Positions 1 through 64,000 of a stretch of DNA of 64,000 nucleotides are shown piece by piece. The DNA comes from Opitutales bacterium (GTDB taxonomy: Bacteria; Verrucomicrobiota; Verrucomicrobiia; Opitutales; Opitutaceae), in NCBI GenBank assembly GCA_018700525.1, contig JABITN010000136.1, forward strand, positions 62,001-126,000, read 5' to 3'. The first letter of the stretch is position 1. Every line of letters starts with the position of its first letter. Made by a program: the position numbers and the translations under genes. Below the pieces are notes generated by a model. It worked only from the letters and a program-made list of their open reading frames with translations. It searched no databases and was not told the DNA's origin.

Positions 1-116
1 GAATACAGAGAAAAAATGGCCTCCAAAAGGCGCAAAAGATATCTAGCTATTTTTGAAGCCAAATACGCGGTCACCCTCAGGCGATTCATCCGACCCACGA
101 TCATCCCTTCATTCAA

Positions 117-146
117 TTTTTTGCGCCTTTTGCGCCTTTTTGCGGC
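117..146. repeat. Short tandem TTTTGCGCC-type repeat
   Basis: Three near-identical copies of a TTTTGCGCC unit in a row, ending in TTTTTGCGGC. A related piece (AAAGGCGCAAAAG, the opposite orientation) occurs near position 26-38. This is low-complexity dispersed-repeat DNA. Nothing else in positions 1-329 looks like a gene: the 84-codon open frame there has no family resemblance and is made largely of repeat sequence. Confidence 0.55.
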
Positions 147-210
147 TAAAAATAACACCAAGAGGTTAAACTCGCGCCAATGTACTCAACCGGATCATTT
201 GGCTAAAGAA

Positions 211-258
211 TCTGAGCGATTACATCGTTCAGTGTGGCTGCTCGGAGATCGGCCGCAT
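211..258. repeat. Family C palindromic repeat, copy C1
   Basis: Matches copy C2 at 1451-1498 over almost its whole length. It has a small hairpin (GAGCGAT and ATCGTTC, with one wobble) followed by the conserved core CTCGGAGATCGGCCGC. The two-hairpin layout and intergenic position resemble REP elements. It lies directly upstream of the ThuA-like gene. Confidence 0.75.
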
Positions 259-329
259 TTGAACTCTTGATGACAAAGCTTGTCCACATGAGCGCTTTGT
301 GCCGTAAATTCAACGTAACCCATAAAACT

Positions 330-1181
330 ATGATGAAAACCTTATCTCGTTCCCTTCTACACTCGCTACTCGCTGCTTCCATGCTTTTCGGAGCCACTCT
401 AACTGCCCAGGCACAAAAATCGCCTAAGCCCCTAAAAGTCCTCCTAATCACCGGCGGTTGCTGTCACGCATACGCTAGTCAAAAAGGTATCCTTAAAGAA
501 GGGATCGAAGCGCGGGCACATGCCATCGTAACTCAAGTCCACACAGACGATTCCACCACCAACCCTCCACTCGCCATCTACGGAGATCCCGACTACGCAA
601 AGGGTTATGACGTGGTGATCCACGACGAATGCGCTGCAGCGATGGCCGACATTGAAACGGTTAAAGGCGTCCTCGCTCCTCACCGAAACGGTATTCCCGG
701 CGTCAATCTTCACTGTGCCATGCACAGCTACCGCACTGGCAACCACAAGGAAGCCTCTAATGCCGGTACAAACAATAGCCTATGGTTCGATTACCTCGGC
801 ATTCAATCTAGCGGCCACGGCCCCAAGGAACCTATAGCGATCGAAATCGTCAAAAAGAAGCACCCGATCACCAAAGTCCTCAGTGACTGGGCGACCATTA
901 ACGAAGAGCTTTACAACAACGTTCAGATTTTCGAATCCGCAAACGGGCTCGCAAAAGGTTTCCAACACCAGAAAGAACGCAAATTGAAGAATGGCAAAGT
1001 CACTCCTGCTCAAGATGCAGAAGCAGTCGTTGTCTGGACGAATGAGTATCACGACACACGCGTTTTCAGCACGACTATCGGACACTACGACGAAACGGTC
1101 GCTGATGATCGCTACCTCGACCTTGTAACTCGCGGACTACTCTGGAGCTGCAAAAAGCTCAACGACAACTACCTAAAATAG
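330..1181 (+). CDS. Secreted ThuA-like domain protein
   Basis: About 283 residues. The start at 330 (or the adjacent ATG at 333) is preferred over the longer frame from 234 because it begins a typical signal peptide: a basic start, a Leu/Ala-rich core and an AQA-type cleavage site. The mature part opens with a flavodoxin-like strand ending in LLITGGCCHAY, followed by YDVVIHDECAA, a His-containing strand (HCAMHSYR), HPITK and a C-terminal segment around TTIGHYDET. This is the order seen in ThuA-like/DUF1080-associated proteins, which have a class I glutamine-amidotransferase-like fold and an unsettled role in sugar metabolism. Exported, probably periplasmic. It stands alone between repeat-rich regions. 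The family call is firm; the substrate is unknown. Confidence 0.85.
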   Translation: MMKTLSRSLLHSLLAASMLFGATLTAQAQKSPKPLKVLLITGGCCHAYASQKGILKEGIEARAHAIVTQVHTDDSTTNPPLAIYGDPDYAKGYDVVIHDECAAAMADIETVKGVLAPHRNGIPGVNLHCAMHSYRTGNHKEASNAGTNNSLWFDYLGIQSSGHGPKEPIAIEIVKKKHPITKVLSDWATINEELYNNVQIFESANGLAKGFQHQKERKLKNGKVTPAQDAEAVVVWTNEYHDTRVFSTTIGHYDETVADDRYLDLVTRGLLWSCKKLNDNYLK

Positions 1182-1252
1182 GTCTTCCCAACAGGGCATT
1201 CAAAGGTAGGGAGGAACGGCTCGGTCCTCTTGGAAACTGTTTGATAAGTCAA

Positions 1253-1333
1253 TGTAGGAGCGGATTTACCCCGCGATTGTGCCGGTTCGCATAAAATGCA
1301 AATGAGGAATCGCGGGATAAACCCGCTCCTACA
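1253..1333. repeat. Family A inverted repeat pair, copy A1
   Basis: The left arm, 1253-1278, begins TGTAGGAGCGGATTTACC and ends CCGCGATT. The right arm, 1308-1333, is its reverse complement with only two differences over 26 bases. The roughly 29-base loop would let the RNA or single strand form one long hairpin. Single arms recur at 9505, 35497 and 45090. The core resembles REP sequences of Pseudomonas (TAGGAGCGG...CCCGCGA), from memory. Confidence 0.85.
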
Positions 1334-1450
1334 GAATAGTGAAAAAAAGATTTTCGACTTATTAAACTGCTGCTCAAATAGAGCATCCCCGAGGCATTCA
1401 ATAGGTTGCGACCGATCTTCCCGCTCAGCGAGATCATTTTCATCAAAGCG

Positions 1451-1498
1451 TCTGAACGATTGCATCGTTCAATGGCCGCTCGGAGATCGGCCGCTACC
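1451..1498. repeat. Family C palindromic repeat, copy C2
   Basis: The cleanest copy of the family: a perfect hairpin GAACGAT-TGC-ATCGTTC, then a second stem GGCCG...CGGCC around CTCGGAGAT, ending GCTACC. Copy C1 at 211-258 has the same order with a few substitutions. Confidence 0.8.
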
Positions 1499-1554
1499 AA
1501 AATTCGGCCCGAAGCCCTTCGACAAGCTCAGGACCTGCCCGCAGACTCACGCCT

Positions 1555-2301
1555 CTATTTAGCAAACCTTACGACGCCAAAATATTGCGGTGCGTGAAAG
1601 CTGAAATCATCCGGATCACCAGGAGACCATTGACTTGCCTGTCTATTCACCTTTCCTCCCAAGCGATTAAGGTTCATTCGCCACTCGTCGCCGCTAAGAG
1701 GCGGCGTATGAACAGCGACCTCCGCAAATGACGAAAACGGAATTGCGATTTCCAAGGTCCAACTTCGATCAATGTCTGTATCATCATTTAAAGTACCGTC
1801 AATCGTCGTCGCAATCTTCACCAAAGGGTCCCAAGTCGCTTTCGTACCTGGACCTTCCGGATGAATGTGCTCGAGAGAAGCCCCGAGAACATTCATTTCC
1901 ACATTAAAGTACTTATTTAATTCAGCAGGGTTCGGAGATGTAAAGACCTCCACGCAATCGTCCTCGTAAACCGGACTATCCCGTTCGGTATGCTCTCCTG
2001 AAATATACGCGTCTTCACATACGAAACTCACATAAAGGTATTCATCATCCCACAACAACCGCGTCCGAGTCTGCTCTTTCCGCCCAGCCTCCCACCAAGG
2101 AAATTCGAATGCGTCCACATCCACCGCCGATTCCCAAGCCAATTCATCTAATCGACCGTCGATCGTGATTGGTAGTTCCGTATACTGAATTCGGTATTCC
2201 TTCAACTCTCGCCCCAAGGGATCCATTTCATCAGTCACGAATATCCAAACATAGGTGACGGCCACAAGCAGAAGAAGAACTAATCGAATTTTAACAGACA
2301 T
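1555..2301 (-). CDS. Exported CBM9-like / DOMON-like beta-sandwich protein
   Basis: 248 residues. An N-terminal hydrophobic stretch (about residues 5-22) after MSVKIR is a signal peptide or single membrane anchor. The rest has the pattern of carbohydrate-binding family 9-like domains: ITIDGRLDELAWE near residue 46, TRLLWDDEYLYVSF, EDDCVEVFTSP, a WTLEIAIPF strand and a final MNLNR segment. Such domains bind sugar chain ends or, in related proteins, heme. In Verrucomicrobiota they are common exported proteins of unknown ligand. The gene stands alone, and its 3' end abuts the repeat-rich gap at 1182-1554. Family confident, ligand unknown. Confidence 0.8.
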   Translation of the reverse strand: MSVKIRLVLLLLVAVTYVWIFVTDEMDPLGRELKEYRIQYTELPITIDGRLDELAWESAVDVDAFEFPWWEAGRKEQTRTRLLWDDEYLYVSFVCEDAYISGEHTERDSPVYEDDCVEVFTSPNPAELNKYFNVEMNVLGASLEHIHPEGPGTKATWDPLVKIATTIDGTLNDDTDIDRSWTLEIAIPFSSFAEVAVHTPPLSGDEWRMNLNRLGGKVNRQASQWSPGDPDDFSFHAPQYFGVVRFAK

Positions 2302-2400
2302 GACTCATCCAGTGGTAAATCTAGAGCGCGAAACAGAAAAGCCAACCCTACGACCCAACCGCCTTAGGTCAAACCTTGTTACAATAGGCAAATCACCGAA

Positions 2401-2676
2401 TCAATATCGAAGGTATTCCTTCCTCGCTATTCTATACCCGTTCTCGAAAACCTCTCTTTCGTGAAGAAGATCTCGAACAGAAAACGCACGTTCGATGACT
2501 TTTCTCAGCAAACCATCACCATAAAGCAGATTAAACGCTGCAACATCGCCAATGAACTCATAAGCTTCCAAGCACCATTTGAAATCATTCGGAAAAACTC
2601 TTGCAACGGTAATCAGCAAAGCAACGCCTAAACGATGGGGTTTAAACGCATTGCGATTTTCTATCCGTATACGCAA
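2401..2676 (-). CDS. Hypothetical protein, 91 residues
   Basis: An open frame of 91 codons whose product alternates hydrophobic and charged residues and ends in a charged helix-like segment (ERAFSVRDLLHEREVFENGY). I do not recognise the family. No signal peptide or membrane segment is evident. Codon choice resembles neighbouring genes, but the region next to it (2680-3241) is decayed coding DNA, so this could also be a remnant. Confidence 0.35.
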   Translation of the reverse strand: MRIRIENRNAFKPHRLGVALLITVARVFPNDFKWCLEAYEFIGDVAAFNLLYGDGLLRKVIERAFSVRDLLHEREVFENGYRIARKEYLRY

Positions 2677-2679
2677 TCC

Positions 2680-3241
2680 GCGACAGTGCTCGCCCGCGTC
2701 CTATTTAAGCTCAGGCCTAAATTCGACTGACATCAAACGAACGCCTTCAAATAGAATACTAACTTCCGCAGTCGCCTTCATCCTTTTAAATGCCCCCATA
2801 GAAATTCGAAGCCTCGAACGAAACGTAGTAATCGCTTGGTTCTCAGCCCTCTATAGCGACGACTACGAATTCCTCGGAGTACCCGCTGCGCAACTACGGA
2901 TCAGCTTCGAGTGCGGCGTCGATATTGTAAAAACGGCGACCGTCTCGGTTATCAGAACATTCTCCTCCCGTCACCATTCCAACTTGACCAAGAGCCTCTT
3001 CCATTCGCAGCCGCAATGGTCGCATCGACCGAACAGGTCGATCAACTGGTAGCCATTCGAACGCAAAATCGATTTTGGTCTTCGAATCCATATCGTCATC
3101 CGTGATACCGGAGCTGAAACGCCGGCTACCGCCCAACTACTCGTTTCCCACCTCGATGCGAACGTTGGAGAGGAGATCAAGAATCGAGCCCAAGAACGCC
3201 TCCCGCCCGAAACACTCCTAACCTTCGGCAAACGTGCCTAA
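2680..3241 (+). pseudogene. Decayed gene of unknown family, at least two lesions
   Basis: Protein-like sequence jumps between frames. One frame reads LERNVVIAWFSALYSDDYEF and continues to about 2930. A second frame then carries LGYQNILLPSPFQLDQEPLP and AAAMVASTEQVDQLVA. The first frame resumes after the TAG at 3050-3052 with FGLRIHIVIRDTGAETPATA and runs to a TAA at 3239-3241. No single frame spans the region and no clear start codon is visible. I do not recognise the ancestral family. It is followed by family B repeat copy B1. Confidence 0.5.
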
Positions 3242-3282
3242 CGCCAAAGCTCACAAAAACTCCCACCGCTCACCCTAACCTC

Positions 3283-3314
3283 GTAGCTACGCGAGGGACT
3301 CGCGTGAACTGCTA
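3283..3314. repeat. Family B palindromic repeat, copy B1
   Basis: GTAGCTACGCGAGGGACTCG followed by CGTGAACTGCTAC. The core GCGAG-GGA-CTCGC is a perfect hairpin, and the outer GTAG...CTAC ends are complementary. Related copies lie at 13486, 15142 and 33810, all between genes. Confidence 0.8.
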
Positions 3315-3341
3315 CAACAGAGTCTTCCATCTTTTCCTCTC

Positions 3342-4190
3342 CTACTTACTCTCCTGAAACTTCCTAATAAAAAACAAGTTGCTCGTATATCCTTCTCCCG
3401 TTCGATCATCTTTCTTTATCGCTACGATTTCACAGCCGTTCTTTTTTGCTATCTTCTTGATCTGATCGATTCTCAAGAAATTCATCAGCATTATCCGCTT
3501 TCCTGTAACTTTCCTCCACAAACAATCCAACCTATAGCGAAGTTCATTGCTTAATATAGGTAACCGAAGTCTGCGGCGAGGCCACATGATCGTTCTAAAA
3601 ACATAGCGATAGCAGAGTTTTCCAAATGATGGATTATCCCAGGTCAAGGGCTTGTCTGCCCAAAAAACAGACTTTCCCGTTTCAATCTTTTTACGAGCTG
3701 TCGGGATTTGAAAAACAATCAGACCGTTTACTCGAGAAACACGCATAAATGCCTTAATATAGGATTTCGCATGCTTCGTCGGCAGGTGCTGCAATACGAT
3801 CAAACTTAGGACGAAATCGAAAGAGTTCCTATCAAGTCCGCTTAGCTTCGAATCCTTAACATTGTAAAAAGACGCATTCGTCGGGCATTTCTCATGTGCG
3901 CGAGCGAGTTCAATCATTTTCGTTGAAATATCCGCGGCAACCACTTTTTCGAAATGAGCACAAAGCGGAAAAGTGAGTCGTCCGACTCCACAACCAAAAT
4001 CCAAAGCGGCACCCTTATTGATTTCAATCTGTTGAGTTTCGCCTTCCTTCAGCACACTTTCAACGTCATGGATCCCGCTTTCATAAAAAGCATCGGTCTC
4101 GCCCGAATCGCGAGCTGTTAACACCGCCCAATGAGGATTCTCTTCGGCAAAACTTTCCCAAGATTTTCGTACGTTCTTTAGAGTATCCAT
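3342..4190 (-). CDS. Class I SAM-dependent methyltransferase
   Basis: 282 residues. Motif I of the Rossmann methyltransferase fold is clear (ALDFGCGVGRLTFPL, about residue 62). It is followed by an acidic residue after strand 2 (VVAADIS) and a motif IV/post-IV segment FDFVLSLIVLQHLP. The C-terminal third is basic and carries no recognisable second domain. This is the general methyltransferase 11/25 type, and the acceptor substrate cannot be read from sequence. The ATG at 4190 is the only good start. Upstream on the same strand lies the SnoaL-like remnant, so no operon partner suggests a pathway. Confidence 0.8.
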   Translation of the reverse strand: MDTLKNVRKSWESFAEENPHWAVLTARDSGETDAFYESGIHDVESVLKEGETQQIEINKGAALDFGCGVGRLTFPLCAHFEKVVAADISTKMIELARAHEKCPTNASFYNVKDSKLSGLDRNSFDFVLSLIVLQHLPTKHAKSYIKAFMRVSRVNGLIVFQIPTARKKIETGKSVFWADKPLTWDNPSFGKLCYRYVFRTIMWPRRRLRLPILSNELRYRLDCLWRKVTGKRIMLMNFLRIDQIKKIAKKNGCEIVAIKKDDRTGEGYTSNLFFIRKFQESK

Positions 4191-4205
4191 TTTTTTACGT
4201 GGAGA

Positions 4206-4464
4206 TTAATCGCGGGCGCTTGAATCCGCAGCGTTAATTACATCATTCAATTTGGAATCGGATCGACAATCCTCCGAATGGCAATAGGCGCGAAACAGCC
4301 CTTTTTGACAAGCGCTTGAAGAGCTCTGCCAAGCCGACATTGCCCGCCCGAGTAAGCGGGTTGCGTTGGATATATTGACTTTCGTTGACCACAGTAACAG
4401 ACCCCGGATCACTTTTTTCGATGCCTTTAAGTAGCGTGCAGATTTGTTCTTTTTTCGATGACAT
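4206..4464 (-). pseudogene. N-terminal remnant of a SnoaL-like (NTF2-fold) protein
   Basis: The first 54 codons from the ATG at 4464 read like the start of SnoaL-like polyketide cyclase/NTF2-family proteins: LLKGIEKSDPGSVTVVNES, then YIQRNPLTRAGNVGLAELFK and RLSK. After RLSK the family pattern is lost. An alternative frame gives KGLFRAYCHSED before it too ends. Full-length members are about 130 residues, so roughly the last 60% is gone. Likely a truncated, frameshifted remnant. Confidence 0.6.
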
Positions 4465-4714
4465 GAGAATACGTTTACACTCGTTATGGTAACGCTAAAT
4501 AAATAAGAATACCTGCTGTAGGCGTGACATCAGCTATGTCGAACTAGATTAGACATCATTTCGATTTCGACGATGCCCATAATTCCAATATTAGGAAATC
4601 GTCTGCCGTTCTCAAGCTCTTCTTTTCTCAACCGTCGACTCGATGAGTTGTCTCGGCATACCGCCATTTGACATCGGCAAGCTCCTCCACAAGATATCCA
4701 AGCTATACGGTTCT

Positions 4715-6163
4715 ATGACCATTCCTTTCGACAATACCTACGCTCAATTACCGGAGCGTTTCTTCGCCAAACAAGCGCCGGCCCACGTCCCTGAACCGAA
4801 GCTCATTCGTATCAATCGCGAATTGGCGGCAAAGCTCTCGATTGATCCCGATTGGCTGGAATCAGTGGAGGGCATCGACATGCTTGCTGGCAACTCGATC
4901 GCCGAGGGTTCCGAACCAATTGCCCAAGCCTACGCGGGCCACCAGTTTGGCGGGTTCTCTGCTCAACTCGGCGATGGGCGAGCCATCCTTCTAGGCGAAA
5001 TCATCGACACCGACGGCGCTCGTCAAGACCTCCAACTAAAAGGCTCAGGTCGAACCATCTTCTCGCGGGGCGGTGACGGTAAAGCTGCCCTCGGTCCAGT
5101 GATCCGCGAATACATCGTGAGTGAAGCGATGGCCGCCCTCGGCGTTCCCACAACACGAGCACTCGCGGCAGTCACCACCGGAGAAATGGTCATGCGCCAA
5201 GAAGGTCCGCTCCCCGGTGGAGTTTTCACTCGAGTCGCGGCTAGTCACATTCGCGTCGGCACCTTTCAATATTTCCTAGCCCGCAACGATGTTGATGCCC
5301 TGCGAACGCTAGCCGACTACACCATTAACCGACACTATCCTGATGCGGCCGTATTGGATAACCGATACACGGCACTATTGGACTCAGCTATCGCCGCCCA
5401 AGCCAAACTGATCGCCCATTGGATGTCTCTAGGGTTCATCCATGGAGTAATGAATACAGACAATACGGCCATATCCGGCGAGACGATCGACTATGGCCCC
5501 TGCGCTTTCATGGACGAGTTCCATCCGCAAAAGAAATTCAGCTCCATCGATACAGGCGGACGTTACGCCTGGGGAAATCAAGGCGATATCGGACTCTGGA
5601 ATCTAACCCGATTCGCAGAAACACTGCTCCCCCTCATTTCCGACGATTCCGAAAAAGCCATCGAAATCGCCGAAGCCTCTCTCGAGCGATTCACAGACTT
5701 GTTCAGCACGGAATACGTGACCCGATTTCGTGCAAAAATAGGCATCTCACCCGAAGCCCCCACCCCCCTGATCCAAGAAGTTCTCGACCTCCTCGCTTCT
5801 CAGAAAGTCGACTTCACCCTCTTCTTCCGTCACCTCACCAAAGTCGCAGCCGGAGATCCTCCCGAAACTCTCACCGCCCTATTCTCCGACAAGGCACCCT
5901 TCGAGCAATGGCTAGCCAAATGGCACAGCGAACCCGCCCCCGCGACGCGTCTAGTCGACATGCAAGCCGCAAACCCAATCCTCATCCCACGCAATCACCG
6001 CGTCGAACAAGCCATCCAAGGCGCCTACCGTAACGATTTCGCCCTATTCGATCGCCTAGTCAAAGCGATAGCAAACCCCTACTCCGAACAATCCGAATAC
6101 GCCGGCCTCGAAACGCCTCCGCTTCCCGAAGAAATCGTATGCGAAACCTTCTGCGGCACTTAA
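4715..6163 (+). CDS. selO: Protein adenylyltransferase SelO (YdiU family)
   Basis: 482 residues from the ATG at 4715. This start is chosen because family members begin MTIPFDNTYAxLPERF; the frame is open from 4643, but that extension is not family-like. SelO is a pseudokinase-fold enzyme that transfers AMP from ATP to Ser/Thr/Tyr of target proteins, with roles in redox homeostasis. Visible hallmarks are AYAGHQFGGFSAQLGDGRA, the Lys-containing LQLKGSGRTIFSRGGDG, and the metal/catalytic region MNTDN...TIDYGPCAFMD. The protein ends TFCGT; eukaryotic SelO has selenocysteine near this end, and here the codon is an ordinary Cys codon. Full family length. Followed by a palindromic region and a terminator. 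Confidence 0.95.
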   Translation: MTIPFDNTYAQLPERFFAKQAPAHVPEPKLIRINRELAAKLSIDPDWLESVEGIDMLAGNSIAEGSEPIAQAYAGHQFGGFSAQLGDGRAILLGEIIDTDGARQDLQLKGSGRTIFSRGGDGKAALGPVIREYIVSEAMAALGVPTTRALAAVTTGEMVMRQEGPLPGGVFTRVAASHIRVGTFQYFLARNDVDALRTLADYTINRHYPDAAVLDNRYTALLDSAIAAQAKLIAHWMSLGFIHGVMNTDNTAISGETIDYGPCAFMDEFHPQKKFSSIDTGGRYAWGNQGDIGLWNLTRFAETLLPLISDDSEKAIEIAEASLERFTDLFSTEYVTRFRAKIGISPEAPTPLIQEVLDLLASQKVDFTLFFRHLTKVAAGDPPETLTALFSDKAPFEQWLAKWHSEPAPATRLVDMQAANPILIPRNHRVEQAIQGAYRNDFALFDRLVKAIANPYSEQSEYAGLETPPLPEEIVCETFCGT

Positions 6164-6194
6164 GTGTAAACTACCGACCAAAAACCCTAGGGCC

Positions 6195-6241
6195 GGCACT
6201 TGCGCCGTGCCGCGATAGAAGATCGTTCTCGAACATCGCGG
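6195..6241. repeat. Two adjacent hairpins downstream of selO
   Basis: GGCAC...GTGCC (6195-6211) overlaps CCGCGAT...ATCGCGG (6210-6241). The paired-hairpin layout is like REP-type elements, but I see no second copy of this exact sequence in the window. Confidence 0.45.
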
Positions 6242-6284
6242 CCTGTCGCAAGGAACAACCGTAAAGGAAATGAATTTCCAATAA

Positions 6285-6313
6285 AGTTCTCTTCCGCTGA
6301 AGAGAGCTTTTTT
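6285..6313 (+). terminator. Rho-independent terminator after selO
   Basis: A ten-base stem AGTTCTCTTC / GAAGAGAGCT (one G-T wobble) with loop CGCT, followed directly by a run of T. It lies 120 bases downstream of selO and upstream of the dehydrogenase gene. Confidence 0.75.
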
Positions 6314-6390
6314 GTCCCCTGACAGCCGATCGTGCAAAACAATCAACGCATTTTATTGCCAGAACGTTTCTCTACTCTAAAACGTCCATC

Positions 6391-7290
6391 ATGAGCAATT
6401 CCCCAAAGCCCGTCATCGGATTCATCGGCCTAGGTCTTATGGGCTCAGCAATGGTCGAGCGCCTGCAATCGCTTGGCTACCCCATGACCGTTATTGCCCA
6501 CCGAAGACGCGAAGCCATCGATGCCGCTATCGCTCGAGGCGCTAGCGAAGCCAAGACACCTGGTGAGCTTGCCCAAGCTAGCGACATAGTGATGCTTTGC
6601 GTGGATACATCCGCCTCAGTCGAAGCCAACATGAACGGATCCGATGGCATTATTGAGAACATCCGCCCCGACAGCCTCGTTATCGACTTCGGCACTTCCG
6701 TCCCCAGCTCAACGCTCCAGCTCGAAGCTGCCCTGAAAGCCAAAGGAGCCCAAATGATGGACGCCCCGCTTGGCCGCACCCCCGCTCACGCTGTCGACGG
6801 ACTTCTCAACATCATGTCCGCAGGCACTGCAGAAAACTTCGCCAAAGCAAAACCCGTCTTCGACGATCTTGGTGAAAACGTCTTCCACGTAGGACCTATT
6901 TCATCCGGCCACACCCTGAAACTCATCAATAATTTCTTCGCAATGACCACCGTTTGCGCGATGGCCGAAGCCTTCGCCATGGCCGACCAAGCAGGCCTCA
7001 AACGCGAGACCTTGTATTCGGTAATGGCCTCTGGCCCTCTCCATTCCGGAATCATGGATTTCGTCAAAGCCAATGCCATCGACGGCAAGAAGGACATGCT
7101 TGCATTCTCGATCGCCAACGCCCGCAAAGACATCGGCTACTACAGCAATATGGCCGATGACCTAGGAGTCCCTAGCCTTATGTCACCCGCAGCCAAACAA
7201 GCAATGAGCCTAGCTCTCTCAGCAGGTTGGGGAGAAAACCTGGTTGCGGAAATGGTCGATTTCATGGCCGCGACGATTACCAAAAGCTAA
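6391..7290 (+). CDS. NAD(P)-dependent beta-hydroxyacid dehydrogenase family protein
   Basis: 299 residues, the usual length. The N-terminal Rossmann motif is GFIGLGLMGSAM (residues 10-21), the substrate-binding segment is DAPLGRTP near residue 127, and the catalytic Lys lies in GHTLKLINNF near residue 170. Enzymes of this family (3-hydroxyisobutyrate dehydrogenase, tartronate semialdehyde reductase, glyoxylate/succinic semialdehyde reductase) reduce or oxidise short beta-hydroxyacids in the cytoplasm. The typical DAPVSGG substrate loop is replaced by DAPLGRTP, so the substrate should not be assumed. Monocistronic by position, with a terminator just upstream. Confidence 0.88.
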   Translation: MSNSPKPVIGFIGLGLMGSAMVERLQSLGYPMTVIAHRRREAIDAAIARGASEAKTPGELAQASDIVMLCVDTSASVEANMNGSDGIIENIRPDSLVIDFGTSVPSSTLQLEAALKAKGAQMMDAPLGRTPAHAVDGLLNIMSAGTAENFAKAKPVFDDLGENVFHVGPISSGHTLKLINNFFAMTTVCAMAEAFAMADQAGLKRETLYSVMASGPLHSGIMDFVKANAIDGKKDMLAFSIANARKDIGYYSNMADDLGVPSLMSPAAKQAMSLALSAGWGENLVAEMVDFMAATITKS

Positions 7291-7369
7291 GGGTTGCTTC
7301 TCCCAACTCCTTCCAGTACAACCAAACCGAGCTTCTCGTACTAAAGCGGAAGCAAAAACACTATCGATA

Positions 7370-7465
7370 ATGGCCAAATCAAAAGACGCTAAAAAAGAAA
7401 CCAGGAAAGCTCCCCAAATGACCGCTAAGGAAAAGAAAGCAGCCAAGCGTGCTAAAAAAGGATAG
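7370..7465 (+). CDS. Lysine-rich small basic protein, 31 residues
   Basis: Starts at the ATG at 7370, 79 bases after the dehydrogenase stop. The product is almost entirely Lys, Ala, Thr and Glu (MAKSKDAKKETRKAPQ, then a Lys-rich tail). Such short basic proteins recur in bacteria and may bind RNA or the ribosome, but no function is established here. The longer open frame upstream overlaps the dehydrogenase and is not plausible. Confidence 0.5.
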   Translation: MAKSKDAKKETRKAPQMTAKEKKAAKRAKKG

Positions 7466-7510
7466 GCCTTTCGGTGGAAGCCAAAGGCATTTAATATTCA
7501 ATCGTTCCAA

Positions 7511-8186
7511 ATGTTCGTAGGTCATATCGGGGTTGGTCTCGCCCTCAATAAAGCGGTACCCAAACTCAACCTTGGAGCATTGGTATTCGCATCGCTTTTC
7601 TCGATCTTCTACTAGAAGTGTTTATTCTGACGAGATTGGAGCAGGTAACTGTGCCTGAGCATTACGACCAGCTCCATTACCTCCATTTTTCCGTACCCTA
7701 CTCGCAAAGTCTCTTGACAGGTTTTATCTGGTCCCTGTTTTCCTTTTACCTAACGTTCGTCCTCTGGAAAGGTAAGGCCAACCGATCGAAACTCACCGCT
7801 TCCTCCATTGTATTCGCCGCAGTATTTCTCCACTGGATTTGCGACTGGATAGAGCATCCCCCGCAATTGCCAATTGCCGCTCGCAATTCCAAGCTATTGG
7901 GCTTGGGCTCTGGGATCATCTTGGACTCGCCCTCGCGCTCGAATGCGGGTTGGTCGTCATCGGGCTATGGCTCTACCTCTCCGTTGCAAAATCTATCGGG
8001 CGAAAGGCTCGCTGTGCGATTATCGGATTCATGGGGGTACTGACAACAGTCGCTATCGCTAGTCAAGCAACCATAACCGAAATTCCAGATCCCAATGCCC
8101 TCGCAATAAGCATGATCGTGCAAACTCTAATCGTCACCGCTATTGTATTTTGGATCGATCGGAATCGGGTTAACTCCGTAAAATGA
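7511..8186 (+). pseudogene. Multi-pass membrane protein gene split over three frames
   Basis: Conceptual repair gives a protein of about 225 residues: MFVGHIGVGLALNKAVPKLN in the first frame (stop at 7613), DLLLEVFILTRLEQV through HWICDWIEHPPQLP in the second, and GLGLWDHLGLALALECGLVV to the end at 8186 in the third. This matches the pattern of small integral membrane proteins that begin MF(V/I)GHxxVGLAxK and carry GLGLW before a late helix. Both lesions (near 7603 and 7890-7900) shift the frame in the same sense, equivalent to one missing base each. The 3' end overlaps the HAD gene by ATGA, so the pair was probably translationally coupled. Either a recent pseudogene or sequencing error. Confidence 0.7.
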
Positions 8187-9019
8187 ATACAGCCCCCCAC
8201 TTTCGGTCGCCCGATGGCCTAAAATACAAAATTATCGCCTCGGACCTGGACGGCACGCTTCTCACACCCGACCACAAAATCGCTCCCTACACCCGAGACA
8301 TAGTTAAACGACTCCACCAGCAAGGAACCATTTTCGTTATCGCCACCGGCCGGCACCACATCGACGTAGGCGACTTTCGCGATCACTTAGGGATCCCAGT
8401 ATACATGATAACGTCCAACGGAGCTCGCGTTCACAACCCCGAAGGCCAAATCATATTCAAACAAAACATACAGTCTGACGATGTGAAAATTGTTGTCGAT
8501 ATGGCCAAGGACGATACGGAGATCAAAATCCATCTCTACCGGAACGACGACTGGCTACTCAACGAAGCAAGCGACAACTTGGACGAATATCACGAAAACT
8601 TCACCTATCAGCTTTTCGACTCCAATACTCCCCCAACCGAAGGCATCGCGAAAATTTTCTTCATTCACGATGACCTGGATCACGATAAGCTCGTACATTG
8701 GGAACAGATTTTCACCGAACGCCTCAACGGTCGCACCCATATCTCCTTCTCAACTCCCTGGTGCCTGGAAATAATGGCCCAAGGCGTCTCGAAAGGACAT
8801 GCCCTTGAAGCCATTGCAAAAGCAAACGGCTACGAACTTAAAGACTGCATCGCATTTGGCGACGGCATGAATGATGTCGAAATGCTACGAATGGCCGGCA
8901 AAGGCTTCGTGATGGAGACATCCCACGAAAAAGTAAAAAAGGCTCTCCCCGAAAACGAAATCCTCGGACCCAATAGCAACGAATCAGTCGCCCGCTATTT
9001 AGAAAAACATTTTTTGTAG
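8183..9019 (+). CDS. HAD-superfamily phosphatase, Cof subfamily (IIB)
   Basis: 278 residues. HAD motif I is ASDLDGTLL (about residue 18), the motif II region is VIATGRHH, a Lys lies in the cap/motif III region (AQGVSKGHAL), and motif IV is FGDGMNDVEML (about residue 232). The Cof-type C2B cap occupies the middle. Members dephosphorylate sugar phosphates, flavin precursors or pyridoxal phosphate, and the exact substrate cannot be read. The start ATG overlaps the stop of the preceding broken membrane protein gene. Confidence 0.9.
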   Translation: MNTAPHFRSPDGLKYKIIASDLDGTLLTPDHKIAPYTRDIVKRLHQQGTIFVIATGRHHIDVGDFRDHLGIPVYMITSNGARVHNPEGQIIFKQNIQSDDVKIVVDMAKDDTEIKIHLYRNDDWLLNEASDNLDEYHENFTYQLFDSNTPPTEGIAKIFFIHDDLDHDKLVHWEQIFTERLNGRTHISFSTPWCLEIMAQGVSKGHALEAIAKANGYELKDCIAFGDGMNDVEMLRMAGKGFVMETSHEKVKKALPENEILGPNSNESVARYLEKHFL

Positions 9020-9020
9020 A

Positions 9021-9419
9021 TTAACGCTCTTCTCCGTCCTCGAACGGCTTGCCCGTCCAAACGTTGATCTTTGTTGACGCCGTAGAATCCCATGGAGAAT
9101 TCGCTTTAGTTCTCTTCATTTTCGCTTCGGGAGGTTTGACTCCAGGAGCCTTCCCGCCCGGCGATTTCGACGATTTGGGCTTCGTACCTTGCGACAATTT
9201 CCCATTTATCGAAACCAAATACAATTGCTCCACTTTATCCCGAGCCCACGGAGTTTTCCGCAGAAATGTGAGACTGGATTTCATATTTGGATCCTGACTA
9301 AAGCAATTGATCCTAATCTTGGCCGCCATCTCCTTCCAACCATAGCGAGCCACCAGCTCTTCCAGTATCGCCTTCAATGTCACCCCATGCAACGGGTCTT
9401 TGCTTCGCTGATCGCTCAT
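9021..9419 (-). CDS. VF530-like (DUF2132) small DNA-binding family protein
   Basis: 132 residues from the ATG at 9419. The N-terminal 70 residues match the VF530 family: DPLHGVTLKAILEELVARYG, then INCFSQDP and FLRKTPWARDKVE. The family adopts a small helical fold proposed to bind DNA. The C-terminal half is a Lys/Pro/Ser-rich tail absent from the shortest members, which may aid nucleic-acid binding. Converges with the HAD gene, with one base between stops. Confidence 0.85.
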   Translation of the reverse strand: MSDQRSKDPLHGVTLKAILEELVARYGWKEMAAKIRINCFSQDPNMKSSLTFLRKTPWARDKVEQLYLVSINGKLSQGTKPKSSKSPGGKAPGVKPPEAKMKRTKANSPWDSTASTKINVWTGKPFEDGEER

Positions 9420-9504
9420 CAATCTCGATCATCTCTCGAAAAACTCTCAGCAGGTCAAACGCCAAAGTCAGTGCCGTTCCAATAGATTTCCTTACAAATC
9501 AAGA

Positions 9505-9527
9505 TAGGAGCGGGTTTAACCTGCGAT
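9505..9527. repeat. Family A repeat, single arm A2
   Basis: TAGGAGCGGGTTTAACCTGC followed by GAT. It differs from the A1 arm at a few positions, and the following GCACAAGGGTTCAC also resembles the A1 loop start. Confidence 0.7.
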
Positions 9528-9564
9528 CGCACAAGGGTTCACTAGTCGAAAAAGAGGGATAACC

Positions 9565-9864
9565 TCAGCTACTCAACCGTCTCCAACCGACTTCTCCACT
9601 TAATATGCGTAGCACCATAGGATCGTTTGAAAGGCGATAGACATGCGAAAGCTCATTGAAGCCGCATGAAATGCGATCGATATCACCGACTGACCGGTTT
9701 TCGCGAAACGCGAGCAGGCATGAGCTAGCCGCGTAATTCAAAGCACTTGAAATTGACTCTGATACTGGCTCGAGTAGAAGCCGATATCCGAGTGGCCCTA
9801 TTCGAATAAGACACTCGTCAATCGCCTTGATAAACATGACCGCTCCGAGAGCCGCCGCTACCAT
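9565..9864 (-). CDS. Hypothetical protein, 99 residues
   Basis: An open frame without recognisable family. Its first ten codons overlap a sequence resembling the family C repeat (9838-9863), which weakens the case for this start. The remainder has a mildly coding-like mix (SHVYRLSNDPMVLRILSGE). It might be a remnant or non-coding. Confidence 0.3.
   Translation of the reverse strand: MVAAALGAVMFIKAIDECLIRIGPLGYRLLLEPVSESISSALNYAASSCLLAFRENRSVGDIDRISCGFNELSHVYRLSNDPMVLRILSGEVGWRRLSS
9838..9863. repeat. Degenerate family C repeat, copy C3
   Basis: GACCGCTCCGAGAGCCGCCG followed by CTACCA aligns with the second half of C2 (GGCCGCTCGGAGATCGGCCG then CTACCA) with about five differences in 26 positions. 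The first hairpin of the family is not recognisable here. Confidence 0.45.
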
Positions 9865-9942
9865 TTAGAATACCTTCAAGCCGATTTCTTTCTCTACGTA
9901 AAACACTTGCTCCCGCACATCTTCTCGCCAAAAGAAGATGCA

Positions 9943-10524
9943 ATGTACCTTGTCTTCGATTCAGAAACTACCGGCCTACCGAAAGACTGGAAAGCGCCAA
10001 TGAGCCAGCTCGATAATTGGCCGCGCGTAATCCAACTCGGCTGGGCATTCTACGATTCTCGGTTCTGTCTTATCGAAAAACGAGTCGACTTGATCAAGCC
10101 GGATGGATGGATAGTTCCCAGCGAAAAATTCTGGATTGACAATGGTTTCAACCAGGAAAGCTCCGAGCGTGATGGTATTCCAATCACAGAATCGCTAAAC
10201 GCTTTTTTGGATAAACTGGAATCATCGAAATACCTAATAGCCCACAACATGAGCTATGACCACAAGGTTGTCGGCGCAGAATTCCTCCGCCTTAGGCTTC
10301 GGGCTCAGAATCGACCCAAGCGCATTTGCACAAAAGACGAATCAACCGACTTCTGCAAAATCCCCGGACCCTATGGGTTCAAATGGCCAACCTTACTTGA
10401 ACTTCACAATGTTCTCTTCAAAGAAGGATTCGTGGATGGCCACGACGCGCTTGTCGACGTCGAGGCCTGCGCCCGTTGCTTCTTCGAAATGCTTCGGCTG
10501 AAAGTCATTTCGCTTTCTGAGTAA
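9943..10524 (+). CDS. DnaQ-like DEDD 3'-5' exonuclease domain protein
   Basis: 193 residues from the ATG at 9943, which places the first exonuclease motif near the N-terminus as usual; the frame extends to a TTG at 9907. The DEDDh motifs are Exo I FDSETTG (Asp and Glu metal ligands), Exo II AHNMSYDHKVV and Exo III GHDALVDVEACARCF with the catalytic His. Length and isolation suggest a free-standing proofreading-type or RNase T-like exonuclease rather than a polymerase III subunit fusion. Cytoplasmic; the substrate (DNA or RNA) is not determined by sequence. Confidence 0.85.
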   Translation: MYLVFDSETTGLPKDWKAPMSQLDNWPRVIQLGWAFYDSRFCLIEKRVDLIKPDGWIVPSEKFWIDNGFNQESSERDGIPITESLNAFLDKLESSKYLIAHNMSYDHKVVGAEFLRLRLRAQNRPKRICTKDESTDFCKIPGPYGFKWPTLLELHNVLFKEGFVDGHDALVDVEACARCFFEMLRLKVISLSE

Positions 10525-10564
10525 CTCTCTTTTCTCGAATGGGCCAGAGTCACCTTAGGATATT

Positions 10565-11671
10565 CTAAATGCTATCCAACACTCTTCTCATCATTGATTC
10601 GCGCGTTTCAATGCTTTCGCAAAGCTTCATCTGAACGCGAGCACGATTCAAATTTTGCGGCTCGTAGTTGATCTTAAAATACACATCTCCCGCCAAATAA
10701 TCAGTAAAGAACCGTAACCCCAACTCGAAACTGATCAATCGCGCGGAATCAAATAGGTATTTGCGATCCCAGTCCGTCAGAAAATTACGCGCTTGCTTCA
10801 AGTACCCACGTACCAGCGCTTCAAAGAAATCAATATTGATCAATACATCCCCAAGGTCCTTGGCTTCTTCTCCCACAGGATTGCAAACCGAACGCACGCA
10901 ATCTCCAAAATCATAGTGAATCAAGCCAGGTTTCACGGTATCCAAATCGATAATCGCAGTCCCTTTTCCTGTAATATCATCTATCATGATATTGGTGATT
11001 TTCGGATCTCCATGGATCGGGCGCAGCTTCAATTCCCCTCGTTCAAGGGCATCCTCAAGGATCGACGCAAATTCCCGACGCTCCTGAATAAACGATTCAA
11101 TCCGGCGGGCCTCCGATGAAGCTGCTAACTTCTCTTCCGCCTGATCCGTCTGGAGAATATCATCAAATTGTTTCAGGTACCCAGGGGTAATATGAAACCC
11201 AGGTAACGTATCCGCCAATTGCTCCGCGGGGAAATTAGCGATAATGCGTTGAAAATGCCCTAACACGTAACCCGCCTCTTGCGCGTGTTCCGGATTGAGA
11301 ACTTTCTCGTGCGAAGTCGCAGAAGCGATCATCGACAAGGCCCGCCAGTACTCCCCCTTTTCGTCGCGAAAATAGTCTTGCCCATCTAATGTCGGAATAA
11401 CCCGCGGAAGTTGCCAGATTCGATTAGCCTTAGATGCCTGCTCCTTTAATCGCTCGTGCGCGTAATCTGTGATCGCCTTCATGTTCGCCATCACCAGATC
11501 AGGCCTTGTAAAAACTGCAGAGCTAATCCGCTGCAAGACAAACTGAACTTCCGAATAAGTCGTTCTCTTAATAACGCGAAACGTGTCGTTAACATTGCCT
11601 GTATCGATTGTTAATACAGTCACTACTTGCCCGGGCACTTCAAATTCGGCGGCTATCGATTCAGGAGTCAT
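10565..11671 (-). CDS. Aminoglycoside-phosphotransferase-fold sugar kinase, NahK-like
   Basis: 368 residues. The catalytic loop is IHGDPKITNIMID (about residue 244) and the metal-binding motif is AIIDLDTVKPG shortly after. The DLDTVxPG form is typical of N-acetylhexosamine 1-kinases and close relatives rather than antibiotic kinases. The N-terminal lobe has the NDTFRV and FVLQRI strands of the family. Likely phosphorylates a hexosamine or similar sugar in the cytoplasm, which would suit a host that degrades polysaccharides. Its neighbour at 11919 is a divergently transcribed sulfatase. Substrate is inferred. Confidence 0.8.
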   Translation of the reverse strand: MTPESIAAEFEVPGQVVTVLTIDTGNVNDTFRVIKRTTYSEVQFVLQRISSAVFTRPDLVMANMKAITDYAHERLKEQASKANRIWQLPRVIPTLDGQDYFRDEKGEYWRALSMIASATSHEKVLNPEHAQEAGYVLGHFQRIIANFPAEQLADTLPGFHITPGYLKQFDDILQTDQAEEKLAASSEARRIESFIQERREFASILEDALERGELKLRPIHGDPKITNIMIDDITGKGTAIIDLDTVKPGLIHYDFGDCVRSVCNPVGEEAKDLGDVLINIDFFEALVRGYLKQARNFLTDWDRKYLFDSARLISFELGLRFFTDYLAGDVYFKINYEPQNLNRARVQMKLCESIETRESMMRRVLDSI

Positions 11672-11918
11672 ATTTTATTGGATGCTAGAGGTTTAACCTA
11701 CATCGACAGAAATCGATCTGTCTACACCAAAGAAATCTTCTCGCACGCCCCACCCAACAATTTAGTAACTGAGAAACAAACCTTGCAGGAGCTAAATTAC
11801 ATAGCAATTCTACGGAGATCGGCCTAGCGTAGGTTTTTCAACATCAACCTATCCCTCCAAGTCTATCCTCGCATCATTCGCGTATTCACTTTCACCCAAC
11901 GCACTTAGTTTTCGATCA
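11672..11918. other. Divergent intergenic region
   Basis: 247 bases between the kinase (minus strand) and the sulfatase (plus strand), expected to hold both promoters. It contains a partial family C core (CGGAGATCGGCC, 11813-11824) and nothing else I can name. Confidence 0.4.
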
Positions 11919-13361
11919 ATGAAACGACTACTCTACATCCTAGCATTTCCAACTATCCTGTCCGTGCTCGCCGTCGCAAAATCCCCGAACATCGTGCTTA
12001 TCGTATCCGATGATCACGGTACCGATGCCCTTGGTTGTTACGGTAACCCAGTCATTAAGACTCCAGCCCTCGATACCTTAGCGGCAGACGGCACAATATT
12101 TACCGATGCCAATTGCACGACCGCCAGTTGCAGCCCTAGTCGTTCTGTTATTCTTAGCGGACTTCACAATCACAGTAACGGCATGTACGGGCTTCAACAC
12201 ACATTCCACCACTACCAAAGCTTCGATGATATTGAGAGCCTACCGGTCGCGCTTTCAAATAATGGATATCGCACCGCTCGCATTGGAAAATTCCACATCG
12301 CTCCCGAACCCGTTTATAAGTTCGACTATGTCCTCTCTGCCGGAGCAGCTAACGATCCGAAGACTATTGGTCGCAGTCCCTACGAAATGGCTGAACAATC
12401 GCGAACCATCATCGAAAGCGACGACAAACGCCCCTTCTTTCTCTTTTACGCAACCGACGATCCTCATCGCTCCAATGCATTCACCCCAGACGGCCTCCCT
12501 ACCTTCGACACCTACCCGGAGCCAAACGACTTCGGTAATCGCAGCGAAGGGTACCCCGGTATCCACCCTGTTCGCTACGATCCCAAGAACGTCATCGTTC
12601 CGTCATTTCTTCCGGACACGCCTGCCTGCAGATCTGAAATTGCCCAATACTACCAATCGGTCTCCCGCTTGGACGAAGGCATCGGTCATTTGATCGACAT
12701 TCTAAAAGCTTCGAATAATTACGACAACACGCTGATCCTTTACATCTCCGACAACGGCATAGCTTTCGCAGGAGCCAAAACAACGCTCTACGAGCCAGGC
12801 ATGCGCCTACCGCTCATTGTTCGCGAACCCGGGCAAAAGCGCGGAAACCGAAAGCAGGACGCCATGATTTCGTGGGTAGACCTCGCCCCCACCATCTTGG
12901 ACTACGCCGGAGTCGATGTATCCAATAAAAGTTTACACGGGCGCTCATTCAGAAAGGGCATTAGCGGGAACCTCAAGAACTGGGACCGCGTTTACGCCTC
13001 CCACACCAATCACGAGGCTACAATGTATTACCCAATGCGAGTCCTTAAGAACCGCCAATACAAGCTCATTTTCAATATCGCTCATGGACTCGAATTTCCG
13101 CTCGCCAAAGATCTCCTGCAATCGCCCACCTGGGTATCGATGCAGAAAAACGGACTGAAGCTCTACGGAAAACGTACTCCCGAAGCCCTACTCCACCGCC
13201 CACGAATTGAACTCTACGATCTCCAATCAGACCCTCACGAAGTGGTAAATCTTTCGAAAGATCCCCGATACGCATCAATTCGCGTTTCTATGATCGCCCA
13301 ACTCAAAGCATTCCAAGCAGACACGCAAGATCCCTGGGCCATAAAATGGGAACGCGAATAA
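11919..13361 (+). CDS. Secreted formylglycine sulfatase, N-sulfoglucosamine sulfohydrolase-like
   Basis: 480 residues with a short signal peptide (MKRLLYILAF..., cleavage near residue 20). The metal site SDDHGTDALGCYGNP and the formylglycine motif at Cys71 (CSPSR, followed by SVILSG) identify a type I sulfatase activated by Cys oxidation. The overall layout, with the short HNHSNGMYGLQ segment after the motif and a C-terminal LYDLQSDPHEVVNL, matches the heparan N-sulfatase-like subgroup. Likely removes sulfate from marine or host polysaccharide in the periplasm or outside the cell. No DUF1553 or susC/D partner is nearby. Confidence 0.88.
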   Translation: MKRLLYILAFPTILSVLAVAKSPNIVLIVSDDHGTDALGCYGNPVIKTPALDTLAADGTIFTDANCTTASCSPSRSVILSGLHNHSNGMYGLQHTFHHYQSFDDIESLPVALSNNGYRTARIGKFHIAPEPVYKFDYVLSAGAANDPKTIGRSPYEMAEQSRTIIESDDKRPFFLFYATDDPHRSNAFTPDGLPTFDTYPEPNDFGNRSEGYPGIHPVRYDPKNVIVPSFLPDTPACRSEIAQYYQSVSRLDEGIGHLIDILKASNNYDNTLILYISDNGIAFAGAKTTLYEPGMRLPLIVREPGQKRGNRKQDAMISWVDLAPTILDYAGVDVSNKSLHGRSFRKGISGNLKNWDRVYASHTNHEATMYYPMRVLKNRQYKLIFNIAHGLEFPLAKDLLQSPTWVSMQKNGLKLYGKRTPEALLHRPRIELYDLQSDPHEVVNLSKDPRYASIRVSMIAQLKAFQADTQDPWAIKWERE

Positions 13362-13485
13362 TCAGCCAAAAGTAGCTCGGGGGCTCCCACTCTATCGCAA
13401 AGCTAACTCACTCCCGTCTCATACGACAAAGAGCGAACGCGTCGATCCCAAAGGGAACCACCTAAAAACCACGCCGCGCGGCGAC

Positions 13486-13514
13486 GTAGCTACGCGAGGG
13501 ACTCGCGTGGTTCC
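13486..13514. repeat. Family B palindromic repeat, copy B2
   Basis: GTAGCTACGCGAGGGACTCG then CGTGGTTCC. The first 22 bases are identical to B1. A flanking inverted GGAACCAC at 13454-13461 pairs with GTGGTTCC at the other end, so this copy is a longer palindrome. The 238-base gap (13362-13599) holds no gene. Confidence 0.8.
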
Positions 13515-13599
13515 TGCGATTGACCCAACTATTTTAAGCTCAAGTTGACGCTAACAGGCAGAGTGGTACGCTCCGCCCGACCCTAAAATCAACAATCCC

Positions 13600-14994
13600 C
13601 TAAATATGGATTGCTTCGTTATGCGTCGCAGCAGCCGCTTCGGCCAATGCTTCGCTTAAGGTTGGGTGAGCGTGTATCGTGTTATGGATTTCATCGATCG
13701 TGCCTTCCATTTCCATGGCCAAACAGTATTCAGTAATCAACTCCGTCGCATCGTTTCCAATAATGTGCGCCCCAAGAATTTCTCCCGTTGATGCATCGCT
13801 AATTAGCTTAACGAATCCATCCGGAGCATTCGACGCGACCGCTTTTCCAGAAGCGGCGAACGGAAATTTGCCGATCTTAAACTCAATACCTGATTCAACC
13901 ACTTGTTTTTCCGTCATTCCAGTACTCGCAATTTGCGGCTGACAGTAAGTACACCCAGGAAAATTTTTCACGCGACGAGGCTGGCTCACACCAAACATTC
14001 CGTTCACTGCTTGAATCGCCTCAAATGTCGCAACATGGGCCAAGGTGGGCGGTCCGATAATATCGCCTGCCGCATAGATACCCTCAACGTTAGTCTCATA
14101 ACGATCGTCGACTACGAGAAAACCTCGGTCCGTCTTCAATTCGAGCGAATCTGCGACGGTTCCTTCCAAATTAGCGGCCACGCCAACCGCTTGAATAACC
14201 ACGTCGACATCCAAATTTATGGTCTTTCCCTTTTTGAGGTACTCGATCGACACGCATTCATCGCTTACGCCCGCACTCTTGATTTCGATTCCAAGCTCGC
14301 TCTTGATTTTCTGCTTTTTGAACGCCCGCTCCAAAACCTTGGCCACTTCTTCGTCCTCAACCGGAACGAGCTGAGGCATGACCTCGAGAATCGTCACTTT
14401 CGTACCGAACGCGTTGAGGAAATAAGCGAACTCTACCCCTATAGCCCCTGAACCAATAATAGCGACTGATTTCGGCTGCTCTTTCATGACCAACGCCTCT
14501 CGTGAAGTCATCACGCGCTTTCCGTCTACTGGCAAGAATGGCAACTGCTTCGCCCGACAACCGGTAGCGATCAAAATATTCTCCGATTTCAATACGTCGC
14601 CCTTGCGATCGCCTTCGATCAACTCGACCTTACCCACCTCTGCTACAGTTGCTTTGGCGACGATGTAATCGACCTTGTTTTTCTTGAAAAGAAACTCGAT
14701 TCCCTTGGCCATTTGATCAGCCACGCCACGCGAGCGCTCGATCACTTTGGCGAAATCGTGCGTTACCGAACCCACGGTTATGCCGAAAGTCTCGGCTTTC
14801 TTCAAATCAGCCATCAGCTCAGCGCTTTTCAGCAGAGCCTTGCTGGGAATACAGCCCCAATTCAAACACGTCCCGCCAGCGCGCTCCATTTCCACGCAGG
14901 CCGCTTTTTTGCCCAGTTGCCCCGCACGGATTGCCGCTGCGTAGCCACCGGGGCCTCCACCAATTACTATGAGATCGTAGGTTGTATCTGACAT
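13600..14994 (-). CDS. lpdA: Dihydrolipoyl dehydrogenase (E3)
   Basis: 464 residues, full length. The FAD-binding motif is IGGGPGGYAAAIRA, the redox-active disulfide is GTCLNWGCIPSK (Cys43, Cys48), the NAD-binding GSGAIGVEFA comes mid-protein, and the C-terminal catalytic His lies in HAHPTLSEAL. It reoxidises dihydrolipoamide of 2-oxoacid dehydrogenase complexes or the glycine cleavage system. No E1/E2 genes are adjacent, so it is likely shared between complexes. The ATG at 14994 matches the family start. Confidence 0.96.
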   Translation of the reverse strand: MSDTTYDLIVIGGGPGGYAAAIRAGQLGKKAACVEMERAGGTCLNWGCIPSKALLKSAELMADLKKAETFGITVGSVTHDFAKVIERSRGVADQMAKGIEFLFKKNKVDYIVAKATVAEVGKVELIEGDRKGDVLKSENILIATGCRAKQLPFLPVDGKRVMTSREALVMKEQPKSVAIIGSGAIGVEFAYFLNAFGTKVTILEVMPQLVPVEDEEVAKVLERAFKKQKIKSELGIEIKSAGVSDECVSIEYLKKGKTINLDVDVVIQAVGVAANLEGTVADSLELKTDRGFLVVDDRYETNVEGIYAAGDIIGPPTLAHVATFEAIQAVNGMFGVSQPRRVKNFPGCTYCQPQIASTGMTEKQVVESGIEFKIGKFPFAASGKAVASNAPDGFVKLISDASTGEILGAHIIGNDATELITEYCLAMEMEGTIDEIHNTIHAHPTLSEALAEAAAATHNEAIHI

Positions 14995-15141
14995 CGTTCG
15001 GATAAAAATTCAGACAATCCGATACGGTCAATGAATCCGTATGTCTAGGAGAATCAGCTCATTTCAAAGTAAGTTAACAGCGAATCCCTTCAGAAGCGGA
15101 CTCTAGGTTAACAAAAATGCTTTCCGTCCCAATACCTTTGA

Positions 15142-15168
15142 GTAGCTACACGAGCGACTTGCGTGGTT
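15142..15168. repeat. Family B repeat, copy B3 (diverged)
   Basis: GTAGCTACACGAGCGACTTG then CGTGGTT. Three substitutions from B1/B2 in the first 22 bases. The changes break the GCGAG-CTCGC core stem, suggesting an old copy. Confidence 0.65.
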
Positions 15169-15178
15169 AAGCTCCGCC

Positions 15179-15652
15179 TCAAATATCGATGACGTCTTCG
15201 TTTTCGACTATCCCGCGTGTCTGCCCTGGGCCTTGCCTAACAGTTTTAGAATCGCCCGGTTTACCCTTCGATCGATCGCCCCCGTTCACAGTCACACGGA
15301 CCTTCGCCCGTCCGTCATTGATCCAAGCGTTGAAAAACAGATTTAGCATGGTGATAATAAACGCTCCAAGAAACGCATAACCAAAACTTTCCACATGGAA
15401 TCCGTCCACGAGATAGCTAGCGAACAAGAACAGCAGAGCATTGATAAGCAGCAACCCTAACCCCATCGTCATAACCACGAACGGCAAAGCGAAAAGCACC
15501 AAAATAGGCTTTAAAACCGACGAAAACACGCTCAACAACAAAACCGCCAGAACCAAGGACCCTGAATCTTCGTAACTGATTCCAGGAAGGATCGAGCTTC
15601 CCAAAAACACACCAAAGGCGCTCACTAACGCTCTTTTAAAAAATACTGCCAT
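15179..15652 (-). CDS. Phage-holin-family-4-like membrane protein
   Basis: 157 residues with about four hydrophobic segments in the first 110: SAFGVFLGSSILPGI, a long VLAVLLLSVFSSVLKPILVL, VVMTMGLGLLLINALLFLFA and FLGAFIITMLNLFFN. This is the YvlD-like pattern of the phage holin 4-2/mycobacterial 4TMS family. A charged Lys/Arg/Asp-rich tail follows. Despite the name, chromosomal members are not linked to phage. Inner-membrane, function unknown. Confidence 0.8.
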   Translation of the reverse strand: MAVFFKRALVSAFGVFLGSSILPGISYEDSGSLVLAVLLLSVFSSVLKPILVLFALPFVVMTMGLGLLLINALLFLFASYLVDGFHVESFGYAFLGAFIITMLNLFFNAWINDGRAKVRVTVNGGDRSKGKPGDSKTVRQGPGQTRGIVENEDVIDI

Positions 15653-15904
15653 AATTCCTACAGAACACGACCAAACAACGAATAATCGCGTTCCATTGCC
15701 AGCCCATTATCCGAAAAAATATATCACAGGCTCGCGTTGCAGCATCGCATGATCCAAGCGCTCCCAATAGAAAACCCCTCACTGCATGCATGAAAAGGAT
15801 CAAGTCGATTCTCCAGCAATTGGCTTACTTAAACATCTATTTCCAAAACACTTTCCTTAAAAAATTGCTCTCCCCCCTCGATTCTCCTCAATGGCCGACG
15901 AATC
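15653..15904. other. Divergent intergenic region without visible features
   Basis: 252 bases between the holin-like gene (minus) and the glycosyltransferase (plus). It is presumably the promoter region for both. I see no repeat copy, RNA gene or clear operator. Confidence 0.4.
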
Positions 15905-16984
15905 ATGCGGATCGCCTTCATCCAAGACCACCTGCGCAACGGTGGAACTGAAAACCAAACCCTTCACATCGCCCATGGACTTGCGACCGAGGGAATCGAA
16001 ACGCACGTCATCGTGTTTCGCCAAGGCGGCATTCTAGACGATAAAGCCGACGCCAGCGACTTTCACCTGCATTTTCTCAATCAAGGCCAGCTCAAGACCG
16101 ATTGGTTCGCCCCAGGCCTCGACTCTCTCCTCCGCTCTCTCGATATCGACATCGTCATCGCCATGGGCCGGATGGGCAACTGCCACGCAGGACTGCTCTG
16201 CCGATCAAAACGACCCTATCGGATTGTCGCCACTTTCCGCACCGGAAAAACCATTCCTTGGCTCCAACGCCGAGCCTTGCGCAAAGCCGACCACATCGTC
16301 GCCAACAGCCGCGAAGCGCTCGCCCGAATCGCCAAACTCTACGAAATCGAACGCGCCGACTCCACAGTCATCTACAATGGATGCATTCGAAAAATCGAAC
16401 CGACGCCCCCCTCGGAGAAATCAGGCACAACCCACGAAGCGCCCATCCACCTCGTTAGCGCCAGTATGTTTCGCCCAGATAAGAAACAGCAAAGACTGCT
16501 TTATATCTGCAAACGCCTACCCACGCAAATCAATTGGCGCCTAACCCTAGCAGGTGACGGATCCGAGCGCTCCGCCTGCGTCGCCGAAGCCAAACGAATC
16601 GGCGTAGAAGATCGCGTCGATTTCCCCGGTCTGCTTCACAACCCGAATCCACTCTACCAGCAAAGCCATATAGCGGTCCACGCATCCGCCAAAGAATCCC
16701 TCCCTAATTTCCTCGTCGAAGCCCAAATGGCCGGTCTTCCCGTCATTGCCTACAACGTAGGTGGCGTCGCCGAAACCTTTAATCCCGGCCAATCCGGTAT
16801 TCTCATCGAGTCGGCCGACGAAAGCCGCTTCGTCGAAGCGCTCGAAAACCTCGCCCAATCCCCAAAGCTTAGACTACGAATGTCCGAGGCCGCGCGCAAA
16901 TATGCCCGCGATCACTTTACAGCCGAAGCGCAACTACAGACCTATATCAATCTGCTGAACAAACTCATTTCTGGGCAAAAATAG
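15905..16984 (+). CDS. Glycosyltransferase family 4 (GT-B fold)
   Basis: 359 residues. The N-terminal Rossmann half starts with FIQDHLRNGGTENQTLHIAH. The C-terminal half carries the GT4 nucleotide-sugar signature: LAGDGSER, VDFPGLLHNPNPLY, and the EX7E-type motif KESLPNFLVEAQMAGLPVIA with YNVGG. It adds a sugar from a nucleotide-sugar donor to a cell-surface glycan or small acceptor in the cytoplasm. It ends nine bases before uvrA, so the two may share a transcript, although no functional link is evident. Confidence 0.88.
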   Translation: MRIAFIQDHLRNGGTENQTLHIAHGLATEGIETHVIVFRQGGILDDKADASDFHLHFLNQGQLKTDWFAPGLDSLLRSLDIDIVIAMGRMGNCHAGLLCRSKRPYRIVATFRTGKTIPWLQRRALRKADHIVANSREALARIAKLYEIERADSTVIYNGCIRKIEPTPPSEKSGTTHEAPIHLVSASMFRPDKKQQRLLYICKRLPTQINWRLTLAGDGSERSACVAEAKRIGVEDRVDFPGLLHNPNPLYQQSHIAVHASAKESLPNFLVEAQMAGLPVIAYNVGGVAETFNPGQSGILIESADESRFVEALENLAQSPKLRLRMSEAARKYARDHFTAEAQLQTYINLLNKLISGQK

Positions 16985-16993
16985 CCCTTCAAC

Positions 16994-19900
16994 ATGCCCA
17001 ACACTCTTTCCGACCTGAAATCCATTCGCTTGCGCGGAGTCCGCCAAAACAATCTCAAGAACATCGACGTCGACATTCCCCTCGGCAAATACATCGCAGT
17101 CACGGGGCTCAGCGGAGCAGGCAAATCCTCCCTTGTCTTCGAGACCTTGCATGCGGAGGGACAACGTCGTTACGTTGAGACGTTCAGCGCCTACACGCGA
17201 CAGTTTCTCGACTTACTCAAAAAGCCCGATCTCGACGAAGCGGAAAACGTACGCCCATCCATCGCGATCGAACAGAAAAACACGATCAAGACCTCTCGCT
17301 CGACCGTTGGTACCATGACCGAACTCACCGACTTCTTCAAAGTCTGGTTCAGTCACGTTTCCACTTTATTCGACCCAGCCACCGGAAAACCAATACAGGA
17401 CGATAACCCCAAAACTATCTGGTTACGTTGCCTCAAACACTGGTCCGCCTATACCGTCATTGTTGCATTCGAAATCAAACGCCCCGAAAAGCTCAACTGG
17501 CCCGAGATCCTCAAGAACGTCCAAGCCCAAGGTTACTCACGCTTCATCGACACCAAAGGCAAAGCCCAACGCGTCGACGACGATGCTGCCATTAAGTCGA
17601 TTTCCAAAAAGACCGATGCCGCCATTTTCGTCGTCCAAGATCGAATACCCCTAGAATCTCGAAATAAAAGTCGATTCCTAGAAGCCGCCGAAACCGCTCT
17701 TGAATTCGGCCAAGGCCAAATCGCCTTGCTAAATGCCGACGGTGGTTTCCTAGAAAAATTCTCTAACGGACTTCACTCCCCCGAGACCGGCCGTAAATTC
17801 CGACGAGCCATCCCAGCTCTATTTTCATTCAACTCCCCCATTGGAGCTTGTCCCGAATGCCGTGGATTCGGACGCGTTATCGAAATCGACTATCGCCTCG
17901 CGATTCCGGATGCCAATGCCTCTATCAGCGACGGACTCATTCGCCCCTTCGAAGGAAACGTTTACGGCGAAAGTAAAAAGGACCTCGAACGTGCCTGTAA
18001 ACGCCTCAAGATTTCCACCAAGGTTCCTTTCAGCGAACTTCCCAAGGCACAGCAAGACATCGTCATCAACGGCGAAAAATCCTACCAAACGAAAAACAAA
18101 GATGAGGACTGGGACGGTAAAGCCTGGTACGGCGTCAAAGGTTTCTTCAATTGGCTCGAAAAGAACACCTACAAGATGCACGTTCGCATCTTCCTCTCTC
18201 GCTACCGAGCCTACGTCAAATGCCCCCACTGCGAAGGCTCCCGACTCCAACCAGACTCCCTATGCTGGTCTTGGAATGGCTACCGGCTGCCTGATCTTTA
18301 CGAACTCCCGGTAGGCGAGCTTTTCAAGCTCATTGAAACCTGTAAAACGGATACAAACAAATCGACCCTATCCTCGCGCCAAACAAACATCGCAATCGAT
18401 TCGATCCTCTCCCGACTGCGCTACCTCAATCACGTCGGCCTTGGCTACCTGACTCTCAATCGACCAGCCCGTACCCTAAGCGGGGGTGAAGTCGAACGCG
18501 TCACTCTCACCTCATGCCTCGGCACTTCTCTCGTCGACACGCTTTTCGTCCTAGACGAGCCTTCCGTCGGACTTCACGCCCGAGACATCGATCGCCTCAT
18601 CCAGATCGTACGAACGCTCACCGAGGCAGGCAATACCGTCGTCCTCGTAGAACATGACGACGCTATGATCCAAGCGGCCGATCACATACTAGAGATTGGC
18701 CCCGAACCAGGAGCGAACGGTGGCCACATTGTTTTCCAAGGTACTCAAACCGAACTGCTCGCGAGTTCCGAGAGCATCACTGGCCGCTATTTCTCAGGCG
18801 AACTCACTCTCGACGCGCCCGAAAAGACGCGTCCTTTCAATCTAGCAAGCCGCAGCAAAACCAATCCCCGACTCCGCCTCAAAGGCACTACCAAGCACAA
18901 TATCCAAAACCTCGATATTGATATCCCCCTATCACGGTTCGTCTGCCTCAGCGGCGTATCCGGATCCGGAAAGAGCACCCTGCTTAACAACGCCCTCTAC
19001 CAAAACCTACTCACCCAACGCGGAAGACTCGGCAACGACCCAGCCGTCGTAAAGACGCTCAAAAGCAGCATCGATTTCAGCGAAATCGTCATGGTCGACC
19101 AATCGCCAGTAAGCCGCACCCCGCGCTCCAATCCAGCCGTGTACGTGAGTGCATGGGATGAAGTTCGAAAGATTTTCGGAAAACTCCCCGAAGCCGAGTC
19201 CCAAGGCTACACCCCCTCCAGTTTCTCTTTCAACGCCGGCGACGGACGCTGCGACCAATGCAAAGGCCTGGGATATGAAAAGGTGGAGATGCAGTTTCTC
19301 AGCGACGTCTACGTCCCCTGCCCCCACTGCGACGCCAAGCGTTTCAAACGCGACCTCCTAAAGATTGCATTCCTAAACCACTCAATCTCCGACATCCTCG
19401 AACTCACAATTGCCCAAGCCCTTAGCCTCTTCCGAGAGTACCCAAGAATCCACGACAAATTGATAGCCCTCGATCAAGTCGGCCTCGGCTACCTAAAAAT
19501 GGGCCAACCCCTAAACACACTCTCCGGCGGCGAATCCCAACGCCTAAAGCTCGTCAAATACCTCTCCGTCAACAAAAAGCCCACATCCCCTTCATCCCTC
19601 AACGCTCATCCTGCATCCTTAATCCTGCTAGACGAGCCCACAACCGGACTCCACAAACATGACGTCAAACGTCTACTCGAAGTCCTGCAAGACATCGTCG
19701 ACCAAGGACACAGCCTAATCGTCATCGAGCACAACCTAGACGTCCTCAAAAGCGCCGATTGGATAATCGAACTAGGCCCCGATGCCGGAAGCGACGGAGG
19801 AAAACTCGTCTTCCAAGGCACCCCTTCCGACTGCGCAAACCAAGCCACCACCGAAACGGGAAAGTATCTGAATAAGGATGAAGGCGGAAGGATGAAGGAT

Positions 19901-22717
19901 GAAAAGAAAACCTCGAAGTCAAAGGGGCGAAAGAAAGAACTCGAACTCCTAGCAGCCGAACCCAGCGCCCCCTACGGCCAACCCCCTTCATCCCTCAACC
20001 TTCATCCTTCATCCTTAACAATAACCGGTGCCCGCCAGCACAATCTCAAAGACGTCACCGTATCCATCCCTCACTACCAACTAACCGTAGTCACTGGTGT
20101 TTCGGGATCCGGCAAAAGCACCCTCGCATTTGATATCGTCTTCGGAGAAGGACAACGACGCTTCATGGAGTCCATGTCGCCCTACGCCCGCCAATTCGTA
20201 GAGCAACTCGCTCGCCCCGACCTCGACCAGATCTCAGGTATCCAACCGACAGTCGTCATCGAACAGCGCATCACCCGAGGCAGTCGCAAATCAACCGTCG
20301 CTACGATTACCGAAGTCGCTCAGTATTTGCGCCTTCTTTATTCTCGTCTAGGCATTCCCCATAATCCGAATACAGGAAATCCATTCCTAGCTCAATCAGA
20401 AGATCAACTACTCAAAAGGCTTCGCGAAACCCTTGGCAAACGAAACGCGAAACAATCCAAACAACTCCTCCTTTGCGCCCCGCTCGTCCGTGACAGAAAA
20501 GGCCACCACCAGCCGATCGCCAATTGGATCGCCAATCACGGCTACGAAATGATGCGCGTCGACGGGGAAATAATCTTAACCGAAGATTTCGAGAAACTGG
20601 ATCGCTACAAGGAGCACAACATCGAAGCCGTAATCGCCGATCTGTGCTCCCTCAAAGACTCTCCCGCCAAAATCGCTTCCGCTCAAAAAGAAGCCCTTCA
20701 ACGAGGCAAAGGCACCGCTCTATTGGTCGACAACCAAGGCGCCATCGTCACCTGGCTTTCCACCTCGCGAATGGATGCCTCCACCGGCGATGCTCTGCCA
20801 GAACTCGACCCCAAGGATTTTTCCTTCAATTCCCACAAGGGATGGTGCCCGTCCTGTCGCGGACACGGACGTATCTATCCATGGATGCGTGAACAACTGG
20901 AAGAAGGGGAACTCCTCGCGAAATCAATCGGAGCCGACTCCGCTTCCGATGACGAATCCGACGAAGTAATCGTATGCCCCGATTGCGAAGGCCAGAGACT
21001 CAATGCGACTAGCCGCAACGTATTTCTACCCCTCAAAGGCAAAACGAAAATTTCGCTTCCGCAACTACTCCATCTAAACCCCAAAGATCTCCTCTCAACT
21101 CTGGAGAACTTGAAACTGGATAAACGAGGACAAGTCATCGCCCGCGACATAGTCGACCAAATCCGCGAACGCCTCCAGTTCATGGGGAAAGTCGGTCTCG
21201 AGTACCTTTCCCTCGATCGCCCCACCCAAACGCTTTCAGGCGGCGAAGCCCAACGCATCCGCCTTTCCGCTCAACTGGGTTCTAACTTGGCTGGCGTTCT
21301 CTACGTACTCGACGAACCGAGCATCGGCCTTCATGCCCGCGACAGCGACCGCCTAATCGAGACGCTTAAAGAACTGCGCGAAAAAGGAAACACCCTACTC
21401 GTCGTCGAACACGACGATGCCATGATGGAGCAAGCCGACTGCATCATCGACCTCGGTCCAGGAGCCGGAACTCGAGGAGGCGAACTCATCGCCAAAGGCA
21501 CCTTAAGCGAACTTAAACGTAACCAAAATTCCCTCACAGGAAAATATCTAAAGAAAGGAATCGTTCACCCGCTAAACGAAAGCTACCGTTCCATCCCCAA
21601 ACGAACAGCCCGCAATTCGAAATCCGCAATCAGTAATTCGCAATCCAATTGGATAGAGCTCTCGAAAGTAACGTTTCGCAATCTGAAGAATCAAACCATT
21701 CGAATTCCGCACGAACGCCTCATCATGGTCTGTGGCGCATCCGGAGCGGGAAAGTCCTCGCTCGTTCGAGACTTGCTCGGCCATGCAGCTGCCTACTCCA
21801 TCAAGGCAAAAAAGAAAACCGTTACAGGCAAAGCCTTCGCCAAAAACGGAAAATCTATCGAAGGCGAAGAAGGCAAGGCGCTTTTCGAATCGCTCACCGG
21901 AGTTCATGCATTTCGCTCAGTGATAGAAGTCGACCAATCCCCAATCGGCAAAACTCCGCGCTCCACGCCCGCTACCTATCTTGGCGTATTCGATATCATC
22001 CGACAATTTTTCGCCAATCTGCCAGAGTCCAAAATGCGCGGATACAAACCAGGGCGCTTTTCATTCAACACGCCGCACGGGCGATGTCCGACGTGTTCAG
22101 GTGCCGGTCAGGTCAAGCTCGAGATGAGCTTCATGCCTGACACCTATGTCGTCTGCGAAGACTGTAATGGCTCACGCTATAGTGCCGAGCTCATGGACTT
22201 ACACTGGAAGGGCAAGAACATCGCCGACGTCCTAGCGATGACTTTCTACGAAGCAGCGGAGTTCTTCAGTTTCCATAGCCAACTTGGAGACATTATGCAG
22301 CTCATGGTCGAAACTGGCCTCGACTACCTAACACTCGGTCAAAGCAGTCCCACCTTGTCAGGCGGCGAAGCCCAACGCATGAAGCTCGTCACCGAACTAG
22401 CCAAAGGCTTGCAAAGCTACACCGAACGAAGCCGAGGCATCCAACGCACCAATCTCTACATACTCGAAGAACCCACAATCGGCCTCCATCTCAGCGATTG
22501 CGAAAAGCTAATACACCTACTCCACAAACTCGTCGCTCATAGCCACACCGTCATCGTCATAGAGCATCACCTCGACCTCCTCGCCGAAGCCGACTACATC
22601 GTAGAGATCGGCCCCGACGGCGGCCCTAAAGGCGGAAAGATCCTCTACCAAGGAAACCTAGCCGGCCTCCAAAAATCCAAACGCAGCATCACCGCCGACT
22701 ATCTGAAAGGACGTTAA
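16994..22717 (+). CDS. uvrA: Double-length excinuclease ABC subunit A (tandem UvrA)
   Basis: 1907 residues, twice the usual 940 or so, made of two complete UvrA modules in tandem. Four Walker A motifs are near residues 38 (GLSGAGKSS), 653 (GVSGSGKST), 1035 (GVSGSGKST) and 1581 (GASGAGKSS). LSGGE signatures with Walker B lie near 495/520, 843/878, 1414/1438 and 1788/1824. Four CxxC zinc-module pairs (for example [17 protein letters not shown]) are also present. UvrA recognises bulky DNA lesions with UvrB in nucleotide excision repair. Chlamydial UvrA is similarly doubled, so one chain may replace the normal dimer. The fourth Walker B is LEEP, not LDEP. Repeat-like insertions lie in the linkers. 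No frameshift seen. Confidence 0.96.
19588..19626. repeat. TTCATCC-type repeat segment inside uvrA ATPase site 2
   Basis: CCTTCATCCCTCAACGCTCA then TCCTGCATCCTTAAT, translated as [11 protein letters not shown] just before Walker B (ILLDEP). It is nearly the same sequence as 19985-20017 in the same gene. In typical UvrA this position is a short variable loop. Confidence 0.65.
19875..20017. repeat. Inverted-repeat insertion in the uvrA inter-module linker
   Basis: The left end, 19875-19905, is made of GGATGAAGG-type units. The right end, 19985-20017, is made of CCTTCATCC units, its inverted counterpart. The 143-base segment is in frame and adds a charged linker of about 48 residues between UvrA modules 1 and 2. 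This looks like an intergenic repeat or small MITE-like element that entered the gene without breaking it. Confidence 0.6.
21612..21650. repeat. ATTCGCAATCC-type repeat inside uvrA
   Basis: GCAATTCGAAATCCGCAATC then AGTAATTCGCAATCCAA: alternating ATTCG(C/A)AATCC units. Translated [12 protein letters not shown] between ATPase sites 3 and 4 (about residue 1540). This is the style of dispersed repeat I associate with intergenic DNA in PVC genomes, from memory. Confidence 0.55.
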
Positions 22718-22798
22718 ACGGAATAACCGAGCACCTCTACATACCCCGCACTGAAAATTAGCTTTAAATCAAAGGCGCTTTCCGTACGTTATCAAACG

Positions 22799-23209
22799 GT
22801 GACGTTCCTTAAATCAATTACGCTTCTACTGGCTATAGCCATAGCTAACCCGATGTGTTGCTGCTTGACTTTCGGCGAAACTGATTTCGATACCACTGCT
22901 CCTTCGACCACCGGCACGCATGCGTGTTGCCAATTGGAGGACCACGCAAATCCCGAAAAATCAACGCATTCTCAAGATTCGGGAGATTGCTACCACGAGG
23001 ATGCTAACCTATTGAAGATCAACGATACAGGCCCTGGTGTCCTCTCGAATCTAGCAGATCCTCAAAGTCAAAGCTACGACTACGTTACTATCCTTAACAG
23101 TCTTGAATCCTCTCCTTCGAGACTGCATCAATCGAGCGATTACCACTCGTTTGACACACACTCCCCCGGCTCCCGCACATCCCTCGCCTACTGCGTCTTT
23201 CTCCTTTGA
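22799..23209 (+). CDS. Secreted Cys/His-rich protein of the metal-efflux cluster
   Basis: 136 residues from a GTG at 22799. A hydrophobic N-terminal segment (FLKSITLLLAIAIANP) is followed at once by a CCC cluster, and further Cys and His occur as HACCQLEDH and DCYHED. There is no known catalytic domain. Small Cys-rich exported proteins often head copper or silver efflux operons and may bind metal. This one precedes the TolC-like gene by about 300 bases. Function is inferred from composition and position only. Confidence 0.6.
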   Translation: MTFLKSITLLLAIAIANPMCCCLTFGETDFDTTAPSTTGTHACCQLEDHANPEKSTHSQDSGDCYHEDANLLKINDTGPGVLSNLADPQSQSYDYVTILNSLESSPSRLHQSSDYHSFDTHSPGSRTSLAYCVFLL

Positions 23210-23508
23210 TTCGCCGACTCAGAGCGTCTAAACAGCCGCTTTAAAGACCCTTTTATACCGATTTCTCGGTATAGCGATGCCTTCAATGCACCCTGTTTCC
23301 GACATTTGGCCCAATAATTCGCGCTATTGTCAGTGCCTTCAATCACAGCGCATGAAGAACTCCCTACGGATTCCTTACGCTGCCTGAAAGCCATTACGCT
23401 CTGACTTAGATTGAAACCGCTGCATCCCGCAGTTCCGATCCTATCATAGGGATCGTCTTTCAAATCGAAACGCATGACCTACTCGGTCTCTCTTCGTTTA
23501 CACGAATC
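23210..23508. other. 299-base gap upstream of the efflux operon
   Basis: No gene recognised; the antisense frame here shows no family features. This is the likely regulatory region of the TolC-CusB-CusA operon. I could not identify a MerR or CusR operator with confidence. Confidence 0.35.
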
Positions 23509-24828
23509 ATGAACTCGCTCATAAATCGCATTTTTCACGCCAGTCTCCTCCTCCTCGCCATTTCGGCTATAACCGAAAACGCGCTCGCCGATCAATCGGA
23601 TACGCACCCTCCTAGCCCGATCCCAATCATTCTGACCGGAAACGATATCGTCGGCCCATTCATCGCTGAAGCTCTCGAACGCAACCCAGGACTCCAAGCA
23701 TTCGACCTCCGCTATCAAGCGGCCCGCGAGTCAATTGCAAGCTCCCGAGCTCTCCCCAACCCGAGAGTCCAACTAACGCATTTCGTAGAATCCATCCAAA
23801 CACGCACCGGCCCACAACGCCAAGCCATCCAACTCCAGCAACCGATCCTCTGGCATGGGAAGCGAGCCCGGATGCAAGACGCCGCTCAGGCTCAAGCCGA
23901 ATCCCTTTGGCACGCCTATTCGGCCCAGCAATTCGATATAGTCCAAGAGATATCGCAGCTCGTTCTGGATATAGCGTACCTTGACAAAGCGATAGCCTTT
24001 ACCCTCGAGCAAACGCGCCTCCTGCAGCAGCTCAATTCAATCGTTGAAGAGCGAGTAAAATCCGGCGGCGCTTTAAACGAATTACTTCGCCTACAAGTCG
24101 AAACGCAACGGTTTGAGGATCTTGTCGCTAATCAGCGAACGCAGCGCTTCTCGGCAGCCGTAAAACTCGAAGCTATTCTCGGACGACAATATGAAGAACC
24201 TATCATCGAATTTGAATGGGAAGCCCCCAACGATTTAATCCAGGACTCCAGCCTCTGGCTTCCTTCCGTCCAAGAACGAAACCCCAAGATCGCTATTCTG
24301 CGCGCTCTCGAAAATAGCCAAGAAGCTAGAAAACGCATAGCCAAACTCACCAATAAACCAGATTTCACTGTAGGACTGAATTACCTTCGGACCGGCGACG
24401 CTCTCAACCCTTCCGCTTCCGGCAGCGGGAAAGATCCCTGGGCTCTCATGGTCGGCGTTTCTCTTCCAATTTGGAGTAAGGCGAACAACGCCATAGTGAT
24501 GCAAGCGTCGCTCCAAAAAGAAGCAATCGCTTCACAAATCAACGAGCAAAAGCTTCTTCTCAATAGCCAAGCACGCACATGGATTGCCCGGCTGGAGGAT
24601 TCCCAGCAACGTATCCAGAGATATGAAACGAAGCTCCTCCCGATCGCTCGACAAGCACGAGATATATTCGAATCAAATTTTCGAACAAACAAGGCATCGC
24701 TGCTCGATCTCTTCGACAGCGAACGAACCCTAATAGAATTGGAAACCCAATACTGGCGCGCAGCCGCCGACGCCTGGGTCGCGCGATGGAAACTCGCCAC
24801 CCTCTCAGGAGGACTGTGGTTGAACTGA
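23509..24828 (+). CDS. TolC-family outer-membrane efflux channel (CusC/CzcC-like)
   Basis: 439 residues with an N-terminal signal peptide (HASLLLLAISAITENALA). Two repeated coiled-coil halves follow, as in outer membrane factor proteins: NPGLQAFDLRYQAARESIAS opens the first, RNPKIAILRALENSQEARKR opens the second, each followed by a long Gln/Ala-rich helix. It forms the trimeric outer-membrane channel that couples to the CusB-like adaptor encoded 23 bases downstream. Metal efflux rather than drug efflux is inferred from the neighbours. Confidence 0.9.
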   Translation: MNSLINRIFHASLLLLAISAITENALADQSDTHPPSPIPIILTGNDIVGPFIAEALERNPGLQAFDLRYQAARESIASSRALPNPRVQLTHFVESIQTRTGPQRQAIQLQQPILWHGKRARMQDAAQAQAESLWHAYSAQQFDIVQEISQLVLDIAYLDKAIAFTLEQTRLLQQLNSIVEERVKSGGALNELLRLQVETQRFEDLVANQRTQRFSAAVKLEAILGRQYEEPIIEFEWEAPNDLIQDSSLWLPSVQERNPKIAILRALENSQEARKRIAKLTNKPDFTVGLNYLRTGDALNPSASGSGKDPWALMVGVSLPIWSKANNAIVMQASLQKEAIASQINEQKLLLNSQARTWIARLEDSQQRIQRYETKLLPIARQARDIFESNFRTNKASLLDLFDSERTLIELETQYWRAAADAWVARWKLATLSGGLWLN

Positions 24829-24851
24829 ACACTCTAAAAAACTCAATCATC

Positions 24852-26717
24852 ATGAAAACCAAATTGTATCTTATTTTAGGCGCCCTTGCTTTTTTAGTCG
24901 TTATTTTCTTCGTTGGTCGTTGGACGGCTCCGACTGCAACCCATAACCAAGCAATCCACAATCATACCAGCGAAAACACTGACGACAATACCACCTGGAC
25001 TTGCTCCATGCATCCCCAGGTCCTGCAAAAAGAACCGGGAGACTGCCCTATCTGCGGCATGACTCTTATACCGCTTCAAAACTCAAATGGAGCGGACGAC
25101 GGACCAAGAACGCTTAGTATGAGCGAAAGCTCTCGAGCGCTCGCCGACATCCAAACAACTGCGACCGAACGAAGATTCCCCGAAGCGGAAATACGCCTAG
25201 TCGGCAAACTTCACTACGACGAGACCAAAGTTAAATCCCTCACCGCCCGCTTCCCCGCCCGAATCGACGAATTGTTCGTCAACTTTTCGGGCGTATCCGT
25301 AAAAGAAGGCCAACACCTAGCACGAGTCTATAGTCCTGAATTGCTAACCGCTCAAAGCGAACTGCTCTCTTCCCATCGATTTGACCCGAACAGCTCGGCA
25401 ACTCGTGCCGCGGCAGACAAGCTAAGACTCTGGGACCTGCTGCCCGACCAAATCGAAACGATTATTCAAAACGGCGAAGCCAAAGATTTTTTCGAACTCA
25501 AAGCACCCATGAGCGGAGTCGTAATAGCTAAAAACGTACACGAAGGCGATTACCTAAAAACAGGTGAGGCTCTTTTTCAAATCGCCGACCTCAATGAACT
25601 TTGGCTGAAACTCGAGGCTTACGAATCAGACCTCTCTTGGCTTCGATTCGGCCAAACCGTATCATTCACAGTCGAATCGTATCCAGGAACTACTTTCGAT
25701 GGGAAAATTAATTTTATCGATCCCGAAATCGATCGCAAAACACGAACGGTTTCAATCCGCGTAAACGTGGAAAACTCCGAAAGGAAATTAAAACCAGGAA
25801 TGTTCGCCCGAGCGATTGCTCATTCGAGAATCGCCAAAGCAGGAAATGTTTTCGCGCCGGAATTCGCAAACAAATGGATAAGTCCAATGCACCCGGAAAT
25901 CGTTAAAGACGCCCCGGGCATATGCGACATCTGCGGCATGGAACTCGTGCCTGCAGAACAATTAGGCTACATCCAAGACCCTAACGAGCAGCCTCCATTG
26001 GTCATACCTACCTCCGCCGTACTGCGCACTGGAAAACGATCCATAGTCTATATCGAAAAACCGAATACCGAACGTCCGACTTTCGAAGCACGAGAGATCG
26101 AGATTGGACCGAGAGCAGGCGACGTCTTCATAGTCATCTCCGGGCTCGAAGAAGGCGATCGCGTCGTCACGAATGGCGCATTTAAGATAGATAGTTCCCT
26201 TCAGATCCAAGCCAAGCCTAGTATGATGAATCCCGAAGGCGGCGTCCCTCCGCCAGGGCACAGCCACGGAGATAGCCCTGCCCCTGTCGACCACAGTCAG
26301 CATGCGCCGCAGGCCGCTTCGAATCCCGACCAAGATGCAGTGAAAAAGCTGCTTCCAAAGTATTTCGAACTGCAATCCGCTTTGGCGAACGACTCACTCG
26401 AAAATTCCAAGAAAGCTCTGATGTCTATCATGGAACTAACCGGTCACTCTGGAACCCTTTCCGAAATAATACACCTCATGCTTGGGAGTGATTCGCTCAA
26501 GGCCATCCGAAACCCTCATTTCGAAAGCCTCTCCAATCATCTGATCGCTACAGTCTCGACAAATCCATCCGCTTTCGATGGTCAAATCTACCAAATGCAC
26601 TGCCCCATGGCCAACTCCGATAGCGGCGCAGATTGGCTACAGTCAAGCGACGATCTTCTCAATCCTTACTTTGGAGCTGCTATGCTTAAATGCGGCACGA
26701 CAAAAGCCGAGTTCTAA
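24852..26717 (+). CDS. cusB: CusB-like periplasmic adaptor with two metal-binding motifs and a DUF3347 tail
   Basis: 621 residues from the ATG at 24852, chosen because a membrane anchor follows directly; the frame is open from 24786. Order: anchor (LYLILGALAFLVVIFFVG); a heavy-metal-binding domain (WTCSMHPQ...CPICGM, about residue 50); the adaptor body with lipoyl/barrel regions (FELKAPMSGVVIAKNVHEGD); a second, shorter MHPE...CDICGM motif near 342; the end of the adaptor (SGLEEGDRVVTNGAF); then DUF3347 from about 495 to the end, with MHCPM and a final KCG. It links the inner and outer pump parts and probably takes Cu(I) or Ag(I) from the periplasm. Two metal motifs plus DUF3347 in one chain is unusually elaborate. 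Confidence 0.9.
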   Translation: MKTKLYLILGALAFLVVIFFVGRWTAPTATHNQAIHNHTSENTDDNTTWTCSMHPQVLQKEPGDCPICGMTLIPLQNSNGADDGPRTLSMSESSRALADIQTTATERRFPEAEIRLVGKLHYDETKVKSLTARFPARIDELFVNFSGVSVKEGQHLARVYSPELLTAQSELLSSHRFDPNSSATRAAADKLRLWDLLPDQIETIIQNGEAKDFFELKAPMSGVVIAKNVHEGDYLKTGEALFQIADLNELWLKLEAYESDLSWLRFGQTVSFTVESYPGTTFDGKINFIDPEIDRKTRTVSIRVNVENSERKLKPGMFARAIAHSRIAKAGNVFAPEFANKWISPMHPEIVKDAPGICDICGMELVPAEQLGYIQDPNEQPPLVIPTSAVLRTGKRSIVYIEKPNTERPTFEAREIEIGPRAGDVFIVISGLEEGDRVVTNGAFKIDSSLQIQAKPSMMNPEGGVPPPGHSHGDSPAPVDHSQHAPQAASNPDQDAVKKLLPKYFELQSALANDSLENSKKALMSIMELTGHSGTLSEIIHLMLGSDSLKAIRNPHFESLSNHLIATVSTNPSAFDGQIYQMHCPMANSDSGADWLQSSDDLLNPYFGAAMLKCGTTKAEF

Positions 26718-26757
26718 TCCGTATCGCATCGATCAGCTCAATTCTCACTCATCTTAA

Positions 26758-29700
26758 ATGATCAACAAACTCATACGCTTCTGTCTCGAGAACAAAATAG
26801 TCGTCGTTCTCTTTACCGCTGCTTTGATTCTTTGGGGAATCATGGTCGCTCCATTCGATTGGGAGGTCGACATCCTCCCGCGCGATCCCGTACCCGTAGA
26901 CGCAATTCCGGATATCGGCGAAAACCAGCAAATCGTATTCACGAAATGGATGGGGAGGTCTCCTCAGGATATCGAAGATCAGATAACCTACCCACTCACT
27001 ACCGCTCTACTCGGACTGCCGCAGGTTAAAACGATTCGCAGCTACTCGATGTTCGGGTTTTCGTCCATCTACATAATCTTCAAAGAAGATGTAGAGTTCT
27101 ACTGGACGCGCAGCCGTATTCTGGAAAAACTCAACAGTCTCCCAAGCGGGACGTTGCCGCAAGGCGTATCTCCCCAGCTCGGACCCGACGCTACTGCCTT
27201 AGGCCAAGTATTCTGGTACACTCTCGAAGGTTACACGCCCGAGGATAAGCCTTCAGGCGGATGGGACCTCGACGAATTGCGTTCAGCTCAAGACTGGTAC
27301 GTTCGCTATGCGCTTCAAGGAGTTGACGGCGTGGCCGAGGTAGCGTCGATTGGCGGATACGTCAAAGAATATCAAGTCGATGTCGATCCCTATGCATTAA
27401 GGACCTACGGCATAGCCCTGCATGAAGTCTTCGATGCCGTGCGAGCAAGCAACATAGATGTCGGTGCTCGGACGATAGAAATAAACGCCGTCGAATATAT
27501 TATCCGTGGCCTGGGGTTCTTGAAATCCTTGGATGACTTGAGGCAAACCGTTATAACGCATCGCGACAACGTACCCATAACATTGGATCAAATCGCTGAG
27601 ATTGAATTCGGTCCAGCTTTGCGACGTGGAGCCCTTGATAAAGCTGGAGCTGAAGCCGTAGGTGGTGTCGTCGTAACGCGCTACGGAGAAAACCCGCTTG
27701 CAGTCATCAAGCGCATTAAACAAAAGATCGAGGAAATCTCCCCAGGCCTCCCTCGCAAGACACTGGAAGACGGGACTAAAAGTCAGTTGAAGATCGTACC
27801 TTTCTACGATCGAACAGGACTCATAAACGAAACTCTCGGCACGCTTGAAAGCGCGGTGCGTCAGCAAATTCTCGTAACCATCATCGTTGTCGTAGCAATG
27901 ATGCTTCACCTGCGGAGTGCAGCCATAATCTCAGGTGTCTTACCCTTGGCCGTTCTCTTCGCATTCATAGGCATGAAGCTTTTCAAGATCGATGCCAATG
28001 TAGTAGCTCTTTCTGGCATCGCGATCGCCATCGGTACGATCGTAGACATGGGAGTTGTATTGGTTGAAAACATACTCCGTCACCTCAACGACGCGCCGCG
28101 AAAAGAAGATCGACTAGAAGTCGTTTACCGAGCCTGCTCTGAAGTCGGAGGCGCAGTGGTGACTGCCGTTCTCACAACAGTCATCAGCTTCCTTCCAGTA
28201 TTCACGATGCAAGCCGCTGAAGGAAAGCTCTTCCAGCCGCTTGCCTACACAAAGACCTTCGCCCTCATCGGCTCCATCATTGTCGCTCTCACTATAATCC
28301 CGCCACTTGCTCACTCGCTTATAGCAAAGCGATTCACCTTCGCCTGGTCGAAAACCGGACTGTGGAGCGGCATCGCATTATTCGGTCTACTAGGACCCTT
28401 TTTCACCGATTGGTTTCCTGGGTGGCTCGGCTTAATCCTCGTTGGAGCAGCTGTCTTCAATCTCGCTGAAAGACGCATTCCTTCTCATACGCGCAGGCTC
28501 GTCTTCCTCCTCTTTAACTTCCTAGTCGCCTTCTTCGTGGCCCTCGTCCTAGCTGCCGACTGGAAGCCTCTAGGGATCGAACGTGATTTCGGGAATGCCC
28601 TATTCGTACTTATCGCTATTGGAGGCCTACTTGGAGCATTCTATTTATTTATCAAAACCTACGCCACGTTGCTCAACGCGATTCTTAAGGTCAAATGGAT
28701 CTTCCTCTCCTTTAGCAGTTTTATCGTCGTATTCGGATTTGCCGTATGGCTCGGGTTTGGGACGCTTTTCTCCTGGGCTCCGAAGTGGATAACGAAATCC
28801 GGAACCTGGAGCAGCATATCCCATGCTATTCCAGGACTAGGCAAGGAATTCATGCCGAATTTGGACGAGGGGTCCTACTTGCTCATGCCCACAACCATGC
28901 CTCATGCTTCTATTGGCGAAGCAATGGACATCCTTAGCAAGCAAGATATGGCGATCAATGCCATACCGGAAATTGAAACCGCCGTTGGCAAACTTGGACG
29001 CGTCGAAAGTCCGCTTGACCCCGCTCCGATCTCGATGATCGAAACGATCATAAACTACAAATCCGAATACATCACAAACGCCAATGGACAAATACTCGCC
29101 TTCTCCTACGACGCCGTATCCGGCACCTTCCAACGAGACCCCAATAACGAACTCATACCTGACGAAAACGGAAGACCTTTTCGACAATGGCGCGACGAGA
29201 TAAAGTCTCCCGATGACATTTGGGCCGAAATCGTTAAAGCAGCCGCGATCCCCGGTTCAACTTCCGCTCCTAAACTCCAACCAATAGCCGCTCGAATCAT
29301 CATGCTTCAAAGCGGCGTTCGAGCGCCCATGGCCTACAAGATTCAAGGTCCTAACCTCGAATCGATCGAACAAGCTTCCCTCGATCTCGAGAAACTGCTC
29401 AAGCAAGTGCCTTCGATCAATCCAGGAACCGTCTTTGCCGACCGAGTGATCGGCAAGCCCTACCTCGAAATAGACATCGATCGATCCGCCATAGCTCGCT
29501 ACGGCATCAAGATCAGGCAAGTCCAGGAAGTCATCGAAGTCGCGATCGGAGGCAAGCCAGTCACCCAAACCGTCGAAGGGCGTGAACGCTATCCCGTGCG
29601 CGTTCGCTATTCGCGAGAACTGAGAGACAGTATCGAAGAAATCGAAAACATACTCGTCAGCGCTCCGGACGGAACGCAAATCCCACTAAAAGAGCTAGCA

Positions 29701-30516
29701 TCCATAAAATACCTACGCGGACCGCAAGTCATCAAAAGTGAGAATACATTCCTGGTGAGTTACGTCATTTTCGATATGCAGCCGGGATACAGCGAAGTCG
29801 AAGTGGTCGAACAAGCCAATACCTTCATCGACGGTAAATTAGAGAACGGAGAATGGTCCCTCCCCGCAGGGGTCTCGAAACCCATAGCAATTGGCAGCTA
29901 CGAAAGTCAGGTCAGAGCGGAAAAGAGACTCAGCGTCGTCTTGCCGATCGCACTCTTCGCAATCTGGCTGATTCTCTATTTTCAATTCAAGCGCATCTCC
30001 ACGACATTTTTGGTTTTCTCCGGCATTCTTTTCGCCTGGTCAGGCGGTTTCACCCTCATCTGGCTCTATGGCCAACCGTGGTTCATGAATTTCGAGTTCA
30101 TGGACCAAAACCTCGGAGAACTCTTTCAGATGGGGACGATCAATCTCAGCGTCGCAGTTTGGGTCGGTTTTCTTGCCCTTTTCGGCATAGCCACCGACAA
30201 CGGCGTAATCGTCTGCACCTATCTCCAACAGGTATTCAAGAAAAACAAACCGAAGACCATATCGGAAATCCGAGCGGCGACTGTAGAAGCAGGGAAACGA
30301 AGGGCCCGCCCCGCCATGATGACCAGCGCCACAACAATTCTTGCCCTCCTGCCCGTCCTCACCGCGACCGGTCGCGGGGCCGACGTCATGTTGCCAATGG
30401 CGATACCCTCATTCGGAGGCATGCTCCTCGCGATCCTCACCATTTTTATTGTTCCCGTCCTTTACTGCAGTCTCGAAGAACTTTCAGTAAAACTCAGGAA
30501 ATATAGAAAATCTTAA
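26758..30516 (+). CDS. cusA: CusA/CzcA-family heavy-metal RND pump
   Basis: 1252 residues, about 200 longer than E. coli CusA. The N-terminus is LIRFCLENKIVVVLFTAALI, and the DQITYPLTTALLGLPQVKTI region is characteristic of heavy-metal RND pumps. The TM4 proton-relay helix GIAIAIGTIVDMGVVLVENI holds the conserved Asp. The Met-containing GKEFMPNLDEGSYLLMPTTM matches the copper-path region. An extra hydrophobic stretch of about 110 residues (roughly 525-640) with several predicted helices follows TM6, and a further soluble insertion occurs near 760-820. It exports Cu(I)/Ag(I) using the proton gradient. Third gene of the operon. Confidence 0.93.
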   Translation: MINKLIRFCLENKIVVVLFTAALILWGIMVAPFDWEVDILPRDPVPVDAIPDIGENQQIVFTKWMGRSPQDIEDQITYPLTTALLGLPQVKTIRSYSMFGFSSIYIIFKEDVEFYWTRSRILEKLNSLPSGTLPQGVSPQLGPDATALGQVFWYTLEGYTPEDKPSGGWDLDELRSAQDWYVRYALQGVDGVAEVASIGGYVKEYQVDVDPYALRTYGIALHEVFDAVRASNIDVGARTIEINAVEYIIRGLGFLKSLDDLRQTVITHRDNVPITLDQIAEIEFGPALRRGALDKAGAEAVGGVVVTRYGENPLAVIKRIKQKIEEISPGLPRKTLEDGTKSQLKIVPFYDRTGLINETLGTLESAVRQQILVTIIVVVAMMLHLRSAAIISGVLPLAVLFAFIGMKLFKIDANVVALSGIAIAIGTIVDMGVVLVENILRHLNDAPRKEDRLEVVYRACSEVGGAVVTAVLTTVISFLPVFTMQAAEGKLFQPLAYTKTFALIGSIIVALTIIPPLAHSLIAKRFTFAWSKTGLWSGIALFGLLGPFFTDWFPGWLGLILVGAAVFNLAERRIPSHTRRLVFLLFNFLVAFFVALVLAADWKPLGIERDFGNALFVLIAIGGLLGAFYLFIKTYATLLNAILKVKWIFLSFSSFIVVFGFAVWLGFGTLFSWAPKWITKSGTWSSISHAIPGLGKEFMPNLDEGSYLLMPTTMPHASIGEAMDILSKQDMAINAIPEIETAVGKLGRVESPLDPAPISMIETIINYKSEYITNANGQILAFSYDAVSGTFQRDPNNELIPDENGRPFRQWRDEIKSPDDIWAEIVKAAAIPGSTSAPKLQPIAARIIMLQSGVRAPMAYKIQGPNLESIEQASLDLEKLLKQVPSINPGTVFADRVIGKPYLEIDIDRSAIARYGIKIRQVQEVIEVAIGGKPVTQTVEGRERYPVRVRYSRELRDSIEEIENILVSAPDGTQIPLKELASIKYLRGPQVIKSENTFLVSYVIFDMQPGYSEVEVVEQANTFIDGKLENGEWSLPAGVSKPIAIGSYESQVRAEKRLSVVLPIALFAIWLILYFQFKRISTTFLVFSGILFAWSGGFTLIWLYGQPWFMNFEFMDQNLGELFQMGTINLSVAVWVGFLALFGIATDNGVIVCTYLQQVFKKNKPKTISEIRAATVEAGKRRARPAMMTSATTILALLPVLTATGRGADVMLPMAIPSFGGMLLAILTIFIVPVLYCSLEELSVKLRKYRKS

Positions 30517-30548
30517 ATTTGTTTTCACCAACCAAATACATATAAATC

Positions 30549-31055
30549 ATGAAACCCAATATACTGAAAATCATCGTAATCGCACTGTTAGCCACCGTTG
30601 CCGGCTTCGCGAATTTCGAATCGATGAAACCCGAGTTCGTAGACACGCTCCTTGATCCCTACTTCAACCTGCAAGCATCCCTCGCTGGAGACGATCTAGC
30701 TGTGGCCAAAGCAAACGGCGCAAAACTCCAATCAGCGATAGCAAAAGGCACATTTACCCCCAAAGCCTCATCAATTAGGACACTTGAATCGGGAACCCAA
30801 AACATCGTCAACTCAACTGATATAAAAACTGCGAGAAATGCCTTTCATGCGGTCTCCAAAGAACTGGGCGACATTGTCGACAATGTCGGCACTACCGGAA
30901 AGAGCGACGTTCTCAAAATAATGTGCCCCATGGCCTTTGGCGGCAAAGGCGGCGAATAGCTACAAAGCAATGACGACCTAGCCAATCCCTATTTAGGGTC
31001 CATGATGTACAAATGCGGCGCCGTCGTGGAGCAACTCGCTGACGCCACGGAATAG
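30549..31055 (+). pseudogene. Secreted DUF3347 protein interrupted by an in-frame TAG
   Basis: The open frame ends at a TAG at 30957-30959 after MCPMAFGGKGGE. The same frame continues for 31 codons (LQSNDDLANPYLGSMMYKCG, then to TAG at 31053). The two intact DUF3347 domains in this window have WLQ at exactly this place (SGADWLQSSDD and GGTWLQDNPD), so the stop replaces a conserved Trp codon (TGG to TAG). Signal peptide: ILKIIVIALLATVAGFA. DUF3347 is a small helical periplasmic domain linked with copper handling. The truncated product would lack the final KCG segment. Confidence 0.8.
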
Positions 31056-31203
31056 CAAAAGAACGAATAGCAATCGCTAAGCCAGGCCGACTCGAGTTAT
31101 AATCAGCGTACATTTCTCAAACAGAGCCTGGATTCAGTCTACCCGCAAACCGACGAAATTGCGCAAAAAAGGCCCCAACTGCGTAAGCTATTCTCAGAAG
31201 AAT

Positions 31204-31223
31204 TTCGATAAGATTCTATCGAA
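31204..31223. promoter_or_regulatory. Palindrome upstream of the ATPase remnant
   Basis: TTCGATA-AGATTC-TATCGAA is a perfect inverted repeat with seven-base arms, 21 bases before the ATG at 31244. Spacing and symmetry fit a repressor or activator operator, but no regulator gene is nearby and no T-run follows it. Confidence 0.35.
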
Positions 31224-31243
31224 TTAACGGACCTTCCTGCAAA

Positions 31244-32473
31244 ATGGAAGACCACTCCGATTCACCAACCAAAGATTGTTGCCACCATAATGGAGACGTA
31301 TCGGCTAAACGCGAAAACGCCTCGCTGGTATGGGCAAATTACGATTGTACTATGTGCCCAGGCACGGAATCGAACACGCCTGGCGGTTGTCCTTATTATC
31401 GCGCCCCTGCACCCTGGGACTCGCGACACCCATGTCCATTATGGTGGGAATCGGCAAAGGTGCTGAGCATGGAATTCTCATTCGAGATGCAGAAGCTATC
31501 GAGACGATGGAAAAATAACCCATCTCATAAATGACAAAACCGGTACATTGACTGAAGGGCATCCCCAAGTTGTTGATATATTTAAAGCCACTGGTATCGA
31601 TAATTTCAAGCTACTCCAATTAGTCGCCGCCATTGGGAGACATTCTGAACACCCGCTCGCAAGAGCCATAGTCAAAGAATCCGAAAAGCGTGAAATCGAG
31701 ATTCCAGAGAACACTGACTTCGAAAGCTACCCTGAAGCAGGAGCGCAAGCCGACGTTCTTGGGGAAACGATCAGAGTGGGGAAAAGAGCATATCTACAAA
31801 ACAATGGAATCGCCCTCCGCAAAGAACTTCTAAACCAGGCACAGGACCTACAGAAACAAGGGAAAACGGTCACCTGGGTCACAGAGGGCAAAGTATTACT
31901 CGGTGCCATAGCCATTGCCGATCCGATTAAATCTACCACGCCCGATGCGATCGCGACACTGCATCGAATCGGAATAAAAATCATTATGTGTACAGGCGAC
32001 AATTCCGATACCGCTCGAGCGGTATCGAGTACCCTCAGCATCCAAGACTATCGGGCAGCAAAGACAAACAGGACCTTGTCGAAGATCTCAAAAGCCAAGG
32101 ACACCGCGTCGCAATGGCATGCGACGGGATTAACAACGTGCCAGCGCTCGCCGCTGCCGATCTAGGAATCGCAATGGGTACCGGAACCGATGTAGCCATG
32201 GAAAGCACTGGGATCACCCTCGTCAAAGGCGACCTTCAAGGAATCTTTAGTTCCATCGCACTCAGTAAAGCGGTCATGCGAAACATTCGCCAAAATCTAT
32301 TCTTCGCTTTCTTTTACAATGCCATCGGCGTTCCAATAGCTGCAGAAATACTGTATCCGTTTTTTGGAATCCTTCTCAGTCCAATGATAGCTGGAATAAC
32401 CATGTCGTTTAGCTCCGTATCCGCCATTTGCAACGCATTGAGACTAAAAAATGAAAAAATTAAAACCCAATGA
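31244..32473 (+). pseudogene. Copper P-type ATPase (CopA-like), internally deleted and frameshifted
   Basis: Pieces of a P1B ATPase lie in order across frames: an N-terminal Cys motif (YDCTMCPGTESNTPGGCP) like a heavy-metal-binding domain; then, directly, PCTLGLATPMSIMVG (the CPC helix, first Cys now Arg) and GAEHGILIRDAEAIETMEK; then INDKTGTLTEG with the phosphorylated Asp in another frame; the nucleotide domain (HSEHPLARA) to [11 protein letters not shown]; and, in a third frame, [20 protein letters not shown] to the C-terminal helices. The first five membrane helices and actuator domain are missing, so the protein could not transport even if the frames were repaired. Confidence 0.85.
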
Positions 32474-32638
32474 CGAGTTCTTCTCAAATGGGCCGTTACT
32501 CGAAACTCTTCAAACGACAGAGCTGCAATACAATCGGCCTGTTGAAAGCGCGGATCTTTACCATAGATCAATGTCTTGAATTTCTATAAGGGCCTTTCAT
32601 TGACACAAGCGTTCCATCCACCATTAATCGGTTTCACG

Positions 32639-33151
32639 ATGAAAGTTCGTATCTTTACCATTCTCGTATCGATAATCGCAGCCACGACTGGATTTGCCCA
32701 ATGCGAGCATTGCGCAGCCCGAGTTCAGATGGAAGGCAGTGATTCGAATTCCGACGTAACGCTTGCCGCCTATTTCGAAATCCAACGAGCGTTGGCAAAT
32801 GACGATTTTAAGGCCTCCAGCACTGTCGCGGTCGCTCTTCACGAAAAGACGAGCAAGATGACATGCCCAATCGAAGACGAAGCCTGTTGCGATACCCTCA
32901 AAAGCTCAACCCTCACCATGAGCGAAGCCTCAGACATCAAAGGCATTCGCGACGCCTTTAAGAACCTCTCCAACGCACTCATCGCTCGACTTGAAACCCA
33001 AGGTTCCTCCGCTTCCCCAGTTTACAAAATGCACTGCCCTATGACCTCCGGCGGAACCTGGCTGCAAGATAATCCGGACCTGCGTAATCCCTATTACGGT
33101 GCCGTGATGATCAAATGCGGGATGCAACAAGCGGTTATCGGCAAACAGTAG
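32639..33151 (+). CDS. Secreted DUF3347 protein, intact copy
   Basis: 170 residues from the ATG at 32639, which begins a signal peptide (MKVRIFTILVSIIAATTGFA); the frame is open from 32576. An early CEHCAAR motif precedes the DUF3347 domain (AAYFEIQRALANDDFKASST, then MHCPMTSGGTWLQDNPDLRN and a terminal KCG). A CPIEDEACC insertion in mid-domain adds Cys. Third DUF3347 module of the metal cluster; it probably binds copper in the periplasm, inferred from Met/Cys/His content and neighbours. Confidence 0.8.
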   Translation: MKVRIFTILVSIIAATTGFAQCEHCAARVQMEGSDSNSDVTLAAYFEIQRALANDDFKASSTVAVALHEKTSKMTCPIEDEACCDTLKSSTLTMSEASDIKGIRDAFKNLSNALIARLETQGSSASPVYKMHCPMTSGGTWLQDNPDLRNPYYGAVMIKCGMQQAVIGKQ

Positions 33152-33198
33152 CTCCGCACTTTCGCCTGAACTCTCCAAACGTCGCTCTCTACCTACCA

Positions 33199-33780
33199 GT
33201 GCCCCCCACCTCTACTATCGCCACGCCACCCGAACACGTCGTCCTTCTCGACCTCGATGGCAACCCCATCGGGACGATGGACAAAAGGAGTGTCCATACA
33301 GCGAATACGCCATTGCACAGCGCCTTTTCAATTTTTCTCTTCGATGGCAAAGGCAATATGCTCAGCCAACAACGTGCTCATTCCAAAAAAACCTGGCCAG
33401 GTATCTGGTCCAATGCCTGTTGTGGGCACCCTGCGTCGGGCGAGAGCCATTTGGATGCAGCTCACCGACGACTCGAGCAAGAGCTCGGCCTTACCCAAAT
33501 CGAACTAATGAACGCCCTCCCGAACTTTCGATATCGGGCTGAATTAGACGGAATCGTCGAAAACGAAATCTGCCCTGTATTCATCGGACAATGCTCAGTG
33601 GAGCCCACTCCGAACCCGAAAGAAGTAGCCGCCACCGAATGGATCCCCTGGAAAACGTTCGCCGATTCCTGCAAAGGGTTGACCCAAACCCGCTTCGACT
33701 CATTTTCCCCTTGGTCGCACTTAGAAGGTCAGCTTTTGCTAGAGCATCCCTTAATAGATCAATTCGTCGGCACAGCCTAG
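33199..33780 (+). CDS. idi: Isopentenyl-diphosphate delta-isomerase, type I
   Basis: 193 residues if started at the GTG at 33199. The frame is open back to 33115, inside the DUF3347 gene, and no ATG lies near the conserved start EHVVLLDLDGNPIG, so the start is uncertain. This Nudix-fold enzyme interconverts isopentenyl and dimethylallyl diphosphate. The catalytic Cys lies in WSNACCGHPASGE, metal-binding His/Glu lie in NTPLHSAFSIFLF and the Nudix-type EQELGL helix, and the second active-site Glu is in VENEICPVF. It is the last plus-strand gene before the PurH-like gene on the opposite strand. Confidence 0.92.
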   Translation: MPPTSTIATPPEHVVLLDLDGNPIGTMDKRSVHTANTPLHSAFSIFLFDGKGNMLSQQRAHSKKTWPGIWSNACCGHPASGESHLDAAHRRLEQELGLTQIELMNALPNFRYRAELDGIVENEICPVFIGQCSVEPTPNPKEVAATEWIPWKTFADSCKGLTQTRFDSFSPWSHLEGQLLLEHPLIDQFVGTA

Positions 33781-33809
33781 AATCGTCTAAAACCCCGCGG
33801 CTCCGCCAC

Positions 33810-33832
33810 CTAGCGACCCGAGGGACTCGCAT
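33810..33832. repeat. Family B repeat, degenerate copy B4
   Basis: CCTAGCGACCCGAGGGACTC then GCA. It keeps the CGAGGGACTCGC core of B1/B2 with changes in the left part. It lies in the 188-base gap between convergent idi and the PurH-like gene. Confidence 0.6.
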
Positions 33833-33968
33833 GAAAATATAGCCAATCAAAATTAGAGAATCTCGGAAACCGTATTCGAACTTCGGCGAGTCAAGATGTC
33901 CGAAGTATTAAACGGGTAGCAACAAAGCAAACTCCCAGGTATTTACCCAAAGGGAATAATTCTCGACC

Positions 33969-35396
33969 TCAAATCTTCCGGAACGATACGCCCGTAGCAA
34001 CCAAAGCCATGCCGACCGTATTCGCGCGCTCAACCAATTGCACCTCTCGCTGCAAGTCGATTCCAGGGTGAACCAACACGCTAACCCCAGCTGCTTTCGC
34101 GCGGTCAATTTCTTCAGGATCTTTGATATCCACGTCGAAAACCACACTCGACCCTTCAATCGATACCCCTCCTTGCAGCAGCCGATCCCAAGCCAATCTT
34201 TGATCAAGTAAACTCGAAGCCTGGGCGATCACGCACTCTCCCGCGATAGCGACGCAGCCCGTCGAACGGAGATGCCTCGATAACCTTACCCCAAAGAGCA
34301 TATCCTCCCATTGAGTGACCAAAGGCTGATTAGCACTCGGCATTCGCCATGCAAAAGGATTCACCGCCACCCGATTTATATCCTGAACCAATGCGCCGCC
34401 CGCCACCGAACGGACTTCCTGCAAGGCTTCGTAACCCAAACCTTCGCGACTGACCAAAAGCCGCGTACCATCAAACTCCACTTTCGAAACATACGCCGGC
34501 GCCAAGACTGAACTGAAGTGACCCTGCCCGCCAAGCGAACCCAGCAAATCCGAATCGACCGTACCATTTACCACCAGAGTAGCCTTCGAAAGAATCGGCT
34601 CGATAGCTCTTCGAGCGGTGTCAACCGCCTCTTCGACGGATTCCCCGCTAGCCGCGGAAATCAAAGCACCGTTTTGAATAATCACCGCTGTCGTCTTCTC
34701 GAATTCTCCAATCGCGTACACCGCCAGCGATAAATCGATAACACTGCCGTAATCGAGTTCCGGACCGGAGATTTTTTCGAAATGCTCCCCAAAATTCCCA
34801 TAGAGCGCCGCCTTCTGCCGCGGCGTATCTCCTTCCGGTAATGCGTGAGCTCGTTTCCAAGAAAATCGAATCGACTTCGGGTATCCGCTCAAGGCATCGA
34901 TATCCGGAGCTTCGCCTCCCTGCATCTCCAGGTATTGGGCCACTGACGCATCGAATTCGGAAACCGCATGTAACGCATTGCAGGCCTGATCCATTCGAAA
35001 TCGACCCGACAAACTTCCATCGCCTTTGCGCAGCAAATTCAAAACATCGCCATACATCTCCGGACTCCCAACTACGGCCGTCTTCTGAGGTCGACGAGCC
35101 GCCAGGCGAATCAAATCGACGATTCCATGATCAAATGCATTCAAAGCGCTCTTCCACGACATGAACTCACGCCCCACGGCCGAAACGTCATAGAAATTAG
35201 CCACGAGCAAATCCACCTCGCCCGACTCAACCAGCCCTACAGCGACCGGTATCTCAATACTATCCGCACCAGAAATCTCATCACCCACGACCGAAGTCAC
35301 CACTCGAAGCTCCACGCCGAATTCCTCGACCAAGCATTTCGAAAAGTCTTTCAGTCCGGAAGAATCCCGAGTCGCCAGCAGTGCGGTTTTTGCCAT
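33969..35396 (-). CDS. PurH-like protein with apparently lost active sites
   Basis: 475 residues from the ATG at 35396. It is collinear with PurH (IMP cyclohydrolase/AICAR transformylase): start ALLATRDSSGLKDFSKCL, VDLLVANFYDVSAVG, AVVGSPEMYGDVLNLL, TPRQKAALYGNFGEHFE, ELDYGSVIDL, and the end VSVLVHPGIDL...MALVATGVSFRKI. But the RVKTLHP cyclohydrolase segment is absent, and the Lys-His pair of the transformylase motif KHxNPCG is replaced (AVIIQNGALIS). It is probably a paralogue with a new or structural role, or a catalytically dead protein; the reading frame is clean. Transcribed convergently with idi; no other purine gene is nearby. Confidence 0.75.
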   Translation of the reverse strand: MAKTALLATRDSSGLKDFSKCLVEEFGVELRVVTSVVGDEISGADSIEIPVAVGLVESGEVDLLVANFYDVSAVGREFMSWKSALNAFDHGIVDLIRLAARRPQKTAVVGSPEMYGDVLNLLRKGDGSLSGRFRMDQACNALHAVSEFDASVAQYLEMQGGEAPDIDALSGYPKSIRFSWKRAHALPEGDTPRQKAALYGNFGEHFEKISGPELDYGSVIDLSLAVYAIGEFEKTTAVIIQNGALISAASGESVEEAVDTARRAIEPILSKATLVVNGTVDSDLLGSLGGQGHFSSVLAPAYVSKVEFDGTRLLVSREGLGYEALQEVRSVAGGALVQDINRVAVNPFAWRMPSANQPLVTQWEDMLFGVRLSRHLRSTGCVAIAGECVIAQASSLLDQRLAWDRLLQGGVSIEGSSVVFDVDIKDPEEIDRAKAAGVSVLVHPGIDLQREVQLVERANTVGMALVATGVSFRKI

Positions 35397-35809
35397 CCTC
35401 GAAGTACCGTTCCACCCGAACCATCGATCAAGCAAAAAGTAGCAGCGGCATCTAAGTGACTGTTGAACCAGGCCGAATCAAACGCTTCTCTAATTTTAGG
35501 AGCGGATTTATCCCGCAATACCTTAACTCTATCCTCTTCTCCATAATCGCGGTAAACCCAATCCTGCACTGACTCATTTAATAGTCTCCAAGAATCTACG
35601 AGTTTTCTAATTGAAGTCCTCTATCCTCGGCCCGATATCATTATCGCTACGTCAGCCGTGATGCAAAACCAGGCAAAAACACTCGCAATTGGAAATCGCT
35701 CTTTCGGCTCGAAACTAATCGGAGACACCTTTCAGTTTAACAGTCCGAATCGCTACTCCCTGGAAATCGTAAAAATCATAGCAGGTGCCTAGCCGTCGAA
35801 TTTTCCCTC
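35397..35809. other. Intergenic region with a repeat copy and a possible gene fragment
   Basis: 413 bases. It contains family A arm A3 and, at 35661-35792, a 43-codon open frame (MQNQAKTLAIGNRSFGSKLI, then EIVKIIAGA). That frame reads like the tail of some protein but matches no family I know. No other feature seen. Confidence 0.4.
35497..35519. repeat. Family A repeat, single arm A3
   Basis: TAGGAGCGGATTTATCCCGC then AAT. It differs from the A1 arms at one or two positions. No inverted partner is visible within 100 bases. Confidence 0.75.
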
Positions 35810-36202
35810 ATGAACGCAGAATCACATCTCCTTGAAGGCCTAAGCGTCACTTTAGATCAACTAAAGTATCACTATGGAGGCCCCAATACACCGCAAGAAA
35901 CGCCGCACGTATTCGTCTACTACATTACCATAGTCAACCACTCCGATCGCCGTGTTAAGCTGCTCGGACGCAAATGGATTATTTCATCGAAGGACGGCCA
36001 AAAACTCGTTATCGAAGGCGTCAAGATTGTCGGCGAAGAGCCTGACCTCGCTCCCGGAGAATCGTTCTCCTATAACAGTTGCCACGTATCCGCAGCCGAT
36101 ACTTCCGCCACAGGTAGCTTTCACGGATTCGACGAAAACCGCAATCGAATCCACACCTTGATTCCAAGATTCGCCATGCGAATCCCGGATCTATCAAGCT
36201 AA
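35810..36202 (+). CDS. apaG: ApaG family protein
   Basis: 130 residues, normal length. The FN3-like ApaG/DUF525 fold shows FVYYITIVNHSDRRVKLLGR, KWIISSKDGQ, the VKIVGEEPDLAPGESFSYNS turn and the GSFHGFDENRN strand. ApaG is cytoplasmic; its role in bacteria is unclear, with proposed links to Co2+ tolerance and pyrophosphate binding. Followed by a small basic protein gene and the heme genes. Confidence 0.92.
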   Translation: MNAESHLLEGLSVTLDQLKYHYGGPNTPQETPHVFVYYITIVNHSDRRVKLLGRKWIISSKDGQKLVIEGVKIVGEEPDLAPGESFSYNSCHVSAADTSATGSFHGFDENRNRIHTLIPRFAMRIPDLSS

Positions 36203-36221
36203 GGCCCGCCTTCGAAAATAA

Positions 36222-36243
36222 GGTAGCGGCCACGCCGCTTACC
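36222..36243. repeat. Small palindrome after apaG
   Basis: GGTAGCGGCC-ACGCCGCTTACC: a hairpin with one bulge, sharing GGTAGCGGCC with the reverse complement of the family C end. It may be a degenerate family C piece or a weak terminator; no T-run follows. Confidence 0.35.
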
Positions 36244-36337
36244 GACTTGACCCCCCAATCCCTTCGGTAATAACTCCTTTTCGAACGGTTCAACAAAGCA
36301 GCCGAATTTTTAATAAACTAATCAACCAATCAATTCC

Positions 36338-36439
36338 ATGGGACAACAACACAGAAAAAAAGTAAAACGTATCCGCCGCAAAGCCTATCTCGTTCGCAAG
36401 AAAGAACGTGATGAAAAAGCTTCGAAAAGCAAAAAATAG
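36338..36439 (+). CDS. Small basic protein, 33 residues
   Basis: The ATG at 36338 opens a 33-codon frame, MGQQHRKKVKRIRRKAYLVR then KKERDEKASKSKK, that is extremely basic. It lies alone between apaG and the HemX-like gene. I recall similar MGQQHxKxxKRxRRKAYLxRKK proteins in other Verrucomicrobiota, so I judge it a real conserved gene. A nucleic-acid or ribosome-associated role is plausible from charge only. Confidence 0.7.
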   Translation: MGQQHRKKVKRIRRKAYLVRKKERDEKASKSKK

Positions 36440-36472
36440 GGCTCGTGCGATCGGAGACCTAAACTCTAATCG

Positions 36473-37336
36473 ATGAGCCTTTTCGGACTTGCAGATAGGG
36501 AGTGGATCTTTCTGGCGACAGTCGTTTTCACTGTAACCACTATTCTCGGGAGCTACTCCACCCTAAAGCTCCACCGCAAGGCTGGGCGTCCCTATACGCT
36601 CAGCCTCGTCAGTTTTGGCTGGATACTTCAAACGATCGGTCTGTACGAGCGTGGATTGCAGTACGGAGGATGTCCTTTGGCCAATCGATTCGAACTCGTG
36701 CAATTCCTCGTTTGGTCGGCGATTGCCCTCTACATCTTCGTTGGCCCCGCTTTTCGGGTGAGTTTACTGGGGATGTTCACATCTGGCTTCGCCAGTATTC
36801 TATCGATCCTATCGTTGGGCTTTGACTCCTGGGACAGCCCTAGTCGCGAGCCCATTTTCGGACTTTCTCCGTGGATAGAAATGCACGCAGCGCTCGCGTT
36901 GTTCAGCTACGGCGTATTCGGAATACTAGCGCTAACGTCTTCGATGTACCTGCTTCAAAGCCGAAGTTTAAAGCAAAAGAAGATGGGGGGGCTTTTCCCT
37001 TACATGCCTTCTATTTTCGAACTCACTCATATCAATCTTCGCCTTCTCGTATTGGGATTTTGCATCCTTTCGAGTTCCTTGGCAATTGGTAGTGTGTACT
37101 GGACGCAAGATATCGAATCAGTCAATACGCTGAAACTCGGGGCAACCATCGCCGTTTGGCTCGCTTACGGCGTTCTGCTATTCTTGCGAAATAGGGAGAC
37201 CCTATCGTACAAACAGTATTCCTGGGCATGTATCATCATATTCACGATTGCCCTCTTTTCGCTCGATGCCGTCGATAGCTCGTCGACACCAGTCGCTGGT
37301 GCGGCATCGATTTCAATTTCGTCGACGCATCTATGA
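36473..37336 (+). CDS. HemX-like / cytochrome c assembly family membrane protein
   Basis: 287 residues with about eight hydrophobic helices. The segment CPLANRFELVQFLVWSAIAL and the WIEMHAALALFSYGVFGILA helix match the cytochrome-c-assembly (CcsA/CcmC-HemX) family, with a conserved His in the latter. It directly precedes hemA and overlaps it by ATGA, the arrangement seen for hemX-hemA elsewhere, where HemX modulates glutamyl-tRNA reductase or heme export. Inner membrane. Function is inferred from position. Confidence 0.82.
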   Translation: MSLFGLADREWIFLATVVFTVTTILGSYSTLKLHRKAGRPYTLSLVSFGWILQTIGLYERGLQYGGCPLANRFELVQFLVWSAIALYIFVGPAFRVSLLGMFTSGFASILSILSLGFDSWDSPSREPIFGLSPWIEMHAALALFSYGVFGILALTSSMYLLQSRSLKQKKMGGLFPYMPSIFELTHINLRLLVLGFCILSSSLAIGSVYWTQDIESVNTLKLGATIAVWLAYGVLLFLRNRETLSYKQYSWACIIIFTIALFSLDAVDSSSTPVAGAASISISSTHL

Positions 37337-38385
37337 GTTCGGGGCACCACGAGCTATTGGTAGTGACGGTCAACCACGAAACCGTCCCGATGAAAGAGCG
37401 CGAGCGCTATTCGCTCGACGAGATCCAGGTAGAAGCACTCTACAAAGCGCTTCACGACAACTCGATAATCGAGGAATCGCTCATTCTAAACACCTGCAAC
37501 CGATTCGAGCTCTACTTCAAGACAAACGAAGCTCGAAACGGAAGATCGGTTGTCTACGAGACTCTGAGCTCTTTTTACGGTATTCCGCTAGTCGAACTCG
37601 AAGCCCACGCCAAGACCCGTGGCGGACAAGATGCGATCAAACACCTCATTGAAGTCTCAGCAGGACTCCGTTCGCAAATTACTGGCGAAGCCGAAATTTT
37701 CGGCCAGGTCAAAAATGCGTACTCAAAATGCCAACAACTTGGCGGTGCCGGCGCTTTGATCAACCGCATGGTTCAAAAAGGATTTCAAGCAGCGAAGCTC
37801 ATCCGGCACTCAACTCCAATCGGCCAAGGGCAGATCAATATTTCGAATGTTGCGGTCGATCTTTCTCTAAAAATATTCGGTTCGCTCGATCGAGTTTCCG
37901 CTCTGGTTATCGGTACTGGCGAGATCAGCGAAAAAACCGCCAAAGCCCTCCGAAGCCGAGGCACTCATAATTTCGGAATAGCCAGTCACTCGCTAGAACG
38001 AGCTGAGTCCGTGGCTCAAGAATGGGGCGGCACGCCTCATGCAGTCGGAGAACTCGATAGCTATCTAAATGGATACGACATTCTGATTTCGTCAACCAAC
38101 GTAGAAGAACCGCTGCTAACCAAACCCCTGCTAGAACGACTCCATCCTGCACGAAAAAACCGTCCGCTTTTCCTAGTCGATCTCGGCCTCCCCCGAAATG
38201 TGGAGTCAGCTTGCCAAGATTTGGACAATGTCTATCTCTACAACCTGGACGATCTAGCGAAAATCGCCCAAGACAATTTGAGCGACCGACAAGCAACGAT
38301 TCACACTAGCGAAAAAATCGCGTCCCAGAAAAGCGACGCGATTTGGCAGATGCTCGAAAAGCGCGGCTTGGTTAGTTCCCAATAA
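37333..38385 (+). CDS. hemA: Glutamyl-tRNA reductase
   Basis: 350 residues. It reduces glutamyl-tRNA to glutamate-1-semialdehyde, the first step of C5 tetrapyrrole synthesis. The N-terminal catalytic domain shows NHETVPMKERERY and the nucleophile Cys55 in LNTCNRFELY. GQVKNAY and QKGFQAAKLIR follow, then the NADPH domain (LVIGTGEISEKTAKAL). The chain ends shortly after LFLVDLGLPRNVE and the DNVYLYNLDDL linker, so most of the C-terminal dimerisation domain of the usual 420-residue enzyme is absent. Start overlaps the HemX-like gene. Its 3' end overlaps the convergent pilT-like gene by 14 bases. Confidence 0.93.
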   Translation: MSSGHHELLVVTVNHETVPMKERERYSLDEIQVEALYKALHDNSIIEESLILNTCNRFELYFKTNEARNGRSVVYETLSSFYGIPLVELEAHAKTRGGQDAIKHLIEVSAGLRSQITGEAEIFGQVKNAYSKCQQLGGAGALINRMVQKGFQAAKLIRHSTPIGQGQINISNVAVDLSLKIFGSLDRVSALVIGTGEISEKTAKALRSRGTHNFGIASHSLERAESVAQEWGGTPHAVGELDSYLNGYDILISSTNVEEPLLTKPLLERLHPARKNRPLFLVDLGLPRNVESACQDLDNVYLYNLDDLAKIAQDNLSDRQATIHTSEKIASQKSDAIWQMLEKRGLVSSQ

Positions 38386-39472
38386 TTCGCGAATCGCTGA
38401 GGAAAATACCCTTCAAGTTCATCTCAAGAGCTTGACGGTTCGGCGAGTTCTTCAAGGCTTCTCCCTTGCTGATTTTACCCTCCTTCACCAAACGGGAAAG
38501 CTCCTTATTAAAAAAACGCGAACCGCTTTCCGGCGACACATCGAGCAATGACTGAATCTTGTCGAATTTACCGTTTTTGATCATACTGGTAACGACTGAA
38601 TCCGCGACCATTATCTCCTGAGCCGGTACTCGACTATCTTCCTCTAGCGAAGGAAGTAGCTTTTGCACGATCGCCCCGCGCAAACATTCGGAGAGTTTAC
38701 GTTGAACCAATTCATGCTTTTCCGGAGGAAAATATTCGAACAAGCGCATTATAGCCTGTTGAGCGCTTGCAGCATGAAGCGTGGTGAATACGAGATGACT
38801 CGTTTCAGCCGCAGACATTGCCGTTTCAAAAGTATCCGCATCGCACATTTCCCCGATAAGAATCATATCCGGATTCTGGCGAAAAACGGCTCTCAAAGCC
38901 TTTTTGAAGTTTGGCGTATCGATCCCGATCTCCCGTTGATTGAAAACAGACTTATCATCGATAAAATTGTACTCGATCGGATCCTCTAGAGTGACTACAT
39001 GCTTCGCGGCATTTCGGTTCACCCAATTGAGCATACACGCCATAGTCGTACTCTTACCGGATCCCGTAGCCCCGTAGACAAGTACAATACCATCCTTCGC
39101 ATTCGCGAATTGAGTCAGCGTCTTCTCGTCCAAGTCCAAGTCCTCGAGATTCGGGATCTTGCTCTTGATATGGAGGAACACCATACTCACGGAACCTCGC
39201 TGAAGAAAAGCGTTTACGCGAAATCTGCCTGCCTGTTCCAAAAAATAGGCGAAATCAACCTGCCCCTTCATTTCCCAGACCTCTCGAAAATTTTCCGGCA
39301 AGCTCTACTCCACGAAAGTCAACGCATCCTCGCCATCGATCGGTTGCATATCAACCTCCTCAAGACCACCGTTAATACGGAGCACACCCGGTTTATCGGA
39401 TTTAATTACAATATCGCTCGCACCGTTCTGCGCGGCGAGTAGGAGCAGTTCATCGAAGATTTCCACAGACAT
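38372..39472 (-). pseudogene. PilT/PilU-like twitching ATPase interrupted by an in-frame TAG
   Basis: The full family-length frame runs from the ATG at 39472 to 38372 (366 codons) but has a TAG at 39305-39307 between TFVE and SLPENFREVW. Before it lies a typical PilT N-terminus (FDELLLLAAQNGASDIVIKS, VLRINGG). After it come GRFRVNAFLQRG, Walker A GATGSGKSTT, the Asp box LEDPIEY, Walker B MILIGEM and the His box TTLHAASA. A restart at the TTG at 39301 would give a 309-residue protein with the ATPase domain but without the N-terminal PAS-like domain. Type IV pilus retraction motor. Confidence 0.8.
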
Positions 39473-39585
39473 GGGCTAGTATTTAACTGAGTTTTGATAT
39501 TTCTAGCCTTTGAACGCCTAAAAAGTTGCCTAGCTATATAAATCGTCTTGGAACTCGAAACCTTCAATCTACACTGCGTCGAATT

Positions 39586-40515
39586 ATGACTGACATGCGC
39601 TTCACCGGATCTATCACAGCAATGACTACCCCATTCCAATCGGATGGGACCTTGGCAGTTAACGACCTAGAAAAACTCGTCCACAGCCAAATAGCTGGCG
39701 GAATCAACGGCCTTCTCCCTATGGGAACGACTGGCGAATCGCCTACGCTAAACCATGAAGAACACGCCGAAGTCGTAGAACGGGTCATCGAAACCGCCGA
39801 TGGTCGAGTTCCCGTTATAGCAGGCGCCGGGTCGAACTCCACGCGCGAAGCGATCGCGATGACGCGTCACGCCGACAAATCCGGAGCCGATGGCCTCCTT
39901 CACGTGACCGGCTACTACAATAAGCCCAGTCAGGAAGGCATCTTCCAACACTTTTCAGCAGTCGCTCAAGAGACCGACAAGCCTATCATCCTCTACTCGA
40001 TTCCAGGTCGCTGCGTGGTAGACATTTCGATCAACACTGTTGAGCGACTTGTCGCTAAGCATTCAAACATCCGCCACATCAAAGAGTCGGGAGGCAATGT
40101 TGCCCGCGTAGACGAATTGAAAATGGCGCTTGGAGACAATATTACGGTTCTGAGCGGCGATGACAGCCTAACGCTCGCATTTATCGCTTCGGGAGCCGAA
40201 GGCGTCATCTCTGTTGCTTCGAACATCTTTCCCGCCGAAGTAACCGCCCTGGTCGATGCTGCTCTAAAGGGCGACCTCAAGCGAGCATCCGCAATTCACA
40301 GATCTCTCTACCCGATATTCCGCGATCTATTCATCGAGCCGAACCCAGTCCCAGCGAAGCTCTGCCTACAGCATCTCGGCCGATTCTCTACCGATCGCGT
40401 ACGCCTGCCACTTTGCCAAATCACCGATGAAGGCCGGACCTCTGTTTTGGAGTCTCTCAGGAACGTGCTCGCGAACATCGATGCGACCTCAATCGCCAAC
40501 GCATCTCAATATTAG
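39586..40515 (+). CDS. dapA: 4-hydroxy-tetrahydrodipicolinate synthase
   Basis: 309 residues from the ATG at 39586, chosen because FTGSITAMTTPF follows at once; the frame is open from 39526. It condenses pyruvate with aspartate semialdehyde in lysine/diaminopimelate synthesis. The active-site GTTGES (about 47-52), Tyr of TGYYNKPSQEG and the Schiff-base Lys in IRHIKESGG are all present. Family length with a slightly long C-terminus. The stop is one base before the dapB ATG: dapA-dapB-ruvA form a tight run. Confidence 0.95.
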   Translation: MTDMRFTGSITAMTTPFQSDGTLAVNDLEKLVHSQIAGGINGLLPMGTTGESPTLNHEEHAEVVERVIETADGRVPVIAGAGSNSTREAIAMTRHADKSGADGLLHVTGYYNKPSQEGIFQHFSAVAQETDKPIILYSIPGRCVVDISINTVERLVAKHSNIRHIKESGGNVARVDELKMALGDNITVLSGDDSLTLAFIASGAEGVISVASNIFPAEVTALVDAALKGDLKRASAIHRSLYPIFRDLFIEPNPVPAKLCLQHLGRFSTDRVRLPLCQITDEGRTSVLESLRNVLANIDATSIANASQY

Positions 40516-40516
40516 C

Positions 40517-41242
40517 ATGAAAATTTGCATTAATGGTTACCGCGGCCGCATGGGCCAAACAATCGCCGAAACCGCAATCGAAGCCGGACACGAAATTACG
40601 GGCAAAATCGACATAGGTGACGATCTAACAGCCGCTCTAGAACAATCCGATGTGGTCATCGATTTTTCGTTCCACACCGTAACGCGCAGCGTATTCGAAA
40701 CAGCGGCAAAACTAGGCAAGCCGATCGTTTGCGGTACCACGGGACATACCCAAGAAGAAAAAACCGCCCTTCTGGAAATCGCCAAAGCGGTTCCCACGGT
40801 TTGGGCCGGCAACTTTTCGATCGGAGTGAATCTACTTTGCTACTTAACCGAAAAAGCCGCCGCTATTCTTCCGATCTCCTACAACGCGGAAATCACGGAG
40901 ATGCACCATCGCCTTAAGAAAGACGCACCAAGCGGTACGGCCTTGATGCTCGCCGAATCCGTTCTCGGACCGCGCGGCCTCAATTACGACGACATCCAAC
41001 ATGGGCGCGAAGGCGTTCCTGGTGAACGAGGAGAACGCGAAGTAGGCATGCACTCGCTGCGTGGCGGCGATGTCGTGGGGGACCATACCATTCTCTTCGC
41101 CGATATCGGCGAACGCATAGAACTAACTCACAAAGCCTCTAGCCGTGCGATATTCTCGCGAGGCGCCGTTCGGGCTGCAGAATGGACTATCGGCAAAGAA
41201 CCGGGTATATATTCCATTCGCGACGTGCTCGGACTTGCATAA
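40517..41242 (+). CDS. dapB: 4-hydroxy-tetrahydrodipicolinate reductase
   Basis: 241 residues. The ATG at 40517 begins MKICINGYRGRMGQ, the nucleotide-binding start of DapB. CGTTGHT mid-protein and the catalytic EMHHRLKKDAPSGTAL (His and Lys) are intact, and HTILFADIGERIELTH ends the substrate domain. It catalyses the NAD(P)H-dependent step after DapA. The one-base spacing to dapA and three-base spacing to ruvA imply co-transcription. Confidence 0.96.
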   Translation: MKICINGYRGRMGQTIAETAIEAGHEITGKIDIGDDLTAALEQSDVVIDFSFHTVTRSVFETAAKLGKPIVCGTTGHTQEEKTALLEIAKAVPTVWAGNFSIGVNLLCYLTEKAAAILPISYNAEITEMHHRLKKDAPSGTALMLAESVLGPRGLNYDDIQHGREGVPGERGEREVGMHSLRGGDVVGDHTILFADIGERIELTHKASSRAIFSRGAVRAAEWTIGKEPGIYSIRDVLGLA

Positions 41243-41245
41243 ATC

Positions 41246-41860
41246 ATGATTGTACTAATCGAAGGCAAGCTACTCAAAGCAACGCCACTCTCGGCCATCG
41301 TTTCTGCAGGAGGGCTGGGTTACTCCGTCAATATTCCAGTCACTACCGCAGAGAAGCTTCCGCAAATTGGAGAAAACGTTAGCCTCCATACTCACGCAGT
41401 CTATCGCGAGGACTCACAAGCACTCTACGGATTCTGGCACGAATCCGATCGCGATTTCTTCGCCCTTGTCATCGAAAAAGTCTCCGGCGTCGGCCCAAAA
41501 GTTGCGATCAGCCTCATGAGTAAACTTTCTCTGGAATCCCTCATCGACACGATTCGAAGGGAAGATTCCGTTCTGCTCGCGAAGACTCCAGGCATTGGGA
41601 AAAAGACGGCAGAACGCATCATCATTGAATTGAAAGACAAGATGATCGCTTTCCAATTCGCCGCGAAGATCGAAAATGGTACCGGTTCAGAAGCGATTTC
41701 ATCGCCCACCCAGCATACATCTACGTCAGAAGATGCGGTCCTCGCACTTCAGGCTCTAGGCTACAAACCAGCTGACGCCCAAAAAGCCATCGATAAAGTC
41801 GTCCACAAGCTAGGCCCCAATCTCAGTACCGAAGCGATGATCAAAGCCACGTTCGGCTGA
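41246..41860 (+). CDS. ruvA: Holliday junction branch migration protein RuvA
   Basis: 204 residues. N-terminal OB-fold (IEGKLLKATPLSAIV), two helix-hairpin-helix motifs (VSGVGPKVAISLMSKL and TPGIGKKTAERIIIEL), and a C-terminal UBA-like domain III (EDAVLALQALGYKPADAQKA). RuvA binds four-way junctions and recruits RuvB. No ruvB or ruvC adjacent here. Three bases after dapB; converges with the anti-sigma gene. Confidence 0.96.
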   Translation: MIVLIEGKLLKATPLSAIVSAGGLGYSVNIPVTTAEKLPQIGENVSLHTHAVYREDSQALYGFWHESDRDFFALVIEKVSGVGPKVAISLMSKLSLESLIDTIRREDSVLLAKTPGIGKKTAERIIIELKDKMIAFQFAAKIENGTGSEAISSPTQHTSTSEDAVLALQALGYKPADAQKAIDKVVHKLGPNLSTEAMIKATFG

Positions 41861-41876
41861 GCGAAGATCTATTTCC

Positions 41877-42551
41877 CTACTTCCAGTCTTGCGCATTTTC
41901 GAGTGCCAACCCACTACCGAAGGTACTTGAAGAACCCGCCCTTACTCGTGGGAGCTCGATAGAGAAAGCCTCGCCGAATTGACTAAATCCGTTAAACGGA
42001 TCTTTTAGATCCAATTTCCGAGCATCCAAAAAGTCGCGTAGATGATGTAAACTGCGATTGCTACCCAAACTCGGTCGAGTGCTTACAAAGGTCGAAGCAT
42101 TGCTCCAGATCGGACTTACGCTACTCGACGCTGTATGATGAATACGCGGTTCCTCGTTCACTGCCGTAAATCGAGGCGCCAGTACTTCAAAAGAAGCGAT
42201 ATCCGGAAAGAATAACCCGCTATCCTTCCTTTCCACCTGTTCCATGACAATCGTGTCGTTTTGCCCCCCAAAGAACGGCATCAGATTACGGCCAGCCATT
42301 CCGATTAACGCAAACGCCGCTGCCAATCCGCCAATCGCATAAATCGTCTGGCGTAAAGAGCGACGAACTGGACGCGATTCGAAAGATTCTCCCAGTCGCG
42401 TACACGCCTTGTAGATACGTCTATATTCCTCGAAAATTTTCTGACGCTCAGGATCGCCCGAAACTTCCAACATCAAGTCCGAATAATCGGCTGCGGAAAT
42501 CTCTTCGTCCAAGTACAGGTTCAACAACTCAATAAAACGATCCTGATTCAT
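41877..42551 (-). CDS. Probable membrane-anchored anti-sigma factor
   Basis: 224 residues. The N-terminal 60 residues are a helical cytoplasmic segment (RFIELLNLYLDEEISAADYS, DPERQKIFEEYRRIY) of the type found in anti-sigma domains, here without a clear zinc HxxxCxxC. A membrane helix (YAIGGLAAAFALIGMAG) and a Ser-rich outer part follow. Its ATG overlaps the sigma factor stop (ATGA). Such pairs transmit envelope signals. Role is inferred from gene order and topology. Confidence 0.7.
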   Translation of the reverse strand: MNQDRFIELLNLYLDEEISAADYSDLMLEVSGDPERQKIFEEYRRIYKACTRLGESFESRPVRRSLRQTIYAIGGLAAAFALIGMAGRNLMPFFGGQNDTIVMEQVERKDSGLFFPDIASFEVLAPRFTAVNEEPRIHHTASSSVSPIWSNASTFVSTRPSLGSNRSLHHLRDFLDARKLDLKDPFNGFSQFGEAFSIELPRVRAGSSSTFGSGLALENAQDWK

Positions 42552-43150
42552 AAAAGTTCATTGCCTAAACCGGCGCGTAAGCTCTCGCGAGCACGTGCGA
42601 TCCGACTCTTCACGGTGCCGATACTAATTTGCAGCTCCGTCGCAATTTCATCGTAAGAAAGATTGCGTACATTGCGAAGCCCAAGCACCTCGCGATGTTT
42701 TGCATTCAATAACTCCATCGCCGCCGAGACACGTTCTTGAAACTCATTGGTAACCGCAATGTCTTGAGGCGTTTCGACATCGGCTTTGAAAACCTCTCCC
42801 AAAGTCGTGTTCGAGTCCCCACCGACTGCTTGGTCAAACGAAATGGATTTGTCGCGCTTACGGCGCCACCAATACCAATACCGATTGCGAGCGAGGTTCG
42901 TCGCTATCTGATAAAGCCATGTAGAAAAACTAGAATCTCCACGAAACTTCTCCAATCCACGGTGCGCTCGGATAAACGCATCCTGAGTCACCTCCTCCGC
43001 ATCCTGCGAGTTTCTCAGCAATTTTAATACCATCGCATAAATGCGATCCCAGTAACGGCTCACCATTTCTTCGAACGCGGCTTCATCTCCAGCCTTGAAC
43101 CGTGCGACCAGTACTTTGTCCAAGGCGACTTCTTGAGCTTTTATTGACAT
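42548..43150 (-). CDS. ECF (RpoE-like) RNA polymerase sigma factor
   Basis: 200 residues from the ATG at 43150, chosen because SIKAQEVALDKVLVARFKAG follows; the frame is open to 43195. Region 2 is RIYAMVLKLLRNSQDAEEVT then QDAFIRAHRGLEKFRGDSSF. Region 4 is HREVLGLRNVRNLSYDEIAT then ELQISIGTVKSRIARARE. No region 3, as in ECF group sigma factors. Co-transcribed and translationally coupled with the anti-sigma gene that follows. Confidence 0.93.
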   Translation of the reverse strand: MSIKAQEVALDKVLVARFKAGDEAAFEEMVSRYWDRIYAMVLKLLRNSQDAEEVTQDAFIRAHRGLEKFRGDSSFSTWLYQIATNLARNRYWYWWRRKRDKSISFDQAVGGDSNTTLGEVFKADVETPQDIAVTNEFQERVSAAMELLNAKHREVLGLRNVRNLSYDEIATELQISIGTVKSRIARARESLRAGLGNELL

Positions 43151-43526
43151 AGGTATTTCATTTCTTTGACGTTTTGGTTTAGTTAAAGTTCCCAACTTTT
43201 CCTCCTATTCTCGTTATCTCGAAAAAACTTCTTTCAAAGGCGTTTTCCAAACTGGAAAATACCCTCGAAGATTAGCCATTCGCACTTTTTGACGCACTTC
43301 AAATGGCCCGCATTCAAATAAATCTGCACCATATTGAAACATTACCCACCAATAATACGCTCTGTAAGCTCATCCGGTTGCTGAAAAAACGATAAAATCG
43401 TACCTAAAACCTCTATTAATCGCAGCATCTCGCCAATCAGCGATTTTCCCTGCTAAACCCTTGAAAAAACTGCTTGCATTTAGATCCGATCGCAACTGAA
43501 TAGCCAACTTCTCAAATCTAGAGAAT
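43151..43526. other. Intergenic region between the sigma factor and tRNA-Lys
   Basis: 376 bases. It includes a small palindrome TTTTCCA-AAC-TGGAAAA near 43243-43259 and an A/T-rich tract before the tRNA. It should hold promoters for both flanking genes. I see no gene. Confidence 0.4.
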
Positions 43527-43603
43527 GGGCCGATAGCTCAATTGGTTAGAGCAGTTGCCTTTTAAGCAATTGGTTCAGGGTTCGAGTCCCTGTCGGCCTA
43601 CCA
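43527..43603 (+). tRNA. tRNA-Lys (anticodon UUU)
   Basis: 77 bases with CCA encoded. Acceptor stem GGGCCGA/TCGGCCT, D arm GCTC...GAGC, anticodon stem GTTGC/GCAAT around loop CTTTTAA (anticodon TTT), T arm CAGGG-TTCGAGT-CCCTG. All four stems pair, with G-T wobbles only at the first acceptor pair and the first anticodon-stem pair. Confidence 0.97.
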
Positions 43604-43610
43604 ATTTTTA

Positions 43611-43635
43611 AAAACCGCCAATTGGCGGTTTTTTT
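43611..43635 (+). terminator. Rho-independent terminator after tRNA-Lys
   Basis: A perfect palindrome AAAACCGCCAATTGGCGGTT extends into a seven-T run. It starts seven bases after the tRNA CCA end. Confidence 0.92.
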
Positions 43636-43744
43636 GGTTCCCCAGGGTAGCGTCGGAATATATCAAGGTCTTCGATCGGCTCCTACCTTTGATGTCAAAA
43701 TCGGCGGTTGATTTCTCATGCCCACTCAATAAAAATCACGATTC

Positions 43745-45061
43745 ATGAACGTCATCCCAATACTCTTCTGCCGCACTTCGATTGTGCTCCTTTCCCTGTT
43801 CATATTTTCAATCGAATTGCTTTCAGCCGATTGGCCGCAATGGCGAGGACCGAATCGCGATGGCATATGGAACGAATCGGGCATCATATCGGAATTCAAC
43901 TCACCAAAGCTTGAACCGGTTTGGAGTTCGCCAATCGGAGCGGGTTATTCCGGTCCAACAATCAGCGATAATCGGGTCTACGTCACAAGCTACCTTGATA
44001 AACCAAAGCAGGTCGAACAAGTTCATTGCTTAGACCGATTTACAGGAAAAGAAATCTGGAAGTATGTCTATCCTTGCGAATATCAAGATATTGGATACCC
44101 GCTTGGACCAAGAGGTGCCGTATCGATTTTCGATGGAAAAGCTTACGCGTTAGGGACCATGGGTAATTTCCACTGCTTAGACGCAGAAACGGGAAAACCG
44201 CTTTGGGAAAAGAACTTCGCGACTGACTTCGAGGCAAACATCCCGATCTGGGGAATAGCCGCTTCTCCGGTCGTCGATCACGAACATGTCTATTTACAAG
44301 TCGGCGGACGACCAGGTGCCTGCGTAATCGCGTTTGACAAAAATACCGGCGAGGAAAAATGGACAGCTTTAAACGGAGACGCATCCTACTCGGCCCCACG
44401 ACTCATTCCGTGGGGAGGTCGCTCGGCCCTACTCGTCTGGACGGGCGATTGGCTAGCTGCCCTAGAGCCAAGCACGGGCGAGACAATCTGGAAACACCCC
44501 TTCGCTCGAGCCCGAATGGTTATCAACGTGGCCGATCCTGTCGTCGATATGGAATCCAACCGTATTTTCCTAAGCTCTTTCTATGATGGATCCTACCTTT
44601 ACAAAATGAATCCTTCCTCTTCAAGCGCCGAACTCCTCTGGAGCCGCCGAGGGCGGAGCGAAGTCCACACAGACGCGCTCCACAGCATCATCATGACATC
44701 AGTCATTCGGGGAAACTACGTCTACGGTATCGATAGTCACGGCGAGATGCGCTGCCTCGATATAGAAACCGGCGACCGCATTTGGACCGACTTGAGCTTG
44801 CTGAAAAAAGAGCGCTGGGCAACTGCGTTTTTCGTACAAAACGGCGAGAACACCTGGATTCTAACCGAGAAAGGAGATCTTGTTATAGGACGACTAACCC
44901 CAATTGGATTTGAACCGATTTCAAGTGCCCACCTGATCGAGCCCACCACCTTCTTGCCAAGGAGAAACGGCAATATCCTTTGGTCGCACCCCGCCTTCGC
45001 TCACAAGCATATTTTCGTCCGCAACGATCGCCAACTCATCTGCGTAGATCTTTCGAAATAA
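43745..45061 (+). CDS. Secreted PQQ-type beta-propeller repeat protein
   Basis: 438 residues. Signal peptide IVLLSLFIFSIELLSA, then ADWPQWRGPNRDGIWNESG, the usual start of outer-membrane-assembly-like PQQ-repeat proteins in PVC bacteria. Repeated blades end in patterns such as HCLDRFTGKEIWKY, CLDAETGKPLWEKN, FDKNTGEEKWTAL and CLDIETGDRIWTD, giving about seven blades. No dehydrogenase catalytic domain is present, so binding of PQQ itself is not implied. Exported. Role unknown. Confidence 0.88.
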   Translation: MNVIPILFCRTSIVLLSLFIFSIELLSADWPQWRGPNRDGIWNESGIISEFNSPKLEPVWSSPIGAGYSGPTISDNRVYVTSYLDKPKQVEQVHCLDRFTGKEIWKYVYPCEYQDIGYPLGPRGAVSIFDGKAYALGTMGNFHCLDAETGKPLWEKNFATDFEANIPIWGIAASPVVDHEHVYLQVGGRPGACVIAFDKNTGEEKWTALNGDASYSAPRLIPWGGRSALLVWTGDWLAALEPSTGETIWKHPFARARMVINVADPVVDMESNRIFLSSFYDGSYLYKMNPSSSSAELLWSRRGRSEVHTDALHSIIMTSVIRGNYVYGIDSHGEMRCLDIETGDRIWTDLSLLKKERWATAFFVQNGENTWILTEKGDLVIGRLTPIGFEPISSAHLIEPTTFLPRRNGNILWSHPAFAHKHIFVRNDRQLICVDLSK

Positions 45062-45089
45062 GTGTCCGGCATACTTTTCACTAGGATGT

Positions 45090-45115
45090 TGTAGGATTGG
45101 GTTTATCCCGCGATT
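45090..45115. repeat. Family A repeat, single arm A4
   Basis: TGTAGGATTGGGTTTATCCC then GCGATT. It lies exactly at the 5' edge of the DUF1501 remnant, whose protein-like sequence begins about five bases later. Confidence 0.75.
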
Positions 45116-46014
45116 GGGCCCAATCAGCCTGTTCGACCACAAGCCGGAGCTCGATAAAATAGATGGCCAAGCTTTTCCAGAATCCTACACCCGGGGCCAG
45201 GAACTCGCCCAACGTCAAAACGTAGTCCTCAAGGCCCGTGGATCCAATTTCAATTTTAGCCGTAGTGGCAAATCCGGACAGACGATCTCGGATCTCTTAC
45301 CTCACATTCAATCAATCGCCGACGAAATTTGTATCGTTTGTTCTATGCACACCGAGCAAATCAATCACGATCCCGCTCACGCGTTCATGAACAACGGTTC
45401 CATAATCAAAGGTCGTCCGAGTATGGGTTCCCGGCACATCTATGGACTCGGAGCCGAGTCCGACAACTTACCCGTATACATCGTTCTCATCTCGCAAGGC
45501 TGCCGTACAAGTGACAACCGGTTCCCTCGCACAAATGGTCTTCCGGTTTTCTTCCAAGGCGATTTCAAGGCGTCCAATTTCAAGCTAAAGGAACAGCCGT
45601 CCATTACGTGGGAAATCCCATAGGCGTTTGCCAAAGCGAGCAGCGGCAAGCAATCGACGAGATCCGACGCATGAACGAATGGTATGCCGAAGACAGCCTC
45701 GATCCGGAAATTCAAACACGCACCTCCCAGTACGAACTCGCATTTAAGATGAAAACAAGCGTCCCGGAGCTAACCGAAATGTCCGATGAGCCGCAATCGA
45801 TTCTAGATCTCTACGGGGTCAAGCAACCTAGTGACGGCTCATTCGCTTCCAAATGTCTACTTGCCCGACGCCTAGCGGAACGAGGTACACGATCTACGCC
45901 ACTATGTTGCCGACACTTGGAATCGACCACGAGCGCCTAACCCACCGCTACCAGGGCTGGGATTTCCGACAAACTGATATCCATGGTCGGGTCGTCAAAG
46001 GCATTCTTGCTTAG
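45114..46014 (+). pseudogene. DUF1501 protein remnant, truncated, frameshifted and internally deleted
   Basis: First piece: LFDHKPELDKIDGQAFPESY, then CIVCSMHTEQINHDPAHAFM and GRPSMGSRHIYGLG. After a frame change near 45610: RMNEWYAEDSLDPEIQTRTS, MKTSVPELTEMSDEPQSILD and [13 protein letters not shown]. The last piece jumps straight to the C-terminal [20 protein letters not shown] and ends at a TAG at 46014. DUF1501 proteins are about 450-480 residues, so the signal peptide, the first 40 or so residues and roughly 100 central residues are gone. They normally pair with DUF1553/cytochrome proteins in PVC polysaccharide loci; none is adjacent. Confidence 0.82.
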
Positions 46015-46205
46015 AGGCTGAGCGGAACTGGCCCATCCCCTTCTTTTTAAGTCTAAACAGTTGGGTCAATTGTAAAATCCATACGAATCTCTCGCCCAGC
46101 GACATCCCAGTCAAGCGCGGTTTTGCTTCGTCATCTGCACTTCCCTCCGTCAGACGATTTTCAATTTAGGTCACGCCTGTGGGATCTGCCCTACATCTCA
46201 AAAGA

Positions 46206-46239
46206 AAGGCCATCGAGGAAAGTTCCTCAACGGCCTTTG
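46206..46239 (-). terminator. Rho-independent terminator of the PVC heme protein gene
   Basis: AAAGGCC-ATC-GAGGAA-AG-TTCCTC-AAC-GGCCTTT: a long two-step stem. Read on the minus strand it is followed by CTTTTCTTTT-like T-rich sequence. It lies 27 bases beyond the stop of the 46266-48920 gene. Confidence 0.8.
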
Positions 46240-46265
46240 GAATTAAATTTCTAATACACCTTAAA

Positions 46266-48920
46266 TCACAAGCTCTTCAGATAGGCTACGAGGTGCCCAA
46301 CATTTTCGGGACTCATATCCAGGCTTGCCGCTGATGGCATGAACGAATGATGAACCGCTTCGCGGCTAGCGATATTACTGGTATCGATCACCGTATCGGA
46401 ACCACCGAATATTCTAAGCACGAGTGGGTCACCTTCGGAAATCACGAATCCTTCGATCGTCTTATTGTCCTTAGTTTTAACTCTTACGCCTTCGAAGCCA
46501 TGTGAGATATCAGCAGATGGATCGATGATCGCTTTGATGACCATCTCGCTTGGGTTGCCCTTGGCGAATGCAGTCAGGTCAGGTCCGAAATCGATGCCTT
46601 GCTTATCGAATTTATGACACATGAAGCACTGAGACAAAGCGCGCTTACCACGTCCAACGTCAGGCGTATACGAAGCCACTTCTTCTGCGGTCACTTCCTT
46701 TTTCGCCTTCGGAAAAGCCGGCACTATCGAATCGACTAGCTTATCACTCGATCCGCCGAGTTCAGCGAGAAGATTAAATGGACGCCAGTACGACTTATTG
46801 CGGTTTTCAATAAACCAACGAGCACGTGATGTCACTTCCGCTCCTTCTCCATTCAGGGCTACATCGACCATTGCCCGGCCACCTGCTTCCGATTTAATGT
46901 AAGCAATCGCCGTCAACATATCAACTCGAGACTGCATGTTTTTCGAAGTATCCATTGCATACGCCTTCATCTCCTCAACCGCAGACTCCGGATGCAAGCG
47001 CCAGACGATATCGGCGAACGACTTTGACCAATCACTAGAATTCTTGCCGCGCTTACTTTTCAAATACGCATAAGCCTTGGCTTCCTTGAGGGCAGCCGCA
47101 GTTCCAATTGCTTCCAAATACCAACGGTCTTTTCCATCATAGCCATCGACAAGATCCACCATAATTTCCTTCATTTCGCCAAATGGAACGTTACGCAAAG
47201 CAAGAGCCACTTCACGACGGACAGCGGACGAAGAATCTTTCGCTAACTTCCTCGCATGCGACATGAAATTGCTACCAGTTGCTCGAAGCGCACGGAATGC
47301 GGCAATACGCATTTGAGGATTACTATCTTTCAAACGTTTCTCAACAAGACCGATTCCTTCCGGCCCTAGCTGAGCCAATAGAAAAACCGACCGAGCTTGA
47401 ATATATTTGTTCTTGTCTTTTAGCAACTTGGCGACCGCTGAAACAGCTGATGCACCCATTTCCCTCAAACCGTAAAACGCTGCTCCGCGAACATTCGGCG
47501 CCGGGCTTCTAAAACCTTCGATCAACCCCGTCATCGTCGAATAGTCAATCTTAGGAGTCGAAAGCATTTTGCCTTTTGGAGCGATGCGATAGATTGATCC
47601 TACGCCAAGTTCGTCGTAAGCTCCGTGTCCACCAACGCGGGTATCGAACCAATCCGATACGTACAAGGCCCCGTCAGGTCCAATAGACACATCGGAAGGA
47701 CGAAACTGAAAACGAGCTTCTTGGTTGCGAGCTCCGGATTGCGAAAAATCGGCTCCGTAGAATATGTTCGTTCCATTCGATCCAAAAAAATCGAAACGCT
47801 CGAGAGCGAAACCTGCTTGGGAAGGCTGTGGCTTGTATCCAAAAACAACATTTCGAGTCGGCTCGCAACTAAGCAAGAGACCATTGTATTGCTTACCAAG
47901 GGCATCGCCTTCGTAAAAAACGATCCCAGTTGGAGCGCCGCCACCATAAACGTCGCCCGCAGGGATTGTACCTGGATCACCTTGGCGCCACTCCGCTTGT
48001 CCTGTCGATTGATCAGGCCGCTTCTCAGTGCGCCACGAGCGCTGTCCATCGAAAGACGAAAATCCGAGATTGCCATATTCCATAAGCCAAGTCGTACGGG
48101 CCGCTGGCGGGTCATCGTTGTCATTATTAAATACGTCACCGTATGAGGTGATCGTCTGCTCGTAGGAATTGCGGAAATTATGCCCGATAACTGATAAACC
48201 TGTGCCGTCTGGGTTCATGCGCATTGCCGTGCCGCCAACGTATTGATGGCCATCGCTACTGGGCTTGGCACGGTCGACTCTTCCGAGATAGGAGCTTCCC
48301 GTAAAAAGGTGTAAATCGGGACTCTTAACGTCAGCGTTGCCCGCGTTACCGGTATTGAAGTAATACTGCCCGTTAGGACCGACTGTGACAGAGTGAAGAC
48401 TGTGATCGTGATCCGCGCCTTCGAAACCTGTCAGAAGGATTTCCTTAATATCGCCATCGTCGAAGACATCGTTCCGATTGACGTCGGTAATCGCGATCAA
48501 TTCCGGAGGCTGGGAAATGAGAATCTTATTATCGATCACGGCTACTCCAAGCGGAGCGACGAGGCTCGAATCCTGCCAAAAGACTTTGGAATCGTCCGCC
48601 TTGCCGTCTCCGTCGGTATCTTCGAGGATCATGATACGGTCGCCCACCGGATGAGTCCGGCTGGTCTTATTGCGGAATTTGCGGTAGTTAACGCCTTCCG
48701 CCACCCACACGCGACCGCGATGATCGATGTCCATATTGGTAGGGTTGTAGAATAGCGGCGAACTTGCCCACAAAGTGACCTCAAGGTCGTCAGGCAAGCT
48801 GAAAGCCTCTACCGGAACATGGTCCGCAGCGGTCGCTGACACGGCCAAGCCAATGGCTCCCAATGCACACCGCAGAAAGCTCGAATTAACGAGAGAAGAA
48901 GGTTTAGGGAAACGGATCAT
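46266..48920 (-). CDS. PVC-type heme-binding CxxCH protein with propeller and HEAT-like repeats
   Basis: 884 residues from the ATG at 48920, selected for its signal peptide (SSFLRCALGAIGLAVSATAA); the frame is open to 49055. Order: an NHL/PQQ-like six-blade region starting LPDDLEVTLWASSPLFYNPT with DIDHRGRVWVAEG and ILEDTDGDGKAD (Asp-rich Ca-type loops); HEAT-like helical repeats (AVSAVAKLLKDKNKYIQARS, SAVRREVALALRNVPF); then a C-terminal cytochrome c domain with one CFMCHKF motif and a distal Met region (SFMPSAASLDMSPE). Secreted redox or sugar-oxidising protein typical of Planctomycetes and Verrucomicrobia. Substrate unknown. Confidence 0.9.
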   Translation of the reverse strand: MIRFPKPSSLVNSSFLRCALGAIGLAVSATAADHVPVEAFSLPDDLEVTLWASSPLFYNPTNMDIDHRGRVWVAEGVNYRKFRNKTSRTHPVGDRIMILEDTDGDGKADDSKVFWQDSSLVAPLGVAVIDNKILISQPPELIAITDVNRNDVFDDGDIKEILLTGFEGADHDHSLHSVTVGPNGQYYFNTGNAGNADVKSPDLHLFTGSSYLGRVDRAKPSSDGHQYVGGTAMRMNPDGTGLSVIGHNFRNSYEQTITSYGDVFNNDNDDPPAARTTWLMEYGNLGFSSFDGQRSWRTEKRPDQSTGQAEWRQGDPGTIPAGDVYGGGAPTGIVFYEGDALGKQYNGLLLSCEPTRNVVFGYKPQPSQAGFALERFDFFGSNGTNIFYGADFSQSGARNQEARFQFRPSDVSIGPDGALYVSDWFDTRVGGHGAYDELGVGSIYRIAPKGKMLSTPKIDYSTMTGLIEGFRSPAPNVRGAAFYGLREMGASAVSAVAKLLKDKNKYIQARSVFLLAQLGPEGIGLVEKRLKDSNPQMRIAAFRALRATGSNFMSHARKLAKDSSSAVRREVALALRNVPFGEMKEIMVDLVDGYDGKDRWYLEAIGTAAALKEAKAYAYLKSKRGKNSSDWSKSFADIVWRLHPESAVEEMKAYAMDTSKNMQSRVDMLTAIAYIKSEAGGRAMVDVALNGEGAEVTSRARWFIENRNKSYWRPFNLLAELGGSSDKLVDSIVPAFPKAKKEVTAEEVASYTPDVGRGKRALSQCFMCHKFDKQGIDFGPDLTAFAKGNPSEMVIKAIIDPSADISHGFEGVRVKTKDNKTIEGFVISEGDPLVLRIFGGSDTVIDTSNIASREAVHHSFMPSAASLDMSPENVGHLVAYLKSL

Positions 48921-49174
48921 CTGTTTGAATTTAGCTACACGAATCATTCGAATACACATCAGCACATCGACATAAGTCTGATACTTATCCCGAAAAACTC
49001 TTATTTGGACAGAACAAATTTGAGTATGACTCCTAATAGTGAAAGAAACCCACATCCCTTCCCGTATCGCACCCTAAATTCAAACGTAAAACTGGTCTCG
49101 CCTAGGGTAGAAGACGCCGCGAAAGAAGATCATTCTCTAACTACGTGGTACAGTGCGATCGCTGGCTTTACTAT

Positions 49175-49582
49175 TCAGGCCTGCCTTAGAGCTTCCTGAA
49201 TCTCGAATGGCTTCGCCCGTTGGCAAAGCTGAAGAGGCATTCCATACGGATCTCGAAGCATAACGAGACGCGTTCCGGGCTGAGGGTTCACCTCTTCGAT
49301 AAAACTGCAACCGGCAGCCATCAAACGACTCTTCTCAGCCGCCACATCCTCCACTGAAAAAGCCAAGTGATACTCCAATGGGTGTTGAGACGCGTAATCT
49401 GGAATACGAGCCGATGGATTCGAATAAAGCTCAATCACCACCCGACCAGTCGAATCCGATAAAAAACGCATGAACGGCGCCACAGGCTGGGCCAATTCGA
49501 TTTTCATGCCACAGTTCGCGACATACCAGTCGGCTACTCCAACCGAATCCTCAACGTTAATTGCGTAATGTTCGAATTTCAT
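49175..49582 (-). CDS. VOC (glyoxalase/bleomycin-resistance fold) protein
   Basis: 135 residues. MKFEHYAINVEDSVGVADWY opens the first beta-alpha-beta module, and EYHLAFSVEDVAAEKSRLMA the second. The candidate metal ligands are His5, Glu or His in VVIELYSN, His near EYHLAF, and Glu/Gln in the last strand. It sits between the two large PVC heme proteins, six bases after the upstream one's stop, and is probably co-transcribed with it. Enzymatic role not readable. Confidence 0.82.
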   Translation of the reverse strand: MKFEHYAINVEDSVGVADWYVANCGMKIELAQPVAPFMRFLSDSTGRVVIELYSNPSARIPDYASQHPLEYHLAFSVEDVAAEKSRLMAAGCSFIEEVNPQPGTRLVMLRDPYGMPLQLCQRAKPFEIQEALRQA

Positions 49583-49588
49583 AGTAGT

Positions 49589-52500
49589 CTATTCGTGTTC
49601 GGTTGCATCAACTTTCGGAGCTCGCTTCAAAGTACTCAAGTAAGCGACTAAATCGCGAACCTCGCCTTGATTCAACAAAAGCCCCATCGGAGGCATACCG
49701 GAAATAGGAGGTTGCTGAGAGACGATATCGGATTTTGCGATATCCTGAATTTCGCCATCCGCCATTTTCAGGCTGACATACTCATCGCTCTCTTCTACGA
49801 GTAAACCGCTAACCACTTCGCCGCCTTTACGCGTTAGAACCATCATTCCGAACCCCGGAGCAATTGCCGCTCCCGGATCGACAATCGCTTCAAGCAAATA
49901 CTCGCGGGTCTGTTGCTTGCCGATCGTCGTCAAGTCCGGCCCTACATCCGCACCCTCTCCCAGTACCTTATGACAACGAACGCATTGAGCTGCACCATGA
50001 TTCTTAAATACGTCTTCGCCTATCTTCGCGTCGCCTCCCTTTAGGCTTGCCGCGTATTTCACCATGGGAGCTGCCGTAAGAGTCGACTGATCATAAACAG
50101 TAAGCAATTCACCGATACCTGAATCAGAACGGTGACGCGAAGCCTCAATCACATCGAGCATCGTACTCGCTACGCCACCGCCATCGACCACCGCTTTCAA
50201 TTGCTTTGCTAGGAACATACCCGAAACCGGATCCGATTGGAACCCGAGCAACGCATAGGCCCGCTGCTTTGATTCAAGCTGACCCGAACGTGCTGCCTTT
50301 ATCGTTTCCGCTACGCCCTTCTCCGCATTGGCTACCAAAAGAGCCTCCAGCGCACCCGAACGCATAGCGGCATTCTTATTCTCAAGCAATGATACCGCTA
50401 GCGTCTCCAAATCCATGTCATTGCGCTTCCGAAGGGTTTCCAAGGCTAAGGCACGAACTTCTACCGCGTTTTTAGCATTCTTAAGCTGAGCAATCAAAAT
50501 ATTGCGATCTACATCGTATCCATAAAGCTGCGCAACACGAGTCGCCTGAATAAGAACGTCGTCTTCCGCAGAATCCAATATCGCAGCGATCTCGGACTGA
50601 ACGACTTCATCGATTGCATCGCGAACTGCTGGATTAACGCGCGGCAATCCCGTCGTCGGGTCTATCGGGTTCTGATCGTTCCAGCCTTCGATCGCAGCCA
50701 AGGCTTCGCGACGCAAACGTTCCGGCACCTCCATATTGGATGCGTAACGCAGCAATAAACGCGCATTATCCAACTTAGCTTGATAGTAATTCGCATTGAT
50801 AATCCGGTGATGCATCAGCGAATCGACATCGCTCTCGGGCATCGCCGTTGAACTGCCAGGCAAATAATCGTCTATCAGACTCGCCAATTCCGACTGGACC
50901 GACTCCATCGGCAAATCGTTGATCGCGCGAATCGCTTCGTAAGCGAGCGTCTGCTCGGAATCGCGAAGGAAGGTCGTAATCTCAGGATCCTGCAATTTAC
51001 GCAACACGAGTAAAGCACCCATACGAACGTACTTGGAATCGCTGCTTATCGCATCTGACCAATGAGACTTGTCGATTCCCAACAATCCCATGATCGCCCC
51101 ATGGCGCAGCCATAAATCTTGGTCCGCATTGCGCTCCAACACTGCCAACAGTTCAGGAACTGCCGGAGCGTATCCAATGCGTCCCAATCCGATTCCAGCA
51201 TACATCGCCACCCGCGGGTGAGTATCGCGCAAAGACTTAACCAATAAATCAGCTGAAGCCTCTATTCGGCGATCTCCGAGAACGCGAGCCGCTTGAATAC
51301 GCACCTGATCGTTTCCGTCCGACAGCAAATCGAACAAAGGATCTAGAATCCCAATGCCCTGATCGCCCGCCATCTGGCCAAGTCCCCAAACACCGTGAAT
51401 GCGAGTGAACGTTGAATTTCCTCCATTTACAGCAGCGCGAGTGAAAGCGCCAACGCCAGCAGCTCCACGCTTCGCCAATTCGAATTGGCACTTCAAGCGT
51501 ACTTGTTGATGTTCCCGCCCAAGCAACTTCGACAACTCGGCAATCGAAAGCTTCGACAAATCCGACAAAAGAATCGCCTCGTTATCCGCAACATCCTTCT
51601 TCTCGATCTCGCCAGGCACTTCCATAGAATAAATATTGCCTACATCCTGATTCAACCAGCCTCCGTAATTGTAATCGGACATGTAGAGTTTCCCATCCGG
51701 ACCGAAATCGATGTCGACGCAGTTAGAACCACGAAAGAAAACCTCGTCGTTCACCAAATTAAACGAAGCCCCGTCGTCTTCCAAATTGAACATCGAAATG
51801 TACGAATGAGTCAGAGAACCCTTATAGATGATTACGAAAAATTTATCGTCATACTTTTCCCCCATCGCATTGGACGGATTGAACACGAATCCTGAAGGAC
51901 CGCCAATGATCTGGCCCACGCCTGGCAGCATAAACGCAGGCTGGTCCTCGTGACGCACTTTCCACATGTATTCAGTAATCCAACCTAATGGCAGCTTCGA
52001 ATCGCTCGTGTATTTCGAGGAACGCAAATCGAGATCCTTCGTAAAGGACATAATCGACTGGTACCCTGCATGCCACCCAGATTCTCCTCCTTCGACAAGA
52101 TAGTTAATTCGCTCCAAATCGACGCCATCCGCATCATTATCCGCCGTGAACAGGTTTCCGTAATCATCCCAGGTTAGCTCTTGTGGATTGCGAAGGCTAT
52201 CATAGAATAGCTCGACGTTCGAACCATCGGGATCGCAACGGAATACCGCACCCTTGTTCGGTCCATGAAAACGCTTTCCCTCTTTGGTTACCAAGCTGTA
52301 GCCACGGTCGCCAAGAGACCAATACAACTTCCCGTCAGGTCCCCATGTCAGGCCGTGCATGTCGTGCCCCGAGAAGCTCATCCGAATCCCGAAGCCATCC
52401 TGAAGCGAAGTCCGCTTATCGGAAACGCCATCGCCATCCGTATCCTCCAGCATCCAGAGATGCGGAATATTCGTGTAGTAAATCTTGCCGTCGCGCTCGA

Positions 52501-52978
52501 TCAAGCCGATACCTGGACCATCTAGCGGATCGTTGAACCCACCCGCGAAGATTTTCGATACATCCGCCCGACCATCGCCGTCAGTATCTTCAAGCACGCT
52601 AATCTGATCTGCTTTGTTCGTATAATGCTCAGGAGGAAACTCAGCATAGTGATTCTCGAACATCTTCAGCCGATCCGCGTTAGATTGGATTTTCAAATCC
52701 TCGACTAACATCATCCGCCGCTCGCGAATGTCATCGACCCCGAAACGCCAGCGATTGATTTCCGCGACGTACAAACGACCCTGAGAATCGAACGTAATCG
52801 CCGAGGGGTTCTGCGTTTGCGACTCATCCGCCCACAATCTAATTGTGACATCCTCCGGCATTTCGAAATTTCGCATGCGAATTTGCGCCTTTTCGTTGTA
52901 GTACTTGCGAACCGCCGGATCGGATTCCGCCCCGAAAAGAGCAGGCACTAGCAATAGGATTAGGATTAGTCTCTTCAT
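49589..52978 (-). CDS. Large PVC-type heme-binding CxxCH protein
   Basis: 1129 residues from the ATG at 52978, with signal peptide MKRLILILLLVPALFGAES; the frame is open to 53107. Order: propeller domain from FEMPEDVTIRLWADESQTQN with FDSQGRLYVAEINRW, VLEDTDGDGRAD and HDMHGLTWGPDGKLYWSLGD; long HEAT-like repeats (LLKSLRDTHPRVAMYAGIG written as repeated 30-residue helices); cytochrome c domain with CVRCHKV and a C-terminal LVAYLSTLKRAP. It is longer than the neighbour because of extra HEAT repeats. Exported, periplasmic or surface-bound; probably transfers electrons from a sugar-oxidising propeller. The VOC gene follows in tandem. Confidence 0.9.
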   Translation of the reverse strand: MKRLILILLLVPALFGAESDPAVRKYYNEKAQIRMRNFEMPEDVTIRLWADESQTQNPSAITFDSQGRLYVAEINRWRFGVDDIRERRMMLVEDLKIQSNADRLKMFENHYAEFPPEHYTNKADQISVLEDTDGDGRADVSKIFAGGFNDPLDGPGIGLIERDGKIYYTNIPHLWMLEDTDGDGVSDKRTSLQDGFGIRMSFSGHDMHGLTWGPDGKLYWSLGDRGYSLVTKEGKRFHGPNKGAVFRCDPDGSNVELFYDSLRNPQELTWDDYGNLFTADNDADGVDLERINYLVEGGESGWHAGYQSIMSFTKDLDLRSSKYTSDSKLPLGWITEYMWKVRHEDQPAFMLPGVGQIIGGPSGFVFNPSNAMGEKYDDKFFVIIYKGSLTHSYISMFNLEDDGASFNLVNDEVFFRGSNCVDIDFGPDGKLYMSDYNYGGWLNQDVGNIYSMEVPGEIEKKDVADNEAILLSDLSKLSIAELSKLLGREHQQVRLKCQFELAKRGAAGVGAFTRAAVNGGNSTFTRIHGVWGLGQMAGDQGIGILDPLFDLLSDGNDQVRIQAARVLGDRRIEASADLLVKSLRDTHPRVAMYAGIGLGRIGYAPAVPELLAVLERNADQDLWLRHGAIMGLLGIDKSHWSDAISSDSKYVRMGALLVLRKLQDPEITTFLRDSEQTLAYEAIRAINDLPMESVQSELASLIDDYLPGSSTAMPESDVDSLMHHRIINANYYQAKLDNARLLLRYASNMEVPERLRREALAAIEGWNDQNPIDPTTGLPRVNPAVRDAIDEVVQSEIAAILDSAEDDVLIQATRVAQLYGYDVDRNILIAQLKNAKNAVEVRALALETLRKRNDMDLETLAVSLLENKNAAMRSGALEALLVANAEKGVAETIKAARSGQLESKQRAYALLGFQSDPVSGMFLAKQLKAVVDGGGVASTMLDVIEASRHRSDSGIGELLTVYDQSTLTAAPMVKYAASLKGGDAKIGEDVFKNHGAAQCVRCHKVLGEGADVGPDLTTIGKQQTREYLLEAIVDPGAAIAPGFGMMVLTRKGGEVVSGLLVEESDEYVSLKMADGEIQDIAKSDIVSQQPPISGMPPMGLLLNQGEVRDLVAYLSTLKRAPKVDATEHE

Positions 52979-53875
52979 AACAAAGGTACGATTTTCAATT
53001 TTCCCATGACAACAAGCGCCTCTTCTCGATAAGTAAGAAGCGATCTTCAATGAAAAATCGTAGAAGGAAGGAAAAATCTTCCCCGCCCCAATCTTCAAGA
53101 GGACCACAACGCTTTCAAAACAATCGGCTTAACGAAGAGAAAGACAGTTCGTGATCCGCAAGAATCTCCTTTTTAGCCTTCTTCCAATAAACGTCGAAAA
53201 CACCCCTACCCCACACATTCTCCACCAAAACGAATTCCTAGTAACTACTATTTCGGACAAACGATCACTTTTCTATCACCTTTTGACACTTTTTCATAAG
53301 ACAATAATCCTTACGTTGCAAATACGGATATTGTGAACTTCGAAAAAACAAAACTAACGATCACTACTGTACTTTCATTTGACGCAAACGTCACGAGTTT
53401 AGCGAGAGCATGGGCTAACCCCTCTCCAATCCGAAAGTGACGATCTCGAACAGCCTTCAAATCGTTACAAAGAGAATCTCTACTAACAAAACCATCTCCG
53501 GAAATTCTGGTTTCGGAGTACTCCCTCAAACCTCTTCATAAAGCACTAGCGAACCTACCGCTTACTCGAACAAGTGCCAAAACTTCAAAGCTCTCTGCGA
53601 AGCCGGTCTCCAACGATAGTCATAACCGACGCTCGTTCAACTGGACGATTCGTACTCGTCCCCAAAACCTCGAACGCCTCTGCCTTCGAGGTTTTTGCAT
53701 TAATACACAATTTCGCCTAGAGAATACACGCATACAGAGGGCAACTCGCACCCTAAGGGAACGTGAAGTCAAAACTCCTTCATCTCACCGTTTTCACTTC
53801 ATTTTAGACCTTTCAACGATTTCCGGCTAATCCAAGTTCAAAAATAGACGATCCGGTATACAGGAATAATTCTCT
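52979..53875. other. Long intergenic region (897 bases)
   Basis: Between a minus-strand gene and the plus-strand pseudopilin operon. The first 350 bases are A/T-rich and should hold the promoter of the 1129-residue protein. The terminator-like hairpin at 53664-53696 lies in the later part. Open frames here are short and lack family features. The 300 bases before that hairpin could be a small RNA transcribed rightward, but I recognise no known RNA family. Confidence 0.4.
53664..53696 (+). terminator. Strong bidirectional-type terminator hairpin
   Basis: AAAACCTCGAA / TTCGAGGTTTTT with loop CGCCTCTGCC: an eleven-base perfect stem ending in T5. No protein gene ends directly before it, which is why it may mark the end of an unrecognised RNA. 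Confidence 0.75.
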
Positions 53876-54442
53876 ATGCTAAAAGGTAACACGCACCTGA
53901 CGTCCAAATACCCTACATCCAAATCGCAGGCAGGATTTACGTTAGTCGAAATAATGATATCGGTTGGTCTACTTGGGCTTTCCGGGTTTGGCCTCGTAAC
54001 CGGATTGCTACAGTCTCGGCAAATGGCGGAAGCAGCTATTCACCAAAGCACTGCTCTTACGATTGCCCAAGGCTACGTCGAACAAATCAAAAACATGGAA
54101 TTCGACTCTCTGGACGAATCCATATTGCCAACTTTATTTCACGAAGGAGCATCCGATACGTTAACGGTTTCGCCAACGCCCGCCAATCCGAATTTAGGGA
54201 ATTCCAACACCGACATTCTCAATTCTAAAAGTATTGATATAGACAATACCACTGACGACCAAGAAGACGACATGAACATAGATATTGTCGTTTATGTCGA
54301 CGATATAACCGACGAATCCAACGGCATAGGCGAAGCCAGGCGGGTGATATTGAAATACGAATACATCTACAAAGACGGATACAGAACCCACACCGAAAAA
54401 AACATCCTCTACTCAGTTCGCTCTGAAGTCCCTACCTATTGA
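53876..54442 (+). CDS. Prepilin-type N-methylation domain protein (minor pseudopilin)
   Basis: 188 residues. The prepilin peptidase site is QAG/FTLVEIMISVGLLGLS (Gly before Phe, Glu at +5), followed by the hydrophobic assembly helix. The C-terminal part is acidic (DIDNTTDDQEDDMNID), then beta-strand-like. First gene of a three-gene operon, ending three bases before the next ATG. Likely a PilV/GspI-like minor pilin that initiates or decorates a type IV pilus or type II secretion pseudopilus. Confidence 0.85.
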   Translation: MLKGNTHLTSKYPTSKSQAGFTLVEIMISVGLLGLSGFGLVTGLLQSRQMAEAAIHQSTALTIAQGYVEQIKNMEFDSLDESILPTLFHEGASDTLTVSPTPANPNLGNSNTDILNSKSIDIDNTTDDQEDDMNIDIVVYVDDITDESNGIGEARRVILKYEYIYKDGYRTHTEKNILYSVRSEVPTY

Positions 54443-54445
54443 ACG

Positions 54446-55072
54446 ATGATTTACGGAGTCCAATATTCTCGAAATCGCAAGTGCGGCTTTACCCTCGCCG
54501 AGCTACTAATTTCACTAACGATCTTCTCGGTCTTCATGACCGGTCTATTTTCGCTCTTCTTCTACGGCGCCAATCGAGCGAGCGACGGCGTTGGCAAACT
54601 ACTCATCAATCGAGACATTCGTAAATTCACCAATGAAATGACCGAGAACGCTCGTTTCTCCGACTTTTTCGAAATCTATAAATCGTTCACCAACCGAGAT
54701 CAGCAATACGACGGCGGCTCAGGCGACTTCCTCGTCCTCACCCACCGAGACCCAGCTAACAAAGGAAACATCGGTCGCATTGTCGGCTACTATCGTTACG
54801 CGGAGCAAGACGGAAGCGAAGGTCCCGTTCTCATGTTCGATCAATCCTACAACCCATCCTCCACAGAAGAACTCGCAGACCTATTGCCCGCCATTTCCTC
54901 CGCTGGCTCGCACGAAGAAGTCATCGAATTGTCCAATGGCCTTAGCGATGGAAAGCTATTTTACAATTTCTACGACAGAAGCATTATCGTAAGAGGCGAA
55001 ATCCTCCACGACGGAGCGATCGCTCAACAAGTCACCAACACTTACAACTTCACAATATCGCCAAGAGGATGA
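54446..55072 (+). CDS. Second prepilin-type protein (PilW/GspJ-like)
   Basis: 208 residues. Prepilin site RKCG/FTLAELLISLTIFSVF with Glu at +5. The following ~180 residues (GVGKLLINRDIRKFTNEMTE, FEIYKSFTNRDQQYDGGSGD) match no named family but have the pseudopilin layout. Overlaps the next gene by ATGA (55069-55072). With the first gene it forms a minor pseudopilin pair. Confidence 0.8.
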   Translation: MIYGVQYSRNRKCGFTLAELLISLTIFSVFMTGLFSLFFYGANRASDGVGKLLINRDIRKFTNEMTENARFSDFFEIYKSFTNRDQQYDGGSGDFLVLTHRDPANKGNIGRIVGYYRYAEQDGSEGPVLMFDQSYNPSSTEELADLLPAISSAGSHEEVIELSNGLSDGKLFYNFYDRSIIVRGEILHDGAIAQQVTNTYNFTISPRG

Positions 55073-57075
55073 ATTCCATGAACACGAATCAAACAAAACG
55101 TGGTTCCGCTCTTGCGACGACCGTACTGATCATCGCAGTTCTTTCAGCCGCAATGGCCGCCCTGCTTAAACTCTCTGTCACCGAACGGCGCATCAACTAT
55201 CGCCATCAACTAAGAATGCAGGCATCTAACACCGCCGAAACGGTAGTCGAGTACGGATTCGCCCAATTGTCGTACGTCTTCGATAATCAAACGTCCGTCA
55301 ATTCGGATTCATTTAAATCAGGTACTTCCGAAGAGCTAAAAATCCCCCCCGAAGCTTCTCTTCGAGAAAACATCAACTATTCCAAATTCCAGCTCTTCAG
55401 CAGTTCCGTACCCAACAATTCGCTCACCTACATCGACCCAGAGGAACCTGACAATATATTCGACCCGCTAAAAGGAAAATACGTAAGAGCCTTTGAAATC
55501 TCTCTCTTCGGAAGCGCCACTGTGATCGACCCCAACGACGGACCCGACATTTCTTCCTACATCACTCAAACTTTTCAAGTCCGAGACTCGCCACTGTTTT
55601 CTCACGCTATATTCTACAACCTTGTCCTAGACATTCACGCCGGACCCAAGATGGATATTTACGGCCCCGTGCACACGAACGGAGACCTCCGCCTAGCCCC
55701 CGTCAACGGCATCGACTTCCACAACGTCGTCACAACCGCTGGCGACGTCTACCACCACCACGAGCACCAAGGAAACACCTCTCGCTCCGGAGCGATTAGA
55801 ATACCCGACAGCAGCAACAACTTGCTGCCCATGAGAGAAAACGACGTTTGGAACGATTCCACAATGGGCGCCAGCTCGCCCAGCGATGAATTTAGATCCT
55901 ACGCCTCCAATCGTTGGGAAGGAAACCTGCTAACCTCAGCACATGGAATAACCGCCTACAACCCTGTCGCTTTCGCCGACTACCAAGAAGATAATCCCGA
56001 CACCGCAGCGTACGACCCCGTGAACTCAGGACGAGACATTATCGAAAAGGCGCTGCCTCTAGACCATCCAAATTACAACGCGGAAATCGAAGCCCAAAAA
56101 ATGTCCAACAAAGCCGGCCTCTATTTCCGGTGGGACACGACCACCAACCAACTAACCGCCTACGACAAAGACCGCAATCCGCTCGATATCAGCAACCTCG
56201 AAGGCACCCTCTGGGAACACAAAGATGCAAAGTTGCGGGATAAACGCCGCGGGCAATTCATCGATACGATCGACATACACGCAGGCCATCTCAAACAGCT
56301 CATCGAAAATCCCAGTACCGGCGACAGCACCCTCCACATTGGAGGCTACACCCCATCTACCGACTGGAATGGTGTCGTTTACGTCGAATGTTACAGTTCC
56401 GACCCAAATTCCACCGCAGCAGCCGAGCTCAATAACACAGGAATACGATTGCTAGGCGGAGATACCGACGAAGTAGGACAAGGCATCCCATCCCTAGGGT
56501 TCGATCCAGGAATGAGCTTCGTCACCAACAACGCTCTTTATATACAGGGCCATTTCAATGCAGACGGAATTACCAACGGCACAAGCTCCCACAATCCCGA
56601 AACCAACGAAGTTCCAGTTGCCGTTATGGGAGACTCCGTATCCTTCCTGTCCCAAAACTGGTCCGACTCCCACTACGCCCCCGATCCAGACACAGGCTAT
56701 GTCACCAATAATAACCCCTATGCAGGTACAACCGAATATGCAATAGCCGTAGTCGGCGGAATCCGCCCTGGCAACGTCCAAGGAGACAACAGCTTGAGCG
56801 GCGGAAACGAAAACTTCCCGCGATTTCTAGAGAAATGGAGTGGAAAGACATTCTACCTGCGGGGATCGCTTGTTTGTCTCTACGAAAGCGAAGTTGATTT
56901 CTCGCAGTGGGGCACATCCTCTTATTACAGTCCCCCAAAACGTGCCTACGGATTCAACGATCTCTTCAAAAACGGAATCTACCCACCGGGAACTCCACGC
57001 GTTAGAACGTATCGACGCACCGCCTACGCAAGCATGAGCAAAGACGAATTCGCATCTGCGACATCCGAGCTCTAG
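55069..57075 (+). CDS. Large PilX-like pilus assembly protein
   Basis: 668 residues. N-terminal GSALATTVLIIAVLSAAMAA is a PilX-like type IV-pilin helix (no cleavable G/F-E5 motif but Gly-Ser before the helix). The long exported part has beta-rich, Asn/Asp/Gly-rich sequence, with YGPVHTNGDLRLAPVNGIDF and GVVYVECYSSDPNS, and a DNSLSGGNENFPRFLEKWSG near the end. Start overlaps the PilW-like gene. PilX members are normally under 250 residues, so this is an enlarged form, perhaps an adhesin tip. Function inferred from operon. Confidence 0.72.
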   Translation: MNSMNTNQTKRGSALATTVLIIAVLSAAMAALLKLSVTERRINYRHQLRMQASNTAETVVEYGFAQLSYVFDNQTSVNSDSFKSGTSEELKIPPEASLRENINYSKFQLFSSSVPNNSLTYIDPEEPDNIFDPLKGKYVRAFEISLFGSATVIDPNDGPDISSYITQTFQVRDSPLFSHAIFYNLVLDIHAGPKMDIYGPVHTNGDLRLAPVNGIDFHNVVTTAGDVYHHHEHQGNTSRSGAIRIPDSSNNLLPMRENDVWNDSTMGASSPSDEFRSYASNRWEGNLLTSAHGITAYNPVAFADYQEDNPDTAAYDPVNSGRDIIEKALPLDHPNYNAEIEAQKMSNKAGLYFRWDTTTNQLTAYDKDRNPLDISNLEGTLWEHKDAKLRDKRRGQFIDTIDIHAGHLKQLIENPSTGDSTLHIGGYTPSTDWNGVVYVECYSSDPNSTAAAELNNTGIRLLGGDTDEVGQGIPSLGFDPGMSFVTNNALYIQGHFNADGITNGTSSHNPETNEVPVAVMGDSVSFLSQNWSDSHYAPDPDTGYVTNNNPYAGTTEYAIAVVGGIRPGNVQGDNSLSGGNENFPRFLEKWSGKTFYLRGSLVCLYESEVDFSQWGTSSYYSPPKRAYGFNDLFKNGIYPPGTPRVRTYRRTAYASMSKDEFASATSEL

Positions 57076-57188
57076 AAAATCGCTTTCCAAAAGTAATTCG
57101 AGCCGGGTCGCCAGCAGCACTAGCCCCCCAAATAACCCATTGCAATTAACGCCTAAGGTTGAGTGACTAGCCCATAGATACCAACATT

Positions 57189-58763
57189 ATGAATATCCCT
57201 TTATTTACCATTTGGGGGAAGATTACTCTCCAAGCTACGCTAACCTTGCTCGCCGCTTCTCTCCAAGCGAACCAGCCTAACATCCTCTTCATCCTCGCGG
57301 ACGACCTCGGCTGGCGCGACTTGAGCGGTGAAGGCAGCTCTTTCTACGAAAGCCCGAACATCGACCGCATAGCCAGCGAAGGCACACGCTTCACCCAAGG
57401 CTACGCCACCTGCCAAGTCTGCAGCCCTTCCCGAGCCAGCCTCATGACCGGAAAATATCCGGCCCGCGTCGATATCTCGAATTACATCGGAGCCGCAGAA
57501 CGCGAAGCCTGGACGCGTAACACGAAACTCCTACCACCGTCCTACAATCACAACTTGCCGCACGAAGAAACCACGCTAGCCGAAGCCTTCAAGCAAGCGG
57601 GCTACACCACTTTCTTCGCTGGGAAATGGCACCTCGGCAGCGAAGGCTCCCACCCCGACGACCACGGTTTCGACTACAATATCGGTGGCCACCATAAAGG
57701 CAGTCCCCCTGGCGGATTCTTCTCGCCCTACAACAATCCTCGCATGGAAGACGGACCGGTTGGCGAATACCTCCCAACGCGACTGGGGAAAGAAACCGCT
57801 GCCTTCATCGAAGCCCATAAAGACCAACCCTTCCTCGCCTACCTGTCATTCTACATGGTGCACGCTCCGATTCAAACGACTGAGGCCCTTTGGAAGAAAT
57901 ACCGGACAAAAGCCGACGCTTTACCCAAACCGGCTTCTCGCTTCCTTGTTGATCGCACTTCCCCAGTTCGCCAAGTTCAAGACAACCCACTCTATGCCGG
58001 AATGATCCAAGCGATGGACGACGCCGTGGGTACGGTCCTGGCCACACTCGATAGCCTCGGACTTGAAAAAAATACAATCGTCGTTTTCACCTCCGACAAT
58101 GGCGGCGTTTCCGCAGGCGACGGCAAAGCAACCTCCAACTTACCCCTCAGAGGCGGCAAGGGGCGGCAATGGGAAGGCGGTATACGCGAACCCTTCTACA
58201 TCAAATGGCCCGGAGCCCCAGCTTCAGGACAAAACATCTCCACCCCTGTAATAGGAACGGATCTCTACCCAACCCTCCTCGATATTGCAGGATTGCCGCT
58301 CTTGCCGCAACAACACATGGACGGCGTAAGCCTCGCCCCCCTTCTCAAAGGCGGACGCATCGACGAACGCCCGCTTTTTTGGCATTATCCGCACTACGGA
58401 AATCAAGGCGGCGAACCCTCTTCGATCATCCGGAACGGCGACTGGAAGCTTATCCACTACTACGAAGACCGACGAACCGAACTCTACAATCTAGTAGACG
58501 ATCCCGCTGAAAAACGCGATATAGTCTCCATCTATCCTGAGCTATCTCAAGACCTTCAAGGTCGCCTGAAAAAATGGCTCGATCAAGTAGAAGCCACCTA
58601 TCCTTATCCAAATCCCAACTACGACGCGATCAAGTACGCCGCAACCGAAGTAAATACCGCAGAAGTAGAGCTTCCAAAACTAGAGGCCGAGCATGCGAAA
58701 CTACTCGAGAAGAAATGGTCCCCTCCAAAAGGCTGGTGGGAACAAACCGGCGAACGACGCTGA
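57189..58763 (+). CDS. Secreted formylglycine arylsulfatase A-like enzyme
   Basis: 524 residues with a signal peptide ending near residue 28. Metal-site strand NILFILADDLGWRDLS, formylglycine motif at Cys78 (CSPSR, then ASLMTGKYPARVD), GKWHLG, and HAPIQT with the FTSDNGGVSA metal ligands, all intact. The end forms a short charged helix (ELPKLEAEHAKLLEKKW). Belongs to the arylsulfatase A/choline sulfatase branch with broad carbohydrate sulfate ester substrates. First gene of the terminal polysaccharide-use region. Confidence 0.9.
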   Translation: MNIPLFTIWGKITLQATLTLLAASLQANQPNILFILADDLGWRDLSGEGSSFYESPNIDRIASEGTRFTQGYATCQVCSPSRASLMTGKYPARVDISNYIGAAEREAWTRNTKLLPPSYNHNLPHEETTLAEAFKQAGYTTFFAGKWHLGSEGSHPDDHGFDYNIGGHHKGSPPGGFFSPYNNPRMEDGPVGEYLPTRLGKETAAFIEAHKDQPFLAYLSFYMVHAPIQTTEALWKKYRTKADALPKPASRFLVDRTSPVRQVQDNPLYAGMIQAMDDAVGTVLATLDSLGLEKNTIVVFTSDNGGVSAGDGKATSNLPLRGGKGRQWEGGIREPFYIKWPGAPASGQNISTPVIGTDLYPTLLDIAGLPLLPQQHMDGVSLAPLLKGGRIDERPLFWHYPHYGNQGGEPSSIIRNGDWKLIHYYEDRRTELYNLVDDPAEKRDIVSIYPELSQDLQGRLKKWLDQVEATYPYPNPNYDAIKYAATEVNTAEVELPKLEAEHAKLLEKKWSPPKGWWEQTGERR

Positions 58764-59822
58764 CATCCCCCAAGCCTAAGAATCCTGCTAAGTCGCCAAC
58801 TCTCCTAGCAGTCCTTCTCACTTTTGCTCTCGGACTCCTCTCATCAGTGCGAGTCTCCGAAAATACGTTCGCCGGTTGGGCAGTCTACCTCGATCAGGAT
58901 TTCTTCATTCCCGGCAAAACGAAGACCGTGATTACACGATTGGATTCGGAGTCGAGTGGTTTTGGAAAACCGAACCGAAAGCCGCCGGCTTCCTAGACAA
59001 TGCCCTTGGCTTCGTAAACGACCACGTTGGAGCAGCCAACAAATCTATTAAATTCCAAAAAGCTTCCTCTTCGGATCGATGACCTTTACTCCCGAAGACC
59101 TCAGCGACCCAAATCCAATATTCAATGACCGCCACTATGCCTCGATCTGGTATTTGAGCACCAAACGGATAGCGATCGAAGAAGGCGATGACCGAGACAC
59201 CGTATCCGGATCGAAATTCTTATTCGGCGTCCTCGGAACCAAGCTCAGCGAAACCTTTCAAACCGAATTCCACCAAGCCTATCGCTCGGTTTCGAACACG
59301 GACGAACCTGTCGACCCTCTCGGCTGGGATCATCAAATATCCGACGGCAGCGAGCCTACCCTCCGTTACCGTCTCTCCTTCGGACAATCCTTGCTCAAGG
59401 AAAAACACTTCGATCTAGCCTATGCATCCGATCTCAGTGAAGGTTACCAAACCAACGCGAGTCTCGGCGCTCAAATTCGATTCGGAAAAATCGACAGTGG
59501 ATTCTAGACAATGCCCTACGACCCTATTAATCGCGGCAGCTTCATTCCCGCCGCCGAAGGGTCCGAGCTGTATCCATGGGGCACTTACAGAACTCGAATC
59601 GTAGGATACGATGCCCTTATTCAAGGTCAATTCCGCTCCAGCGACGTCACGTTCGGTTCAAGCGAGATGGAACTCCTTGTTCACGAATCAGGCATCGGGG
59701 TCACCTACGGAAACCGCAGCTTTCAGGCCAGCCTCTCAGCCAGCGACAAGAGCCCAGAGCTCAAACGGACCGACGAACGCTCTCACTTTTGGGGTAGCAT
59801 GGTCTTCAACTGCCGTCTCTAG
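58764..59822 (+). pseudogene. LpxR-like (DUF2219) outer-membrane lipid A deacylase, broken
   Basis: Pieces in three frames follow the LpxR order: signal-like LLAVLLTFALGLLSSVRVSE and NTFAGWAVYLDQDFFIPGK; then DRDYTIGFGVEWFWK; then MTFTPEDLSDPNPIFNDRHY, ASIWYLSTKRI, WDHQISDGSEPTLRYRLSFG, and, beyond a TAG at 59505-59507 in the same frame, YDALIQGQFRSSDVTFGSSE to the end. Two -1 frame changes occur at A runs (near 58915 and 59058). No start codon is evident downstream of the sulfatase stop. LpxR removes 3'-acyl chains of lipid A. Confidence 0.8.
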
Positions 59823-59890
59823 GAGATTGTTAAACAAGTCCGTTTTAAAATCGTTTTCAACTTAGGGGCTTCCGACTTTTTAAACAGCCT

Positions 59891-60841
59891 TTAGGACGCG
59901 CTCGCTTCCCAGAGTTCGTGAAAGCGTTTCAAATCCCGCTTCATAGCAGCATACACTTCGCTCTTAGGAATCGTCAACGTGCGTGAGCCCTTATCCGCTC
60001 CGCCAAGATCGTATTCAAGATGTAAGGATACTGAGGGACGAATACCATAGGACCGCAGGAGCTTGAAGTATCGATCGAAATCCACCATTCCCTCGCCTAG
60101 CGGTACATTGACAAGTTTCCACTGCCTTCCAATTGGCCGCCAAACGAAATCCTTAATGGCGATCGTCTTGATGTGATTCTTTAAATATCGCAGCCCAAGC
60201 GGCCAAGACGCGCCGCCATCAACAGTCGCATGACGAATATCATACTGCGAGCCAGACCAACGCGGATCCAGTCCATCCAACAAATCAGCGAGGTCCGTTA
60301 CGAATGAACCCATGTGCTGACCTGCGTGGTTCTGGTAAGCGCCATGCAAACCGTGCTTTTTATTGAAAGCCGCCAGAGCAGTCATTTGACTTCGAATACG
60401 CGTCAAGTTCTCGCGCAAGCTACCTGAAGCATCCGGTTTATAATAACCCATTCGATAACTCTTAAAGCCAAGCTTCGATGCAGTCTTCAGCGACTGGATA
60501 CCTAACAAATCGTCAACATTAGTTACTCGAGACACGAACATTTCAAGTTTCAGCCCATTCGACTTCATGGCTTCTGCAGCTCGAGGCAAATCGTCTTGAG
60601 CGCGTTCAGGCTCGACATGGCCTCCCGGTCGCACAGTCAAATCCAAACCCTCGAAGCCATACTCTGCCGTTACTTCCGCCATTTGAGCGTAATTCAAAAA
60701 CTGTAGATGCTTTGAAAAGAGATATACTGGCAATCGCCCATTGTCAGAGGCCGCCGAAGCTCCATTCGTCAAGCCACCAGAGGCCAAACCGAATGCCCCC
60801 GTCACTGCCAGTTTCCCAAAGTCGCGTCTGTTCATGGTCAT
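59891..60841 (-). CDS. Tat-exported sugar phosphate isomerase/epimerase (TIM-barrel) protein
   Basis: 316 residues. The N-terminal RRDFGKLAVTGAFGLASGG is a twin-arginine signal, so the folded protein is exported to the periplasm. The TIM-barrel strands of the xylose-isomerase-like/AP endonuclease 2 family follow: GFEGLDLTVRPGGHVEPER, LKLEMFVSRVTNVDD, HGLHGAYQNHAG and SVSLHLEYDLGG, with the metal ligands Glu, Asp, His and Glu plausible in the last three. Substrate unknown. In PVC genomes such exported isomerases accompany polysaccharide or inositol use. Divergent from the enolase-superfamily gene. Confidence 0.85.
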   Translation of the reverse strand: MTMNRRDFGKLAVTGAFGLASGGLTNGASAASDNGRLPVYLFSKHLQFLNYAQMAEVTAEYGFEGLDLTVRPGGHVEPERAQDDLPRAAEAMKSNGLKLEMFVSRVTNVDDLLGIQSLKTASKLGFKSYRMGYYKPDASGSLRENLTRIRSQMTALAAFNKKHGLHGAYQNHAGQHMGSFVTDLADLLDGLDPRWSGSQYDIRHATVDGGASWPLGLRYLKNHIKTIAIKDFVWRPIGRQWKLVNVPLGEGMVDFDRYFKLLRSYGIRPSVSLHLEYDLGGADKGSRTLTIPKSEVYAAMKRDLKRFHELWEASAS

Positions 60842-60974
60842 GCATTAAGTCGACCACAGTCATGATTGCAAGATGGTAGCGTTACTGTTGGAGAAGTGCC
60901 GAAAGAGACAAGAAGCCTACAATTTCAATTGCTCTCAGACTTGACCGATCAAGACCGGCCACATAGCAAACCTT

Positions 60975-62366
60975 ATGGACAACGCTTCCCACCCTATGCG
61001 CATCATCGACGCTAGCCTCTATTTTCTTCCCGTGGAAATGCGGGTACCTTTGAAATTCGGCAATCAAGTCTTAACGAAGGTTATTTGCGCGCGTGCCTGC
61101 GTCAAAGTCGAAGGCTCCGACGAAACGATCGCAACCGGTTGGGGCGAAACACCGCTAAGCGTCGGTTGGGTCTGGCCTGCGGCCATTGATTACGACGAAC
61201 GCGCAGAAGCTCTGGAGGCATTCACAAGTGAAATAACGGTCGCGCTAAAGACATTCGACGTTATCGGTCATGCCCTTGAAATCGGCCACGCATTCATCGA
61301 AACGCGTCTAAACGAATTACAAGCTGCATTCAACGCCGAGCGAACCGGCGATCACGCCTTACCTCACCTCGCCGCCCTCGTCTGCTTTTCCCCTCTCGAT
61401 ATAGCCATCCACGACGCTTTCGGAAATCTATACCAACGTCCGATCTACGAGACCTACAATTCCGAATTTCTCAGCAAAGATCTTTCTCATTTTCTCGAAC
61501 CGAAGGCCGCCTTTGAAGGGAAATATCCCTCAGATTTCTTAGTTCCCGCTCCCCGCAACCTCCCCGTCTGGCACCTCGTTGGAGGACTAGACCCAATTTC
61601 CGAAAGCGAACTTACCGGAAATGAACCAGACGATACCTACCCAGTGCTCCTTCGAGATTGGATCAAGCGTGACGGCCTCAATTGCCTAAAGGTCAAACTA
61701 CGCGGCGACAATTCCGATTGGGACTACGATCGCCTCGTAACGGTTGGAAACATCGCTCTCGAAATGAATGTAGAATGGCTCACCACGGACTTCAACTGCG
61801 CCGTAACCGAACCAGACTACGTCAACCAAATCCTAGATCGTCTCAAAGACGAACACGCCCGAATTTATCAATCGATTCTCTACGTCGAACAACCTTTCCC
61901 ATACGACATCGAATCAAATCAAATCGACGTCCGCAGCGTCAGCGCTCGCAAGCCGCTTTTCATGGACGAGAGTGCCCACGACTGGAAGCTCGTCCGCCTT
62001 GGCCGCAACCTCGGATGGACCGGCGTAGCCCTCAAAACCTGCAAGACTCAAACCGGCGCCCTCCTCAGCCTCTGCTGGGCCAAGGCTCACGGCATGACCC
62101 TGATGGTCCAGGATCTAACGAACCCAATGCTCGCTCAATTGCCTCACGTTCAGCTCGCTGCCCACGCGGACACAATCATGGGAGTCGAATCCAACGGGAT
62201 GCAATTCTACCCAGACGCATCCCTTCCCGAACAAGCAGTTCATCCTCGAATCTATCAACGTAAAGAAGGTATCCTCGGTCTGACTACGATTTCTGGAAAC
62301 GGCTTCGGGTACCGACTTGACGACATTGCCCGAGAACTTCCTGAAGCCACCGTAAGCTTCGACTAG
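60975..62366 (+). CDS. Enolase-superfamily (mandelate racemase/muconate lactonizing-like) enzyme
   Basis: 463 residues. The capping domain covers about the first 140. The barrel shows LNCLKVKLRGDN (Lys-x-Lys type base), WLTTDFNCAV, ILYVEQPFPYDIE, FMDESAHDW and GVALKTCK, the acid/base and metal-ligand order of the superfamily. Members abstract an alpha-proton from sugar acids or related carboxylates, then isomerise or dehydrate. Cytoplasmic. The reaction is not determined, but the setting suggests sugar acid catabolism. Confidence 0.85.
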   Translation: MDNASHPMRIIDASLYFLPVEMRVPLKFGNQVLTKVICARACVKVEGSDETIATGWGETPLSVGWVWPAAIDYDERAEALEAFTSEITVALKTFDVIGHALEIGHAFIETRLNELQAAFNAERTGDHALPHLAALVCFSPLDIAIHDAFGNLYQRPIYETYNSEFLSKDLSHFLEPKAAFEGKYPSDFLVPAPRNLPVWHLVGGLDPISESELTGNEPDDTYPVLLRDWIKRDGLNCLKVKLRGDNSDWDYDRLVTVGNIALEMNVEWLTTDFNCAVTEPDYVNQILDRLKDEHARIYQSILYVEQPFPYDIESNQIDVRSVSARKPLFMDESAHDWKLVRLGRNLGWTGVALKTCKTQTGALLSLCWAKAHGMTLMVQDLTNPMLAQLPHVQLAAHADTIMGVESNGMQFYPDASLPEQAVHPRIYQRKEGILGLTTISGNGFGYRLDDIARELPEATVSFD

Positions 62367-62413
62367 GCACGTCAAGGTAGGGTTGCCCGTCCCCGGCAAC
62401 CGCCGCAGAGCAT

Positions 62414-63430
62414 CTACTGCTTCGAATAAGCCTTGAACGCTTGAGCGATCTTAGCGTCCTTTTCATCCCCCTCATGGAAGACCAATCGGTGACGAAGCAG
62501 AAAACGCGTACCATCAATTAAAGTAAACGACGCGTCTTCAAGCGTTTCATCGAGGCTCTTGAATCCAAACGGATTTGCCGTAAACAGACCGTACGTACGC
62601 ACATGCCAAGGCGTTGGATAACGAAAACTATCCGGATGATTCAATATCGCGATTCCGAGATGCTCGCCATCAACTGGACCGTGATAATCGACCCATGCGG
62701 CGCGTTTGCTCCACGTATCGCCATCTCTAACGCCTTCGCTATTGACGATCTTCCCGCCCATTTCGCTTTTCAAAGACATAGAGCTCGGGATTCGCACGCT
62801 TAGTCCTGCATCCTTCATATCTCCAATTTCGACGTCACCGTACGACGCGATGAACGTAATATCGAAATCGATCACCAATTGCCCTCTCATCATCCGAAAA
62901 GTCACCACACGTTCGTCAGACATAAGCTCCTTGCCCGTTCCGCCTATGTAATCATTGCGCGTTTCGATAACCGCTCGTTTCTCGCTCGCCAACAATCGCT
63001 TAAAATCGCGATGCACAGTCGTGCCGAGCTTCTCCTTAAATGCTTGCAACTTATCGCCTGACAAATTCTTCGCAGCAGCCGATAATGGCTCATGCCAAGT
63101 ATCGAAACCACCTACTCTTTGATGACCAAACCAAATCGAACGGTGATGCGGGTGATCGTGATGTTCACCCTCCACCGTTTTCATTGGGTAAGCCCGCGTC
63201 ATCAATTTTCCAGTCGGTCCAACTAATGGATACATGAATGGCTTGTTCGCTTCGTCGATGATATAATTCGTCACCAATTCCCCATTGTATTTTACAGTTA
63301 CGCCGGACTCAATCTCATCTATTGTAAACCCATCCGCAGCGACCAAAGTCGTCGTGCCAAGCATCAACGTCGCACTCAGAGATAAAAACGCAAATGCTCT
63401 CAAATTCGTGATTTTTCTAAAAAAATTCAT
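62414..63430 (-). CDS. Secreted DUF6807 (PmoA-family) protein
   Basis: 338 residues, signal peptide AFAFLSLSATLMLGTTTLVAA. Family segments: GVTVKYNGELVTNYII, PFMYPLVGPTGKLMTRAYPM, the EGEHHDHPHHRSIWFGHQRV His cluster and the late YHGPVDGEHLGIAILNHPDS. The His-rich loop is the most conserved element of this family and may bind metal. These exported proteins are widespread beside sulfatases and isomerases in PVC bacteria. Function unknown. Same strand as the sulfatase at the edge. Confidence 0.85.
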   Translation of the reverse strand: MNFFRKITNLRAFAFLSLSATLMLGTTTLVAADGFTIDEIESGVTVKYNGELVTNYIIDEANKPFMYPLVGPTGKLMTRAYPMKTVEGEHHDHPHHRSIWFGHQRVGGFDTWHEPLSAAAKNLSGDKLQAFKEKLGTTVHRDFKRLLASEKRAVIETRNDYIGGTGKELMSDERVVTFRMMRGQLVIDFDITFIASYGDVEIGDMKDAGLSVRIPSSMSLKSEMGGKIVNSEGVRDGDTWSKRAAWVDYHGPVDGEHLGIAILNHPDSFRYPTPWHVRTYGLFTANPFGFKSLDETLEDASFTLIDGTRFLLRHRLVFHEGDEKDAKIAQAFKAYSKQ

Positions 63431-63488
63431 AATGCGGTTAGATAAAGGATAATAACTAAACGAAATTAATTAATCGAACTGAAATTCT

Positions 63489-64000
63489 CTACCGATCCTC
63501 TTGCCAGAGCGTGCGCGTTTTGTATCCACTCCGAATGCGGAATTCGCCAATTTTAGCCTGCAATCTAGCTTTAACGCCACCGTGCTCTGGAACATCCCAC
63601 AGGTTGACTTCCTCCGCTGGGTCGTTTTCCAGGTCGATTAATTGGCCAAATGGTTTGTCGAGAAACTGAACCAATTTCCAATCCTGGGTTCGTATCATAG
63701 TCACGAAATCGATCGTGCTCAAAAACACATCTCGACCATGCTCGGCGATTACATAAGGCCGCCCTTCGAATAACTCGCCCTTCAATGCCGGCATCAGGGT
63801 TTCCGCTTCCATCCACTCCGGTTTCTCGACTTCAGCCAAATCCAAAACCGTTGGACCAACATCCATCAATTGACACAAGGCATCCACCTTCTGACCGCCC
63901 TTGAAACGGTTGGGAGACCAAGCGATCAACGGCACATTCGTAACGCAATCATACATCGTCCATTTTTGAATGTGCCCGTGCTCGCCAAGAGCTTCGCCAT
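63489..64000 (-). CDS. Sulfatase, C-terminal part (runs off the window)
   Basis: The reading frame continues to the window edge. The visible 170 residues begin GEALGEHGHIQKWTMYDCVT then NVPLIAWSP, the metal-ligand and substrate region of formylglycine sulfatases, and continue through DVGPTVLDLAEVE, PYVIAEHGRDV and DWKLVQFLDKPFGQLIDLEN to the stop. The catalytic Cys and signal peptide lie beyond the window. Third sulfatase here. Confidence 0.85.
   Translation of the reverse strand, partial: GEALGEHGHIQKWTMYDCVTNVPLIAWSPNRFKGGQKVDALCQLMDVGPTVLDLAEVEKPEWMEAETLMPALKGELFEGRPYVIAEHGRDVFLSTIDFVTMIRTQDWKLVQFLDKPFGQLIDLENDPAEEVNLWDVPEHGGVKARLQAKIGEFRIRSGYKTRTLWQEDR

Follow-up and report, generated by a model that had tools for sequence, protein, structure and literature searches.

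An enzyme whose reaction has been taken over by an unrelated one would be expected to disappear. Bifunctional PurH (ATIC) has a cyclohydrolase and a transformylase activity, which correspond to the last two steps of purine synthesis. Its fold has also been put to another use, since ForH is a PurH-like protein recruited as an enzyme for formycin synthesis. Combinations of PurH, PurP and PurO have been described in archaea (PMC3261824), and PurO-like genes have been reported in 22 of 1266 bacteria (PMC6797443). Pseudoenzymes are known (PMC10211241), and trypanosomatids have prozymes, which are dead paralogues of AdoMetDC and DHS (PMC5201418 and PMC3663545). Searches of the openly accessible literature (Pelagicoccus with purine, and PurH with pseudoenzyme) found, among the matches listed, no report of a displaced bifunctional PurH that has been kept as a pseudoenzyme. 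Here we describe a bacterial lineage in which, judging from sequence comparisons, the last two purine steps have likely been displaced and the old PurH retained under selection as a pseudoenzyme.

The window analysed is the whole stretch of 64,000 nucleotides from an Opitutales bacterium, and the features discussed below are collected in Table 1. At Rfam gathering scores the window shows a single tRNA, and no RNA element is recognised upstream of the degraded purH. The protein matches Pfam PF01808 with 103 bits (E 2e-29), above the gathering cut-off of 25. The PurH equivalog models TIGR00355 and NF002049 match residues 60-470, with scores of 128 bits (cut-off 528) and 140 bits (cut-off 402) that lie well under the cut-offs and do not place it with bifunctional PurH. 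A sequence search of the PDB gave five distinct sequences at E ≤0.001, all of them PurH/ATIC. In the source genome, PF02142 (MGS) gave no match to the degraded N-terminal domain. The structural model (pLDDT 81.7) keeps the two-domain fold of PurH, and PurH chains from the PDB top both structure lists, with a best Foldseek E of 1.6e-31. The VIA comparison with PurH gave Z 30-31 over 431-450 of the 475 residues, with an rmsd of about 14 Å; the placement of the domains is unsure, the pTM being 0.58. The score above the gathering cut-off and the shared fold place the protein in PF01808. Annotation by homology could name it PurH, overlooking the likely real enzymes.

Table 1. Positions in the window of the degraded purH, its altered and constrained segments, and its divergent neighbour
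Feature	Position	Strand	Details and basis
Degraded PurH (putative pseudoenzyme)	33969..35396	minus	ATG 35396, stop codon 33971-33969, 475 aa
Codons 59 and 60; the gap between them is the missing RVKTLHP block (~30-32 residues)	35217..35222	minus	alignment; exact edge alignment-dependent
Residues 141-180, a candidate contact segment: below the average rate in degraded PurH, above it in normal PurH	34857..34976	minus	site rates
Residues 241-242 (QN), in place of the transformylase Lys-His of KHxNPCG	34671..34676	minus	alignment
Residues 321-360 (YEALQExRSVxGGxLVQDxxRxxxNPxxW), another stretch in which constraint has newly concentrated	34317..34436	minus	site rates, conservation
apaG, divergent neighbour; also beside normal purH in two relatives	35810..36202	plus	gene maps

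The active sites were analysed in 17 degraded sequences (including that of genome G003, which is truncated by its contig end) and 29 normal PurH. In the cyclohydrolase domain, the Arg and Lys of RVKTLHP and the Lys of AAKNH are present in all of the normal sequences and absent from all of the degraded ones. In the transformylase domain, the Lys of KHxNPCG is absent from all 17 and the His from 16. Of the C-terminal motifs, GAGQMxRVD and RHF have disappeared and PGGSxRD has changed. In L013 numbering, Arg63, Lys65, Lys137, Arg223, Asn253, Asn254, Lys277, Asn419, Arg514 and Phe516 are lost in 17/17 and His278 in 16/17, and the substitutes vary among the degraded sequences. Following the PurH/ATIC literature, we take the lost residues to be catalytic residues or substrate contacts, and those that contact phosphate in PurH are presumably among them. 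Of the cyclohydrolase site, Asn102 and Asp125 remain in 17/17, and Tyr104 in 4/17. More broadly, 213 residues are conserved in at least 97% of the normal PurH, of which 81 are absent from every degraded sequence and 36 are retained in at least 90% of them. By sequence, the protein thus lacks the conserved catalytic motifs of its family, as a pseudoenzyme does. The same degradation is found across four genera with the frames intact (one row being ended by its contig), and is therefore not due to chance.

These results agree with much of the first-pass annotation of the window. The coordinates it gave for the gene hold, and the gene is on the minus strand, since the plus frame has stops. The collinearity with PurH that it noted is borne out, the 475-residue product being PurH by profile and fold. 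It was also right that RVKTLHP is missing, within a stretch of ~30-32 residues that all 17 relatives compared lack, and that the Lys-His of KHxNPCG has been replaced: the sequence here reads QNGALI, and the Lys has become Q, R or S in 17/17.

The source genome (4.8 Mb in 268 contigs, 96% complete) matches PF01808 in two places, the degraded purH and a gene on contig 114. The latter was considered as a second purH and rejected, because it encodes a stand-alone AICAR formyltransferase (AICARFT) of 389 residues, with 560 bits against NF005492 (cut-off 415) and an intact YKHVSPAG. Profile searches found no canonical bifunctional purH elsewhere in the genome. The motifs KH and YTQSNS are intact in all 13 of the AICARFT copies fetched (of 17). 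The genome also encodes a PF07826 (PurO-family) protein, with 134 bits against a cut-off of 28. The PF07826 protein of this clade is divergent: curated PurO models give 30-37 bits (cut-offs 150-158), and the matches to solved structures are weak (1kuu, E 0.009; the IMP cyclohydrolase 2ntk, E 0.012), so that we infer, rather than assign, its cyclohydrolase activity. As both genes are present, there is a candidate substitute for each of the activities lost from PurH. By eye, no purine genes were recognised beside the replacement genes in crude gene maps.

A profile made from ten degraded sequences was searched against 200 genomes of the family. It found degraded PurH in 17 of them, at 507-788 bits (the ten from which the profile was built, and seven new ones), the next best match being a normal PurH at 340 bits. 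The 17 genomes belong to genera g1 (7), g9 (1), g13 (1) and g20 (8). PF07826 is found in 21 of the 200 genomes and AICARFT, above the NF005492 cut-off, in 17. Within this sample all three proteins are confined to the same four genera, which include Pelagicoccus. The genomes with degraded PurH are mostly drafts; all 17 have PF07826 and 15 have AICARFT. Profile searches found no normal PurH in any of them, there being nothing in the PurH range beyond the degraded gene and AICARFT. AICARFT was not found in G003 (93% complete) or G005 (97% complete; 3.2 Mb, 20 contigs), both of which have degraded PurH and PF07826, and this is either an assembly gap or a missing step. PF07826 was found without degraded PurH in G002, G006, G008 and G086 of the 200 genomes, and in G004 of a sample of 57. 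In G004, G006, G008 and G086 the contig stops before the place of the degraded purH, and G002 is unplaceable, hemA not having been found in it. It may be added that in the drafts G003, G004, G006, G008 and G086 a contig ends within the degraded purH or a few kb short of it.

In a comparison of related loci, 12 of 19 proved to be degraded PurH. Named carriers include Pelagicoccus mobilis KCTC 13126, Pelagicoccus sp. SDUM812002 and SDUM812005, DG1235 and K14, and the copies from Pelagicoccus and DG1235 equal the g20 loci in score and sequence start. A fresh pseudogene or an artefact of metagenome assembly was considered and rejected, as the gene also occurs in these records, which are not labelled as MAGs (Pelagicoccus, DG1235, K14). 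An assembly artefact is further countered by the single-contig genomes G007 and G010, which both have the degraded purH. The SAICAR synthetase PurC (PF01259) is present in 17/17 genomes with degraded PurH, and an upstream purine step is therefore kept. PurC itself is of two kinds. In six of the seven g1 genomes PurC is long and divergent (118-125 bits), as at positions 8772-9515 of contig C167 in the source genome (L202), and the seventh, G001, has the ordinary PurC (237-255 bits) found in the other genera. A second purine gene thus seems to have been swapped within g1.

In a sample of 387 genomes from the phylum, PF07826 is found in 133, of which 128 lie outside the clade. Among the matches listed, these 128 have one PF01808 match in 124 cases, none in three and two in one (G445); the tally was made by eye from two tables. 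The strongest PF01808 match listed in these 128 genomes has an E of 1e-62, which is in the range of stand-alone AICARFT, with a few matches being fragments; normal PurH gives an E of about 1e-90 and stronger in this search. The split pathway is thus common in the phylum, but this clade alone was seen to retain an old PurH alongside it, among the matches listed and insofar as PF01808 can recognise it, since an old PurH that had decayed further would escape the search. The PF07826 proteins elsewhere in the phylum look archaeal-like, and have 22-29% identity to those of the clade where they could be aligned (6/20 loci matched). As a separate observation, many genomes without PF07826 (for example in families f42, f52 and f55) show two PF01808 matches with a best E of about 1e-60, perhaps reflecting an insertion in PurH or a split gene.

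Crude gene maps were drawn for ten degraded and nine normal purH loci (the map of L102 being without the purH ORF itself). An M20 peptidase gene lies at most three genes downstream in 8/10 degraded and 6/9 normal loci. The apaG gene is found at 5/10 degraded and 2/9 normal loci; in the window, as in two relatives with normal purH (G027 and G037), it directly adjoins the gene in divergent orientation. In the window and G003 the M20 gene is absent, and a NUDIX gene, taken for idi, faces the degraded purH. Because the M20 and apaG neighbours are common to the normal loci, the degraded gene can be identified as the orthologue of purH, still at its ancestral position. In a phylogenetic tree all 17 degraded sequences fall on one side of a branch with support of 100/100. 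The branches are very long and the root is a midpoint, so the tree is uninformative on the point of origin inside the Opitutales.

Several other features of these loci deserve mention. Genes resembling thiG and thiH (named by eye) adjoin the degraded purH, or lie toward its place, at six loci (L088, L089, L090, L092, L159 and L161) from several genomes of the clade, and at none of the nine normal loci mapped; AICAR has known links to thiamine synthesis. Elsewhere in the window, positions 31244-32473 hold what by eye is left of a metal P-type ATPase, its pieces lying in ORFs of different frames and including a Pfam HAD domain at 31548-32162. They adjoin an AcrB-type RND pump (26758-30516) and two DUF3347 proteins, and look like a decayed gene in a metal-efflux cluster. 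Positions 16994-22717 hold a single ORF of 1907 residues, which by eye resembles two UvrA proteins in tandem.

Selection on the degraded gene was analysed using pairs of sequences. None of the 17 frames, from four genera, has an internal stop (that of G003 being cut by its contig end), and the tips of the tree in the degraded group reach 1.8 changes per site. NG86 gave dN/dS of 0.065-0.144 in seven of eight pairs, the eighth not being computable: 0.085 for G000-G003 (G000 being the source genome), 0.137 for G010-G005 (dS 0.18, unsaturated) and 0.065-0.144 for five pairs from the Pelagicoccus group. YN00 gave 0.08-0.20 for three of the eight pairs. These ratios are rough, because most dS values are near or over 1. 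The corresponding values are 0.021-0.047 for AICARFT (6 pairs), 0.041-0.170 for PF07826 (7 pairs) and 0.023-0.124 for normal PurH (6 pairs), this last range overlapping that of the degraded gene. The gene does evolve several times faster than AICARFT and normal PurH, the identity in six pairs being 68-78% for degraded PurH and 94-99% for AICARFT. Such speed is what would be expected of a relic without function that is slowly decaying. However, the lack of internal stops over such distances, dN/dS values like those of normal PurH, and the existence of segments that are relatively more constrained than in normal PurH make this extremely unlikely. The gene is thus kept by selection, the other mark of a pseudoenzyme.

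The view of the first-pass annotation, that the intact frame is under selection and is not a fresh pseudogene, is therefore upheld. It had proposed a dead paralogue: the lost sites, open frames and dN/dS favour a dead enzyme under selection, whereas the paralogue part is not supported, because this is the orthologue of purH at its ancestral position and profile searches revealed no bifunctional PurH in the rest of the genome. It had also considered that the absence of any other PurH, together with purine prototrophy, would count against a dead enzyme. Profile searches indeed found no other PurH, and the objection is answered by the stand-alone AICARFT and the PF07826 protein.

Site rates were calculated from 16 degraded sequences (G003 being left out on account of the contig-end cut) and 29 normal ones. 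The rates in the two groups are weakly correlated (Spearman 0.13, p 0.003, 472 columns). Relative to normal PurH, blocks 141-160 and 161-180 have rate ratios of 0.32 and 0.20, with block 121-140 leaning the same way (0.40), and blocks 321-340 and 341-360 have ratios of 0.49 and 0.33. Blocks 41-60, 261-280 and the four blocks from 381 to 460 are faster, with ratios of 2.3-2.9. Block 241-260, from which the Lys-His has gone, evolves no faster than its counterpart in normal PurH (0.92), and the remaining blocks have ratios of 0.85-1.51. The number of circular shifts that were as extreme, of 471, was 4 for residues 141-180, 20 for 321-360, 6 for 381-460, 23 for 41-60 and 54 for 261-280, these counts being descriptive only because the blocks were picked after seeing the ratios.

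It could be argued that the protein is still a purine-synthesis enzyme, whose catalytic residues have migrated, and that the PF07826 and PRK07106 proteins do other things. Pseudoenzymes with migrated residues are mentioned in PMC10211241, and Asn102, Asp125 and the fold have been kept. Against this, the pocket residues listed above are gone with varied replacements, blocks 41-60, 261-280 and 381-460 are 2.3-2.9 times faster relative to normal PurH, and the AICARFT motifs are intact. This makes the proposal very improbable, and the alternative in the first-pass annotation, that the enzyme uses other residues, is thus unlikely.

The degraded group has 18 conserved residues of its own, including S80, W81, K82, Y322 and W350, and the N-terminal half of the model matches ForH (6nko) with Z 18.8 and 2.5 Å over 156 residues. 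Both would suit a protein recruited, like ForH, to catalysis or ligand binding in a process other than purine synthesis. This is a rather improbable explanation, given that by eye the new residues form no obvious catalytic set, that the gene maps revealed no conserved biosynthetic neighbours at the degraded loci, and that the residues that contact phosphate in PurH have been lost. As for the model itself, its confidence in the monomer is low at residues 163-166, 175-182 and 330-341. We rejected this as a sign of a special interface, since a control with normal PurH (the same 18 sequences) is also uncertain at the corresponding segments 212-217 and 371-384. As modelled, such segments would fit an ordering that occurs only between subunits across the whole family, which is not special to degraded PurH.

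On the basis of these observations, we consider it likely that PurH has been displaced and kept. The purH gene would have been inherited vertically in the Pelagicoccus-type lineage of the Opitutales, and this lineage would have gained a stand-alone folate-dependent AICARFT and a PF07826 protein. Neither of the catalytic activities of PurH would then have been needed any longer, and both would have been lost, with AICARFT and the PF07826 protein presumably carrying out the two steps, and PurH being kept as a folded non-catalytic protein. Its retained role, as a scaffold or regulator, may depend on contacts made by residues of about 140-180 and 320-360, in a homodimer or with a partner. That degraded PurH acts through protein contacts seems to us about evenly balanced between true and false. 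The data would fit a scaffold formed by a homodimer, a partner of the enzymes that succeeded it, or an association with an unrelated partner. One specific version is that it binds AICARFT, the PF07826 protein or both, setting their activity or channelling FAICAR, and hence that a displaced enzyme regulates or scaffolds its own replacements. We regard this as unlikely: among the matches listed, 124 other PF07826 genomes show one AICARFT-like gene and no former PurH, the former PurH drifts faster than AICARFT, and two genomes have it without a detectable AICARFT.

The interest of the case is that culturable bacteria seem to have retained a housekeeping enzyme over about 1-2 changes per site, although both of its steps had apparently passed to other proteins. 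It separates the catalytic role of PurH from any non-catalytic one, and the shift in site rates points to segments that may carry a second role. Should this hidden role also exist in normal PurH, it can be tested in these bacteria.

Among known systems, the protein is closest to bifunctional PurH / ATIC (TIGR00355, NF002049; 3zzm, 4a1o, 1pkx), with which it shares the fold, collinearity over residues 60-470 and the chromosomal place of purH in relatives. It differs in having neither active site, in the deletion of ~30-32 residues of the cyclohydrolase domain and in scoring far under the cut-offs. ForH (6nko) likewise puts the PurH cyclohydrolase fold to another use, but it is an enzyme and matches the N-terminal half only, whereas degraded PurH keeps both halves and loses the pocket residues. 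Prozymes resemble it in being dead relatives of a metabolic enzyme that persist together with an active one catalysing that step. They are, however, paralogues bound to the active enzyme, whereas in the present case, known from sequence, it is the original protein that is dead, and the working AICARFT is only remotely homologous to it. Finally, in the split purine ending (PurH1 or PurP with PurO; PMC3261824 and PMC6797443), PurH is likewise replaced by a separate AICARFT and PurO. In that arrangement, 127 of the 128 other PF07826 genomes of the phylum have at most one PF01808 match, among the matches listed, whereas here the former PurH has been retained.
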